Shown here piece by piece: positions 1 to 64,000 of a stretch of DNA of 64,000 nt. Made by a program: the position numbers and the translations under genes. The notes under the pieces are model-generated. The model was not told the DNA's origin. It made no database searches and saw only the letters and a list, made by a program, of their open reading frames with translations. Numbering within the stretch: the first letter of the stretch is position 1; the number at the start of each line of letters is the position of its first letter. This DNA comes from Tupaia tana (Eukaryota; Chordata; Mammalia; Scandentia; Tupaiidae), in NCBI GenBank assembly GCA_026018925.1, contig JAKSZU010000027.1, forward strand, positions 2,358,531 to 2,422,530, in the 5' to 3' direction.

Positions 1-310
1 CTTCAACAGCTATTAAAATGATAATATTTTTCTACTTTATTCTGTTAATGTGGTAATTGGCATTGATTCGTTGTTAAATGTTAAATGACCTTGCATTCTT
101 GGGATAACCTTACTTGGTCATGATGTAGAAGACTTCAAAAGGCTCATCGAAAAATGGAGTTAAAGTATGAGTTAATTTCGGTGTAGAAAGTTGGGAATGC
201 ATGGATAGTTTTTTCATCACATGCATTTCCCATGAACTTTTTGAAGACCCCTCATATTACTCCTTTTATTTCTTGGCTTTAATTTGTTAATATGTGAGGG
301 TTTCAAAAAT
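1..310 (-). mobile_element. L1 ORF2 fragment, antisense
   Basis: Bases 20-125 follow the well-known antisense L1 ORF2 text (tttattctgttaatgtggt, then ccttgcattcttgggataa and cttggtcatgatgta). The match resumes after the mariner MITE at about 257. The fragment is truncated by the window start. Confidence 0.75.
126..256. mobile_element. Non-autonomous mariner element (MITE), about 127 bp
   Basis: Imperfect inverted ends are visible: gacttcaaaaggctcatcg at the left and the complement of catgaactttttgaagacccc at the right. TA dinucleotides flank both sides, and the element interrupts the L1 text. These ends match the irritans-type mariner also present at 5.2-7.0 kb and 60.7 kb. Confidence 0.7.
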
Positions 311-522
311 CTTGTGAAAAAAAATGAAATAAAAGAAGAAATTTTAAATGTAAACTTTCTCAGCGTAAGCTCTATCGAATTCAAGACACTGTGTAAGCAA
401 GAATATCAGCAATTTTATGCATTGCTAAAACACGGCGTCCTGGGATCCCACCATGTAAACGCTATCATTTTACCGTCTTAACTGAAGAATGATGGGTACG
501 CTTTAACGTTTTTGTTTTTGTT

Positions 523-758
523 TTTAGAGAGAGATTTTTGCTATAGGGTGCATGTGCTCGCTGGAGCGATCGAGAGATAGAAGGTGAGAAATCACCCTCC
601 TGCAGGGGGCACGGCCACACAGCAATCCCTTCTCACCTGATTTTGGGCACACAAGCGCATGCACCTGGCGTGAGCTTTAAGCTGCCCTCCGGGGCTCATA
701 CAACGGGGGACTACTTGGGAGCCCCGCGACAACCATTATGCCACCTGCCAGCCCCACC
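523..758 (-). mobile_element. tRNA-derived SINE, complete, minus
   Basis: In the plus reading the tail (tttttgctatagggtgca) comes first, and the tRNA-like head (complement of ggctggcaggtggcataatgg) comes last. It is the same family as the reference copy at 4362-4611. Confidence 0.8.
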
Positions 759-759
759 T

Positions 760-2655
760 TTTAAAGATGTTTCAGACTGGGTTCTCTACTAGGGCCCCAA
801 GCACCTGTGACGGGGTAGCTGCCGGGACTTGGTGGGCCTCGGCCCATGCCCTCAGCGAGGATGGAGACGCTGGGAGCTAGGGGCCATGCCACCAGCCCAG
901 GGCCTGCCCCACTCCCAGCCCAGACAGTGAACCTGGCGGCCATGGTGTGGCGCCAGCCTCTGTGGAAGAGGAGGAGTGAGAGATAGGAGTGGGACAGCAG
1001 TGAGAGACCGGAGTCTCCTCTGGGTTCGGGCCATGACCAGCCCATTCCACAGAAAGTAAGTTCAACTTGGGCAACAGCAGCTGGCCCGGCACCCAGTGCC
1101 ACAGCGCCGTGCGGGGCAGCTCCTCATCACAAGAACTGGGTACGTCTGTGAAGGCGAGCACCTGCTGGGATGGCGGCTATGACGTCAGTGTCCCCCACGG
1201 GGTGCACTGCCGTGACCCGTGTCCCCCACGGGGCGCACTGCCGTGACGGCGTGCCCAGCAGCTCTGTGGTGCCTAGAGCACCCTGTCCCCCACTGCCTGC
1301 TGCCCAACAAGCCCCTGCTTCTGGGGTGCTCTCTCAGCCGGGAAGCCATGCCCCAGAACCTCTTCACGGCAGTTGGAGAGCTCTTTGAATTGCGTTTGGC
1401 TAAATGCAGGGCCTCATCCCAGATGAGGAAGTTGGTGCTCAAAGATTTTACCAGCTTGCCTGTTTTCCTCTCGCAGAAGGACACAGGTTCAAGCTCGCCC
1501 TTCTCTCCCGGGCAGATCTCATCCTCTTAAAGTCTTCCTTGAACGTCGGCAGATGGCAGTGATGTCCCTGGATGAGCCTTGAGCTGGTGTTTCTGGCCCG
1601 CTGAGAAGTTTGTCTATGGAGCGGAATTGTTGTGGAGAAAGTCCGCCTCTTTGTAGGGGCCGCAGGGATGTCAGAGGGAAGAAGAAAGCGATGCAGTCCA
1701 GTGGTTAGATAGCAAAGGGAGCCCCAGGTCTCTGAGTGCAAAAGTCAGGCCTAGTTAGAGAAGTTGCACTTCCGTCAACATTCTGTAGTGAGTCTTTGTT
1801 GTCTCTGTCTGCTCGGCAGCCGTCCTCCTTTCTTCTAGAAGGGGTAACTCGATTTTGCTTGGGGGATCTAATTCTCCCCCGTTGGATATCATTTTGGTAA
1901 TCTCACTAGCCAAAGTGTCTTACCCTCCTCTAGCCTCAGGGGACGCCTGTGACTGCGGCGAGGCCAAGTTCGCCTCCTAGAAGTGTGAATCTCAGACTCG
2001 ACGCTGGCAGCTCATTCATCCAGGCCTCTGTGTCCTGGAGAAACATCTCAGGATTTGCAGAGCTGCTTTGATCTCTGAGTCTCCTGAAGACTGTTCTTCG
2101 GCTGTGGCTTCTATTTTGTGACTCCCTCAAACTCTTCTAATATCTCCTTTTGATTATTTTTTTTTGTTTGGGGGTTTTCTTTTGTTCTTGTTGTTCTTGG
2201 CTTGGTTTATTCAGAATCAGCTTCTGCCTCTGGCCGCTACGAAGTCACTGGAGACAGAGTTGTTCTCCCGCTGCACACGGCTAGAAGGCTGAGCAAAAAT
2301 CTAGGAAGCCACTGTGTCCAGACACTCAGTGGGCAGTGTGGAACCGGGAGCCCTAAAGAAGGTCACGGAAGGGAGCCTTATGCTCACCCTGGCTTTCTGT
2401 CTGAAGTGCTCTTGATTGTAGGACAGGAAGGAGGATCCCAGGAGAACATGGCTGCCCTTCTGAATTGAGGAACCAGAATACAATATGTAAAGGTGGACAA
2501 GGCTGGAGTTTGTGAGGCAAATTCCCAAAGAAAAAAGCATGACATAGATACAGTGCCAGAACTCCATACGGGGACCAGTGGTGTCATTAGCTTAATCCTA
2601 AATTGTTCGGTCATCAAGCCCAACACTAAAAGGCTGGGGCAGAGCAGCAACCAAG
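760..2655. other. No gene recognised; unique-looking DNA
   Basis: Short open frames occur on both strands, but none shows a domain, splice-bounded exon or codon pattern I recognise. A 31-bp direct repeat (gtgtcccccacgggg...gccgtgac) occurs twice at 1188-1250. Confidence 0.5.
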
Positions 2656-3239
2656 AAGACACAGGCTGAACAATTCCAAAGAACTCTCATGGGATCGGGG
2701 CCATTCAAGTTTCAGAAAGCCGGAATGAGAATAGTTTGCTGAACATCCAAAACATTCATTAGTGACAATAGTGAGGTCGCACCTTAGTAGCAGAGCTAAA
2801 CTAGCCTTAGAAGAAAGCCTTCTCTAGGTCCACCACAACAAAGCTTAAAAACAAGCCAAAAAAACAAAACAAAAACAAACTAAAAAACAGATCAATAAAT
2901 AGCTTAAATGCCTGACAAAACAAAGTTCAAAGGAAAATAACAAAACCCAGGCATTCAACTGCACTGTCTACAATGTGTAGCATCCAATAAAAAATTGCTA
3001 GATATCTGAAGAAGCAAGGAAGTTGATTCTTTACCATGAAGAAAAGCGATCAATATAAGCGATCAATATAAAAACGAAATGACCTAATAGACAGACAAGA
3101 GCTTTAAGCAGCTGTTTTAAACACATTCAAAGATTTTTAAAGTACATCGGCATAGTGAGAAGTAGACGATATTTTTAAAAAGAACCAAATAAAATTTCTG
3201 GAGATGAAAAATATACCTTTATTTTATTAGTATTATTTT

Positions 3240-3478
3240 TCTTTTAGAGATTTTTGCTACAGGGAGTGTGGCACTCGCCAGAGAGTCAGAAAGTGAGAAA
3301 TCACCCCCCGGGAGCATGGCCATGTCACTATCCCTTCGCCTCCATTCTCCTCTCGGGATTTTGAGCACCCACGCACACGCGCCCGGTGTGTTTTAAGCCA
3401 CTGGGTTCAGGACTTGAACCGTGGTTGACTACGTGGGAGTCCAGTGACATAACCATTACATTATGCCATCTGCTGGTC
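3240..3478 (-). mobile_element. tRNA-derived SINE, minus
   Basis: The tail tttttgctacagggagtg is at the left, and the complement of the tRNA-like head (ggaccagcagatgg) is at 3465-3480. The head edge is included in the adjacent triplication. Confidence 0.8.
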
Positions 3479-3822
3479 CCAATACCTATGTTTTTATCTA
3501 AAGTTAATTAATCTAAGAACAGTTTGAAATACTCTAATGCAGTGTCACCCAAGAGAACTCCCCGTAATGATGGAAATGTCCTGTATCTGCTGGTCCCAAT
3601 ACCTATGTTTTTATCTAAATTTAATTAATCTAAGAACAGTTTGAAATACTCTAATGCAGTGTCACCCAAGGGAACTTTCCATAATGATGGAAACGTCCTG
3701 TATCTGCTGGTCCCAATACCTATGTTTTTATCTAAAGTTAATTAATCTAAGAACAGTTTGAAATACTCTAATGCAGTGTCACCCAAGAGAACTCTCCGTA
3801 ATGATGGAAATGTCCTGCATCT
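3473..3822 (+). repeat. 117-bp unit tandemly repeated three times
   Basis: The text tctgctggtcccaatacc starts units near 3473, 3590 and 3706. Units are about 118 and 116 bp long and nearly identical. Each contains the SINE edge, a piece of L1-like DNA and the beginning of MER5A (aatgatggaaatgtcctgta). Confidence 0.9.
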
Positions 3823-3960
3823 CTGTACCATGTCACACGGAATCCACTAGCCGCATGGATACTGGGATTGGTCAATGCATTGGGGAAATGAAGTTTTCAC
3901 AAAATTTAATTTAAATAGCCATATGTGTGGTTTCCAGTTGGACAGTGCAGCTCTGAAGTA
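3780..3960 (+). mobile_element. MER5A-like hAT-Charlie fossil
   Basis: The order aatgatggaaatgtcctg, ccactagccgcatgg, ttaatttaaatagccatatgtg and gttggacagtgcagct is the internal order of MER5A. Confidence 0.65.
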
Positions 3961-4361
3961 TCATGGGTCAAAACCCGTGGTTTCATTGGGGACTTGTCTA
4001 AACACGGGAAGGGCCTGAGGTCTGGATGCAGGAGAGGAAAGCTCTCAGATTTACTTGTACAATTAAGCAAATTCCCCAGTGCTTTCAGAAGCAGAGAATG
4101 GTACAACCCACTATAAGGCAATATTAGATGGTAATTAGAGTCCTGGTAGAAGGAGGTAAAAAAAAAAATCTAGAATAGTAGTGCCTGAAAATAATCCAAA
4201 CTTGATAAACGCTATGCAGCTACATACCCACAAAGCTCAATGAATACCAGGCAGGATAAACACAAAGAAAAGAACCTCAAGATACATCATAATCAAATTG
4301 CCTAAAACCAGAAATAAAGAGGAAAAATCTTAAAAACAGACAAGTAAAAAGACACATTATA

Positions 4362-4611
4362 GGGACCAGCAGCTAGCATAATGGCTATGTCGCTGGACTC
4401 CCATGTAGTAGCCCACAGTTCGAGTCCCAGACCCAGTGGCTTCAACTCACACCGGGCGCGTGTGTGTGCATGCCCAAGATCCCGAGAGGAGGATGGAGGA
4501 GAAGGGATTGCGGCGTGACCATCCCCCCTGGGGGGGTGATTTCTCGCTTTCTCTCTCTGTCTGTCTGGCGAGCGCACATGCCCTATAGCAAAAATCTGTC
4601 CAAAAAAAAAC
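4362..4611 (+). mobile_element. tRNA-derived SINE, full length with perfect target duplication
   Basis: The 15-bp direct repeat aaaagacacattata flanks the element at 4347-4361 and 4612-4626, fixing its length at 250 bp. The head carries pol III box A-like tagcataatgg and box B-like gttcgagtccc. The body has a Gly-tRNA-unrelated region with a C/T-rich stretch (tctctctgtctgtctgg), then ccctatagcaaaaatctgtcc and an A-rich tail. It sits inside the old L1M, so it is younger. Confidence 0.92.
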
Positions 4612-5210
4612 AAAAGACACATTATAAACAAAAAAGAGAAAGTATTACCACTGATTTCTCTTTAGAAACAATGCAACTTAGAAGAAAATGGAATAGCATC
4701 TTTAATGTATTGAATTAAAATAAACAAAAAAAATTGTCAACCAAGAGTCTGTGTCCATTGAAAATAGCCTTAAGAAATGAAAGGAGAAAAACATATTTTG
4801 CAGACAAAATATTGGAGGACTTTTTAGTAGTAAATCTGTACTATATGAAATATTAGGTCAAATTATTTGGGGGACTGAGGGGAAAACGATACCAGGTGGG
4901 AACCTAGAACTGCAGAAAAATGAGAATGGCCAAATTCATAAATGTGTGAAGAAACAGAAAAGAATTTTGCACTCTTGGGGTTTTTAAAATAATTTTTCAA
5001 GTTATCCAGAGTCAGATTCTTCTAGCATCTCAGAATCTACAGTCAAGATATGGAAACAAATAGGTATATAGTATTTTAGATACCATCTCATCTCTGAAGG
5101 GAGTAGAAGGAAATGCTAACATTTGTTAGTTATAAACAGCAAATATATTGTTAATTGTCATAGTTACCTTCAGACTCAGATTTATGATGGGTTCTTCAAA
5201 AATTTCATGG

Positions 5211-5360
5211 ATGAACCAGCAGGTGGGATGGTGGTTAAAGTGCTGGACTACAACATACCCAAATGCAGTTCAAGTCTGAAACCTGGAGGCTTGCTCTCTC
5301 TCTCTCTCTCTCTCTCATCTTTCTCTTTCTCTGGTGAGCAGACATGACCTATAGGAAATT
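5211..5360 (+). mobile_element. tRNA-derived SINE, internally shortened
   Basis: The head (aaccagcaggtgggatggtggttaaagtgctggac) passes directly to a CT-rich stretch and then cctatagg, lacking most of the middle. It lies inside the mariner. Confidence 0.75.
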
Positions 5361-5404
5361 TAAAAATATATAATAATAATAAATAACATAAAATAAATAA
5401 TTTT

Positions 5405-5652
5405 TGACCAGCAGATGGCAGAACGGTTACACTGCTGGACTTCTACATGGCCAATAATGACTCAAGTCCTGGACCTGGTGGCTTGAAACTCAAGTTGGGC
5501 TCATGTGTATGCATACCCAAAATTCCAAGAGAAGAATGGAGGAGAATGGATTGTGACATGGCCATCCTCCCTACCCCCAAGAGATTATCTCTTTCTGTCT
5601 CTCTGGCAAACGCACGTGCCCTGTAGCAAAATTCTCTCCTAAAATAAATAAA
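5405..5652 (+). mobile_element. tRNA-derived SINE, plus
   Basis: Complete head (gaccagcagatggcagaacggtta), body and tail (ccctgtagcaaaattctctcc). It directly follows the preceding copy inside the mariner. Confidence 0.82.
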
Positions 5653-5702
5653 TAATTCTTTTTTAAAAAGTTCGTGGAAAGGAAGAATTAAGGTGTAAGT
5701 TT

Positions 5703-5935
5703 GGGCTCACTCCATGGTAACAGTGGTAATGTGCTGGTCAAGTGAAGCCAGATGGCATCTGGTGACTGAATCCCTGGCCTGGTCAACCTGAAGCACACTG
5801 ACCGTGCACTGAGTGCCCCAGAACAAACAGACCAGAGGAGTGGAGGCAGGGATCGTGGCGTGACCACACCCTGTGGAGAGTGCTGTCGCTCTGTCATTCT
5901 TACATGCATGTGCACACATTTTATTGTGAATATAA
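5703..5935 (+). mobile_element. Diverged SINE-like insertion
   Basis: The order ctggtcaacctgaagc, agaggagtggaggcagggatcgtggcgtgacc resembles an older relative of the SINE family. Assignment is weak. Confidence 0.4.
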
Positions 5936-6029
5936 ATGAATACATGAAGTTTATTTTGGTGCAAAAATATTAGGTTATCTGTTGGAGCAAATAAGACTCT
6001 AACATGATGATGTGATTGTTTGATTTTAG

Positions 6030-6275
6030 TTATTTATTTTTAGCCTTTGCTATTGGGCATATGTACTTGCCAGAGAAAGAGTGGGAAAGTGAAAAGTCAC
6101 CCCCAGGGAGATGGCTGCACTGCAACCCCTTCTCCTCCATTCTCCTCTTGGGATTTTGAGCATGCATGCACATGTGCCCAGAGTGTTTTTGAAACTGCCA
6201 GGTCTAGGACTTGAGCTGCACAGTCAAAAATATGGGATCCAAACTTATTAACAACCATGTCACCTGGCTGGCCCA
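6030..6275 (-). mobile_element. tRNA-derived SINE, minus
   Basis: The tail complement (tttgctattgggcatatg) is at the left, and the head complement (ccatgtcacctggctggcccac) is at the right. Inserted in the mariner. Confidence 0.78.
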
Positions 6276-7046
6276 CAACTATTTTCTGAATTGTATTTTT
6301 CAAGGTTTCTGTAATGAAGATTGCATTGTTTTTACCATAAGTTAATTTTAAATCAAAACAGATAAGCAAAAAAAGATTAGGAAACAAAACGAAGTCCACA
6401 GCACCAAATCAGGACTGTAGGGTGGATGCCTAATGACTTCCCAGCAAGATTCTCCCAAACTTGCCCTTGCTTGATGAAAAGAACGAGCAGAAGCACTGTC
6501 ACAGGAGAGAAGCATTGTCGGTGAAGCTTTCCCAGGCATTTTTCTGCTAAAGCTCCAATGAGCTTTCTCAAAACACTCTCCCACTAAGCAGATGTAATCA
6601 TTCTTTGTCCCTCCAGAAAGTCAACAACCAAAAATGCCTTGAACATTCCAAAAAAACTGTTGCCATGACCTTTGCCCTTGATCCGTCTGAGCTAGCTTGG
6701 ACTGACGACTCCTATGTCTTGATAGTCACTGCTCTGATGGTGCTTTGTCATCAGTACTTCCTAGTAGAGCCAGGTGTCACCTCCTCTTATAATCCTTCAA
6801 AGAAAGGCTTCAGAATCTTGACTCGTCTGCTTAAAATTTCCATTGAACCCTCGGCTCTTGTCTGAGCACAACAGAAAGTTTGCTCGATTTCAATCTTTCA
6901 GTCAGAACTGTGGAGACTGAACCAATGGAGAGTTCTAGAGTATTGGCTATTATTTCTGCTATTCATCATCATTGCTCTTTAATTAGGACATGAACAAGAT
7001 CAATGTTTTCCTCACAAATTAATGTGGATGGTTGCCACTGCAGGTG

Positions 7047-8795
7047 TCATCTCCAGCCTCATCTCCAGCATCATCTCCAGCCTCATCTCCAACATCATCT
7101 CCAGCCTCATCTCCAGCCTCATCTCCAGCATCATCTCCAGCATCATCTCCAGGATCATATCCAACATCATCTCCAACCTCATCTCCAGCCTCATCTCCAA
7201 CATCATCTCCAGCCTCATCTCCAGCCTCATCTCCAGCATCATCTCCAGCATCATCTCCAACATCATCTCCAACATCATCTCCAGTCTCATCTCCAGCCTC
7301 ATCTCCAGCCTCATCTCCAGCCTCATCTCCAACATCATCTCCAACATCATCTCCAGCATCATCTCCAGCCTCATCTCCAGCATCATCTCCAGCATCATCT
7401 CCAGCATCATCTCCAACATCATCTCCAACATCATCTCCAACCTCATCTCCAACCTCATCTCCAGTCTCATCTCCAGCCTCATCTCCAGCCTCATCTCCAG
7501 CCTCATCTCCAGCATCATCTCCAACATCATCTCCAACATCATCTCCAGCCTCATCTCCAACATCATCTCCAGCATCATCTCCAGCATCATCTCCAACATC
7601 ATCTCCAACATCATCTCCAGCATCATCTCCAGCATCATCTCCAGCATCATCTCCAGCATCATCTCCAGCATCATCTCCAACATCATCTCCAACATCATCT
7701 CCAGCCTCATCCCCAGCCTCATCTCCAACATCATCTCCAACATCATCTCCAGCATCATCTCCAGCATCATCTCCAACATCATCTCCAACATCATCTCCAG
7801 TCTCATCTCCAGCCTCATCCCCAGCCTCATCTCCAGCCTCATCTCCAGCCTCATCTCCAACATCATCTCCAACATCATCTCCAGCCTCATCTCCAGCATC
7901 ATCTCCAACATCATCTCCAACATCATCTCCAGCATCATCTCCAGCCTCATCTCCAACATCATCTCCAACATCATCTCCAACATCATCTCCAACATCATCT
8001 CCAGCCTCATCTCCAACATCATCTCCAACATCATCTCCAGCATCATCTCCAACATCATCTCCAACATCATCTCCAGCATCATCTCCAGCATCATCTCCAG
8101 CATCATCTCCAGCATCATCTCCAGCATCATCTCCAGCCTCATCTCCAACATCATCTCCAACATCATCTCCAGCCTCATCCCCAGCCTCATCTCCAACATC
8201 ATCTCCAACATCATCTCCAGCATCATCTCCAGCATCATCTCCAACATCATCTCCAACCTCATCTCCAGTCTCATCTCCAGCCTCATCTCCAGCCTCATCT
8301 CCAGCCTCATCTCCAACATCATCTCCAACATCATCTCCAGCCTCATCTCCAGCATCATCTCCAACATCATCTCCAACATCATCTCCAGCATCATCTCCAG
8401 CATCATCTCCAACATCATCTCCAACATCATCTCCAGCCTCATCTCCAGCCTCATCTCCAGCCTCATCTCCAGCCTCATCTCCAACATCATCTCCAGCCTC
8501 ATCTCCAGCCTCATCTCCAACATCATCTCCAGCCTCATCTCCAACATCATCTCCAGCCTCATCTCCAGCCTCATCTCCAGCCTCATCTCCAACCTCATCT
8601 CCAACATCATCTCCAGCCTCATCTCCAACATCATCTCCAACATCATCTCCAGCCTCATCTCCAACATCATCTCCAGCCTCATCTCCAACATCATCTCCAA
8701 CATCATCTCCAACATCATCTCCAGCATCATCTCCAACATCATCTCCAACATCATCTCCAACATCATCTCCAACATCATCCTCAATATCATCTCGT
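7047..8795 (+). repeat. 12-bp satellite array, about 145 units
   Basis: Units are catcatctccag, catcatctccaa and cctcatctccag, in mixed order for 1.75 kb. As 12 is a multiple of 3 and the unit lacks stops in most frames, long open readings of simple repeats (QHHL, SSPA/SSPT, ISNI; MLEM and GDDV/GDEA on the other strand) exist in several frames at once. That is a property of the array, not evidence of a gene. Confidence 0.97.
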
Positions 8796-8879
8796 CTCTT
8801 CTTAAAATGAGTTACCCACTGTAAACTGGCAAGCACTCTGGAAAATGAAGATAAGAGATGTCAGAGTTAGAGTAGAATT

Positions 8880-10700
8880 TCTCCTGTTCTTCATGGCCGA
8901 GTAGTATTCCATAGTGTATATGTGCTATAGATTTTTACCCCATCATTGGTTTTTTGTTTTGTTTTGTTGGTGACTTGGACTAGATCAGAAGTTTTATCTT
9001 CAAGCTCGAATTTTTTTCTTCTGGATTGTCCAATCTATTATTAATACTTTCAAGAGAGATTTTGATTTCTTATACTGTATCCTTTGTTTTTAGAAAATCT
9101 GTTTGACCCTTTTTTAGGGTGTCTATCTCTTTATATAGATCTCTTGCTTCATGTCATAAAATGATTTTCCCATCTCCTGGAATTAATTATGTGTTTTCTC
9201 TTGTACCTCATTGAGTTTCATTATGATCAATATTCTGAATTCCTTTTTTGACATTTCAAGGACTTCCTGTTTGTCATCCAATATTGTTGAGTTATTGTGT
9301 TCTTGTTGGGGGGGAGATATTTCTTTGTTTTTTTTTTTTTTCTGTTTGTTTGTTTGTTTTTGTATTTCTTGTGTCTTGACAGTAATCTTTAGGCATTTGG
9401 TGGAGTACTCGCTTCTTCCTGATTTATGGAGTAGAGTCTGTAATGCCCAGAGAGCTGGCCAACTCTCAGGACCCAAATGTGGCCCTGGAGCGGGCTGTCT
9501 GGGAGGAGCTAGAAACCAGACATGCCTTTCAGAACTAAGCCAGGCTTGTGTACTGGCCTGTTCTTTCTGAGACCAGATCAGCTCACCAACCTGAACACAG
9601 ATCTGGAAGTTCATCTAGGAGGAACTGGGAAGTTTGTCCAGGAGGGACTGGAGGCAATCCTCTCTGTGAGACCCAAGGAGCAGGTCTTGGGCAGCCTGTG
9701 TGAAATGTCCAGGGTGAGGTGACTTTCCTAGATGTGGCTCAGTCAAGGCGATCTAGGAAATGCAAGAGACAGGTCCAGTCCACGTGGCCCACAGACTCTG
9801 TTGGGTCTAACTATTCTTCCCAGGGGCAGGTTGTCGCCCAGGGCAACATCACTGGCAAAGGTGGTCCAGGGAAGACAAGCAGCCAGCTGTGCCTTTCTGA
9901 TCCAAACAGGACTTATGCACCCTCCTGCGATTTCTCGGGGGCGAGCCAGTCATTCCGACCTAAATGCAGTCCTAGCAATGCAGTCCAAGAGTGGCCTGGT
10001 GGCCATCTGTGCCTTCCAAGATCCGAGCGAGATGGGTACCTCCACCTCCAGTTTCCTAGGATGAGGCAGCTTGCTGAACCTGACAGCAGCCCTGGCGAGT
10101 CTGTCCAGTAGAGACCAGAGGCAAGTCTGTCTGTGAGACCCAAGAAACAAGTTCTGTGTAGCCTGCACGAAAAGCTTGGGGACAAGGACACCCTCAGAGC
10201 CAGAATATGCCCCTATGAAGGCAATCAGGGAGAGGAGGTGTGTCTAGTCAGTGTAGCCCATGGGGTGTGTTGAACCTGTCTTCTTTCTGGGGACAGATCA
10301 GTCCCCAAGACCCAGATGTGGCCCTGGTAAAGATGATCCAGAAGGGGCCAGATGCTAGCCATGCCTTTCAGATCAAAGCATGGCTTGTGTGCCTGTCCAA
10401 TTTCTAGGGATGAGACAGCCCACCAAACCTGAGTGCAACCCTAGCAAGTTTGTCCAGGAGGGCTCTAAGCAAGCCTATCTGTGAGTCCCAACAAGCAGGT
10501 CCTTTGTGGTCTGCATGTGACACCCAGTGGTGGGGTCACTTTGAGTGACTCCGAAGTCCTGAAAGTGGCCCCAGGAAGGATGTTCAAGAGAGGCCAGAAG
10601 CAAGCCTCTATGCCTGACCTTCACCAGAAAAAAATGTATTTTTTTACTTTGTTATTTTGGTTAGGCTGCAATTGCATGTCTCCCAAATGGCTTTTGCTAT
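8880..10700 (-). mobile_element. L1 element pieces, antisense: 3' end, ORF1 start and 5' UTR
   Basis: Bases 8890-8935 are the antisense L1 3' end (ggccgagtagtattccatagtgtata). On the minus strand at 9190-9345 the reading SKKEFRILIIMKLNEVQEK resembles the L1 ORF1 start. From 9380 to 10650 several partly similar units (gaccagatcagctcaccaacctga, gtccaggagg, tctgtgagacccaagaa) look like a repeated L1 promoter region. Confidence 0.6.
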
Positions 10701-11119
10701 ATAATTCTAGGTTAAATCTTGACAACGAGGGACTCTCACGAGATTTAGAAGCTTGAAAGTGAACACCTCTGGGGATCACCATGATTAGATGTGGAGAGGG
10801 AAGTGGGAGGAGGTGAGCTGTCCAATTTGTCCTTACTCTCTCTGCTCCACTTGCGTTCCTCTTCTCAGCTGAGGACGGGTTGGTCAGCAGCAGCCGTTGG
10901 CTGATCGCCAGATGCCTGACAAAGGCACAACTTCCCATGGACCTCGCCAGCATCCTCTCTGCAGTCACACTGCAGCAGCTGAGCGAGCTTGACACCTCGA
11001 CTGGTTACTTCTAGGTTCTCCAACTTTCACCTCAATCTTCACTTCTCCAGATCCTCCACAGTAATGTAAGACGTGATTCCTGTAACTATATGCATAGTTT
11101 TAAGTGTATTTACTTTATT

Positions 11120-11305
11120 TCTTCCATGAGTGAGAGAGCGATCTCCAACAGGGTCTTCATACTGCAATCTACCCCAGCCTCAAGCGGCCCAGATTACAGG
11201 AGCACACACAAGTGCACAGCATATCCTTGGGGAGACCCCAGGAGGTGAACCGGCAACCTTTCCATCTGGTCCCGTCGCATTACCACTGCGCCCTCTTCTG
11301 TCCCT
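11120..11305 (-). mobile_element. Older SINE relative, minus
   Basis: The complement reads ggcgcagtggtaatgcgacgg near the right end, followed by a diverged body. It resembles a shorter or older subfamily. Confidence 0.45.
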
Positions 11306-11479
11306 GACTCCCGTATTGACTCCTTTACCCCCAACTCACAGTGGTTCTATTTCCCTCGTGGGACTCTGAATGAGTCCTCTGCCGTGTAACATGTGTGCAT
11401 CAGAACAACTAAAACTTTTTACCAACATAGAGAGGCTCAGACTGTAAAGCACTTAGGAGACATCATGCAAGTCGAGTTC

Positions 11480-12290
11480 CTTGAAAAGTGATGAAAGAAC
11501 TCATGATAAAGAACTCATTATCTAAAAGGATAAATGTAGGATACAGAATTTATTTAGCTAGAGAACTACGACTAAACAAATGTGGAAAATAAAGATATGA
11601 AACAGAATGTCTCTGTCATAAAACTTGACCTTCTAAGATTAATAATGTAAATATACGTTTGAAGGCAATTGAAATGCTAAGAGGGAAAGTTTCTAAGCGC
11701 ACAAATTTCTTCAAGTTTTATAATGGAGACTTAATAAATATGATATAAATGGGAAAAATTTCTAAATGATCTTTAACTTCTTATCATGTTTAAAGTTATA
11801 AAGATACCCCTGTGAATTATTAATAGATTACAAACATCCTAATTAATAGAAGGAAGCTTCCAAAGAAAAAACAAAAAGAAAGAGAAGAAAAACAAAGAGA
11901 AAAGTGAAAAGCTTTTAAAAACAAAAACTCAGTATTAAATGAAAACAGAAAAAACTAAAAGAGAAGCAAGACATTTGAGCAGTAAAACCAGAGTCTGGTT
12001 CTTTGAAAATAATAATAATAACCCTGACAAATTTTATCACTCTGATAACAACCACGAGCATATAAAGAAAATTAGTTAAAGTGGAAACAGAACAACACAG
12101 GTATGGGATTGGAATTAGGGATTACCAGGAGTAGCTTTAGACAGTTAATATTAACTAAAATGGGTGAGTATGTAGACGGATATAAATTCCCAGAATGGTT
12201 GGAAGGTGGAGAAAACTTTAATGAATCAATAGTATTAAACTGACTAAAAGATGTGCCCCTTAAAAACCACCACACGCAGACGGTTCTATA
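11480..12290 (+). mobile_element. Old L1 ORF2 fragment, sense
   Basis: A-rich text with aaaaccagagtctggttctttgaaaataataataataaccctgacaaa (11985-12030) matches the L1 ORF2 landmark that reads gctggttctttgaaaag. Heavily decayed. Confidence 0.5.
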
Positions 12291-12301
12291 AATGAGCTGA
12301 C

Positions 12302-12545
12302 TGGACCAGACGCATGGCCTAGTGGTTGAGGGAGCTGGATCCTACACAGCCAACGGTGTGGTTTGAATCCCAGCCGAGGCTTAACAAACACATGGAACAC
12401 ATGCATGTGCCTGCCCCAGACCCCAAAAGGATGAAGAACTGGAGGAGAAGGTATTGAAGGATGATTACACTCCTCGTGAGGGCGCTTTCTCTGAACTCCT
12501 CCTCTCTCCGCCTCTATGACGAGTGTATGTGCCTTCTGGCAAATT
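12302..12545 (+). mobile_element. SINE, older subfamily, plus
   Basis: Head ggaccagacgcatggcctagtggttga, box B-like gtttgaatccc, middle aggatgaagaactggaggagaagg and end gtgccttctggcaaattaataat. Diverged from the young copies. Confidence 0.65.
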
Positions 12546-12589
12546 AATAATAATAATGATAGTAATAATGAAAAGAGGCAGTGTTTTGT

Positions 12590-13270
12590 TCCCTACTTGG
12601 AATATTTCTAAGTTTCACCATTAAGTATACTTACTGTGATTATTGGTAATTCCCCTTCACAGATTAAGAAAGTTCTCTTCTCTTGACAGTTGAGTAATAA
12701 TTTGTTTAAATCTTAAATAAGTGTTGCTCTTTATCAAACGGCTTTTCTGCAATTATGAGGCGATCATGTAACTTTTACTTCACTGATATCTTGACATGGT
12801 ATGTTTTAGTAATTCCATCCTTAGATTCCAGAGATCAATCCTATTTGAACATGTCATATTTTTCATATGCGATAAGATTCAACTTGTGAATATTTTAAGA
12901 CTTTTAAAATAATTTTATTATATTTTATACTAATCTTTGTCTTTGATATAAAGTTTACATTAGCCTTTTCCGTGGCTGAGTAAATATTTCCTATGCTCTG
13001 AATTAGTGTGGTAAGGTAAAGATGACCTATTTCTTGAAAGTTTGGTAAAACTTATCCATAAATCTGGTTTAGTATCTTTTGAAGGGAAAGTCTTCATTTC
13101 AGAATCAATGTATTTACTGGCTACTGGCTTACTCCATATTTTCTATTTCTTTATAAGTTAATTTCAATAAATTATGTTCTAGAAAATTATCTACTTCACC
13201 TAAGTTTTCAAATCAAACGACATTTTGTTTTAGTATTTTTTTAGGTTCCCTGCCTCTGTATTTTATCTGT
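12590..13270 (-). mobile_element. Old L1 ORF2 fragment, antisense
   Basis: Text such as gagtaataatttgtttaaatc, cggcttttctgcaattatgaggcgatcatg and ttctatttctttataagtt follows antisense L1 ORF2. No open frame. Confidence 0.6.
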
Positions 13271-14454
13271 AGTTACGCCTTTCTTATTCTTGGGATAGAC
13301 TGCATTTTCCAAATCGGGCCACAACAATATTTGAAGTGTCGAACGCCTGTCCACTTTTCCACTTCCCGTCAGGGCAGAGTGTCTTTCCTGCTCCTTGAAC
13401 CTGAGCCGGACTCCATAGCTGCCTTCCTAGAACTGTGAGAGGTACTGCATGGTCCTCAAGGCAAGACAGAAACACCTTCCAGCTGAGGCCTGAGCACTGT
13501 GGGCACAGCCAAGTCGCGCACCGTGCCCTGCCCAGCCATGACCCACGAGCTACGAGCGTGACCAACAGCGCTGATGCCGCGGGCCCGGGGAGCTTCGTCA
13601 GTCACAGCACGCGGGAGCAGCGTGACTGCTTCCTGTAGCTGCTTTAGGAAAACGTCTGAACTTTTATCTTCGAATGTTTTGTGTTCCATGGGTGTCCACT
13701 CTTATTTGAGGATAGCAATTGTGTATAAGTAAAATTCTTTTTATCTATATTCTCCTCTCTAATCCTTTTAAGCTTTTTTTCTATTTTATTTTTATTCACT
13801 TTTCTGAAACCTATCCTCTCTGTCCTTAACTGCATTTTTTTGTACTTTTTTTTCCTGTTTTCAATATGTCAATATTTTACATAATGGCGTCCCTTTAATT
13901 TTTTTTCCCCTGAGCTTCCTTCAAAATCTCTTTCTAGCATTTCTTTTCAGATCTTGCAGAGGCCACAGTTGTGTAAACTTATCTTTTTATTTATTTGATT
14001 TCAAGGAAAGTATTTGTTCAGTTTTTTTATGCTTTGTAAAATCATTCTTCTGTTTTTCTTTCTTTGTGAGTGTCTCCATTTTCGTATTGCCATAGTTTGC
14101 TCCAGTCTCTTGCTGGTTTCTCTGTCAGTGCTGTTGGTCTTTTCACGAGAGCCAGTCTTCCGGCTAGCCATCTGCGAAGGAGAGTCTGTGGTGACGAGCA
14201 CCTGCCTGTGGGCGAGCTGGCCCCCTGCCGAGGAGCGTCTAGACCCGCCGCAGGGAACATTCTCCTCCCAACTCGGTCCGAGCCCTCTGTCTCTGCTCCC
14301 GGGGCCAACGTGGCTGGCAGAGAGCGTGAAGCCAGCCTCAGACTGTCCTGCAGTGACCGTGTGTCCGTCCCTCTGAATGACCTCGCCCCCGAGTGCTCTC
14401 CTCGGCCCCACCGCTCAACAGCGAGTGCTCATGAGATGGCGTGAGTGCTGTTCG
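13271..14454. other. No gene recognised
   Basis: The left part is GC-moderate, then a T-rich stretch (13730-14060). Open frames up to 136 codons exist on both strands at 14000-14440, but without recognisable domains or splice context. Confidence 0.45.
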
Positions 14455-14651
14455 TAAAAAAAAGAAAAATAGAGAGACAGAGAGGCAGACAGTGAGAAAT
14501 CACACACACACACACCCCAGGGGGGATGGCCACGCCGCAATCTCTTCTCTGTTCTCCTCTCGGGATTTGGGCACGCACGCACACACACACACACACCCCA
14601 GGGGGGATGGCCACGCCGCAATCTCTTCTCTGTTCTCCTCTCGGGATTTGG

Positions 14652-14684
<33 letters not shown>

Positions 14685-14775
14685 GTGAGTTGAAGCCGCT
14701 GGGTCCAGGACTCAAACTGCAGTCAACTACGTGGGAGTCCAACAACATAACCATTACGCCATCTGCTGGTCCGAA
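14455..14775 (-). mobile_element. tRNA-derived SINE, minus, with internal duplication and CA expansions
   Basis: The segment ccccaggggggatggccacgccgcaatctcttctctgttctcctctcgggatttgggca occurs twice, at 14515-14575 and 14596-14655, separated by and ending in (CA)n runs. The head complement (ccattacgccatctgctggtcc) is at 14751-14773. Confidence 0.85.
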
Positions 14776-15396
14776 TGCTGCTCTTTAATACTGAATTTCC
14801 TCACTACGTCTCAGCATCAGATGAGGGCGAGAGGTGTCCTGGAAAGCGGCCTGCCGTGTAGCCTGGGCCAAGGGTCTGCTCTCTCATCAGTCATCTCCTG
14901 CACCGGTGGGCCTGCGAAACCATCTGTTCACAGAACAGTGAGCGCTCACCGCCTCCAGGAGCACTCTAAGACTCTGAACTACATCGAGCAAAGAAAGCAG
15001 AGATCTGCCCGTGGAACTTCTGTTACTCAGAGTTGAAAGGAGGAGTGACAATAACTAAGTCCTACAGATGAGGCGGTGTGACAGAGAAGTGCGTCAAGGC
15101 GGAGTGAGGGGTGACAAGGGGTAAACAGGCTGCGATTTAAAGTAGCGGTGGCCGTGGGGGCGCCCTCTGCAAGGCTGAGCCACGTGGGCGGATTCCAGGC
15201 CCACGTGTGGAGACCTCCCCGAACGCGCTCCACACTGCGCCCACGATCTGGGGTCGGCTGAGGTTGCGTGTGGATCACGGGACTGGGGCTTTTCTCTCTC
15301 TGAGTAAATAAACTTAGAATAAAGTAGAATAGCCTAAATCTTACCCCATTTGGCAGCTGTTCTTCACAGAATGTGGTTTAAGATTTTCTCCTCAGG

Positions 15397-15650
15397 GCCA
15401 GCAGCTGGCATCGTGGCTAAGGCACTGACTCCCACATGGCTAACCACAGCTGGAGTCCCAGACCAGAGACAGTCTCACTGTCTCTCCCCCTCTAGGTCTC
15501 TGCTGAGCACATGAAGGCACTGACTCCCACATGGCTAACCACAGCTGGAGACCCACACCCAGAGACAGTCTCACTGTCTCTCCCCCTCTAGGGCTCTGCT
15601 GAGCACATGTTTCCTGTAGCAAATTAAATAATAATAAGAAGAAATAATTC
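15397..15650 (+). mobile_element. SINE subfamily carrying CCCCCTCTAG, with 95-bp internal tandem duplication
   Basis: After ggccagcagctggcatcgtggct, a 95-bp segment (aaggcactgactccc...gctgagcacatg) occurs twice, at 15419-15513 and 15514-15608. Each copy contains tctctccccctctag. This CT-CTAG block is the likely seed type for the array at 48.7-50.8 kb. Confidence 0.85.
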
Positions 15651-15654
15651 TTAA

Positions 15655-17115
15655 AAAATAAAAAAATTTAGAAAGATACTCTTCTCGCACGACCTCTCTG
15701 CTCTGTTGTTTCAGAGAGAAGAATGAAGTTGGTTTATCGTGAGTCTGCAACATTTAACTTGAAGTCTTCCACTGTCTCCTTTTATATAAATGTATTTATT
15801 TCATAAATGATGGTGATTTCTCATGTATTTTTTTCATATTTTTCTATTTTGGCCTCATCCTATATGAATTAAGAGTGGAGAAATTCTTGAAATCCAGACA
15901 TTATTTCCCTAGCCTGAATCCAGCCTGAAGTAAACCCACACTGTGACTCACTAGCTCCGGCCAGCTCCTCTGGGCCTTGGTTAATTTGTAACAAATGATT
16001 TGGGTGTTCTTTTAGTTTCCTCGGAAAAGAAAGTTCTCACATTATTTGGCGAGGGGTGGTGAGGACACCTACGAGAAACAGCCTGTTTCCTCCAGCCTGG
16101 GTATGTAGTTGGTGTAGGAGCGCGCGGTCGTACAGAAATGCTTACAGTATTTCACAGTGAAAGCCACCGTCCAGTGTCTGCTGGAAAGGAGAGGTGTCCC
16201 TCCCAGGAAGTCAGGACCGGGGAAGGCACCACAGGACTGTGTGGGGGAGACTGATTTTGATTGTCCAGAGTTAGAATGTCAAAGAAGTACCTGAGCACCC
16301 GGGACTGCGGCACAGGCCTCCTCCCCTGCCAGGGGGCCTGGGGAATGGAGCTGCAGTTCTCCAACGTCACGGGAGAGTGGGAGGAGGGCGACTCCCAGAG
16401 GCCACACGGTGGGGAGTGGGGACGCTGAGTAGGAGGCAGGAAGGCTGCAGCAAGGAACCTGCTCTGTCAGCTGCCCTCACCCGGAAGGTCCTCCTTGCAC
16501 AGCCAGCTTCGGAGACTCCGGGGCAGAGCAGGGAGTACGGGCAGCTCTTGCTGCTAGGACAGTGACAGCTGCAAACGTCGTTCATGTCATTGTGCTCATT
16601 GTCTTTTACAGCAGTCGGAATGACAGGAAGCTCAGAGCCGCCCAGGAGGAAACTGGTAAACCTGAGCACTCCCAGAGCACAGGCCCTTCTCCGTGGGATC
16701 CAGCTGTGTAACAACCGCCCGGACTGGTGGCCGGGTCTCCAGCGGGCGGATCCCCGTCCTCGGTCTTCGTCCGATTCCCACGGTCGGTTGTACGCACACG
16801 CAGCGTTCGCGACCACGCAAGTGTGCGTGTTTTGTTCATAAGCGTGACCTTCACTGTGCTCCCACGGCAGTATTCAGGATAAATAAAAGCGACTGCACCA
16901 GATTTCTATTTTGGTGGTGTGGTGTGTCTTGGCACTTTCCAGTGCTTACCTGAATATGCTTTTTCTATTGATAGAATTGTATCATCCGAGTGTGATAATG
17001 TTGAGAAATACACATCCTCGGGGCCACAATACAACACTAGACATCTACCTTCAGGTCCCCACTCTCCACCAGTTCACGTACCCACCTCGTCGCAAGAACG
17101 GACCTTGGTCCTCAG
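15655..17115. other. No gene recognised
   Basis: Unique-looking DNA that becomes GC-rich after 16.1 kb. Overlapping open frames at 16367-16950 on both strands share no recognisable domain. Confidence 0.45.
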
Positions 17116-17116
17116 G

Positions 17117-17216
17117 TGAGGAGTGTGTGAGTGAGTGTGTGAGTGTGTGAGTGAGTGTGTGTGAGTGAGTGTGTGTGAGAGTGTGTGTGTGAGTGTGTGT
17201 GACTGTGTGAGTGTGT

Positions 17217-17247
<31 letters not shown>

Positions 17248-17262
17248 AGTGTGTGTGTGTTT
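17117..17262 (+). repeat. (GTGAGTGTGT)n microsatellite
   Basis: A run of gtgagtgtgt and gtgtgt units of about 145 bp. Confidence 0.97.
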
Positions 17263-17534
17263 ATGGTATGCAGTAATATATACAGGGGCCCGTTCAATGC
17301 CCCATTTAACGTATGTTAAACCGTGCCTAGAGACAGACTGAAACACTACCAGTTACACATGACAGATAACTTTCTTCATTTGCAAAGAAATCCTAAAATC
17401 AGTAAGAGGAAAATAACCGCCTCAGTAGAAAACTTGCTCTAATGGAAATAAACAGTTTACAGAAAAATAAACCGAAGTAACCCGCTACAGAAGGCTGAAA
17501 CTATCACCTTGCCACAGTCAAAGACTGTAACAGT

Positions 17535-17790
17535 GGGACCAGCAGATGGTGTAATGGCTCCACGGCTGGACTCCCACATGGTTGACCGTGGTTCAGGTCC
17601 TGGACCTGGCAGCTTGAGACTCACACCGGGTGCAGGTGTGTGTGCCCCAAAATCCCAAGAGGAGGACGGAGGAGAAGGGATTAGGGTGTGGCCATCCCCC
17701 CAGGGAGTGATTTCCTTCTCTCTGTCTCTCTCTGTCTTTCTGACAGACACACACACACTATAGCAAAAATCTCTCTTAAAAATAAAAAAA
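17535..17790 (+). mobile_element. tRNA-derived SINE, complete, plus
   Basis: Head gggaccagcagatggtgtaatggct, body cccaagaggaggacggaggagaagg and tail ctatagcaaaaatctctctt, followed by A-rich DNA. Confidence 0.87.
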
Positions 17791-17796
17791 GACGGA

Positions 17797-17925
17797 TTTG
17801 CCGGCTGGTGGCACAGAGGTGAGGCAGCTGAGCCCCCTGAGAAGGCCCAGTGCCATCCAGAGGCCTCTCTGGACACAGCAGGCATTGCTCACTCGCTCTC
17901 TCAGAATAAATAAGTAAAGTGTCCC
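17797..17925 (+). mobile_element. Short SINE relative, plus
   Basis: Begins gccggctggtggcacagaggtgaggcagctg and ends ctcactcgctctctcagaataaataagtaaa. It lacks the middle region of the main family. Confidence 0.5.
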
Positions 17926-17959
17926 CAAAGTAAAAAGGGCTACACTAAAAGCACACGTG

Positions 17960-18845
17960 CCGAGACGGCCTCCTTCCTGTGCTTTGCTCTCTTAGAGCTT
18001 CCAGGACGCCCGGCCTTGGCGTTCCTCCTGCTGCTCTGTCCCCAGTCTCCGTCTCCTGCTGCTCCCTCTTCTCCCGGCCCCTCCGGAGTGCTCCAGGGCT
18101 CAGCCCTTGCTCCTGGTCCCTTTCCCCTACGTTTACCTGGGACTTCCGTCCACTCTCACATCTCTGTATGGTTTCCTATAGTATTCGAATCATTTAAAAT
18201 ATGTATTTCCAGCCCAGACTTTCTCACTAAGTTCCTGGCTCGTACACCCAGTCGCCTCTCAACACCTCCAGCTGTGCTCAGCGATGCCTCCAACTCGCCA
18301 TTCCCACAGCAAACAAGCCCCAGAGCCTCTCTGCTCACAGCGTCTGCACTTCAGTTCACGACAGCGCCCCCTACTCATTGGATTCTGCTGAAACTCCAGG
18401 AACGACCCGTTACTCTTTCCTGCACATTTCAGGTCCAGTTGTCAGGAAGCCCTCCAGGCTCTACCTTCAAAAACACCAGGCTAGACCATCTCACTCCCAC
18501 CGGTACCACCTTCCTGCCTCTTCACTCATCTCCCCACTTCCCCCTGCACGCCTGTTTTCTAGTCCAAGCACAGCAGAGTAAAGCTTTGAAACATAAATGG
18601 GCAGCCCATGGTCTGGGGGTTACGGGAGCTGCGTCTTACAGGGCAACCGCACGGTCCAAGTCCGGGACCCCACGGGAGGTGCCCTCCCTCTCCTTCGCCC
18701 TGTCCTTCAGTGTCCCTCTGGTGAGTGCACACACCCTCTAGCAAATAAATAAATTCATTCATTAAAAATGTTCCTCTCACTACCCCATCGAAATCCTTCC
18801 GTGGATCACCGTTTCACTCAGAGTTAAGTTCAAGGTACTTTCTAA
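17960..18845 (+). mobile_element. L2 LINE fossil, sense, split by a short SINE
   Basis: The order tatttccagcccagactttctcac, gtacacccagtcgcctctcaacacctcca and ggctctaccttcaaaaacacc, then after the SINE ccttccgtggatcaccgtttcactcagagttaag, is that of L2 ORF2/3' end. This explains the 241-codon open frame across 18.0-18.7 kb. Confidence 0.75.
18592..18765 (+). mobile_element. Short SINE inserted in L2
   Basis: Head ggcagcccatggtctgggggttacgggagctg, then CT-rich text and ggtgagtgcacacaccctctagcaaataaataaa. It divides the L2 text. Confidence 0.6.
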
Positions 18846-18849
18846 ATGG

Positions 18850-19210
18850 TGGTAGTTTAAAAACATCTGCAAATTTTTGGACACTTCTCCCACTACAAGA
18901 TGGAGTGTCCCCTCCCTCACGTGGTGTAGGGAGAAGCCTCAGGGACCAGTGACTCAGACCTAAAGACTAGAGTGGGACAGAAGTGGCTCGTAACCCTAGA
19001 GCTGGGTCGCCGAAGCCATGAGCTCCCAGCAGGTCCAGTCTCTGGGTTCTCAAGGAACTCAAGCACCACGCTGTGAGGGGGCCAGGCCACACAGAAAGCC
19101 CACAGGTAAGTGATCTGTCACAGCCCCGCTGAGGGACAGCCACCTCCTCCACCAGAGACGCGAGGAGACCTTAGAAGTGACACCAGTCCCAGCCTTGAAG
19201 CCAGACCAGC
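18850..19210 (+). mobile_element. Possible MaLR/MLT1-type LTR fossil
   Basis: The wording cactacaagatggagtgtcccctccctcacgtgg and, later, ccacgctgtgagggggccaggccacac resembles the interior of MLT1-type LTRs. The match is only partial. Confidence 0.35.
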
Positions 19211-19264
19211 TGATGCCTTGTGAGAGAAATGAACTTCCCCACCGAGCCCTGTTCACGTCTAGAT

Positions 19265-19420
19265 TAGTGAACAAAACAGCTACTGGGAGAGGTCTTAGCA
19301 CACAGCAGATGCTCAGGAAATATTCACTGAATGTACATATATATATATATATATATATATTTACTGAATGTGTGTATATATATGTATGTGTATATATATG
19401 TACATATACACACACACATC
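19265..19420 (+). repeat. MIR/L2-type 3' end followed by (TA)n
   Basis: cttagcacacagcagatgctcaggaaatattcactgaatg is the usual end of MIR/L2 elements. It is followed by a (TA)n / TGTATA run at 19336-19420. Confidence 0.65.
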
Positions 19421-19985
19421 TATTATAAATATGTATTTATGCATCTACTATAAATATATACATACATATACACACATCTACCCTTACAGGCTTCTCTCTA
19501 ACCCCCTCTACAGTGTACGGTTCTAAGAGTCAAAACCAAGCTATTTTCAAAGGACCCTGGCATTAAATGAAACCAAACATTCTTATATAACTTTTTTTCT
19601 TTCCGGGAGAAAAATTATTAAGAAATCAAGACCAGGAAGCATTCCGTGGGTTTATTTTCCCAACAGAAGAAATCCTGATACAATTGCTATGTTCCAACGA
19701 ATAAAAAAAAGTACGCTTTTAACAATGCGTAACGAAGAACGCGTGCCACTTCCAAAGAAGGAGATCAACTCAGGCTGGCCTAGAGTATGTTTCATTTTCC
19801 TGAATCAAGAGTCATTTCAAGATGAAATCAGCTCCCTTATCCTGGATTTGGGTTTCTGAGGAATTTCTGGATTACTATGACGCATAAAATATAAACCCTC
19901 TGCATAATACTTAAGTATTCACTTTTAGGGAATTTGAACACAGTGAATACCTGTAAAAACATAGCTCTGTTAGAAGAATAGAACA

Positions 19986-20262
19986 CAGGGAACCAGCAGT
20001 TAGTGTAATGGCTATGTCACTGGACTCCCACGTAGTCGACCGTGTTTTACGTCCCGGACCCGGTGGCTTAAAACTCACACCGGGTGCGTGTGCGTACATG
20101 CCCAGGATCCCGAGAGGAGAATGGAGGAGAAGGGATTGCGGCGTGACCATCCCCCCCGGGGGGTGATTTCTCGCTTTCTGTCTCTATGTCTCTCTCTGTC
20201 TGTCTGGCGAGTGCACGTGTCCTAGAGTGAAAACCTCTCCAAAAAAAAAAAGAAGAAGAAGA
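19986..20262 (+). mobile_element. tRNA-derived SINE, complete, with target duplication
   Basis: About 14 bp (agaagaatagaaca) occurs on both sides. The head gggaaccagcagttagtgtaatggct and the tail cctagagtgaaaacctctcc plus A-run are intact. Confidence 0.87.
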
Positions 20263-20499
20263 ATAGAACAGAATATTACCAACTCCATGTTTCACTTCCC
20301 AGTGTCAGCCACCTCCCTCCACACAAAGATTCAGACTGGGACCCCAGGAGCAATCTCTGAAACAGATTAGTAAGTAGGGTGTCTCCATGGGACAGCTCCA
20401 AAATCAATGATTAGAGAAAGAAGGGGAAACGTTAGAATCCTTAAAATGGGGCAGTCAGAGACGTTTTCACAAGGCAACATGAGAGCTGAGCTGGGTTCT

Positions 20500-20905
20500 G
20501 ACACAGATCATGAATCTGCATTTTAAAACAGCAGCACTCTGCTATAATGGGAGTGAACCCAGAAGATGCGACGCTGAGTGAGATAAGCAACTGCAGAAGG
20601 CCAGCACGGTATGTCCCCGCTCCACGTAGATGGTATGCCCGTGCTCTAGGGCGGAAATGAAGAGATCTGAAAATGGAATAGCAGGGGGAGCTTGTGTAGA
20701 CACCTGGGACGTGTGGGTAAGGGAGGCAGGTGGGAGGAGTTCAGCAGAAAAGCATTGGTCAGACACAAAGGCACGAGTGTAAGGTGGTCGAAAACGATTC
20801 AGGTAGTAATACCCTGGTTTCGATTATCGTATACCGCATGAATGTTTTGTAAAACCATGTTGTATGCCATAAAGATGCAAGACAAATGCATATAAGAAAA
20901 AAGAA
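20500..20905 (+). mobile_element. L1 3' end, sense
   Basis: cactctgctataatgggagtgaaccc, acgctgagtgagataagc and, later, gggtaagggaggcaggtgggaggag follow the L1 3' UTR order. Confidence 0.5.
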
Positions 20906-20911
20906 ATGTTG

Positions 20912-21150
20912 AGAGAGATTTTTGCAATAGGGCATGTGTGCTCGCCAGAGAGAGAGAACACAAGAAATCACCCCTGGGGGGGGAGGGGGATGGCCACACT
21001 GCAATCCTTCTCCTCTATTCTCCTCTTGGAATCTCGGGCATGCACACACACACGCCCAGCATTAAGTCAAGCCTCTGGGTCCTGGACTCCAACCGCAGTG
21101 GGCAGTATGGGAGTCCAGCGACGTAACCACCGCGCCACCTGCTGGTCCCA
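20912..21150 (-). mobile_element. tRNA-derived SINE, minus
   Basis: Tail complement agatttttgcaatagggcatg at the left; head complement taaccaccgcgccacctgctggtccc at 21125-21150. Confidence 0.85.
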
Positions 21151-21154
21151 GAAA

Positions 21155-22230
21155 AATTTTAAATGAAGAAAAAATAATACAAGAACGCAGAAGCAATAAC
21201 CAGCAGCCATGTATGTCGCCCCTTGGTTTGCAGGCCAGCACCCTGGCTGCACTCAGCTGGGTGTTTAGTCTGCCCTCGGCTGGGCTTGCTTCTCCGAGCT
21301 GGCCACGAGCCCAAGAACACTTTTGTCTGAACGCAGGCTTTAGGGAGAGCACGGAGGGGCACAAAATGTCTCTCATCTCCAGTGTCCTCACACAGGAGAG
21401 ATCAATTGTTAAACATTTTTTCAAATAAATGAAGTAAAGGCATTTCTCAGAGAAGGGCCACCACGGGCAGAGGCATGGCGCGTAGAACAAGGCGTGCCCG
21501 GGGAGCGTGCATGGTTTACTCGGTACTGCTTGTGTGGAAGGTCGGAGGGACGGACGGCGCCGCACTAGGAGAGCCCGTGGACAGAGGCCAGATGGCCGAG
21601 GCTGTGTGCACGCAAAGGCTTCTGGGTTTAGGAAGCTAGGGAGATGTGAGACAGGAAAGAAGTTCCAGGCAAAGGGCTGTGCGGGACACGGTGTGTGTCC
21701 GCAGACCCTGCTCCAGTGGGGGCGCTGCTGGGCGTGCTGTGCTGGGCCTGGGCCTGCCGCAGCTGGGAGCGCCTCTCCCAAGGCAGCCCTTCCTGGAGGC
21801 CCTACCCAATGGTCCACGGGTGCAGGGCACCTAGGCCCCCTTCGGGGGACCCTGGGGCTCCAGAGCAGCTGGGGGTCAGCTGAGGCCGTCATCGGGACGG
21901 GCCTGCACTGTGGTCCACCTTCTCCGGCAGCCACTTCTGCCACCCCACACCTAAGGCCAGGCCGACAGCACGCAGAGGCTGGCAGAGCGGACAGAGACAG
22001 CACCGTCAAGCCCGTCCCGCTGCCCCATGGCTCCGACCTTCAGAATTCTCTGGTGGCAGCTGACGACTTGGAAGGAGCCCAGAGGCCAGCTTCTGTGACG
22101 TCTCTGCGTCAGTCGCCTCGCTTCTCGGAGAGTCTCCTGTTTAAAACTGGGAAGCGCGGCCCCAACACCCGAGACGTAATGGTGAGAACGGGCAGGGAGA
22201 GGGAGACTTCAAAACCTCCGTGGGAAGCTG
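21155..22230. other. No gene recognised; possible old L2/MIR traces
   Basis: A 245-codon open frame at 21507-22244 is low-complexity in Arg/Gly/Pro, as expected from GC-rich non-coding DNA. The antisense open frame is equally long. Phrases such as gttccaggcaaagggctgtg hint at antisense L2. Confidence 0.4.
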
Positions 22231-22775
22231 GGGTTAAAATATGAGTTCATTGTGACACAAAACAACGTGGAAATCCACGCGTGGTTTTTCTAAGTGTCCA
22301 TGCTCTCCGCAGGGCCCTGTGCAGTCGGCACACGGAGGTGCTTTGTGGAGACACGTGCCTGCTGGGAGCGGCGTGTCCTGTCTCTGCCCTGGCTGGAGCG
22401 TCTCTGTCTCGACATACGGCGTGACATGCCGGAGTACAGGTCTGCATTCGCTGTGAGCTCGCAGTGCTTCCCGACGGGGCAGCGTCCTCGAGCCGAGTCG
22501 CCGAGGGCAGCTCCGGGTCTGAGGCATGAGCCCTGCGCCCACACCACAGTGCCGTGTGGCTGCTCAGCACGTTAACCACGCGTGTTTGTGAATGGGAGCT
22601 GGCACGCCAAACGCACCCCTAGAAAAATAGCGTGATCGCCCGAGGCTGCTTTGTAAAGCTGATACTGTGCTGTCGTTTTTGTGAACACCCAATGTTTGGG
22701 ACCTTTGGCCTTTCTTCCTCAAAATAAAGAAGTCCTTATTAAACTCGGAATTTGGAAGAGAAAAAAAAAGAAAAA
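22231..22775 (+). other. Unidentified segment ending in polyadenylation-like signals and A-run
   Basis: The right end reads cctcaaaataaagaagtccttattaaactcgg and then an A-rich run (22758-22784). AATAAA followed by poly-A could be a retrocopied 3' UTR or an LTR/LINE end. I could not name it. Confidence 0.3.
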
Positions 22776-23128
22776 GAAAAAAAGAGTTACTGAGTGAGTC
22801 TGGCTGGGGTCAGAGGAGCCCGTGGAAGGGTTCTACCGCCACCTAGTGCACACAGAGAGAACGGCAGCTGGCTCCAGGAGGACACTGCACTGAAGGCCTC
22901 CCCAGGTCCCCTTCCCGAGTCTCTGCCTGGGTCCCCAGCTCCCGGACACTGGGGGCGGCAGGGGGTGAGACCCGGGAGCTGAACAGCACAGCTCAAATCA
23001 TCCCGTCTCTGTGAGCGGGCAGCTCAGGCGAAGTCCAAAGGGGAAAGGCAAGCACACGCCTACACAGGGGTGGCCCGGCCAGGAAACGGGAGGAGCTGCC
23101 ATGTCATTCCCGTGACAGAAGTGCTCAT

Positions 23129-23285
23129 GGGGCCGGCAGGTGGCGTGATAGTTAAGGCGGCTGGGCTCCCACATGGCGGACTGTGGTTTGAGTCCCGGAC
23201 CTGGCAGCTTGTTCTCCCCCTCCCTCCCTCCTTCCCTCCTCCCCCTCTGGTCAACCTCAAAAACTAAAATTAAAAATAATGATGA
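23129..23285 (+). mobile_element. Short tRNA-derived SINE, plus
   Basis: ggggccggcaggtggcgtgatagttaaggcggctgggctcccacatgg is followed by box B-like gtttgagtcccgg, then directly by CCCTC-rich text and ctggtcaacctcaaaaac. Confidence 0.82.
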
Positions 23286-23818
23286 TGAATAAGATTCAAT
23301 TTAAAAATTCTTTTTTTAAAAAAAGTGCTTTGCCCAAAATGAGTTACACCAGAGTGTGTTAAGGAAAGGGGCGAAGTTATGTCCAGAAATTAGAAAAAAG
23401 GGAAAAAACAACCCTGGGTTATACCAAAACAGTCATCTGGGAGAGGAGAGTACAGGGCCCTTTATCTGGCCTGTGCGAGTCTGTGTCTTACACAGTTGCC
23501 AGCGGGCACCGTGGCCACCCGGCTGCCACCGGATAAAACAGTTACCAAACCACAGAATAAAAGTGTAATGCCTTTGGACCTGGGTACGAAGCCTGTTGTC
23601 ATCTCGTCTGCAGTGTCACCAGGCTGAGCAGGGGAACAAAAAGATTTCTAGAAATCATAATTACTGAGGCAGAAACTGTCCAAGACAAATTCCTCTCCGA
23701 GTCCCTGGAGAGCAACCACCCACTGCTGGCATCTGTTCCGGACCGCACTTCGTACCTCCCAGATCCACGCTAAACTGGGCCCCCAGTGTGACTGGATTTG
23801 GGTGACAGAAAGGGACAC

Positions 23819-23996
23819 CGGTCTCTCTCTCTCTCCCTTCTCTCTTCTCTTCCTCCCCTCTCTCCTTCTCTTCCTCCCCTTTCTCCTTCTCTCCCTTCTC
23901 TCTCTCATCTTTCCTCTCTCTCCCCTCTCCCCTCTCTCTCTCCCTCTCCCCACTCTCTCTTTCTCCTCTCTCTCTCCCCTCTGTCTCTCTGTCTCT
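23819..23996 (+). repeat. CT-rich low-complexity tract
   Basis: 178 bp of ctctctctccc/ttcctcccct. Antisense open frames of RE repeats come from it. Confidence 0.95.
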
Positions 23997-23999
23997 GTG

Positions 24000-25214
24000 T
24001 ACCAAGGAAAGGCCGTGCGAGAACACAGCAAGCAGGTGCCCTTCTGCACGCCAGGAACCGAGTGGGCTGCACTTTGCCCCTGGGGCCCACCCTGCAGACT
24101 GAGAGACACACTCTGCTCTCACCCGCCTGGCCCGTGGCCCCGTGCCGCAGCAGCCCCGGTGGACGCACTAGTACTCAGCCTTACAGAGGCGCGCCTCAGG
24201 ACTCTGGGTGCCTGGCACCTCCCTCCCTGCACTCCAGTCCTTCAAAGGCGGGCACAAGGTCAGGGCCTGGAGACTCGAGCCATGACAAGGAAGATGTCAG
24301 CAGAAACGCAGCTGTGGCCAGCTCTGGTACAGACGGAGGCATGCTACGTACAGCTAGCCACGTGGGAAGGCCCAGGGTTCGGGGCCCGGCTGCCCTGGAC
24401 CTGCGGGAGGACTCGGTGTGAGCATAATTCCGGCTGGATGGAAGGCGGGGGACCGAGGGTGGCAAAGCCCTACGGGGGTGTCCCTCAACCTCACACACAC
24501 GACCACCCTCACCGTCTGTGCCAGAGTGCTTCTTCCATGGTGAGCCCAAGCCTTGCCTTTCACCCTAACACGAGCCTTACTTGCTAAGTCACCGTGTTCT
24601 GAATGACAGAAGTCAGGTAGCTGATGTCAACCAATGCTAAGGAACTGGCCCACGAAGAAGTCACTGCTGTCCCTGTCATTAACCGCTAAGTCGCGAATAA
24701 CAACACAAGAAGCACAGTCTCACACCAAAGAGTAAGTGAAGAATGCCTTTACGTGTTTATCTAGGTTATGTAACGAGGATTAAGTTCACATCAGACGGCC
24801 CTTATCCTGGGCCCTCTCTTCGGCGAACATTTCCCTGTGTTCTGGTGGGGAGAAAAAGTTTGCATTCATTTCTAAACTAGGTTTTTTCACTGCTTACTGT
24901 TTTTCTTTTGCTACAGAGCCCCCCCCCCCCAATTTTAAAGTAATATTATAGGTCAAGTTCAAGTTTCTTTTTCATTCGGTTCTAATTCCTTTACATAACT
25001 CTCAGGCAGTGTCTGTTGCCTTTCTATTAGAATTCAGCTCTTCCCAGGCCACGGGTCATCTAGGCGGCCAAGCCCTTGTCGGTGGGGAAAAGCTCGGGTC
25101 CAGAGTCCAGTGTCCAAGGTAGGGCCGGGGCTTTGTCCTCTGTGGCCGTGCGGCTCTGCCTCAGTAAGACACGCTCAGTTTCAGCCACTGTTAAGAGGTG
25201 TCAGCAAGCCGGCT
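24000..25214. other. Downstream flank of the collagen gene, 3' UTR probably within it
   Basis: No gene was recognised. It probably contains the untranslated end of the Kunitz exon, but no canonical polyadenylation hexamer is visible on the minus strand. A C12 run lies at 24919-24930. Confidence 0.4.
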
Positions 25215-25390
25215 CTACAGGGCCGCCAGGGCACACCGAGCCTCACAGTCTCCTTTGGTTTCGAACCGGTTGGCGTTGCCCCCACAGCTGCCATACCAGA
25301 ACGGCTGGCACGCCTGCTCCTCCCTGTTGTAGTACCACCTCAGGACGTAGTCCTGACACTCGCCTTCCACGGGCGCCAGGGAACAAGGAC
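25215..25390 (-). CDS. COL6A4: Collagen VI alpha-4-like, C-terminal Kunitz domain and stop
   Basis: The acceptor cttctgttgcag is entered in phase 1. The 58-residue reading starts SPCSLAPVEGECQDYVLRWY and ends CALAAL before TAG. Cysteines at residues 3, 12, 28, 36, 49 and 53 give spacings 9, 16, 8, 13 and 4, exactly those of the BPTI/Kunitz fold. FWYGSCGGNANRF is the conserved core. The P1 position after the second Cys is Gln and P1' is Asp, instead of the Lys/Arg-Ala/Gly of trypsin inhibitors, so protease inhibition is doubtful, as for other collagen Kunitz modules. I see no canonical AATAAA within about 1 kb downstream on the minus strand, so the 3' UTR end is undefined. Confidence 0.93.
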
Positions 25391-25604
25391 CTGCAACAGA
25401 AGACACAAGGGAGCTGACTTCCTGCGCCAGCCGGAATGGGAAGAGAGTGACGGTTCAGTCCCAGGTCGGACGGGGTCCCAGCCTCACCTCCGGCTGGCTA
25501 TCTAACCTCGGCCAGGGGACGTCATCCCTCTGAGTCTCGATCCCCTCAACCCTAAAAGCGAAATTCAAGACAAAACAGGACGCGGTCTTTGTGGAAGAGT
25601 TGGG

Positions 25605-25842
25605 AGGACGCCTGAGAGGAGAGCTGGAAGCCACACGCTGGCCACGGTCTGAGTCCCCGGCCTAAATACCCCAGGGTAAGTGCGCACGCCTGAGCGGAGA
25701 GCTGGAAGCCACACGCTGGCCACGGTCCGAGTCCCCGGCCTGATACACCCCAGGGGTAAGTGCACACCTGAGCGGAGAGCTGGAAGCCACACGCTGGCCA
25801 CGGTCCGAGTCCCCAGCCTGAAGACCCCCGAGGAATGCGCAC
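25605..25842 (+). repeat. 78-bp minisatellite, three copies
   Basis: The text gagctggaagccacacgctggccacggt starts at 25621, 25699 and 25777, giving an exact 78-bp period. It lies in the last intron, 215 bp from the Kunitz exon. Confidence 0.93.
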
Positions 25843-26448
25843 ATGCCCAGACTCCCCGTGGGCTGGAGGGCTAGGTGAAAGGGCTGTGCTACGTCCACGC
25901 CCTGCGGGAGGGGCACGCTCTCTCACACATGCGTGTCCCATCGTGAGCTAAGGGGGGGAACCTGCATCCCGACTTCGTCGTGGCTGTGAAGGGCACCCAG
26001 TCACCCTGTTCTGCCCAGCCCCCGGGTGCGGCCGGCGTACCACAACCACACAGGAACAGGTGGAGGAGAAGGGCCCGGGACTGAGACCCGCTCACTGACT
26101 GTGCCTCTTCCCACTGCTTCAAAGCATCGCAGTCTCTCCCGTACTCCCGAACCTGCCCAGCTCTCTAACGACCTAAGAAAGCCCGATTTATTTATTATTT
26201 GCCGTACCCTGACTCTTGCCCCAAAAGGTCACGTGTCTACTAAAAGAAAACGGCCACGGTCCTGGACAATGAGGCGCAGCCCTGGGCGTCAGCAGGTTGC
26301 CGCGCGAGACCTGGGAGCCCCTGGGCCGTAAATCAGGCGTTGATTTGCCCAGACGTGTGACCCCTGCCTTCCAGGGAGAGCCTGCTTCCGGGCACAGTCG
26401 GCACCGTGCAGGGGTCTCCCTGTCAGGCCGGCCCTGAGGCACGGCGGG

Positions 26449-26798
26449 CAGCGCCCTCCGACAGGTCCTCCCGGCCCTTCACGCACCGTGAGGAGTGTGC
26501 AGAAGGAAGGTGGGGACACACGGGCTGCCGCTGGGACGCCTGCCACGGCCCACTCGTGTGGACAGCGCCCTCCGACAGGTCCTCCCGGCCCTTCACGCAC
26601 CCAGTGAGGAGTGTGCAGGAGGAAGGTGGGGACGCACGGGCTGCCGCTGGGACACCTGCCACGGCCCACTCGTGTGGACAGCGCCCTCCGACAGGCCCTC
26701 CCGGCCCTTCACGCACCGTGAGGAGTGTGCAGGAGGAAGGTGGGGACGCACGGGCTGCCGCTGGGACACCTGCCACGCCCCACTCGTGCGGGCCGCAC
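26449..26798 (+). repeat. 115-bp minisatellite, three copies
   Basis: gcgccctccgacagg starts units at 26451, 26565 and 26681 (114 and 116 bp apart). Units are nearly identical. A G18 homopolymer follows at 26830-26847. Confidence 0.93.
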
Positions 26799-27431
26799 AC
26801 ACTGGTGTTCCAGGAGGAGGGCCGCTCTCGGGGGGGGGGGGGGGGGGCCTGGTGGCAACGGCCCTGTGCCCAGCGCAGGCACCCGGTGCGCACCGCGTCC
26901 CCCACCCGAGGGTGACAGCAGTGAGGCTAAGGACGAGGAAGAACAAACGCTTCGAACGCTGGCTGGGGTCCGAGGAGGACAGTCCAGCACGAGGGCCTGC
27001 CGTCCCCCCCCAGCGGGCAGTCGGGGCTCAGCCACCCGCTGCCACTAACTCTGCCGCTGCCGACGGGTTCTGAATGAAAACCAAGAGCGGGTTACACAGC
27101 CCGCCGCCCCGACGGCCTGAGGCCTCTGTTCTCAGACGCCCCTGCTGCTGGTCTGGGAGGGCGTCCAACGGGCCGCCTTCCCTGGACGCTGCTTCGAGAG
27201 CTGCAGGCCTGCGGATGGTCGCCGTGAGGGGACACCCACGCCGGCCCGGCCTGCAGGGTAAGGACGCCGTCGGGAGCTGAGCTTCGGTTTGACTTCGTTT
27301 CAAATGGCGTACGTTTAAATCAAGGAGCCAGTGGCTGTGTTGGTCAGCAGGACCACAGGGGCGTCCTCCATGCTGTGAGCTACTGCGTCTCTGAGGCGGT
27401 TTCTTTGGGGGGTTGTTTTTTGGTTTAAGTT

Positions 27432-27770
27432 TTTTGTTTTTAAGAGGTTTTGGCTATAGAGTGCGTTTACTCGCTGGAAAGACAGAGAGAGACAGAGAGA
27501 TAGAAAGCAAGAAACCAACCCCCAGGGAGGACAGCCACGCCGCAATCCCTTTTCTTCCATTATCCTCTTGCGTCCTGGACCCGGTGGCTTAGACTCACGC
27601 CGGGCGCGTGTGCGTGTGTGCCCAAGATCCCGAGAGGAGAATGGAGGAGAAGGGATTGCGGCGTGGCCATCCCCCCTGGGGGGTGATTTCTCGCTTTCTG
27701 TCTCTCTGTCTCTCTCTGTCTGGCAAGTGTACACGCCCTGTAGCAAAAACCTCTCCAAAAAAAAAAAAAA
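27432..27770. mobile_element. Two SINE halves in inverted orientation
   Basis: 27435-27570 is the minus-strand 3' half of the SINE. 27571-27770 is the plus-strand SINE beginning in its middle (cgtcctggacccggtgg) and running to the A-tail. The halves are complementary over about 125 bp, with a spacer of about 60 bp. Confidence 0.85.
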
Positions 27771-28009
27771 AAGCAGGTGCAACCAGAGGCTGCAGGTGCT
27801 GTGTCAGAATCCGGGTAAGACACGGAGGGCAAAGGGGGCCGTGAAGGTGGAGTACTGCCTGGGGCACCGGAGGACCCTGACAGGGAACCCGGGCTGAGTG
27901 GCAAACGCTGAGCAGACACAGCCCAAGTGACTCTGTGGAGGAGGGGTGAAGAGGGTGAGCATGGGCAGTGGTAGGGTGACTTAGAAGACAGAGCAGGGGC
28001 CCAGGGTTA

Positions 28010-28240
28010 CTACAGATGGCGCAGAAGGGGTGAGTAAGCACAGGGCAGCGGGGAGACCGGGAGGGCGACACGGAGCTCCAGGGGGCTGCAGATCGTGCAG
28101 AAGGGGTGAGTAAGCACAGGGCAGCGGGGAGGCCGGGAGGGTGACGTGGAGCTCCAGGGGGCTGCAGATCGTGCAGAAGGGGTGAGTGAGCACGGGGCAG
28201 CGGGGAGGCCGGGAGGGCGACGCAGAGCTCCAGGGGCACC
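28010..28240 (+). repeat. 76-bp minisatellite, about three copies
   Basis: cagaaggggtgagt recurs at 28022, 28098 and 28174. Each unit includes gcggggaggccgggaggg and gctccaggggg. Confidence 0.92.
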
Positions 28241-28769
28241 TGTGCTGTCCCCAGGCCCCCGAACGTTCCCTTAGCGAGGGGCACCACCAGAGAGGACAGG
28301 CAGTGTGAGCACCCCGGCATTGCACGTTGCCCCAGGCTTCAGGACAGGGCTGGAAGGACAACGTGGAGGAGACAAGGCTGGCTCGCGGGCAGGGAGTAAG
28401 GGACAGGGACACTAGAGAGGCTGGGTTTGCCCTTTCACCCCTGGGCCAGTGGTGGTTCGTCCCGGGAAAGACGACGGGTAAAAGGGGCCGTTCTGGGGAG
28501 CCGGAAGCTCAGCCACATGACAGGGGGGCTGAGAAGGGGCCCCGGGGCTGTGGGCCTCAGTGCCTGTCTGTGAAGGGGGCACACTGGACGAGAGGGAGCT
28601 CTCCTCCGTTCCTCCCTCACCGTGTGGAACAGGGCGCTCCGAGCAGCGGGCCTCACTGTTAATGCCAGAGGGCACACGCACACCTGCAGGGGGAGAGGGA
28701 GCCCCCAACCTCGCAGGTTTCCACACTGTGACCCTTTTCCTTCCAGTTCTCTATCCCATCAGGACCCTG

Positions 28770-28848
28770 GGCACATGTGCACCCCCCAGGTGGCCATGTG
28801 GGATCCGCCTCCTCTGCACAGACCTAACCACTGGGCCATGCGGCCACG
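28770..28848 (-). mobile_element. SINE head fragment, minus
   Basis: The complement reads ggccgcatggcccagtggttaggtctg and then tcccacatggccacctgggg, a shortened relative of the SINE head. Confidence 0.55.
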
Positions 28849-29059
28849 TTCAGAATTTGGATTGAACGGGGTGAATTTTTGAAGACTCCTGGGTGATTCC
28901 AATGGAGAACCAAGACTGAAAACCAGTGCCTCAGTAAAATTACCCAAAGACACACCGTACCGAAACAGAGCCATCGAAGCACCTGCTCCTGTCTGTCCGG
29001 TTTTATTCTTTCTTTGGGTCACATGTTGCATTGGGATCTGAGCAGGGCACAGCTCGCTG

Positions 29060-29200
29060 GCGTGTCAACAGCTAATGCACGCACGTCTACCACGTGTCAG
29101 ACACTGTATTATCGAGTTTTGTTCTCAACAAAGTCCTATGAAGTAAATATTCCCACTCCGCAGGTCAGGACCCGAGTCACAGAGAGACTGAACGACCCCA
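29060..29200 (+). mobile_element. MIR fragment
   Basis: accacgtgtcagacactgtatt, ttgttctcaacaaagtcctatgaagtaaatattcccac and cacagagagactgaac follow the MIR core order. The VNTR begins exactly where MIR text stops. Confidence 0.75.
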
Positions 29201-30212
29201 CACGCCACCCAGCGGGGAGACACAGGAGACAACGACCCCACACACCACCCAGCGGGCAGACACAGGAGAAGACAATGACCCCACACGCCACCCAGCGGGG
29301 AGACACAGGAGACAACGACCTCACACACCACCCAGCGGGGAGACACAGGAGACAACGACCCCACACACCACCCAGCGGGGAGACACAGGAGACAACGACC
29401 CCACACACCATCCAGCGGGGAGACACAGGAGACAACGACCCCACACACCACCCAGCGGGGAGACACAGGAGACAACGACCCCACACACCACCCAGCGGGG
29501 AGACACAGGAGACAACGACCCCACACACCACCCAGCGGGGAGACACAGGAGACAACGACCCCACACACCATCCAGCGGGGAGACACAGGAGACAACGACC
29601 CCACACACCACCCAGCGGGGAGACACAGGAGACAACGACCCCACACACCACCCAGCGGGGAGACACAAGAGACAACGACCCCACACACCACCCAGCGGGG
29701 AGACACAGGAGACAACGACCCCACACACCATCCAGCGGGGAGACACAGGAGGAGACAACGACCCCACACGCCACCCAGCGGGGAGACACAGGAGGAGACA
29801 ACGACACCACACGCCACCCAGCGGGGAGACACAGGAGACAACGACCCCACACACCACCCAGCGGGGAGACACAGGAGACAACGACCCCACACACCACCCA
29901 GCGGGGAGACACAGGAGACAACGACCTCACACACCACCCAGCGGGGAGACACAGGAGACAACGACCCCACACACCACCCAGCGGGGAGACACAGGAGGAG
30001 ACAACGACCCCACACACCACCCAGCGGGGAGACACAGGAGACAACGACCCCACACGCCACCCAGCGGGGAGACACAGGAGGAGACAACGACCCCACACAC
30101 CACCCAGCGGGGAGACACAGGAGGAGACAACGACCCCACACACCACCCAGCGGGGAGACACAGGAGACAACGACCCCACACGCCACCCAGCGGGCAGACA
30201 CAGGAGGAGAAA
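29190..30212 (+). repeat. 40-bp minisatellite, about 25 copies
   Basis: The unit is ccacacaccacccagcgggg plus agacacaggagacaacgacc. A 43-bp variant with an extra gga (caggaggagacaac) is scattered in the second half. Because 40 is not a multiple of 3 and the unit lacks stops, three different peptide frames rotate through long open readings on both strands. Confidence 0.97.
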
Positions 30213-30214
30213 CA

Positions 30215-31684
30215 CTGGGGTTCGTCCGAAACCTCTGGAGAATTCTCCCGTTTACACTAAGCAAGGCCGCCATGTCCCTCAGTAGAAACTCACTCAGCCC
30301 TCCCCGACTGCTTTTTGGGACCCCAGGCAGGCACCCCACATCCCTCTGACACGTTTCCCATTCTGCCTCCTTGGCTGACCACATACGAGGTGACACGGCC
30401 CTGGCCACTACATGCTGTCACCCAAACAGACGCCACAGTTCTCTCGCTGGGCTGTGAGAAAAGTCGTGACGTAGTTTTCTGGTTTTCGATGCAGAAATGC
30501 GTCGTGACTTTTCCAACGACCAGTACCCGGATTGATCCAGAATGTCCCTGCCACCTGGTCAGGATGTCTGTGGCCCTCAGAGACGGGAAGCCTGTCTGCA
30601 CGCACTTCCAGGCCGGGAGTCTGTCCACGCCTGCCCAGTACTGTCACTTCTGTGACGACCACGGACACTCACAGGCTGTGGCTCCGCGGGACACCCAAGG
30701 AGCTTCATCCCACTCCAGTGCTATGGCCGGCGAGCGGCGTCTCTGAGCGAACGCGCTCCGGAGCGTGGCTGGGAAGGTGCGTGAGGGGCCAGACGCGCAC
30801 GCCAGCGCAGCGCAGCGCACGGGGTCCACAGCGGGAAGACAGAGATTGCAGAATGGATCGAACTTAGGAGGAGGCTGGGGGTTTACCGTGACTGCCGGGA
30901 GTTGTTTCTCCTCCACTTTCTTTCTGCTCGGCTGGCCTTTCTTGTCCCTGTCCTTCAGTGTCACCGGTCTCCCTTCTGTAATTTCTGGGTGCTCCCTGCC
31001 ACGCCACAGGTGCCATCACGTAACTTCTCTCTTCTGGGAGAGAGCCTGCTGCTTCCAGGGCTTCCTGATGCCGGACAAGGCCAGGTGTGTCCAGCTGGGC
31101 CCCAGGCCACCTGTGCAGAAATGACCTCGGTCCCCCCATGGCCACGGCACGAGGAGCAGAGTCCCCCGAGTGGCACCGCTCAGTCCGCACGTCTCGGAGC
31201 GGGCCCTTCCTGCTGACCGTGCTACTGCGTAGCTGATTTCTCGGGTCTGCAGGCGCGTCCACACCGGCAGCCGAGAACGTCTGCGTTCTCAGTCTCCCCG
31301 GGGACTCAGGATTAGAGAGCCGTGATGGAGTAGAACGAAAACCTTTCTCGGGTTTTGCTTTTATACACTCGTGTGCTCTTTGAATCTGTGCGTGGGGCCT
31401 GTGCTGCTCTTATGTGGAAATGGGGAAAGAAAACCCAGGCCACACGAGAGCGGCCAAACCCAGGAACATGCCGGCCCCAACAGTCTGGGTCGAGTCACGG
31501 ACGGGCTCTGCCTGTGGCCCCTTCTTGGTGAGTCCTGTCCCCTCCCCGGTCAGAACCAGGCCGCCCGGCCCTGGCCTCAGCCTACCTGTCGATGGGCAAG
31601 GCTGACCGCAACACTGTGTCCCCACGGCTCGGACCCCCACATTCCTTAACAAGCTCTGGCGGTGGGTACTGGTTTGTTCCACCT
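30215..31684. other. Intronic DNA, nothing recognised
   Basis: GC-rich intronic sequence between C2 and Kunitz exons. Open frames of 100-140 codons exist on both strands but show no domain. I see no phase-1/phase-1 exon I would defend. Confidence 0.45.
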
Positions 31685-32045
31685 AAAATTACAACAGAAA
31701 ATAATATAAAACAAAAAACAATATAAACATAAGAATTAAATAAATGTAAAACCAAACAGAAACAAAATATTATCCATGAAGATATAAAATCAAGACACAA
31801 AATAAAAACCTAAAATAAAATATAAAACAAAGTGAAACAAAATAAGATAAAAACATAATGTAAAAACAAAGAAAAAAGATAAGAATAATCTGCATAAAGC
31901 ATAAAATATAAAATAAAAGCAAAAAAGAAATTAAAATATAAAATTCATCTTATCACATAAGTAATAAAAAATAAAATCATGATATAAAAGAATATTAACA
32001 AAACACAAAATATAACCTAATATGATAAAAACATAAAAAATGAAT
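31685..32045 (+). repeat. A/T-rich (ATAAAA)-like low-complexity tract
   Basis: About 360 bp dominated by aaaataaaac, atataaaa and aacaaaa variants within otherwise GC-rich DNA. It is probably a degenerated simple repeat or expanded A-tail. Confidence 0.88.
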
Positions 32046-32084
32046 AAACTGAAGCTGAAACAGTGAGGAGGCTGGACAAGCGCC

Positions 32085-32215
32085 CTGATTTCAGGCTGTC
32101 TGCCATCCCCCACGAAGACAGCTCTAAGGCCCAGAGAGGGGCACTGACTTTGTAAAGTCACACAGCTCAGTAGGGACAGAGCCAGGCCTGACCCCGGTTC
32201 ATCTTCACGCCGCTC
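32085..32215 (-). mobile_element. MIR fragment
   Basis: ggcccagagaggggcactgactttgtaaagtcacacagctcagtagggacagagccaggcctgaccccggttc is a clear MIR body. Confidence 0.8.
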
Positions 32216-33068
32216 AGCTCAGAGACACAAGTGCCGAGGGCCCCAGTCGTTCACCAGGCCCCTCACCCTGTAGTCCATGGAGGCCCAGGTGCGAGTCGCA
32301 GCCCTGAGGAAGGAGAACGCTGTCTCCCAGCAGGAAGGGCAGGAGGCCTAGTCGTTCTGAGCTACCCCCGGGAGAGAATTGGACACTCCCGGAAGCGTGG
32401 CCAGGGTAAGCCTGTGCAGGCCAGCGCCCTCCCCGGATCAGGCAGAGGTGCGGATTGGTCCTGGCTGGGGGGACCTGGTTCAGCTCGCTCTGGCTGGAGT
32501 GAGGAAGCCCAGGAAAAGCAGAGCCCCGCCAGGACGCACCCACAGCCCCTGGCCCTCAGCAGTCACTGCGGCTTGATCCACGCGCCCGAGGTGGGTGGCC
32601 CTGGGTGTCCTCCCGTCTCCCTTCCTCCTGGGAGTCTCTGCAGACTGAGCCACACCGCCGCGTGGCCGGCAATGACATCGAGTACACGCGAGGCCCTCTA
32701 CACACGTGCGTGAACTAGCGGGGTCAGGGTCACCTCAAGCTTCAGATGCAGCATTTCAGGGCCCCCCTCCTGACCCAGACCTGCTGGCCGGGATTCACAC
32801 CGAGCAGATGCCCAGGACAGTCACGGGCAAGCTGAGCTTGGAGAGGGACGGTCACCCCGGGAATGAGCGGGACGAGGCAGCAGAGGCCGCAGGGACAGCG
32901 TCACCGCCGCTGCTCCCACGCGCTCCGCCGGCTGGAACTGGGAGAGGGTGCGGGGTCCGGGCACCAGCGCGCCTGGGCCTCCCCAGGAGCTGCGGGCACA
33001 GCTCAGCCTGCGAGGACGCGGCACCCCCGCCCACGCCCAGCCCCAGCGTCCCCACCCGCGGCACTCAC

Positions 33069-33752
33069 TCTGCAGCAGGCTCAGGAAGGCGCGCGCGAAT
33101 CCGCGGGCGTAGGCCAGCTCCGGGTCGGACACGCCGCGCAGGTGCAGCAGGTGCTGCTCGGAGGGGGCGCTGGCCACGCGCGCCAGGTCCCCCAGCGCCT
33201 CGGCGCCCAGGCCCGCGCCCAGGGCCAGCACGAACACGGCGACGCCCTGGCACTGGGCCTCCAGAGACAGCGCCAGCAGCTTCTCGCGGTCCCAGGCGCT
33301 GGTCTCGCTGGCCACGACGGCGAAGAGGACCCGCGCGCCCCGCGGCAGCGGCGCGGCCAGGAGCACCCTCCGCAGCGCCCACTCGAGCGCGTGGCCCAGG
33401 GCCGGGGCTCCCCGCAGCGGCTGCGCCGCGGCCTCGCGGACCTGCCTCTGCATCTGCGCGCGGTCGGCCAGCGCGGTCAGGGGGAAGCTCGGCCGCACCG
33501 GGGGCCCGCCCGCCCCGGGCCGGAAGCCGGGCACCGTGTGCAGCAGCAGCGCCGCGCGGGCCCCGCCGAGGCTTGCGTTGGGCCGCGCGGCCACCTCCAG
33601 GTCGTCGAGCAGCGCGCCCACCAGCCGCAGCGCCGCGCCGTACACGTCGGCGCCCACGTGCTGGGAGCTGTCCACCACGAAGGCCACGTCCACGTCCGCC
33701 GCCCGCGGCCCGGGGAAGGCCGGCCCACACTCCGGGGCGGGGCGGCACGGGT
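33069..33752 (-). CDS. COL6A4: Collagen VI alpha-4-like, VWA domain C2 (684 nt, single exon)
   Basis: The acceptor ttcctccgcag leads into 228 codons beginning DPCRPAPECGPAF and then ADVDVAFVVDSSQHVGADVY. The metal-site motif is D-S-S-Q-H, with the last Ser of DxSxS replaced by His. Further landmarks are a glycosylation sequon (PNAS), ALGHALEWALRRVL, RVLFAVVASE, QCQGVAVFVLALGAGL and the closing helix RGFARAFLSLLQ. The donor gtgagt follows in phase 1. The exon is extremely GC-rich and Ala/Arg-rich, and its antisense strand is open over a long stretch as a result. No stop or frameshift is present. C2 is the second VWA after the helix. It is followed directly, in matching phase, by the Kunitz exon. 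Confidence 0.9.
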
Positions 33753-33754
33753 CT

Positions 33755-34730
33755 GCGGAGGAAGCGCAGCAGAGGCCGGTTAGCAGGCGCACGCAGGCCG
33801 CGTCTACGCGGACCGCGCGACCCGGAACTGCAGGGCTCCTGGCCAGCTCGCGGCCCGTGCGTAGACGTGTCCGTTCCCAGAAGAAAGCGTTGAGACTGCG
33901 CTGTCGGTACCCCCAGCCACTAGGCCACACAGCCTAATCTCTGGGTTCCCGGACATCACCCCTCCATCCTGCTCCAAACAGAATTACAGGTGAAGTTCTT
34001 ACTAAGCAGATGAATCCACAGTAGCAAACAGTGTTTGGGAAACCAGATAAAAACACTGACTGGGGTCCCGCTTCTGCAGGGCAAGTCTGCACTTCTGGCC
34101 AGCTGGGCGCTGGGGGGACGGAGGCCTGTCAAAATACCTCCCTCCCTCGCCCTCCCTCTCTCTTTCACACACACACACAAATAAATAAAAAACACAGGCT
34201 GTTAGAGCTGCGAGTGACCCTAACAGCTATGTGAAATGGCCCTTTTCTAAGGAAATACTGACAATTTTAAATAACAGCCTGACTAGTGATCTGAGAGTCC
34301 TGGCTGGCTCAGCACAGAACGGCACGTGGGCCTTTTTCTCTTAGTGGACAGTCTTCTCGGACTCCGTCCACACTAAGATTCTGGTTAGGCAGGGTTGGGA
34401 TGGAGTTGGTCACGTGTAACTAAAATAGACCCCAGGAATTCCGGTGAGCAGCGAGTTTGGGCTCTGTGGCCCTCCAGGGACTCTGTCAGCGAGCACGGGG
34501 AAAGTGTGTCTTATTCCCACAGCTTCCAATGATAGGAAGTTTCACATTTCCTTCCACGATGTGTGAGAGCAGCAAACCACCGTAATTCTCGCAACTCCGA
34601 CACCAGTGGGAATCGCTGGTATTGCCCAGTCAGGACAATTAGCTGAGTAGTGTTCACCCCGATAGCGGGGGTCAGGCCAGCAGCTGAGGCCCGTCACTTA
34701 CTACGCTGATAAAGAAGACAGGGTGGACGG
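33755..34730. other. Intron upstream of C2, no gene recognised
   Basis: Long open frames over 32706-33937 on the plus strand are antisense shadows of the GC-rich C2 exon. The remainder shows no recognisable element apart from a short (CA)n at 34169. Confidence 0.5.
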
Positions 34731-34734
34731 GCTG

Positions 34735-34920
34735 TTCTAGCATGCCACACGGGTCCACGCGGAATACTATTCAGCCTTGAAAAGGAAGGAAATTCTGTCA
34801 TCTGCAACAGCACAGGTGAACCCTCAGGACAGCGTGCTAATGAAATAAGCTGGGCACGGGACGGCCCACAGCCAGTGAGCCCCAGCAAATGTGGGCTCTG
34901 AAACGCCAAACTGGCAGAAG
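34735..34920 (+). mobile_element. L1 3' end, sense
   Basis: gcggaatactattcagccttgaaaaggaaggaaattctgtc, then caacagcacaggtgaaccctcaggacagcgtgctaatgaaataagc, is L1 3' end text. Confidence 0.8.
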
Positions 34921-34984
34921 AGGAGTAGAAGGGGCAGGTGCAGAGGCTGGGAGCAGGCCAGGGGAAGGAGAGACACTGGCCTAA

Positions 34985-35155
34985 AGCTACAAAGTGTCAG
35001 CGAGACAGAGAGACAGTCGCTACAGAGTGTCAGCGAGACAGAGAGATGGTTGCTACAGAGTGTCAGCGACACAGAGAAACAGTTACTACAAAGTATCAGA
35101 CAGAGGCTACAGAGTGTCAGTGAGGCAGAGAAGCAGTTGCTACAAAGGGTCAGAC
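34985..35155 (+). repeat. 33-bp minisatellite, about five copies
   Basis: Units run agtgtcagcgagacagagagacagtcgctacag with substitutions; one unit is shortened. Confidence 0.9.
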
Positions 35156-35647
35156 AGGAGAACTGGTTCCCCGGACCCACTGTGATGCATGGCACAGCGT
35201 GTGGACGAACGTTAATAATGTAGTGCATCTTTCCAATTAGGCAGATGAGTGGATTTTCAATGTTCTCACCACAAAGAAATGTGAGTGAGACAGCCATCAA
35301 GGTGATGGCTGTGACCAGGAGCCTGTGCCGATCATTACAGTGTTCACCCGTATCGATATGACCTCGGGCCCACTGCACATGCTGGGACTGGGGGAGGTCT
35401 GGGGTGCAGATCCCAGGTCGAACCAAACATGCTAGGTACACGGTGCTCCCTTGATGCTAGCCGGTTGGAAAGCTTGGGGAGGGGGATTGAGCCACGGTGG
35501 CACCCTGTCTCTCTCTCAGTCTCTCCCCCCGCCCACTCCCTTGTATGAAAGGAAATAAACTTTTAAAAAAAAATGGCATACCTACTATGTTCTGTTGTAC
35601 TCACCCTATAAATATCTGCAATTATAATTTGTCAATTAAAAATAAGA

Positions 35648-35888
35648 TGGGGCCGCAGAGGGTGTGGAGGTGAAGGCACCTCATCCCACAAACCCTGTGG
35701 TTTAAGTCCCAGACCCGGCAGCTTGAAAATCATGCTGGGTAGCTGTGTGTGTGGCCAAAAGTCCTAAGAGGAAAATGGAGAAGAGACTGCAGCGTGGCTA
35801 TCCCCCAGGGGGAATTGCTCACTTCCTCTCTTTCTTTCTCTCTCTCCCTCCTTCCCTCCAGTGAGCATATGCACCCTATAACAAAAAA
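35648..35888 (+). mobile_element. tRNA-derived SINE, plus, diverged
   Basis: Begins ggggccgcagagggtgtggaggtgaaggcac, has ctaagaggaaaatggagaagag in the middle and ends gcaccctataacaaaaaaag. The preceding 35370-35565 looks like a still older relative. Confidence 0.75.
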
Positions 35889-36029
35889 AGAATAGTAAAA
35901 AAGATGAAACTTTAAAAAAGCAGCACATATATTACGATAAAAACTTTTTGCAATAAAAATTTTTTGCAATGTTTTTTGATGTAATCATTCTCCTTTGTAA
36001 TCCTCTGTTTTACTTTATGCATTTAGCTT

Positions 36030-36270
36030 TATTTTTTATTTGCTGCAGGTACAGGTGCTCACTGGAGAAAGATGGTGGGCAGAGAGGGAGGGGAGAGAGC
36101 GCCCCGTTGTGAGCGTGTCCCAGCAACGTCCCCCCATTCTCCACCCACAGGGATTCTGCACCTTCGCACACGTGCCCGCTGTGGGCTTCAAGCTGCCGGG
36201 ACCAGGGTTTGAAGCACGTGGCTGACGCCGTGAGACTGAGCTCCTTTAGCCAGCAGGCCATGACAGTCCT
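36030..36270 (-). mobile_element. SINE relative, minus, diverged
   Basis: gctgcaggtacaggtgctcactgg at the left and the complement of ggcctgctggctaaaggagctc at the right, with the conserved middle inverted. Confidence 0.65.
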
Positions 36271-36584
36271 AGAAACATACTTTGAGGTGATCACAGGCCA
36301 GACCAGACACCAGCCAAAGGATCTATGGTGCTAAATTGTTTTTTGTAGGTCAATGATTTTTTTTAATTTTTAATTTTAATTTACATTTAATCACATATAT
36401 CTTTACAGTGTACGGCATTGCTTTTCCAGCACCAACACCATGTCAAGGTAAAGACTTACTATATACATGAGCATCAGCAAATCGCTTTTCATTTTTTGTC
36501 AGTTAAATGTACCTTAAACTTTTTAAGAATTTCCACTTTAGCGCATTGACAGCGCCAAGGCTGACGCCGCGATTTGGCAGCCAG

Positions 36585-36790
36585 ACAGCCCTCATCCACG
36601 TCTGGCCCGTATCCAGGCACATTACTTGCCCTCAGTCCCCTCACCTCTCAGATGAAGTGACGAGAAATAACAGTGCCTACCTGCGAGGTTTGCAAGGGTC
36701 AGTGACAAGTGAGGTAGTGACGTGCGTGCTCAGAACAGGCCGGCACGCGGTCAGAGCCCAGTGAACAGCAGCAGGGTCGTTCTTACAGGA
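36585..36790 (+). mobile_element. MIR fragment
   Basis: acttgccctcagtcccctcacctctcagatgaagtgacgag, acagtgcctacctgcgaggtttgcaagggtcagtgac and cgtgctcagaacaggccggcac follow MIR. Confidence 0.75.
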
Positions 36791-37470
36791 GAGGGGCTGA
36801 GGCCCGGGGAGCCGATGTGTCAGGGGGTGACGGTTACTGCAGGTGATCTGCCGAGTCCCCACAGTCCTCCTGGCAGAGCTAGGACTGCGTGGCTCAGCAG
36901 AGGGAGCAAGGATGTCCCTTTGAGCTCCCCTGTTCTGGCCCCGGGTGCAGTGGGGATGGTCTGCAGGTGCCAGAGGGGCTTCGGCAGGAACTCGTCCCGG
37001 GCCCAGGCGAGGGTGGGTGCAGAGATGGAGACTGGGGACTGGCCACTGTCCCACAGCCGAGCAACGGCGGTTCCATGGGCCTTGGCTCAGCGCAGTGACC
37101 TGCCTGTCACAGGGCGGAACCACAGCCCAAGAGCCCGCAGGAGCTGAGCAGACCAGGTAGGCAAGCACCGCAGGGCAGCACTGAGGCGAGGCAGGGCAGG
37201 GGCTGCGGTCACGGGCGGTCGCTCACCCCAGCCATGGGTCAGGCAGGGTTCGGCCCTGCTCACCGCGGCCACGTGGGGACGCAGTCTGCAACTCCCAAGG
37301 CAATTCTGACCTACTCAGAAGCTGCAAGTCCAGACCTAAGAGGGGAGCCCAAGCCTCAGACCTTGCTCACGCCAAGCGCACATCTGCAGAAGAGCTCGGG
37401 CCCGTGGCCAGTTACCCGGCCTGCCCTCGGGCGACAGCCTCTCAGAAACGCCCACCCGACTGGCGCTTAC

Positions 37471-37561
37471 CGTAGCAGAGCGTGCAGAGGGCCATCCGCG
37501 CCGGGTCCTGCTGGCGCTGCGTCTCCCAGACGAACAGCTGGGGCCCGCCGGCTCCGCCCAC
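37471..37561 (-). CDS. COL6A4: Collagen VI alpha-4-like, end of C1 and Cys spacer exon (91 nt)
   Basis: A minus-strand acceptor (tgtctggctag) is followed by 91 nt encoding VGGAGGPQLFVWETQRQQ, then DPARMALCTLCY, and the donor gtaagc. It supplies the last beta-strand and helix of C1 plus the CxxC spacer before C2 (the family pattern is C-x-L-C-Y). It runs phase 0 to phase 1, and the leftover G joins AC of the next exon to give Asp, so the protein reads CTLCYDPC. The first strand is unusually rich in Gly compared with the hydrophobic strand expected in collagen VI. Confidence 0.82.
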
Positions 37562-37564
37562 CTA

Positions 37565-40500
37565 GCCAGACACACGTGCAGATTCATGACGAGCTGGGCT
37601 ACACCGCAGGCCGCGTCTGCCCTGTTCTCCCCAGTTCAGATGAGAAAAACACTAATACGCTACTCTAAGAGAGAACTGTAAACATATACGTGCATAAATA
37701 GAGAAGCAAACTGGTTTCATACGCTCTTTACGGTCGTTAGTTCTCTACTTCTACCCCCAGGTCGGGCGGCCATTGGCGTGGGACCATGCACTGTGGTTCC
37801 TCGGACCCCCCCCAGCTGTGAACCCAGCCAGTGTCAGGCTGGGTGGGAGTGGGGGGAGAGGGGACGAGACTCGAGTCGCTGCTAACTCCCATGGATCTCT
37901 CTTCATTGCGCGCAGCGCGCAGGGTGAGGTGTGGAAGCTGCCAACGTGGACGGAGGACTCTCCGGAGGCGGAGGCGTGCCTCACATTCCATCTACTGACA
38001 GGAGATGCTGCGAGGGAGGCCCTGGGGGTGCTCCTGGTGTTTGGAGCTGGGGACTGCCACGGACAGAGGCAGAGCGAGGCGGAACCCAGGAAGGCTTTGT
38101 AGAGATGACACATCTATCATTTCCTTCATCCAACTTCCCTAGTTATGATTAACTTACTAATTGACAGCCAGGCTTTAAAGCAAAGTCTCCCGAGCACGGT
38201 AGTAGATTCAGCAGGGCCCGTGGACAGCCGGGCAGATGGGCAGCAGCCCACCCTCTTCCCACCCACAGGCAGGCCACGCTTGTCCTTCTGGCAGCTGGGT
38301 GGCACTGTGTGACAGGGGACAGCCAGTGGAACGTAGGGGGAGGTGACGTGCATCATTTCCAGCGCACACACGACAGCCACTGCCCCCTCTGCCCTCATCT
38401 GCCGGCCAGATGGAGCGAGCCCGGGGAAGGCTCTGAACCCTTGGCTACAATGGGGCTCGGAAGCCGCTCAGGCCCTAGAGCTGCTGCGTGAACGGAAACA
38501 GGCCCTTCCCCTCCGGACACACAGAGCCAGGGCCCACGTCCACCTGAAAGACGCAGGAGTAACCTCTGTCATCGGGTTAAGCCACCGAGACGTGGACACT
38601 CGCGGGTTCACAGCGAGCCTGCCCTGGCGAGGATGGGCTGTCCCTGGCGCTCCCGTTTCATCGTGAAACCGGAAACGCTCCCCGATGGTTTCCCCCGGAG
38701 CTCAGGGGTGGTTTGAAGGAGGTCTCGGCCTAGTCACGCCTGTCTTTTCACCTCCTCTAAGTCAGAGCAGGTGGAACAGGCGCTGAGAGCGTCGCCTCTG
38801 CCTGTAACCATGTGGCCGGCGGTGAGCGGGCTCTGATCCCCGCTAGGTAGCAAGGGCGGAGGCTGCGGAGCCACCACGCCAGCCCCGCGGGGAAGTCAGG
38901 GCTCTCTGGAAACAGTTTCTATGACACGCACTCAGCAGAGGACTCTGCTCTCTGGCACAGGCCCAGGGGACCTGTCGGTGTAAAGAAGCTGGTGTGCAGA
39001 GGCTCAGAGGCGGACACCGGGTAGCTCGGGATTCCGCTCAATGTCCCCCGGGCAGGACTGGGAGACGCCCGCTCAGTCCGCAGACGCGAAGACCATCAGA
39101 GCCCGGAGCTGCACGGCCGCGAGGAGGCGCTGGCGTGGGGCGCGAGCGCACAGCACCCACGCGCGGCCACATCTGCTCCGCACGCTCCTCAGATCCGAGC
39201 GCCCACCGAAGCACACGGACCAAGGACAGCGGCATGGGGACACGGCACGAGCTTCAGGGGAAATCACGCGAGGCAGTTTGCAAGGCTGACACCAGGCTCT
39301 GTCGCACTGTGCCGGGGGACAGGGGCAGGCGGAGGTGACCCCAGGGACATGCATTTCCCCAGGACTTGTGGAGAAGGGCTCAGCTGGATGTATGACTGTA
39401 AGCCGCAGGAGACGCGGGTGAGGGGTATTACAGGAGGCAGGATCTCAATGAACTGTTAAATTAGTCGGGAGGATTCTGCGTGAATTTAAACGTCCTGCCC
39501 AGTCTGTGCAAACTTGGACCGCTGTCTCAGAGACGGCGCGTGGGGAAAGCTCTTGCAACACTCATGCGTGGGGTGTCGGGGCTGAGACCTCAGCCCTTAG
39601 TCTGCCACGACTGGCCGTGTGACCTCAGAGAGTCGTCTGGCTCCAGTTTCCTCCCCACAAAGACCTGGGGGAAGAGTCAATGGCACTGAGCTCTCTGCCT
39701 GCCCCCACGTGGCCTGGTCCCAGGTTACTGTCCTCCGTATCCACCTGACTCGGGTCCGGGGCCACAGGGCACCTTTCTACTCAGAGCATGTCATCCTTCG
39801 AGCTGCTGTTCTTGTTAGAAAACGACCACGTTCAGCTGAAATGGAATAACTATACAACTTGTATCTTTTTAAAAACGTCTCTAGGGATAATAGTTTTATG
39901 ATCGTGCCTAAAATCAGTACTGTTCTTGCAAAAAAAAAAAAATTGTGAAAACAAGTGCATAGAGCACAGGGTCGCCACAGGGAAGCTGTGGCTCCGTGTA
40001 GACCTGTCTTATCCAGCTGGAACTGGTAAGCACGCCATCGCTCTGGTTTTGGACTCGCCGGCGTGCTCTTTGTCACTGATAAAGCCGACAGGACACTCCC
40101 TGAGAAACTGAAGCAGAGAGCGTGGGGGCGATCTCGGCAGGAGGAGAGGAGAAAGCCAGCTCTGGTTCCTACTGCAAACTCCCATCAGCACCGGAGAGGG
40201 AGATCTCAGAGACAGAGTACCTTGAACGCGAACCGCGAGATCGCTTTCCAGCTCGAAGCTTCCGTACGCCCTAAGTCAGCCCTGCTGGCAGCTCCCCCAC
40301 CACCTCCACCCCTCACTGTCCAGCTGTAGCTTGCCGGGACTCACCGTGCACTAAAGACAGGAGTATGCTGAGGGGGACACGGCACAGGGGCTGCGTTAAC
40401 ACTCGGCTTTGCTTAGTAGCCAGGCATTTTCTTAGGGATCAAGGACGACCCTCAAACCTCAGCCCCCACTATTAAAGAACTCCCCTCGAGCCCTGACCTG

Positions 40501-41390
40501 GAGAGACACACAGAGTTCAACTCAACCTCGTCCCAGCGAAGTCCAGCTGGTGCCCTGCGCTGCCAGAGGCCATGGGACAACGCTCCTTCCCAGGACAGGG
40601 CTGGGGCAGGCTCCTGGCTTGGGACAGGAGAGTAGAAGGACAAGCCGGCAGGAAGTGAGTGACAGGGAAGATTTGTGTTGGACACAGGAAGAGCTAACTG
40701 CACCCTAAGGAGTGATTCAGGAACATCTGGCATTGGGCTGAGGTCATGGCTTGGGAACCAAGGAAAACAAGCTAGAGAAAGCAGTGGGAAGGCGGCGGGG
40801 AGTTTCTCTAACCTCCGGCTCCAGGAACCTGAGCCCGGGGACACGGTTCTAAACCGAGACTTCTGGGAAGCAGCGGTTCCTCCTGGACTCCCAGCCGACA
40901 TTAGGGGCCAGAATTGGGTTGAGGGTGTCACTGGCTGAGTGGGATTCAGGAACCAGCCAGATTGGAATGCAAATTCCAGGCCTAGGTAGCTTACAACAAG
41001 TCATTAAAGCTCCGACCTCCACTTATCTCATGTGGGAAATGGTCACCACCACGAACCCACAGGACGGTGTAAGAATTAGACCGACGCTCCTCCGACTTCA
41101 ATGTTCACGCGAGGCATTTGGGCACCTTGTTTAAACGCGGCTCTGATGGGTCAGGTCGGGGCAGAGCCTACACTTGCTGCAGGCCCGGCCCCGGACCACT
41201 CTTGAGTAAGGAGAGCCTGCAGGTGTGGCTGGGAGTCCCCACGCACGCCGAACAGACGCCGCCTGATTAGTGAACAGCCGGCCGGGAGAGGGCGCGTTTA
41301 AGGGCCTCAGGGGACGGGCCACCGCAGCCTCGCTGGGTACCACGGTGTGGGCTGTCCCCGCAGGCTCTCCCTGATGGCCCTCACGAGCCT
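37565..41390. other. First part of the 17.4-kb C1 intron, no gene recognised
   Basis: Unique-looking GC-rich intronic DNA. Possible old traces: an MLT1-like end (gggttaagccaccgagacgtgg) at 38570 and MIR-like text (tggccgtgtgacctcagagagtc) at 39610. Confidence 0.4.
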
Positions 41391-41394
41391 CTGA

Positions 41395-41515
41395 GTTTAT
41401 CCCACTTCACGGTGAAGAGATCGGGGCCCGGTGCCAAGTCACACGGCCAGGTTACATAAGGGGCAGAACTGAGCTTTGCCGCCTCCGCGTCCGATACCTT
41501 CTCTCCACCCCGAGT
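41395..41515 (-). mobile_element. MIR fragment
   Basis: Text cacttcacggtgaagagatcggggcccggtgccaagtcacacggccagg and ggggcagaactgagc matches the MIR core. Confidence 0.65.
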
Positions 41516-41828
41516 CCTGGCCTCCGGGGGTCAGCAGTCTGATGAGCAAGGGGCAGCCACAGGCCTGAGCCGCAGGTCACCCGGGTGAGCAGGAGGGCCT
41601 GCCCGGTAACCCAGCACGCCTTACTTCAAATCACACGTCCTCCTACAGCTTCTCCAAACTCTAAATGATGCTGAGATGAGATGCTCCCCACTTTTCTCTC
41701 AGTGTGTTCATCTTCTAAATCTGACTTGCTCTCCCCTCATAGCCAGCGTTCACCTGTGGGACTGTCGTAAGTACTAGGATCGGATCAGGGTCAGTTCATA
41801 GACCTCGCTCACGGTGCTGCTGTAGAAA

Positions 41829-42435
41829 CTAAACCGCACCGCACAGGGAAGGACCGAGACGGTCTGAGGCCTCTTCCCCTAAACCGCACCGCACAGGGAA
41901 GGACCGAGACGGTCTGAGGTCCCCTGAACCGCACCGCACAGGGAAGGACCGAGACGGTCTGAGGTCCCCTGAACCGCACCGCACAGGGAAGGACCGAGAC
42001 GGTCTGAGGTCCCCTGAACCGCACCCACAGGGAAGGACCGAGACGGTCTCAGGTCCCCTAAACCACACCGCACAGGGAAGGACCGAGACGGTCTGAGGTC
42101 CCCTGAACCACACCGCACAGGGAAGGACCGAGACGGTCTGAGGTCCCCTGAACCGCACCGCACAGGGAAGGACCGAGACGGTCTGAGGTCCCCTGAACCA
42201 CACCGCACAGGGAAGGACCGAGACGGTCTGAGGCCTCTTCCCCTGAACCGCACCGCACAGGGAAGGACCGAGACGGTCTGACGCCTCTTCCCCTAAACCG
42301 CACAGGGAAGGACCGAGACGGTCTGAGGTCCCCTGAACCGCACCGCACAGGGAAGGACCGAGATGGTCTGAGGTCTCTTCCCCTGAACCGCACCACACAG
42401 GGAAGGACCGAGACAGTCTGAGGCCTCTTCCCCTA
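41829..42435 (+). repeat. 45-bp minisatellite, about 13 copies
   Basis: The unit is aaccgcaccgcacagggaag plus gaccgagacggtctgaggtcccctg. Some units end in the longer ggcctcttcccct and one lacks gcaccgcac. It lies in the C1 intron. Confidence 0.96.
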
Positions 42436-42499
42436 TTTCTGACTTTTGAGTTCAAAGCCGCATTGCCGGTCAGCATTGCACACCTCCCGATCGTTAGTT

Positions 42500-42612
42500 C
42501 CTGTGTGTCGGTCTCAGCATCTGTAAAGGGGCTCCAGTAACCGTCACCTCGCTGGGTTACTACAGGATCAGGGGGTCAGCAAGCTCTCACGGTAAAGCCT
42601 GGTCAAGTGGCC
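42500..42612 (+). mobile_element. MIR fragment
   Basis: ggtctcagcatctgtaaaggggctccagtaaccgtcacctcgctgggttactacaggatcag is MIR-like. Confidence 0.6.
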
Positions 42613-43544
42613 TGAGCTGTTGCCGCAGCCGCTGCTTCAAGGCAGGGACGTGCTGGACACTTTATAGAGAAAAAGGAAGTCTGGCACTCAAATTGCATTT
42701 TTCCTGTTATCTTCTGCTTTTTAACTTTAAAAAAGAAAAATATCTGTAATGAGGTTGTGTTTTGAAATACAAGACAATTAGACGGTTCCCAGCCACGGGG
42801 TCAGGCCCAGGTAGCCTGTCACTCAGGGCTGAGGCGAGGAGACAAAAGGCTTTAAAATTCTCTGCAGTGTGCGCTCGGGCCCCGCGTGTCTAAATGGGCT
42901 GGGAGTCAGGACACTGTGTTCTCATTTCAAACTGAGCCACCGTCATTTCCCCACAAGCAGCGTGTGGGTCTTGTTCTGAAAATTAAAATAACGTAGAAGT
43001 GAAAGACAAAGCCCCACACAGCCAAAGAGACCTTCAGGCAGAGAAATCAGAAGACAAATTACAGGGGCTCCCCATGCCCCGAACAGCGTCTCCCCAAAGG
43101 TAAGGCACAGAGGGGGCTGAAGGCCCACCAGTCGCCCTGCTGGGGAGCCAGGAGGTTTGATGAAAGGCCCGAGCCTGGGGTGGTGGTCTTCCAGTCTCTC
43201 CTCACCAATGTCACCAGAGCCGAGGTCACCTAGGACATCTGCGCTGGCAAGCACCACTTAATGCCCTTCCGAAACTGTCACTGTTAAAAGTCCTGCGCTG
43301 TCTCCACGCATCCCGGGCGAGGGTGTGTCCACGGACGGAGGGCAGAGCAGACAGAGGGACCGAGCTGACGTCCGAGTAAACTCCAGCTGCCAAGTGCCCG
43401 TAGGCCATTGCATCCTCTTACTCGGAACCTAGGCGACTCAGAGGACAAGGCAGGACAAAGGGGCGTCCGCGAATCAGAGCCATTCTCCCGGGAGCCCTGC
43501 CAGAGCTGCGTGGCCGAGGACACGGAGGCTCCACGTGTTCAGGA

Positions 43545-43692
43545 AATGCCTGTCTCGCCCCAGGAGGAGAGCGGAGGAGAGGGACCGAGTGCCTCCTCCC
43601 TGAGGTGATTCCTCACTCTCCCTCTTCTGGCCTTTTCTGTCTCTCAAATGAGCACACGTGCCCCATAGCAAAACAAACAAACAAACAAAAAA
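43545..43692 (+). mobile_element. SINE 3' part, plus
   Basis: caggaggagagcggaggagaggg, then a CT-rich stretch and gcacacgtgccccatagcaaaacaaacaaac. The head is missing or unrecognisable. Confidence 0.65.
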
Positions 43693-44332
43693 CTCGATAG
43701 TTACTCGGACGGAGACCTAGACTCGGAAAGATCGAGACTTGTCCAAGGCACCATCTCGTTGCTGATGAAAAGCGAAGGCTACGTCCCCTTTCAATCGCTA
43801 TCCGTGTACAGCTGCCTTTACTAGACGTGTAAGAAGTTACTGAGGACGACCCCCTGCCCTGTCCGGACCTCCTGCTGCCAGCACTCCCCGTGCCCGTGAC
43901 CAGGACGCTCGTCCTCCGTGTTTTAACCTCGGTTCTCAGGCCGGGATAGCTCGTCCATCCTTCAAAGCAGTCTGCAGAGTGCCACGGCCTGTCTACTGAC
44001 CGAGAGGCATACTCACAGCTGCGCCACCAACGCCTCGCACCTCCACCCCTGCTGCACTCGGCCTTCGGAGAGAAGGGAGTGGAACGGCAGAGCCGGCCTC
44101 AGTGGCCGTGAAGCCCAACCACACGGCATTTCCATTTGGGCAGGTCAAAACGGCCGAGCGTGGGCAACGTCGCGCGGTTCGACCTAACGTTCATAAGCGG
44201 TCGGTATTTCCTTAAGAAGAAAAGGGCTCTCCGTTTTTATAAATCATCCCGGATATGCCATGGGCCTGGATTTCAGATGGAAAATTAAAGGCTGGAGGAC
44301 AGAAATATAAATGATGGGGTGTGTGTAAGTAC

Positions 44333-45039
44333 GTATGTATGTATGTATGTATGTATAGATAGATAGATGATAGATAGATAGATAGATAGATAGATGATAG
44401 ATAGATAGATGATAGATAGAGAGATGATAGAGAGATGATAGATAGATAGATAGATGATAGATAGATAGATAGATAGATGATAGATAGATAGATGATAGAT
44501 AGAGAGATGATAGAGAGATGATAGATAGATCGATAGATGATAGATAGATGATAGATAGATAGATGATGATTGATAGATAGATAGATGATAGATGATAGAT
44601 AGATAGATGATAGATGATAGACAGATAGATAGATAGATGATGATTGATAGATAGATGATATATAGATGATAGATAGATAGATAGATAGATGATGATTGAT
44701 AGATAGATGATAGATGATAGATAGATGATAGATAGATGATAGATGATAGATAGATAGATAGATAGATGATAGATAGATGATAGATAGATAGATAGATAGA
44801 TAGATGATAGATGATGATAGATAGATAGATGATAGATAGATAGATGATAGATAGATAGATAGATGATAGATAGATGATAGATGATAGATAGATAGATGAT
44901 AGATAGATAGATGATAGATAGATAGATAGATGATAGATAGATGATAGATGATAGATAGATAGATAGATAGATGATAGATAGATGATAGATAGATAGATAG
45001 ATAGATAGATGATAGATGATGATAGATAGATAGATGATT

Positions 45040-45070
<31 letters not shown>

Positions 45071-45299
45071 GATAGATAGATGATAGATAGATAGATAGAT
45101 AGATGATAGATAGATGATAGATGATAGATAGATAGATAGATAGATGATAGATAGATAGATAGATAGATAGATGATAGATAGATAGATAGATAGATAGATG
45201 ATAGATAGATAGATAGATAGATGATAGATGATAGATGATGATAGATAGATACTAGATAGATAGATGATAGATAGATAGATGATAGATAGATAGATAGAT

Positions 45300-45369
<70 letters not shown>

Positions 45370-45668
45370 GATAGATAGATGATAGATAGATAGATGATAG
45401 ATAGATGATAGATGATAGATAGATAGATAGATAGATGATAGATAGATAGATGATAGATAGATAGATAGATAGATGATAGATGATAGATGATGATAGATAG
45501 ATACTAGATAGATAATGATAGATGATAGATAGATAGATAGATAGATAGATGATAGATAGATAGATAGATGATAGATAGATAGATAGATAGATGATAGATA
45601 GATGATAGATGATAGATGATAGATAGATAGATAGATGATAGATGATAGATGATAGAAGATAGATAGAT

Positions 45669-45707
<39 letters not shown>

Positions 45708-45733
45708 GATAGATAGATAGATGATAGATAGAT

Positions 45734-45780
<47 letters not shown>

Positions 45781-45846
45781 GATAGATGATAGATGATAGA
45801 TAGATAGATAGATAGATAGATGATAGATGATAGAAGATAGATAGAT

Positions 45847-45877
<31 letters not shown>

Positions 45878-46019
45878 GATAGATAGATAGATGATAGATA
45901 GATAGATGATAGATAGATAGATAGATAGATAGATGATAGATGATAGATAGATAGATGATAGATGATAGATAGATAGATAGATAGATAGATGATAGATGAT
46001 AGATAGATAGATGATAGAT

Positions 46020-46052
<33 letters not shown>

Positions 46053-46073
46053 ATAGATAGATGATAGATAGAT

Positions 46074-46112
<39 letters not shown>

Positions 46113-46185
46113 GATAGATAGATAGATAGATGATAGATAGATAGATGATAGATGATGATAGATGATAGATAGATGATAGATGATT

Positions 46186-46228
<43 letters not shown>

Positions 46229-46233
46229 GATAG
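44333..46233 (+). repeat. GATA-type array, 1.9 kb
   Basis: It starts with (GTAT)n, then GATA units interspersed with three-base GAT steps (gatagatagatgatagat), with rare gattgat, gatagac and tactagat variants. Long open readings of YLSI/SIYHL type on the minus strand are artefacts of the stop-free frame. Confidence 0.98.
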
Positions 46234-46611
46234 AATTCTGCACAGAAATAGCAAAACCAAGTCACTCATGGACACACGTGGCGGAACACAGAGGACAGGC
46301 ACTACGACTGCTACTGGGGACCAAGCACGCGAGCACACATCACACTGCCAGTTTACAGGAAGGGCCAAGACAGCCGGGCGCCGCCTGGTGGTGATGGGAG
46401 CCGGGAGCAGTTACCAGGGAGACAGGGCCCAGGAGGACGTGAGGGACGCTGAGGGCAGGTTAAAGGTTCCGTCTAAAACCTTGGGCGCGGGGCTTAACCG
46501 TATAGACACCCTCATTCCTGCATTGAAATCGCTGTCCTCCGCCCACTTGGTTACCGAGGCGTGTACGGTTAGGGCCTACCCTGGGGAAGGAGGATGGCCC
46601 CAGTGAGACAG

Positions 46612-47058
46612 TTCCACACAGTGGGTCAGCACGGACCCTGAGGTTCCACACAGTGGGTCGGCACGGACCCTGAGGTCCCACACGGTGGGTCGGCACGGCC
46701 CCTGAGGTCCCACACGGTGGGTCGGCACGGCCCCTGAGGTCCCACACGGTGGGTCGGCACGGCCCCTGAGGTCCCACACGGTGGGTCGGCACGGCCCCTG
46801 AGGTCCCACACGGTGGGTCGGCACGGACCCTGAGGTCCCACACGGTGGGTCGGCAGGGACCCTGAGGTCCCACACGGTGGGTCGGCACGGGCCCTGAGGT
46901 TCCACACAGTGGGTCAGCACGGACCCTGAGGTCCCACACGGTGGGTCGGCACGGACCCTGAGGTCCCACACGGTGGGTCGGCACGGACCCTGAGGTCCCA
47001 CACGGTGGGTCGGCATGGACCCTGAGGTCCCACACGGTGGGTCGGCATGGACCCTGAA
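46612..47058 (+). repeat. 32-bp minisatellite, about 14 copies
   Basis: The unit is ggtcccacacggtgggtcgg plus cacggaccctga, with variants cagtgggtcag, acggcccctga and catggaccctga. Confidence 0.96.
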
Positions 47059-47191
47059 GGTGGCATCAGCCTGGCACAAACTAGCTGCTCGACCTTGGAG
47101 GAAATCCTGATCGTCTCTGAGTCGTGCTTTCTACCCCTGACGTGGAGGTAAGCACGTTTGGAAAAGCACAGAGTTTCAAGGCTCTCTGAAC

Positions 47192-47390
47192 AGGGTCAGT
47201 GCGGGCCGGCCCGGCGGCACAGAGTTAAGGCCGCGCGCTGGGAGCCGGTCCCCACCGCCGACACGGCTCAGCGCATGTGCCCCAGCCCCGGCCGACAGGG
47301 GGAGAACTGCAGGGGAAGGGCCGGCCTGGCCGCTAAGGCGCTGGACTCCCACGTGGCCACCCACGGAGTCCTGGATCCGGCAGCTTGCTC
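47192..47390 (+). mobile_element. SINE heads leading into the CCCTCT array
   Basis: ggccggcctggccgctaaggcgctggactcccacgtggccacccacggagtcctggatccggcagcttg (47319-47387) is a clear SINE head and body. It runs without a break into the CT array. A second, diverged head-like stretch is at 47200-47290. Confidence 0.75.
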
Positions 47391-48618
47391 TCTCCCTCTC
47401 TCTCTCCCTCCCTCTCTCCCTCTCCCTCTCCCTCCCTCTCTCCCTCTCCCTCTCCCTCTCCCTCTCCCTCTCCCTCTCCCTCTCCCTCCCTCTCTCCCTC
47501 TCCCTCTCCCTCCCTCTCTCCCTCTCCCTCTCCCTCTCCCTCTCCCTCTCCCTCTCCCTCCCTCTCTCCCTCTCCCTCTCCCTCTCCCTCTCCCTCTCCC
47601 TCTCCCTCTCCCTCTCTCTCCCTCTCTCCCTCTCCCTCTCCCTCCCTCTCTCCCTCTCCCTCTCCCTCTCCCTCTCCCTCTCCCTCTCCCTCCCTCTCTC
47701 CCTCTCCCTCTCCCTCCCTCTCTCCCTCTCCCTCTCCCTCTCCTCTCTCCCTCTCCCTCTCCCTCTCCCTCTCCCTCTCCCTCCCTCTCTCTCCTCTCCC
47801 TCTCCCTCTCCCTCTCCCTCTCCCTCTCCCTCTCCCTCCCTCTCTCCCTCTCCCTCTCTCCCTCTCTCCCTCTCCCTCTCCCTCTCCCTCTCCCTCTCTC
47901 CCTCTCCCCTCTCCCTCTCTCTCCCTCTCTCCCTCTCTCCTCTCTCCTCCCTCTCTCCCTCTCCCTCCCCTCTCCCTCTCCCTCTCCTCCTCTCCCTCTC
48001 CCTCTCTCTCCCTCTCTCCCTCTCCCTCTCCCTCCCCTCTCCCTCTCCCTCCCTCTCCCTCTCCCTCTCCCTCTCCCTCCCTCTCTCCCTCTCCCTCTCC
48101 CTCTCCCTCTCCCTCTCCCTCTCCCTCTCCCTCTCCCTCTCCCTCCCTCTCTCCCTCTCCCTCTCTCTCCCTCTCTCCCTCTCCCTCTCCCTCTCCCTCT
48201 CTCTCCCTCTCCCCCCTCTCTCCCTCTCTCCTCTCCCTCTCTCCTCTCCCTCTCCCTCTCCCTCTCCCTCCCTCTCTCCCTCTCCCTCTCCCTCCCTCTC
48301 TCCCTCTCTCCTCTCTCTCTCCCTCTCTCTCCCTCTCTCCCTCTCCCTCTCCCTCCCTCTCTCCCTCTCCCTCTCTCTCCCTCTCCCTCTCCCTCTCCCT
48401 CCCTCTCTCCCTCTCCCTCTCCCTCTCCCTCTCCCTCTCTCTCCCTCCCTCTCCCTCCCTCTCTCCCTCTCCCTCTCTCCCTCTCTCCCTCTCCCTCTCC
48501 CTCTCCCTCTCCCTCTCTCTCTCCCTCTCCCTCTCCCTCCCTCTCTCCCTCTCTCCTCTCCCTCTCCCTCTCCCTCTCCCTCTCCCTCTCCCTCTCCCTC
48601 TCCCTCTCCCTCTCTCTG
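47388..48618 (+). repeat. (CCCTCT)n array, 1.23 kb
   Basis: Almost pure pyrimidine on the plus strand in hexamer units with ccctccctctct and ctctctccct interruptions. It ends in ctctctggtcaaattgaagaataac, the tail of a short SINE, so it sits inside a SINE. Confidence 0.97.
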
Positions 48619-48654
48619 GTCAAATTGAAGAATAACAATAAATACAATTTTTTT

Positions 48655-50880
48655 AAAGTGGAGGAAAAAGGGATCATGGCCTGACCGTGCTCACTGTGGG
48701 GGTGCTTCCTCTACCTCTCTCCCCCTCTAGTCTCTCTCTCCCCCCCTCTAGTCTCTCTCTCCCCCTCTAGTCTCTCTCTCCCCCTCTAGTCTCTCTCTCC
48801 CTCTAGTCTCTCTCTCCCCTCTAGTCTCTCTCTCCCCTCTAGTCTCTCTCTCCCCTCTAGTCTCTCTCCCCTCTAGTCTCTCTCCCCTCTAGTCTCTCTC
48901 TCCCCTCTAGTCTCTCTCCCCTCTAGTCTCTCTCCCACCTCTAGTCTCTCTCCCCTCTCTAGTCTCTCTCTCCCCTCTAGTCTCTCTCTCCCCTCTAGTC
49001 TCTCTCCCCTCTAGTCTCTCTCTCCCCCTCTAGTCTCTCTCTCCCCTCTAGTCTCTCTCCCCTCTAGTCTCTCTCTCCCCTCTAGTCTCTCTCCCCTCTA
49101 GTCTCTCTCCCCCTCTAGTCTCTCTCTCCCCTCTAGTCTCTCTCCCCTCTAGTCTCTCTCTCCTCTAGTCTCTCTCTCCCCCTCTAGTCTCTCTCCCCTC
49201 TAGTCTCTCTCCCCTCTAGTCTCTCTCCCCTCTAGTCTCTCTCTCCCCTCTAGTCTCTCTCCCCTCTAGTCTCTCTCTCCTCCCCCTCTAGTCTCTCTCT
49301 CCCCTCTAGTCTCTCTCCCCTCTAGTCTCTCTCCCCCTCTAGTCTCTCTCTCCCCTCTAGTCTCTCTCCCCTCTAGTCTCTCTCTCTCCCTCTAGTCTCT
49401 CTCTCCCCCTCTAGTCTCTCTCTCCCCTCTAGTCTCTCTCTCCCCTCTAGTCTCTCTCTCCCCTCTAGTCTCTCTCCCCTCTAGTCTCTCTCTTCCCTCT
49501 AGTCTCTCTCTCCCCTCTAGTCTCTCTCCCCTCTAGTCTCTCTCTCCCTCTAGTCTCTCTCTCCCCCTCTAGTCTCTCTCCCCTCTAGTCTCTCTCTCCC
49601 CCTCTAGTCTCTCTCCCCTCTAGTCTCTCTCTCCCCCTCTAGTCTCTCTCTCCCTCTAGTCTCTCTCTCCCCTCTCTAGTCTCTCTCTCCTCTAGTCTCT
49701 CTCTCCCCCTCTAGTCTCTCTCCCCTCTAGTCTCTCTCTCCTCTAGTCTCTCTCTCCCCTCTAGTCTCTCTCCCCCTCTAGTCTCTCTCCCCTCTAGTGT
49801 CTCTCTCCCCTCTAGTCTCTCTCCCCTCTAGTGTCTCTCTCCCCTCTAGTCTCTCTCTCCCCCTCTAGTCTCTCTCTCCCTCTAGTCTCTCTCTCCCCTC
49901 TAGTCTCTCTCCCCTCTAGTCTCTCTCCCCTCTAGTCTCTCTCTCCCTCTAGTCTCTCTCTCCCTCTAGTCTCTCTCTCCCCTCTAGTCTCTCTCTCCCC
50001 TCTACTCTCTCTCCCCTCTAGTCTCTCTCCCCTCTAGTCTCTCTCTCCCTCTAGTCTCTCTCTCCCTCTAGTCTCTCTCTCCCCCTCTAGTCTCTCTCCC
50101 CTCTAGTCTCTCTCTCCCCTCTAGTCTCTCTCCCCTCTAGTCTCTCTCTCCCCCTCTAGTCTCTCTCTCCCTCTAGTCTCTCTCCCCCTCTAGTCTCTCT
50201 CCCCCTCTATTCTCTCTCCCCCTCTAGTCTCTCTCTCCCCTCTAGTCTCTCTCCCCCTCTAGTCTCTCTCCCCTCTAGTCTCTCTCTCCCCTCTAGTCTC
50301 TCTCCCCCTCTTGTCTCTCTCCCCTCTAGTCTCTCTCCCCTCAAGTCTCTCTCTCCCCTCTAGTCTCTCTCCCCTCTAGTCTCTCTCTCCCCTCTAGTCT
50401 CTCTCCCCTCTAGTCTCTCTCTCTCCCCTCTAGTCTCTCTCCCCTCTAGTCTCTCTCCCCTCTAGTCTCTCTCTCCCCTCTAGTCTCTCTCCCCTCTAGT
50501 CTCTCTCCCCCTCTAGTCTCTCTCCCCTCTAGTCTCTCTCCCCTCTAGTCTCTCTCTCCCCTCTAGTCTCTCTCCCCCCTCTAGTCTCTCTCCCCTCTAG
50601 TCTCTCTTTCCCTCTAGTCTCTCTCCCCTCTAGTCTCTCTCCCCTCTAGTCTCTCTCTCCCTCTAGTCTCTCTCTCCCCTCTAGTCTCTCTCCCTCTAGT
50701 CTCTCTCCCCTCTAGTCTCTCTCTCCCCTCTAGTCTCTCTCCCCTCTAGTCTCTCTCTCTCCCCTCTAGTCTCTCTCCCCCTCTAGTCTCTCTCTCCCCC
50801 TCTAGTATCTCTCCTTCTCTAGTCTCTCTCTCTCCCTCTTTCTCTCTAAGTGCACACACCTTTTGGCAATATTTTAAAAT
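48655..50880 (+). repeat. CTCTAGT minisatellite (16-19 bp units), 2.1 kb, inside a SINE
   Basis: Units are ctctctctcccctctagt with lengths varying by one or two bases (ctctctcccctctagt, ctctctctccccctctagt). The left flank (ggaggaaaaagggatcatggcctgaccgtgctcactgtgggggtgcttcctct) and the right flank (aagtgcacacaccttttggcaat) are the middle and end of a SINE. Confidence 0.95.
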
Positions 50881-50929
50881 GTCGTATTTACGAGGCCCAT
50901 GGCATAGAGCGAGTGTCCAGAGCTGCCGG

Positions 50930-53900
50930 TCAGTCCCAGGCAGCACCAGCGCAGGGTCTACACTGAACAGCTCCCGCCCCTCTGCAGTCCTGGGCAGAAC
51001 CAGGGGCAGGGTCTACACTGAACAGCTCCCACCCCTCTGCAGTCCTGGGCAGAACCAGAGGCAGGGTCTACACTGAACAGCTCCCGCCCCTCTGCAGGCC
51101 CGGGCAGAACCAGGGGCAGGGTCTACACTGAACAGCTCCCACCCCTCTGCAGGCCCGGGCAGCACCAGGGGCAGGGTCTACACTGAACAGCTCCCACCCC
51201 TCTGCAGGCCCGGGCAGAACCAGGGGCAGGGTCTACACTGAACAGCTCCCACCCCTCTGCAGGCCCGGGCAGAACCAGGGGCAGGGTCTACACTGAACAG
51301 CTCCCGCCCCTCTGCAGGCCTGGGCAGAACCAGGGGCAGGGTCTACACTGAACAGCTCCCGCCCCTCTGCAGGCCCGGGCAGAACCAGAGGCAGGGTCTA
51401 CACTGAACAGCTCCCGCCCCTCTGCAGGCCTGGGCAGAACCAGAGGCAGGGTCTACACTGAACAGCTCCCGCCCTCTGCAGGCCCGGGCAGAACCAGGGG
51501 CAGGGTCTACACTGAACAGCTCCCGCCCTCTGCAGTCCTAGGCAGAACCAGGGGCAGGGTCTACACTGAACAGCTCCCACCCCTCTGCAGGCCTGGGCAG
51601 AACCAGAGGCAGGGTCTACACTGAACAGCTCCCACCCCTGTGCAGGCCTGGGCAGAACCAGGGGCAGGGTCTACACTGAACAGCTCCCACCCCTCTGCAG
51701 GCCCGGGCAGAACCAGAGGCAGGGTCTACACTGAACAGCTCCCGCCCTCTGCAGTCCTGGGCAGAACCAGAGGCAGGGTCTACACTGAACAGCTCCCGCC
51801 CCTCTGCAGGCCTGGGCAGAACCAGCGGCAGGGTCTACACTGAACAGCTCCCGCCCCTCTGCAGGCCCGGGCAGAACCAGGGGCAGGGTCTACACTGAAC
51901 AGCTCCCGCCCCTCTGCAGGCCCGGGCAGAACAAGAGGCAGGGTCTACACTGAACAGCTCCCGCCCCTCTGCAGGCCCGGGCAGAACCAGGGGCAGGGTC
52001 TACACTGAACAGCTCCCACCCCTCTGCAGGCCCGGGCAGAACCAGGGGCAGGGTCTACACTGAACAGCTCCCACCCCTCTGCAGTCCTGGGCAGAACCAG
52101 AGGCAGGGTCTACACTGAACAGCTCCCACCCCTCTGCAGGCCCGGGCAGAACCAGGGGCAGGGTCTACACTGAACAGCTCCCGCCCCTCTGCAGGCCCGG
52201 GCAGAACCAGAGGCAGGGTCTACACTGAACAGCTCCCGCCCCTCTGCAGGCCTGGGCAGAACCAGAGGCAGGGTCTACACTGAACAGCTCCCGCCCTCTG
52301 CAGGCCCGGGCAGAACCAGGGGCAGGGTCTACACTGAACAGCTCCCACCCCTCTGCAGGCCTGGGCAGAACCAGAGGCAGGGTCTACACTGAACAGCTCC
52401 CACCCCTGTGCAGGCCTGGGCAGAACCAGGGGCAGGGTCTACACTGAACAGCTCCCACCCCTCTGCAGGCCCGGGCAGAACCAGAGGCAGGGTCTACACT
52501 GAACAGCTCCCGCCCTCTGCAGTCCTGGGCAGAACCAGAGGCAGGGTCTACACTGAACAGCTCCCGCCCCTCTGCAGGCCTGGGCAGAACCAGCGGCAGG
52601 GTCTACACTGAACAGCTCCCGCCCCTCTGCAGGCCCGGGCAGAACCAGGGGCAGGGTCTACACTGAACAGCTCCCGCCCCTCTGCAGGCCCGGGCAGAAC
52701 AAGAGGCAGGGTCTACACTGAACAGCTCCCGCCCCTCTGCAGGCCCGGGCAGAACCAGGGGCAGGGTCTACACTGAACAGCTCCCACCCCTCTGCAGGCC
52801 CGGGCAGAACCAGGGGCAGGGTCTACACTGAACAGCTCCCACCCCTCTGCAGTCCTGGGCAGAACCAGAGGCAGGGTCTACACTGAACAGCTCCCACCCC
52901 TCTGCAGGCCCGGGCAGAACCAGGGGCAGGGTCTACACTGAACAGCTCCCACCCCTCTGCAGGCCTGGGCAGAACCAGGGGCAGGGTCTACACTGAACAG
53001 CTCCAACCCCTCTGCAGTCCTGGGCAGAACCAGCAGCAGGGTCTACACTGAACAGCTCCCACCCCTCTGCAGGCCCGGGCAGAAGCAGCAGCAGGGTCTA
53101 CACTGAACAGCTCCCACCCCTCTGCAGGCCTGGGCAGAACCAGAGGCAGGGTCTACACTGAACAGCTCCCACCCCTCTGCAGGCCCGGGCAGAACCAGGG
53201 GCAGGGTCTACACTGAACAGCTCCCGCCCCTCTGCAGGCCCGGGCAGAACCAGGGGCAGGGTCTACACTGAACAGCTCCCACCCCTCTGCAGTCCTGGGC
53301 AGAACCAGAGGCAGGGTCTACACTGAACAGCTCCCACCCCTCTGCAGGCCCGGGCAGAACCAGGGGCAGGGTCTACACTGAACAGCTCCCACCCCTCTGC
53401 AGGCCTGGGCAGAACCAGGGGCAGGGTCTACACTGAACAGCTCCAACCCCTCTGCAGTCCTGGGCAGAACCAGCAGCAGGGTCTACACTGAACAGCTCCC
53501 ACCCCTCTGCAGGCCCGGGCAGAAGCAGCAGCAGGGTCTACACTGAACAGCTCCCACCCCTCTGCAGGCCTGGGCAGAACCAGAGGCAGGGTCTACACTG
53601 AACAGCTCCCACCCCTCTGCAGGCCCGGGCAGAACCAGGGGCAGGGTCTACACTGAACAGCTCCCGCCCCTCTGCAGGCCCGGGCAGAACCAGGGGCAGG
53701 GTCTACACTGAACAGCTCCCACCCCTCTGCAGGCCTGGGCAGAACCAGGGGCAGGGTCTACACTGAACAGCTCCCACCCCTCTGCAGGCCTGGGCAGAAC
53801 CAGGGGCAGGGTCTACACTGAACAGCTCCCGCCCCTCTGCAGGCCCGGGCAGAACCAGAGGCAGGGTCTACACTGAACAGCTCCCGCCCTCTGCAGTCCT

Positions 53901-54948
53901 GGGCAGAACCAGAGGCAGGGTCTACACTGAACAGCTCCCGCCCCTCTGCAGGCCTGGGCAGAACCAGCGGCAGGGTCTACACTGAACAGCTCCCGCCCCT
54001 CTGCAGGCCCGGGCAGAACCAGGGGCAGGGTCTACACTGAACAGCTCCCGCCCCTCTGCAGGCCCGGGCAGAACAAGAGGCAGGGTCTACACTGAACAGC
54101 TCCCGCCCCTCTGCAGGCCCGGGCAGAACCAGGGGCAGGGTCTACACTGAACAGCTCCCACCCCTCTGCAGGCCCGGGCAGAACCAGGGGCAGGGTCTAC
54201 ACTGAACAGCTCCCACCCCTCTGCAGTCCTGGGCAGAACCAGAGGCAGGGTCTACACTGAACAGCTCCCACCCCTCTGCAGGCCCAGGCAGAACCAGGGG
54301 CAGGGTCTACACTGAACAGCTCCCGCCCCTCTGCAGGCCCGGGCAGAACCAGGGGCAGGGTCTACACTGAACAGCTCCCACCCCTCTGCAGGCCTGGGCA
54401 GAACCAGGGGCAGGGTCTACACTGAACAGCTCCCACCCCTCTGCAGGCCTGGGCAGAACCAGGGGCAGGGTCTACACTGAACAGCTCCCGCCCCTCTGCA
54501 GGCCCGGGCAGAACCAGAGGCAGGGTCTACACTGAACAGCTCCCGCCCCTCTGCAGGCCCGGGCAGAACCAGCAGCAGGGTCTACACTGAACAGCTCCCG
54601 CCCCTCTGCAGGCCCGGGCAGAACCAGGGGCAGGGTCTACACTGAACAGCTCCCACCCCTGTGCAGGCCTGGGCAGAACCAGGGGCAGGGTCTACACTGA
54701 ACAGCTCCCACCCCTCTGCAGGCCTGGGCAGAACCAGGGGCAGGGTCTACACTGAACAGCTCCAACCCCTCTGCAGTCCTGGGCAGAACCAGCAGCAGGG
54801 TCTACACTGAACAGCTCCCACCCCTCTGCAGGCCCGGGCAGAAGCAGCAGCAGGGTCTACACTGAACAGCTCCCACCCCTCTGCAGGCCTGGGCAGAACC
54901 AGCGGCAGGGTCTACACTGAACAGCTCCCACCCCTCTGCAGGCCCGGG
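50930..54948 (+). repeat. 55-bp minisatellite, about 73 copies, with higher-order blocks
   Basis: The unit is gcagggtctacactgaacag plus ctcccgcccctctgcaggcc plus cgggcagaaccaggg, exactly 55 bp. Variants (tcctgggc, aacaagagg, ccaacccc, agcagcagg, one-base-shorter cccgccctc) recur in the same order at 768-bp and 440-bp spacing, showing block duplication. The array ends about 58 bp before the C1 exon. Confidence 0.98.
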
Positions 54949-55005
54949 CACAGGGCGCACCCAGCTGTGAGCACCGGCCTCCCTCCCGCCCGGGGCCCCT
55001 CAGAC

Positions 55006-55499
55006 CTGCAGGGCCTCGGGGAGCCCGTGCTGCTCCGTGAAGGTGATGACCACTGGGGTGACGCCCAACGCCCCCAGCTCCAGGGTGGCAGTGCTGACGG
55101 ACGCTGCGTCGCGGGCCCGGCCCGCCTGGAAGAACACAGCCACCTTCCTCACGAGGAGGCCCGAGCGCACTCGTTTGAACACGTGCCTCGCCACGAACCT
55201 CATGGCGGCTCCGAGGTACCTGTGGCTGGAAGACTGCTCCAGGGGGATCTTCCTGACCACCTGCATCAGCGCGGCCTGCCCTCGGTAGTCGGGGAAGCGC
55301 ACCAGGTAGTCTGTTTTGGCGTTGTACGAAACGAGGGCCACGCGGGCGCCCGTCGGGCAGTCACTGTCACTTATCTCCATCCTCGCCAGCAGGGACAGCA
55401 CAATGTCCCTCATCCTCTCGAACTCCGACGGGGAGACTTCGCTCGACATGTCCAAGGCAAAGGCCACTTCGGTTGGGAACGCCGGGCACTTGGGAGCAC
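55006..55499 (-). CDS. COL6A4: Collagen VI alpha-4-like, VWA domain C1, main exon (494 nt)
   Basis: The 165-residue reading begins RAPKCPAFPTEVAFALD, the usual entry into collagen VI C1 domains. The metal-site strand reads ALDMSSE, so DxSxS is altered to D-M-S-S-E, as in other collagen VI C1 domains. DCPTGARVALVSYNAKTDY and YLGAAMRFVARHVFKRVR are family landmarks, followed by the strand LLVRKVAVFF and a final VTPVVITF. The acceptor is cttgggccaag, entered in phase 1. The donor is CAG/gtctga, weaker than consensus. The reading ends LPEALQ in phase 0, where C1 continues in the exon at 37.5 kb after a 17.4-kb intron. No stop or frameshift is seen. VWA domains mediate protein contacts in microfibrils. 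Confidence 0.9.
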
Positions 55500-55566
55500 C
55501 TTGGCCCAAGGACACAGAGGTAAGACTCCCGGCGAGGCCTCTGAACAGGGAGGGTGACATGAGTCC

Positions 55567-55583
55567 GGGGGGGGGGGGGGGGG
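55567..55583 (+). repeat. G17 homopolymer near the C1 acceptor
   Basis: 17 consecutive G on the plus strand, C17 in the transcript, about 68 nt upstream of the C1 acceptor. Confidence 0.9.
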
Positions 55584-56025
55584 CGTTTACCTGTCGAGCA
55601 AGCTGGAAGGAGGTCATTTGGAGAGAAGAGAAGACGGCTCGTTAACGTGGGCACTGGCATGGCGTCTTCCCCGGTGCGCGCTTCAGTGTGAAAAGCCGTC
55701 CCCTCCGGGAAGGCCGAGCGTGGCCTCTCGGGCTCGCCCGAGTGTCCAGAGACCTCCCTTGTTCCCCACGGCCCTCCTCCCTTTCTCTGACTGGGCACAT
55801 GGCTGCCTGGAACACAGATGGTTTCCCAGCGAAGGGGCCGTTTCGCAAGTCTTGGGTAATAGAATAGAGAAACCCCAACATTGAAACCAAGCCATTTCCA
55901 AGTGGGTGTTCTTTCCCTGTTAGCGAGTGGAGAAATGGAAGTATTACGGGATGCAGCGATCCCGCATACGCTGAGGACGGTAAATAAATGCCAATCTCGG
56001 TTCACGATAAAACATCACGTAAGGG

Positions 56026-56288
56026 GACCAGCAGGTGGCATAATGGCTACACTGCTGGACTCCCACATAACCAACTGCGGTTTGAGTCCCGGAGCTGGCG
56101 GCTTGAAACTCACGCCAGATACGTGCGTGCCCAAAATCCCAAGAGGAGAAAGGAGGAGAAGGGATTGCAGCATGGCCATCCCCCCATGGGGAAGCGATTT
56201 CTCACTTTCTATCTCTCTATCTCTCTCTGTCTCTCTCTGGAACACATGTGCCCTATAGCAAAAATCTCCCTAAAAAAAAGAAAGAAAG
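56026..56288 (+). mobile_element. tRNA-derived SINE, complete, plus
   Basis: ggggaccagcaggtggcataatggctac, box B-like gtttgagtcccgg, and tail ccctatagcaaaaatctccct plus A-rich run. It lies in the intron between the Cys-linker and C1 exons. Confidence 0.88.
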
Positions 56289-56539
56289 AAATCGCCTAAA
56301 TTTGATAGTTCATAATTCCATTTTCAGAACGTAAATATAAGTAAAAAGTTCTTTTGGAAGGGTCACCGCTGATCCCCGTGACTCAAAGGAGTGTGGTAAG
56401 AAGGACGAGGCGCCTGTGCTTTGTGACGAGCCCACGGCGTAGACACGCAGGTGTACAGCCACTGGGACATTTCATGGGACAGTGTTGAATGGTGGGTCAT
56501 CATCGCTGAGGGGCACGCCCTTCCAGCCACTCCTCGGGA

Positions 56540-56768
56540 CAGCAGAAAGCACAGCGGCTGCCTCGTTGGACACCCATGTAGCCGACCACAGTTCAAGTCC
56601 CAGACCTGGAGGCTTAAAACTCATGCCAGGCGCACGTGCGTGTGTGCCCCAAATCCCAGGAGGAGAAGGGACTGTGGTGTGGCCATCCCCCGGGGGGATT
56701 TCTCATTTTCTGTTTTTCTGTCTCTCTCTGTCCCTCCAGTGAGCGCATGCACCCCACTGCAGCTGGAG
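56540..56768 (+). mobile_element. SINE, plus, head diverged
   Basis: gttcaagtcccagacctggaggcttaaaactcatgccagg, cccaggaggagaaggg, and a CT-rich stretch ending gcgcatgcacccc. Confidence 0.75.
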
Positions 56769-56896
56769 TCCCGTGTATGTCAAAGATCTCTTTGCAGGAG
56801 ACGAGACACCTCCTGAACCTGGTCGAATCCTCAGGTGGCTCCGGCCTCCCTCCCACTCACACCACTGGCTCCTCTTCTCCCTCCCAAACAACTTAC

Positions 56897-56933
56897 GGCA
56901 GTGCACTCGCGTGAACTCCACGATCTCGCAGGG
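56897..56933 (-). CDS. COL6A4: Collagen VI alpha-4-like, Cys linker exon after the helix (37 nt)
   Basis: A minus-strand acceptor (ctctctgacag) leads into 37 nt encoding PCEIVEFTRVHC plus one base, then the donor gtaagt. In collagen VI chains a short exon with paired cysteines joins the triple helix to the first C-terminal VWA domain, and the pattern C-x-(I/L)-V-x-F-x-R-x-x-C fits that linker. The exon runs phase 0 to phase 1. The single leftover base combines with GT at the start of the next exon to give Arg. Confidence 0.8.
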
Positions 56934-57827
56934 CTGTCAGAGAGACGGAGAGAGACGGGAAAGGAAACTAGATTTAATTTCGAGCTTCTTCCCCTTCCCT
57001 GCTGTACGTAGAACAGGCCTGGGCATGTTACCAGGGCCTATCCACAGCCTTCCATCTACGGCAGAAACCCCCAAATTAACCAACCATTGTATTTCCAGAT
57101 CCACTGGGCGTTTAAAACCCCCGAAAGATTTCATACTCAACAGAGCGCCCATACGACTGCAGTAGATTGACATGGGGTTCCCTTTATTTTTCATCTGCCT
57201 CACGCAGCAATAGGATCAAACCTGATTTTGAAGAAGCTTAACTCCGGGAACCTTAGCAGAGAACACAGCGAGCCGCTAGCAGCCCTGTACCTGCTGCAAT
57301 TCCGGTAACGCTTCTCCAGGGCGACGGCCAAGGTGGGTACCCCACGCCGCCTCCAGAGAGTCTGCCTCTTCCTTTGACCCCTCCATCTGGTCACCGCCGG
57401 ACTCTGCTCCTCACTGCCCCACACCCCCTGCCCTCTATGCTTGGGAGATTAAAAACAAATTGTAACTTCCGAATTGGTTCTGGGTGTGTGGTGACACACG
57501 AAGGTCTGTATTACACCGTGTGTGGGTTTATAAGAACTTCATGAAGCAATCTGGGGGCGTCACCAAAAGATGGATTGCAGAAAGATACTGGCCTCGAATT
57601 CCCCTCTCATGTGTTACTCGAAAACTCCTAGACTCCCTGCTGGATGTAAAATATTATCCTACTTTTTATTTCACTTGGTTATCACACTTCAGAGTAAAAT
57701 CTATAACTTAAAGTACTAGCAGAATTTGTAAGAGGAGAAATAAAAGAACCTTTAACAGCTTTCTATTTTGTAAAAGTGGAAAGTTTCAAATGCAAATCGA
57801 AAGATTCAAATGCAGATCTTCACCTAC

Positions 57828-57863
57828 CGTCTTTTCTACCAGACCTTTGGGACCCTTGATGCC
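57828..57863 (-). CDS. COL6A4: Collagen VI alpha-4-like, last triple-helix exon (36 nt)
   Basis: A minus-strand acceptor (gttttccag) is followed by 36 nt encoding GIKGPKGLVEKT and the donor gtaggt. Three triplets keep Gly, and the fourth (EKT) does not, which marks the end of the triple helix. It is phase 0 at both ends and joins cleanly to the Cys-linker exon. Together with the three upstream exons it gives 66 helix residues in this window, against about 336 in the family. Confidence 0.86.
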
Positions 57864-58364
57864 CTGGAAAACATGAAAATTTGGTTTTAAAGTTCATCAT
57901 TCTGAGTCCGACACATTCTGCTCCAGAGTTGGCAAGAGAGCCTGGGGACATTCACGCCGTAGTGACGGCCTCTGTCCTCGCTCCAGGCCTGGGGTCCGCC
58001 TGCCGCCTGGAGGGAGCCAGGGGTCTGAGAAGTACGTCCTGGACCTCGCAGCCCGGGAGCGCAGACAGACAGAACATGAAGACTCAGAAGACTAGGCCGT
58101 TTTGAAACCAAGGCGAACTTTAGGGTCAAACTCAGAAAGCTCGCAGGCCCATTCACAGCCTGCTCTAAAGTAGACCCCAGCCCCCTCCTGCCCCTTGTCT
58201 GTGCCAGCCAGCACCCCGCCGTCTGCCCTGACGCCGAGCAGATCTTCCTGGAGTGCTTGGGATTAGTGCCCCCCGGTTCTAGTCGCTCCGAGCGTGTGGA
58301 CGCCCTTGTCCTTCTTCACACTCTGCGAGGTAGACTTTTGTGACCGTGGCACGCCAGCATAGTC

Positions 58365-58445
58365 CTTGAGCTTTTGTTTCCTCATCTGTAAAATGGGCAC
58401 GAATGGCTCTTCCCCCGCTGAGACTGTTCATTCTCTGACTTAGCT
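58365..58445 (+). mobile_element. MIR fragment
   Basis: cttgagcttttgtttcctcatctgtaaaatgggcacgaatgg is MIR core. Confidence 0.75.
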
Positions 58446-58484
58446 GTACCCCTCCAGTAGGCCCCAAAGGACAGAGAAACCCCC

Positions 58485-58870
58485 AGGCCCGACCCACGGC
58501 CACTACTGTGCGGGGCCTCCTGACCCACGGCCACTACCGTGCCGGGCCTCCCGACCCACAGCCATTACCGTGCCGGGCCTCCCCAACCCACGGCCACTAC
58601 CGTGTGGGGCCTCCCGACCCACAGCCATTACCGTGCCAGGCCTCCCCGACCCGCAGCCACTACTGTGCGGGGCCTCCTGACCCACGGCCACTACCGTGCC
58701 GGGCCTCCTGACCCACGGCCACTACCGTGCCGGGCCTCCCCGACCTGCGGCCACTACTGTGCCGGGCCTCCTGACCCACGGCCACTACCGTGCCAGGCCT
58801 CCCCAACCCATGGCCACTACCGTGCCAGGCCTCCTGACCCACGGCCACTACTGTGCGGGGCCTCCTGGAG
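58485..58870 (+). repeat. 32-bp minisatellite, about 12 copies
   Basis: The unit is ctgacccacggccactaccg plus tgccgggcctcc, with variants cccaacccacag, tgtgcggggcc and ccgacctgcgg. It sits between two collagen exons. Confidence 0.96.
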
Positions 58871-59355
58871 TGGCGGCCTGGCTCCTAGGAGAGGGCCCGG
58901 GCAGAATGAGAGCTTCGAGGGCTTTTCTTTCACACCAACTCCTCTTCCAGGTAATTTTAAAATCTGTTTGAGTTTGCAATGCTGTCGTTCAGGTAAGCTC
59001 ATAGAAACGTTATATTTTGTTAGGTTTTCTTTCAGGAGTTTGCATAAATGTTATTGCCCGTCTCATTTACACTGACAGCTCAGTCTGCAGTGGGTTTTAC
59101 ACGTTCCCTGGTGTAAATCTCTAACCACTTCCTCATGCTAAAGAGACTGTATGTGGAATAAATAACTACTGGGCCGTGAGGACTGTCTTCTCTAACGCCC
59201 TGACGTGTGAGGACTTGAACACGGTGAGCTCTAGAGCCACCGGCCCAGCCCGTGGATTCTCTCGTGTGTTCCGCATACTCATTTCTCGTTTCTAATCAAG
59301 TCGTACTCCTTTTTATACAGAGTTTGAAAACAAAATAAAGAAGGACGCATGTTAC

Positions 59356-59418
59356 CGCTTGTCCTGGTGGGCCTCTGTCACCTGGAGTCCCAGCAAGTCC
59401 AGGAAGGCCAGAATCGCC
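59356..59418 (-). CDS. COL6A4: Collagen VI alpha-4-like, triple-helix exon (63 nt)
   Basis: A minus-strand acceptor (gatcaatttcag) is followed by 63 nt of seven perfect Gly-X-Y triplets, starting GDSGLPGLAGTPGDRG and ending PPGQA, then the donor gtaac. It is phase 0 at both ends. GDRGPPG is typical of the end of collagen VI helices. The intron to the next exon (1,491 nt) contains the 32-bp minisatellite at 58.5-58.9 kb. Confidence 0.9.
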
Positions 59419-60543
59419 CTGAAATTGATCAAACCACAGAGGTCAGCTTCCCCATTGAGCCATCCTACCCACCGCGATACCGAGCCACCATCAGACGCAG
59501 GCCAGTGAACTTGCTATTACCCAGTTGGTTTATGAACTGCATGTCCATGGCGTACGATACGGAGATGAGAAAAAGGACAGGGTCCCTTCACGGGGCCACA
59601 GACACTCGTTCCCGACAGAGCCTGAAGAGATGGCTCGATACTCAGCCTGTTCTCAGGGCTCTGTCCCAGAAAGGACGCGTGAAGTCTGACTGAGGGCCTG
59701 ACCAGAGGGGCGGGAAAGCCCCGCCCCGCCCGGGTCCTCGGTCAGACCGGCGGTGACGGTCACAGGCTCACCCCCATCCTCTAGATACTCGAAGCTACGC
59801 AGGGTTCTCTGGGTGTGACCGATACCGCATCTGTTCTCATTTGAGATGGACGAGGCAGGCTGCAGATCGGGGCAAGCAAAGTGAGCAGCGAGCCAAGCTG
59901 GGCAGAGATCGAACTTGGCTTCCGTCCTTGTACGAACACGCCAATCACTGAGTGCCTTAAAGACACGCACTCCTTTCTTTCCTCGCTTCTGCACAGACCC
60001 CAGCCAGGACGGCTTCCTAGAAGGCTGTAGGTTCTAATCCCGATCAGCTGAGCGCTGAACGGTCAGACACCCGCGGCGTCACCATTCAGAAGGAGCGCGA
60101 GTGACTGCAGGCCTGCAGGGCTGAGCCCCCAGCACTGAGGCGGGCCTGCGTGGGTGGCTCTCTAAGGCACAGAGGGCTCCAGGCCCACGCAGCAGACGGC
60201 GGCAGTCCTGGTACAGCCCTGACAGCTGAGGACGCCGGGCCCTGGACGAGCCCTGGAGAAACTGCCACGTTTGCTCTGCGGCTGTGCCACCCGCCATGAC
60301 GCCTGGACCCCGCGGAGACAGAGCCTCCCCAGCTGGTTTCCAGAAGGCCGACACGAACAAACACCAGCTCCACCAGCTCGAGCTCCGTGAGTGCTCGGAA
60401 GGTGAGTGAGTGAGGGTGCGGTGAGGAGGGCGTGGGGTGGACAGAGTGTGAGAGGAGCCCTGGCAGGGCTGGGCCTCCTCGCAGAAGCCCGAGCCGTGCC
60501 GACGGGGATGCTGCAGCTGGCGGCGAGGCCCTCGGGGTCTTAC

Positions 60544-60606
60544 CCTTCTCCCTCGGACTCCTTTCACCCCCTTCTCGCCTCGGCGCCCGGGGTCGCCGTC
60601 TTCTCC
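60544..60606 (-). CDS. COL6A4: Collagen VI alpha-4-like, triple-helix exon (63 nt)
   Basis: A minus-strand acceptor (ctgttaag) leads into 63 nt with seven uninterrupted Gly-X-Y triplets, beginning GEDGDPGRRGEKG and ending GVRGRR, then the donor gtaaga. 63 nt is a common collagen VI helix exon size. The stretch is strongly basic (RRGEK, KGVRGRR), as in the matching part of alpha-3. It is phase 0 at both ends. No whole open frame marks it, because it is bounded by non-coding DNA on both sides. Confidence 0.88.
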
Positions 60607-60664
60607 CTTAACAGAATTGGAAGCACAATTCCGAATATAAGAAAAACAAGCACAAGAAGACCTG

Positions 60665-60787
60665 TGGGAAAGTCTGTGGGAAAGGGAACTAAAGTGTCAG
60701 TTTATTTTGGTGCAAAAACGTTTGGAACCCGTGCACCGTTTTCTCATCATCCTCATTTCCTGTGACCTTTCTGAAGACCCCACGTAC
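60665..60787. mobile_element. Non-autonomous mariner element (MITE)
   Basis: tcagtttattttggtgcaaaaacg and the closing gacctttctgaagacccca match the sub-terminal and terminal parts of the irritans-type mariner. It lies in the 237-bp intron between two collagen exons. Confidence 0.65.
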
Positions 60788-60843
60788 GAGCCACGTGATT
60801 CACGCACCGGGCGGTTGCCCAGCCCACGAAGATAGCGTCTTAC

Positions 60844-60879
60844 CTGTGCACCAGGATAGCCGGGGAATCCAGGTTCGCC
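60844..60879 (-). CDS. COL6A4: Collagen VI alpha-4-like, triple-helix exon (36 nt)
   Basis: On the minus strand an acceptor (ctgacaccag) is followed by 36 nt encoding GEPGFPGYPGAQ and the donor gtaag. Four Gly-X-Y triplets begin with a whole Gly codon, as in fibrillar and collagen VI helix exons. It is phase 0 at both ends. The GFPGYPG core resembles the C-terminal part of the collagen VI alpha-3 helix. This is the most 5' exon I could find; the remaining 3.1 kb to the right edge shows no further Gly-X-Y exon. A 237-bp intron holding a mariner MITE separates it from the next exon. Confidence 0.85.
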
Positions 60880-61427
60880 CTGGTGTCAGAAACGAGATAA
60901 AGCTTGTTTAATGTCATGCAGTTAAATATGTCCTTCACATTCTCCGGGAAAAAGGAAAAAATGTGATTTTGATGAAGTAGGTTCAAAATGGGTGCCAGGA
61001 AAAACAACCACAGCCACTGCCGTTATCTTGAGGGGCCGTATTCCCTTCTCTGATTCAACACGAAACAACGTGCAAGTGATCTCCATAGACCGTGCCCTTC
61101 CTCGACACGGTGTACGGCAAAACTTCCTTTTAGGCATTTTTTTTAAAATATTTTTTGAAGTTTTTTAATTTATTGGTTCCAAAAGCAGCAGAGACAAGAG
61201 GAAGAGAGAGGTGCTGCCCCCGAGGGCCTTGACTGCGATCCCCCCTCTTTGCTTCAGCCAGCCTGGGTCTTGGGCGCAGGTGCTCTGGCAATCTCGGGGA
61301 GGTCTCTGGGCGCTAACCCAGAGCTTTCCCGCGTGGGTCCACCTCTCCAAGTGTCGTATTTTGTCACTGTGGCCTGTCTAATTCTCTTTTTAGACATTTT
61401 AATTTCAGTTTAAATAATCTGAGGTTT

Positions 61428-61668
61428 GGGGCCAGTAGATGGAGTAGTGGTTAAGGCACTGAACTCCCACATGGCTGACCACGGTTCGAGTCCTGGACCC
61501 AGCAGCTTGAAAACCACTTCAGGTACCTGTGTGTGCCCCAAATCCCAGGAGGAGAATGGAGAAGGGATTGCAGCATGCGTGGCCATTGCCCTGGGAGTGG
61601 TTTCTCTCTTTCCCTCTCTGTCTCTCTCTGCAATGTGCCCTATGGCAAAACCCTGAAATAATAATAAT
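61428..61668 (+). mobile_element. tRNA-derived SINE, complete, plus
   Basis: ggggccagtagatggagtagtggttaaggcactgaac, box B-like ggttcgagtcc, cccaggaggagaatggagaaggg and gccctatggcaaaaccc. Confidence 0.87.
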
Positions 61669-61754
61669 TACAATTAAAATCCCTCGAGGTTGGGTGGGTG
61701 GGAACCAAGCTGAGTACCGGGAAGCGGGTGTTCACTGCCAGACCAACGGCACGC

Positions 61755-62600
61755 TGTGAAGCCGCCACTCATTTAATGGATGCGTATTCAGCATCTGCTC
61801 CATGCCAGCCACCACTCCCGGCACTGGGGATTCAGCGTTGAAGAGAACACGGCCTCGCCCCACGGGCCTCATCAGTGAGGGCGAGAGTGAGCCAAGAAAC
61901 ACGCAGTGCAGGGGGAGGTGGATGCTGCTCCGGAGAAGAGGTTCGAGGCTGGAGAGGGACACGTGTTGGGGTGGGAGACGGCCATGTAGGACGGCCAGCA
62001 CGGCCTGTCTGTGAAGCGGCACTGAGCGGAGACCAGGAGAATGGAGGAGGCCAGCCACGCGGAGGTCTGGAAGAAGAGGGGGGACGCGTGAGAAAGCCCG
62101 AGGCAAGGAGGTGAAGGTTTGCTGCGGGGTCTGAGGAACCTGAGGAGGCCAGAGCAGAGAGGGAGGGCCGGCGAGCTCGTGTTTGGAGTGACGCGGAGCC
62201 ACAGCAGACTTTGAATAAAGGAGTGACGTGATCTGTGGGCTTCAGAGCCGGTCTGGCTGCCACGTGCAGAAGTCACTCCGCACGGCAGGGACAGAGCCGG
62301 GGACCCCGCAGGCGGCTGCAACGCTAGGCCCGGTTCTGGGAAATCATGTGGCCCGGCCCACGAGTGGCAGTGGCAGGAGGGGCTCCCTGGTGACACGGAC
62401 GTGGTTGGGGAAGCCCTGGAATGATGACCTGCCACGGTTCTGCCAGAGGGGAAGGGGCAGCAGAGACCCACAGTCCAGTGAGGTGATGCTGTGTTCAAGG
62501 TGGAGGGTACTCCCATCTCTGTGCTGTTGGAAGGTGTAATGACGAGGGGAGATCTAACCGTGAGGGTGGCGACACCTTCAGGAGCCAGGGCCTCGTGGAA
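61755..62600 (-). mobile_element. L2 LINE 3' region, antisense
   Basis: catctgctccatgccagccaccactcccggcactggggattcagcg, gcaaggaggtgaaggtttgctgcgggg, and aataaaggagtgacgtgatctgtgggcttcagagccggtctggctgcc follow antisense L2 order. Confidence 0.7.
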
Positions 62601-63440
62601 CCTGGCCTAGGAGACAAGGCGTCGATCTTAGGAGCAGACGCTCGTGCACGGAGCTGTGACGGCAGAGCACCTGAGGGCAGACGCGAGTCGGCCGGCCTGC
62701 TTGTGTGGACATACGCAGAGGTTCGCTAATCGTGGCTATTAATGAAATAACTAGCGTGGCCTTCTGTGGAAGAGTGGAAGAGAAAGCGAGCCTTAAATGT
62801 TCGAGGTGAGGGTATGAAATAACCACCTCAGAGAGGAGGGCAGGGAGCAGACCAGGGGAACGCAGTCGACTGGCTAAGCAGGAAGGGCAGCCTAAAGTGA
62901 GGCCACTCCATCTCGCCAGGACAAATCCATGCAAAAGTGGCCTGAGCCTGCGTGTGCTGTGACGCTGACTGTGTCACCAGGAACCCAGACTGTCCTGTGC
63001 TTCACTCCAGGCGGGCAGGTGTCTGACAGCACGCACACCGAGTCCTGCCGAGTGCTCCTACTACAAAGACTCCTGCGTACAGGGAGACGGAAGAGCTCGG
63101 TGGGTGGGCCGTCGGCAGGCTGGCTCCACACAGCGCCGTCTAGCCAGGGCTGTGACTGTGAGGGAGCTGCTTCTCCTCCGAGCCTGTCCTCCTAGCTGTC
63201 ATTGACGAGGCCGCGCGACACGCCCACCGAGGTCTCCAAGCACGCCGTGCCGGAGCGGCTTACTACAGCCTCTCCACGGTTAGGTCACTTCCTGCTGGAT
63301 AAAACGGCAGTGCTGCCAGCCGCCTCACAGCCACAGAAAACGAGGCTGCAGAGGTGCGAGCTCAGTCTTGGCGTCGCTGCGGAGCTGAGCATCACCAAAC
63401 ATCCCAGCGATTTATTCTGTGAGGCAATAAAGGTAACATA
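62600..63440. other. Intron, nothing recognised
   Basis: No Gly-X-Y exon or recognisable repeat was found on either strand. Confidence 0.4.
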
Positions 63441-63441
63441 C

Positions 63442-63690
63442 AGGGGCCAGCAGGGGTATGGTGGGTAAGGCCCTGGGCTCCCACTTGGCCAACCACAGTT
63501 CGCGTCCTGGACCCTGTGCTTTGAAAATCATGCCAGGCACATGTGCGTGTGGGCCCGAAATCCTAAGAAGTGAAGGGATTGTGGCGCGGCTGTCCCTGGG
63601 TGGTTCATTTCTCACTTTCCCTCTCTCTCTCTGTGTCTCTCTCTCTCTCTCTCTGGCACACAAATGTGCCCTATGGCCAAAACCTAAACA
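63442..63690 (+). mobile_element. tRNA-derived SINE, plus
   Basis: ggggccagcaggggtatggtgggtaaggccctgggctcccac, atcctaagaagtgaagggattgtgg and tgccctatggccaaaacc. Confidence 0.85.
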
Positions 63691-63835
63691 AGCCAAACTT
63701 AGAAACCAATGCGACTTACAGACTGAAGCCTCTCGAGTGTAAGTGCTCTTGACGTTTGGCTCGTTCAGCGAGCTTCCTGGGCCCGCTGCACGCCCGCTGC
63801 AGGGCCTCGTGAGCAGTGTGTTAAAATATCAGCTG

Positions 63836-64000
63836 CTGGGCCGGTCATGGCACCGTCGTACCACAACTGGCCTCCGGGAAAGGTCCCGGGGTCACGACCC
63901 AGGAGCTCCCTGAGCAAGCCAGACACGGGTGTGCACGCGGAGGCCAGGGTAGGTCCCGGCGCAGCACCCTCGGGGACCGGCAGTGCAGAATAAACCAGCT
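63836..64000 (+). mobile_element. SINE-like relative at the right edge, partial
   Basis: Starts gctgggccggtcatggcaccgtcgtaccac. It resembles the shorter SINE relative and runs to the window end. Confidence 0.4.

Follow-up and report, generated by a model that had tools for sequence, protein, structure and literature searches.

The 2.1-kb minisatellite delimited by TRF at positions 48715-50847 of the 64,000-nucleotide stretch of Tupaia tana DNA analysed here (the window, which spans positions 2358531-2422530 of a 28.6-Mb contig) is very probably the expanded pyrimidine tract of an older SINE, designated SINE C, while a younger SINE directly upstream, designated SINE A and perhaps inserted there, expanded separately. 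This reading is supported by the position of the array at the pyrimidine tract of a SINE, by the colinearity of its two flanks, and by the shortness of the corresponding tracts in relatives of the element. An initial annotation of the same DNA had proposed that the pyrimidine stretch of one SINE expanded more than 100-fold, and the 122 units of the array, the fit of the flanks to one SINE and the confinement of the motif to a single locus agree with that proposal. The same annotation overlooked the second expanded SINE directly upstream, which is internally shortened and belongs to a younger subfamily. The features of the locus are listed in Table 1.

Table 1. Parts of the two adjoining SINEs and their expanded tracts, in window coordinates.
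Feature	Position	Strand	Evidence
Possible 5' remnant of the older SINE (older-profile positions about 119-160)	47276-47320	+	Weak: -3.5 bits
tRNA-type head of the younger SINE (A)	47323-47387	+	28.0 bits over positions 19-87 of the profile
Expanded pyrimidine tract of SINE A, (CTCCCT)n-like	47388-48617	+	TRF; purine-free over 1230 nt
3' tail of SINE A (GGTCAAATTGAAGAATAACAATAAATA...)	48618-48657	+	39 other scored genome matches; siblings end alike
Middle of the older SINE (C), left flank of the array	48658-48714	+	59.3 bits against the profile of the older subfamily; five other genome relatives at 78-83%
Minisatellite of 15-22-bp units, very probably the expanded pyrimidine tract of SINE C	48715-50847	+	TRF, unit splitting, genome motif searches
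3' end of SINE C, right flank of the array	50848-50880 (end approximate)	+	Fits the profile; weaker under the older-subfamily profile

The flanks of the array

The window contains many copies of one tRNA-type SINE built of a head, a tract of pyrimidines and an A-rich end, and a family profile was built from 15 aligned copies. The head of the consensus of these copies contains the box-B-like sequence GGTTCGAGTCC, which fits the consensus of an RNA polymerase III box B. No tRNA gene was called in the window by ARAGORN, and hence no intact tRNA; this program commonly fails on diverged SINE heads, and its failure does not argue against a tRNA origin.

The left flank of the array corresponds to positions 139 to about 212-221 of the SINE profile and the right flank to positions from about 199 to 251-257, and the two agree in strand and order. 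With the family profile the joined flanks score 37.4 bits, versus 21.2 bits when the left part stands by itself and 24.5 bits when it is followed only by pyrimidines; neither the 1000 shuffled tails (highest 31.5) nor the 1831 other segments of the window (highest 33.6) yielded a score as high, and a repetition of the test with other shuffles again gave none in 1000. The tail of the right flank also aligns directly to the 3' end of the SINE at 18716-18760, with none of 2000 shuffles aligning as well. Under a profile of the older subfamily, which was built from five copies, little is gained from the tail, and 68 of 1000 shuffles of it score as high. This profile is poor at its 3' end because two of the five copies (L040 and L041) have, as judged by eye, aberrant 3' ends; the result of 68 in 1000 stands, so that the case for a SINE in the right flank is carried by the family profile together with a single direct alignment. 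The left flank is part of a SINE and the right flank fits the same SINE, as the initial annotation had held when it described the two as middle and end parts of one element, with the older profile giving the weaker agreement. The further proposal that the ends of the SINE stayed in place around the array holds for the middle and the 3' end, but the 5' half does not adjoin them, the tail of the second expanded SINE being found there instead. A start of the feature at 48655, as originally given, includes the final three bases of that tail.

Unexpanded relatives and the single-locus motif

Six candidate matches to the left flank were scored in the genome, and five places other than the locus itself match at 78-83% identity. 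All five are located in SINEs of the older subfamily, four of them with head and middle in one piece, and the pyrimidine tracts of the four measured relatives are 16, 21, 32 and 36 nt long. In a wider listing of 66 rows, which includes at least three pairs sharing one tract as well as SINE A of the window, the longest tract besides that of SINE A is 74 nt.

Motif searches were conducted as pattern searches over the 2.95-Gb genome (1198 contigs). An exact 28-mer of two units has 36 matches and a 30-mer with up to two mismatches has 35, every one of them in the array; a reversed control motif has no match in the genome. The initial annotation had suggested a genome search for expansion of the motif in other SINEs; the matches to the two-unit motif are confined to this array. 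A satellite dispersed elsewhere was rejected as an explanation on the same grounds, with the qualification that distant variants could escape a pattern search. The seed block TCTCTCCCCCTCTAG is present at about 15483 and about 15579, both sites lying within one SINE copy that contains a 96-bp duplication; the earlier statement that the SINE at 15397-15650 carries this block is therefore correct, and the copy is no more than a candidate source of the seed. Internal tandem duplications occur in two SINEs of the window besides A and C, namely this one, at 15395-15650 (96 bp), and one at 14443-14778 (81 bp).

The expanded SINE upstream

The tract of SINE A contains no purine and no TT in 1230 nt, and the next longest pure pyrimidine run in the window is 85 nt. 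Relatives of its tail were found at 39 other places, from 40 scored of 180 first-look candidates. The tracts of these siblings, as measured by a script, are 18-60 nt long in 35 of the 39, versus 1230 nt in SINE A; the other four, which fall outside the pattern of the script, were read by eye as being under about 75 nt. Patterns of the G-quadruplex type cover 1,099 of the 1,230 nt on the purine strand of the tract, against a background of 314 of 88,600 nt when both strands of window positions 1-44300 are counted, and none was found in the array at 48715-50847.

SINE A was perhaps inserted into SINE C. The candidate 5' remnant of the older element has a score of -3.5 bits with the older profile that was reached by 2 of 1000 shuffles, and a local alignment of the candidate 5' half of the older SINE at 47191-47331 has a score equalled in 70 of 2000 shuffles and in 15 of 1153 segments of the window. 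The full join with the candidate remnant scores 58.3 bits, more than any of 1000 joins with a shuffled 5' part (highest 52.1), yet less than the 60.8 bits obtained without the remnant, and the candidate target-site duplication of SINE A is weak, with about 11 of 16 bases matching. Insertion of a younger SINE into an older one does occur in this genome, as illustrated by the fifth relative of the left flank (L044), in which a younger SINE sits within an older one; the nested element, around 1260-1460 of that sequence, is accompanied by a 13-nt direct repeat, AAAAACACAGCAG, recognized by eye.

Tandem repeats around the locus

Five tandem arrays occupy 9,742 of the 10,631 bp between 44320 and 54950. 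One of them, at 50931-54950, has a 55-bp unit in about 73 copies with 95% identity and begins 84 bases past the array studied here. The first 10 kb of the contig are satellite throughout, with periods of 168 and 78 bp and 145 occurrences of TTAGGG, and the sequence suggests that this end of the contig may lie near a telomere and is perhaps subtelomeric. It is conceivable, though rather unlikely, that the site drives both expansions, in which case the array of SINE A, prone to form G-quadruplexes or triplexes, would destabilize its neighbour during replication within the cluster of five arrays.

A less likely explanation, which we consider improbable, is that an ordinary minisatellite of independent origin came to lie between SINE fragments by chance. 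The window is indeed rich in unrelated arrays: TRF assigns 25.3% of it to tandem repeats, versus 4.4%, 0.4% (half of this piece being N) and 4.7% for three adjacent pieces of 10 kb, and 1.0-1.3% for two pieces taken from mid-contig. The weakness of the right flank under the older-subfamily profile also favours chance placement, whereas the two flanks are colinear on one SINE profile, the array is placed exactly at the pyrimidine tract, and its unit resembles the sequence of such a tract.

Units of the array

Units were delimited by splitting the array at the anchor TCTAGT, which yields 122 of them: a first unit of 24 nt at 48708 and 121 later units of 15-22 nt that comprise 23 distinct sequences. 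The commonest, CTCTCTCCCCTCTAGT (40 of 121), and the next commonest, CTCTCTCTCCCCTCTAGT (28 of 121), are 16 and 18 nt long, respectively, and differ by one whole CT. Exactly two purines are present in 113 of the 121 units; the grammar of the unit is broken in 11, which implies few substitutions, and these are mostly private, with one substitution shared by a single pair of units that are two units apart. Adjacent units resemble each other no more than they do after permutation (lag-1 r = -0.087, permutation standard deviation 0.09), and the longest run that recurs comprises five units, the same as in most permutations. The order of the units is random, and recent local duplication of units is therefore poorly supported; the unit-level duplication suggested by the initial annotation is favoured by the pair with a shared substitution but not by the likeness of neighbours. 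A higher-order repeat was rejected, as only lags 13 and 26 of 40 exceed z = 2 (2.3 and 2.2), approximately as expected by chance, and the longest repeated run is that of permuted arrays; the 34-bp period reported by TRF was likewise dismissed, being the sum of the two common unit lengths.

Part of the difference in length among C runs and CT runs could be assembly error. That the length of the array and the variation of its units are mostly artefacts of assembly is very improbable: the unit-length variants show the random placement expected of read errors, and the next 10 kb of the assembly contains a stretch of 5000 N (L079), but the two most frequent units are a full CT apart and substitution variants exist as well. 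Least likely of all is a single pyrimidine array later split by a SINE tail and a SINE middle, for although TRF can merge both arrays into one long repeat of low identity (47388-50846), the units differ throughout (no purine in 1230 nt versus exactly two in 113 of 121 units) and the two arrays lie at the pyrimidine tracts of different SINEs.

Proposed course of events

Expansion of the tract of SINE C, the preferred reading, would have begun with an old tRNA-type SINE that contained a short pyrimidine tract. A local change in the tract may have produced a block ending in CTCTAGT, the putative seed, from which replication slippage or unequal exchange would then have built about 120 head-to-tail copies, at a time and by a process that are conjectural, with the SINE middle left on one side and the 3' end on the other. 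Rapid growth followed by slippage in C runs and CT runs would fit the mixed unit lengths and the mostly private substitutions. The younger, internally shortened SINE A directly upstream was perhaps inserted in SINE C, and its tract may have grown on its own into the (CTCCCT)n-like array of 1230 nt. The evidence suggests no host function for the array.

Comparison with known systems

Growth of tandem repeats from the poly-pyrimidine tracts of SINEs has already been published, and the unusual part of this locus is the presence of two neighbouring expansions in adjoining SINEs with different units. The locus is a clear natural record of the birth of a minisatellite from a mobile element, with short-tract relatives and one expanded locus, and the second expansion next door would allow a comparison of whether growth is set by sequence or by site. 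The (CCCTCT)n hexamer of the SVA element in TAF1, the purine strand of which is said to form a G-quadruplex, belongs to the same hexamer class as the array of SINE A; SVA, however, is a composite element of which the hexamer is a standard part, whereas the siblings of SINE A hold just 18-60 nt of mixed pyrimidines. In mouse, a (GGCAGA)n VNTR was reportedly described by Bois in 1998 as having grown from SINE B1, which is a 7SL-type element, unlike the tRNA-type SINE here. Two reviews mention this mouse array from B1 together with minisatellites from Alu (PMC6947457, PMC9659126). As presented there, the B1 VNTR resembles the array described here in that a motif within a SINE became an array, which in B1 is unstable, and differs in having another motif and in forming a family of loci, the motif here being found at one locus. 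A survey of human repeats gives 7,276 element-derived repeats, or 23% of the repeats studied, and the minisatellites from Alu and other elements that it covers likewise arise within a transposable element, although the elements and the units differ (PMC3389668). A close parallel is offered by the tRNA SINEs of carnivores (CAN-SINEs), the poly-Y region of which regularly becomes microsatellites (PMC1634856). Like SINE C and SINE A, these are tRNA-type elements with an internal pyrimidine tract that is converted to a tandem repeat by slippage; the CAN-SINE repeats reported there are mostly AG microsatellites, whereas here, in another SINE family, a 15-22-bp unit extends over 2.1 kb and a hexamer-like repeat over 1.2 kb.
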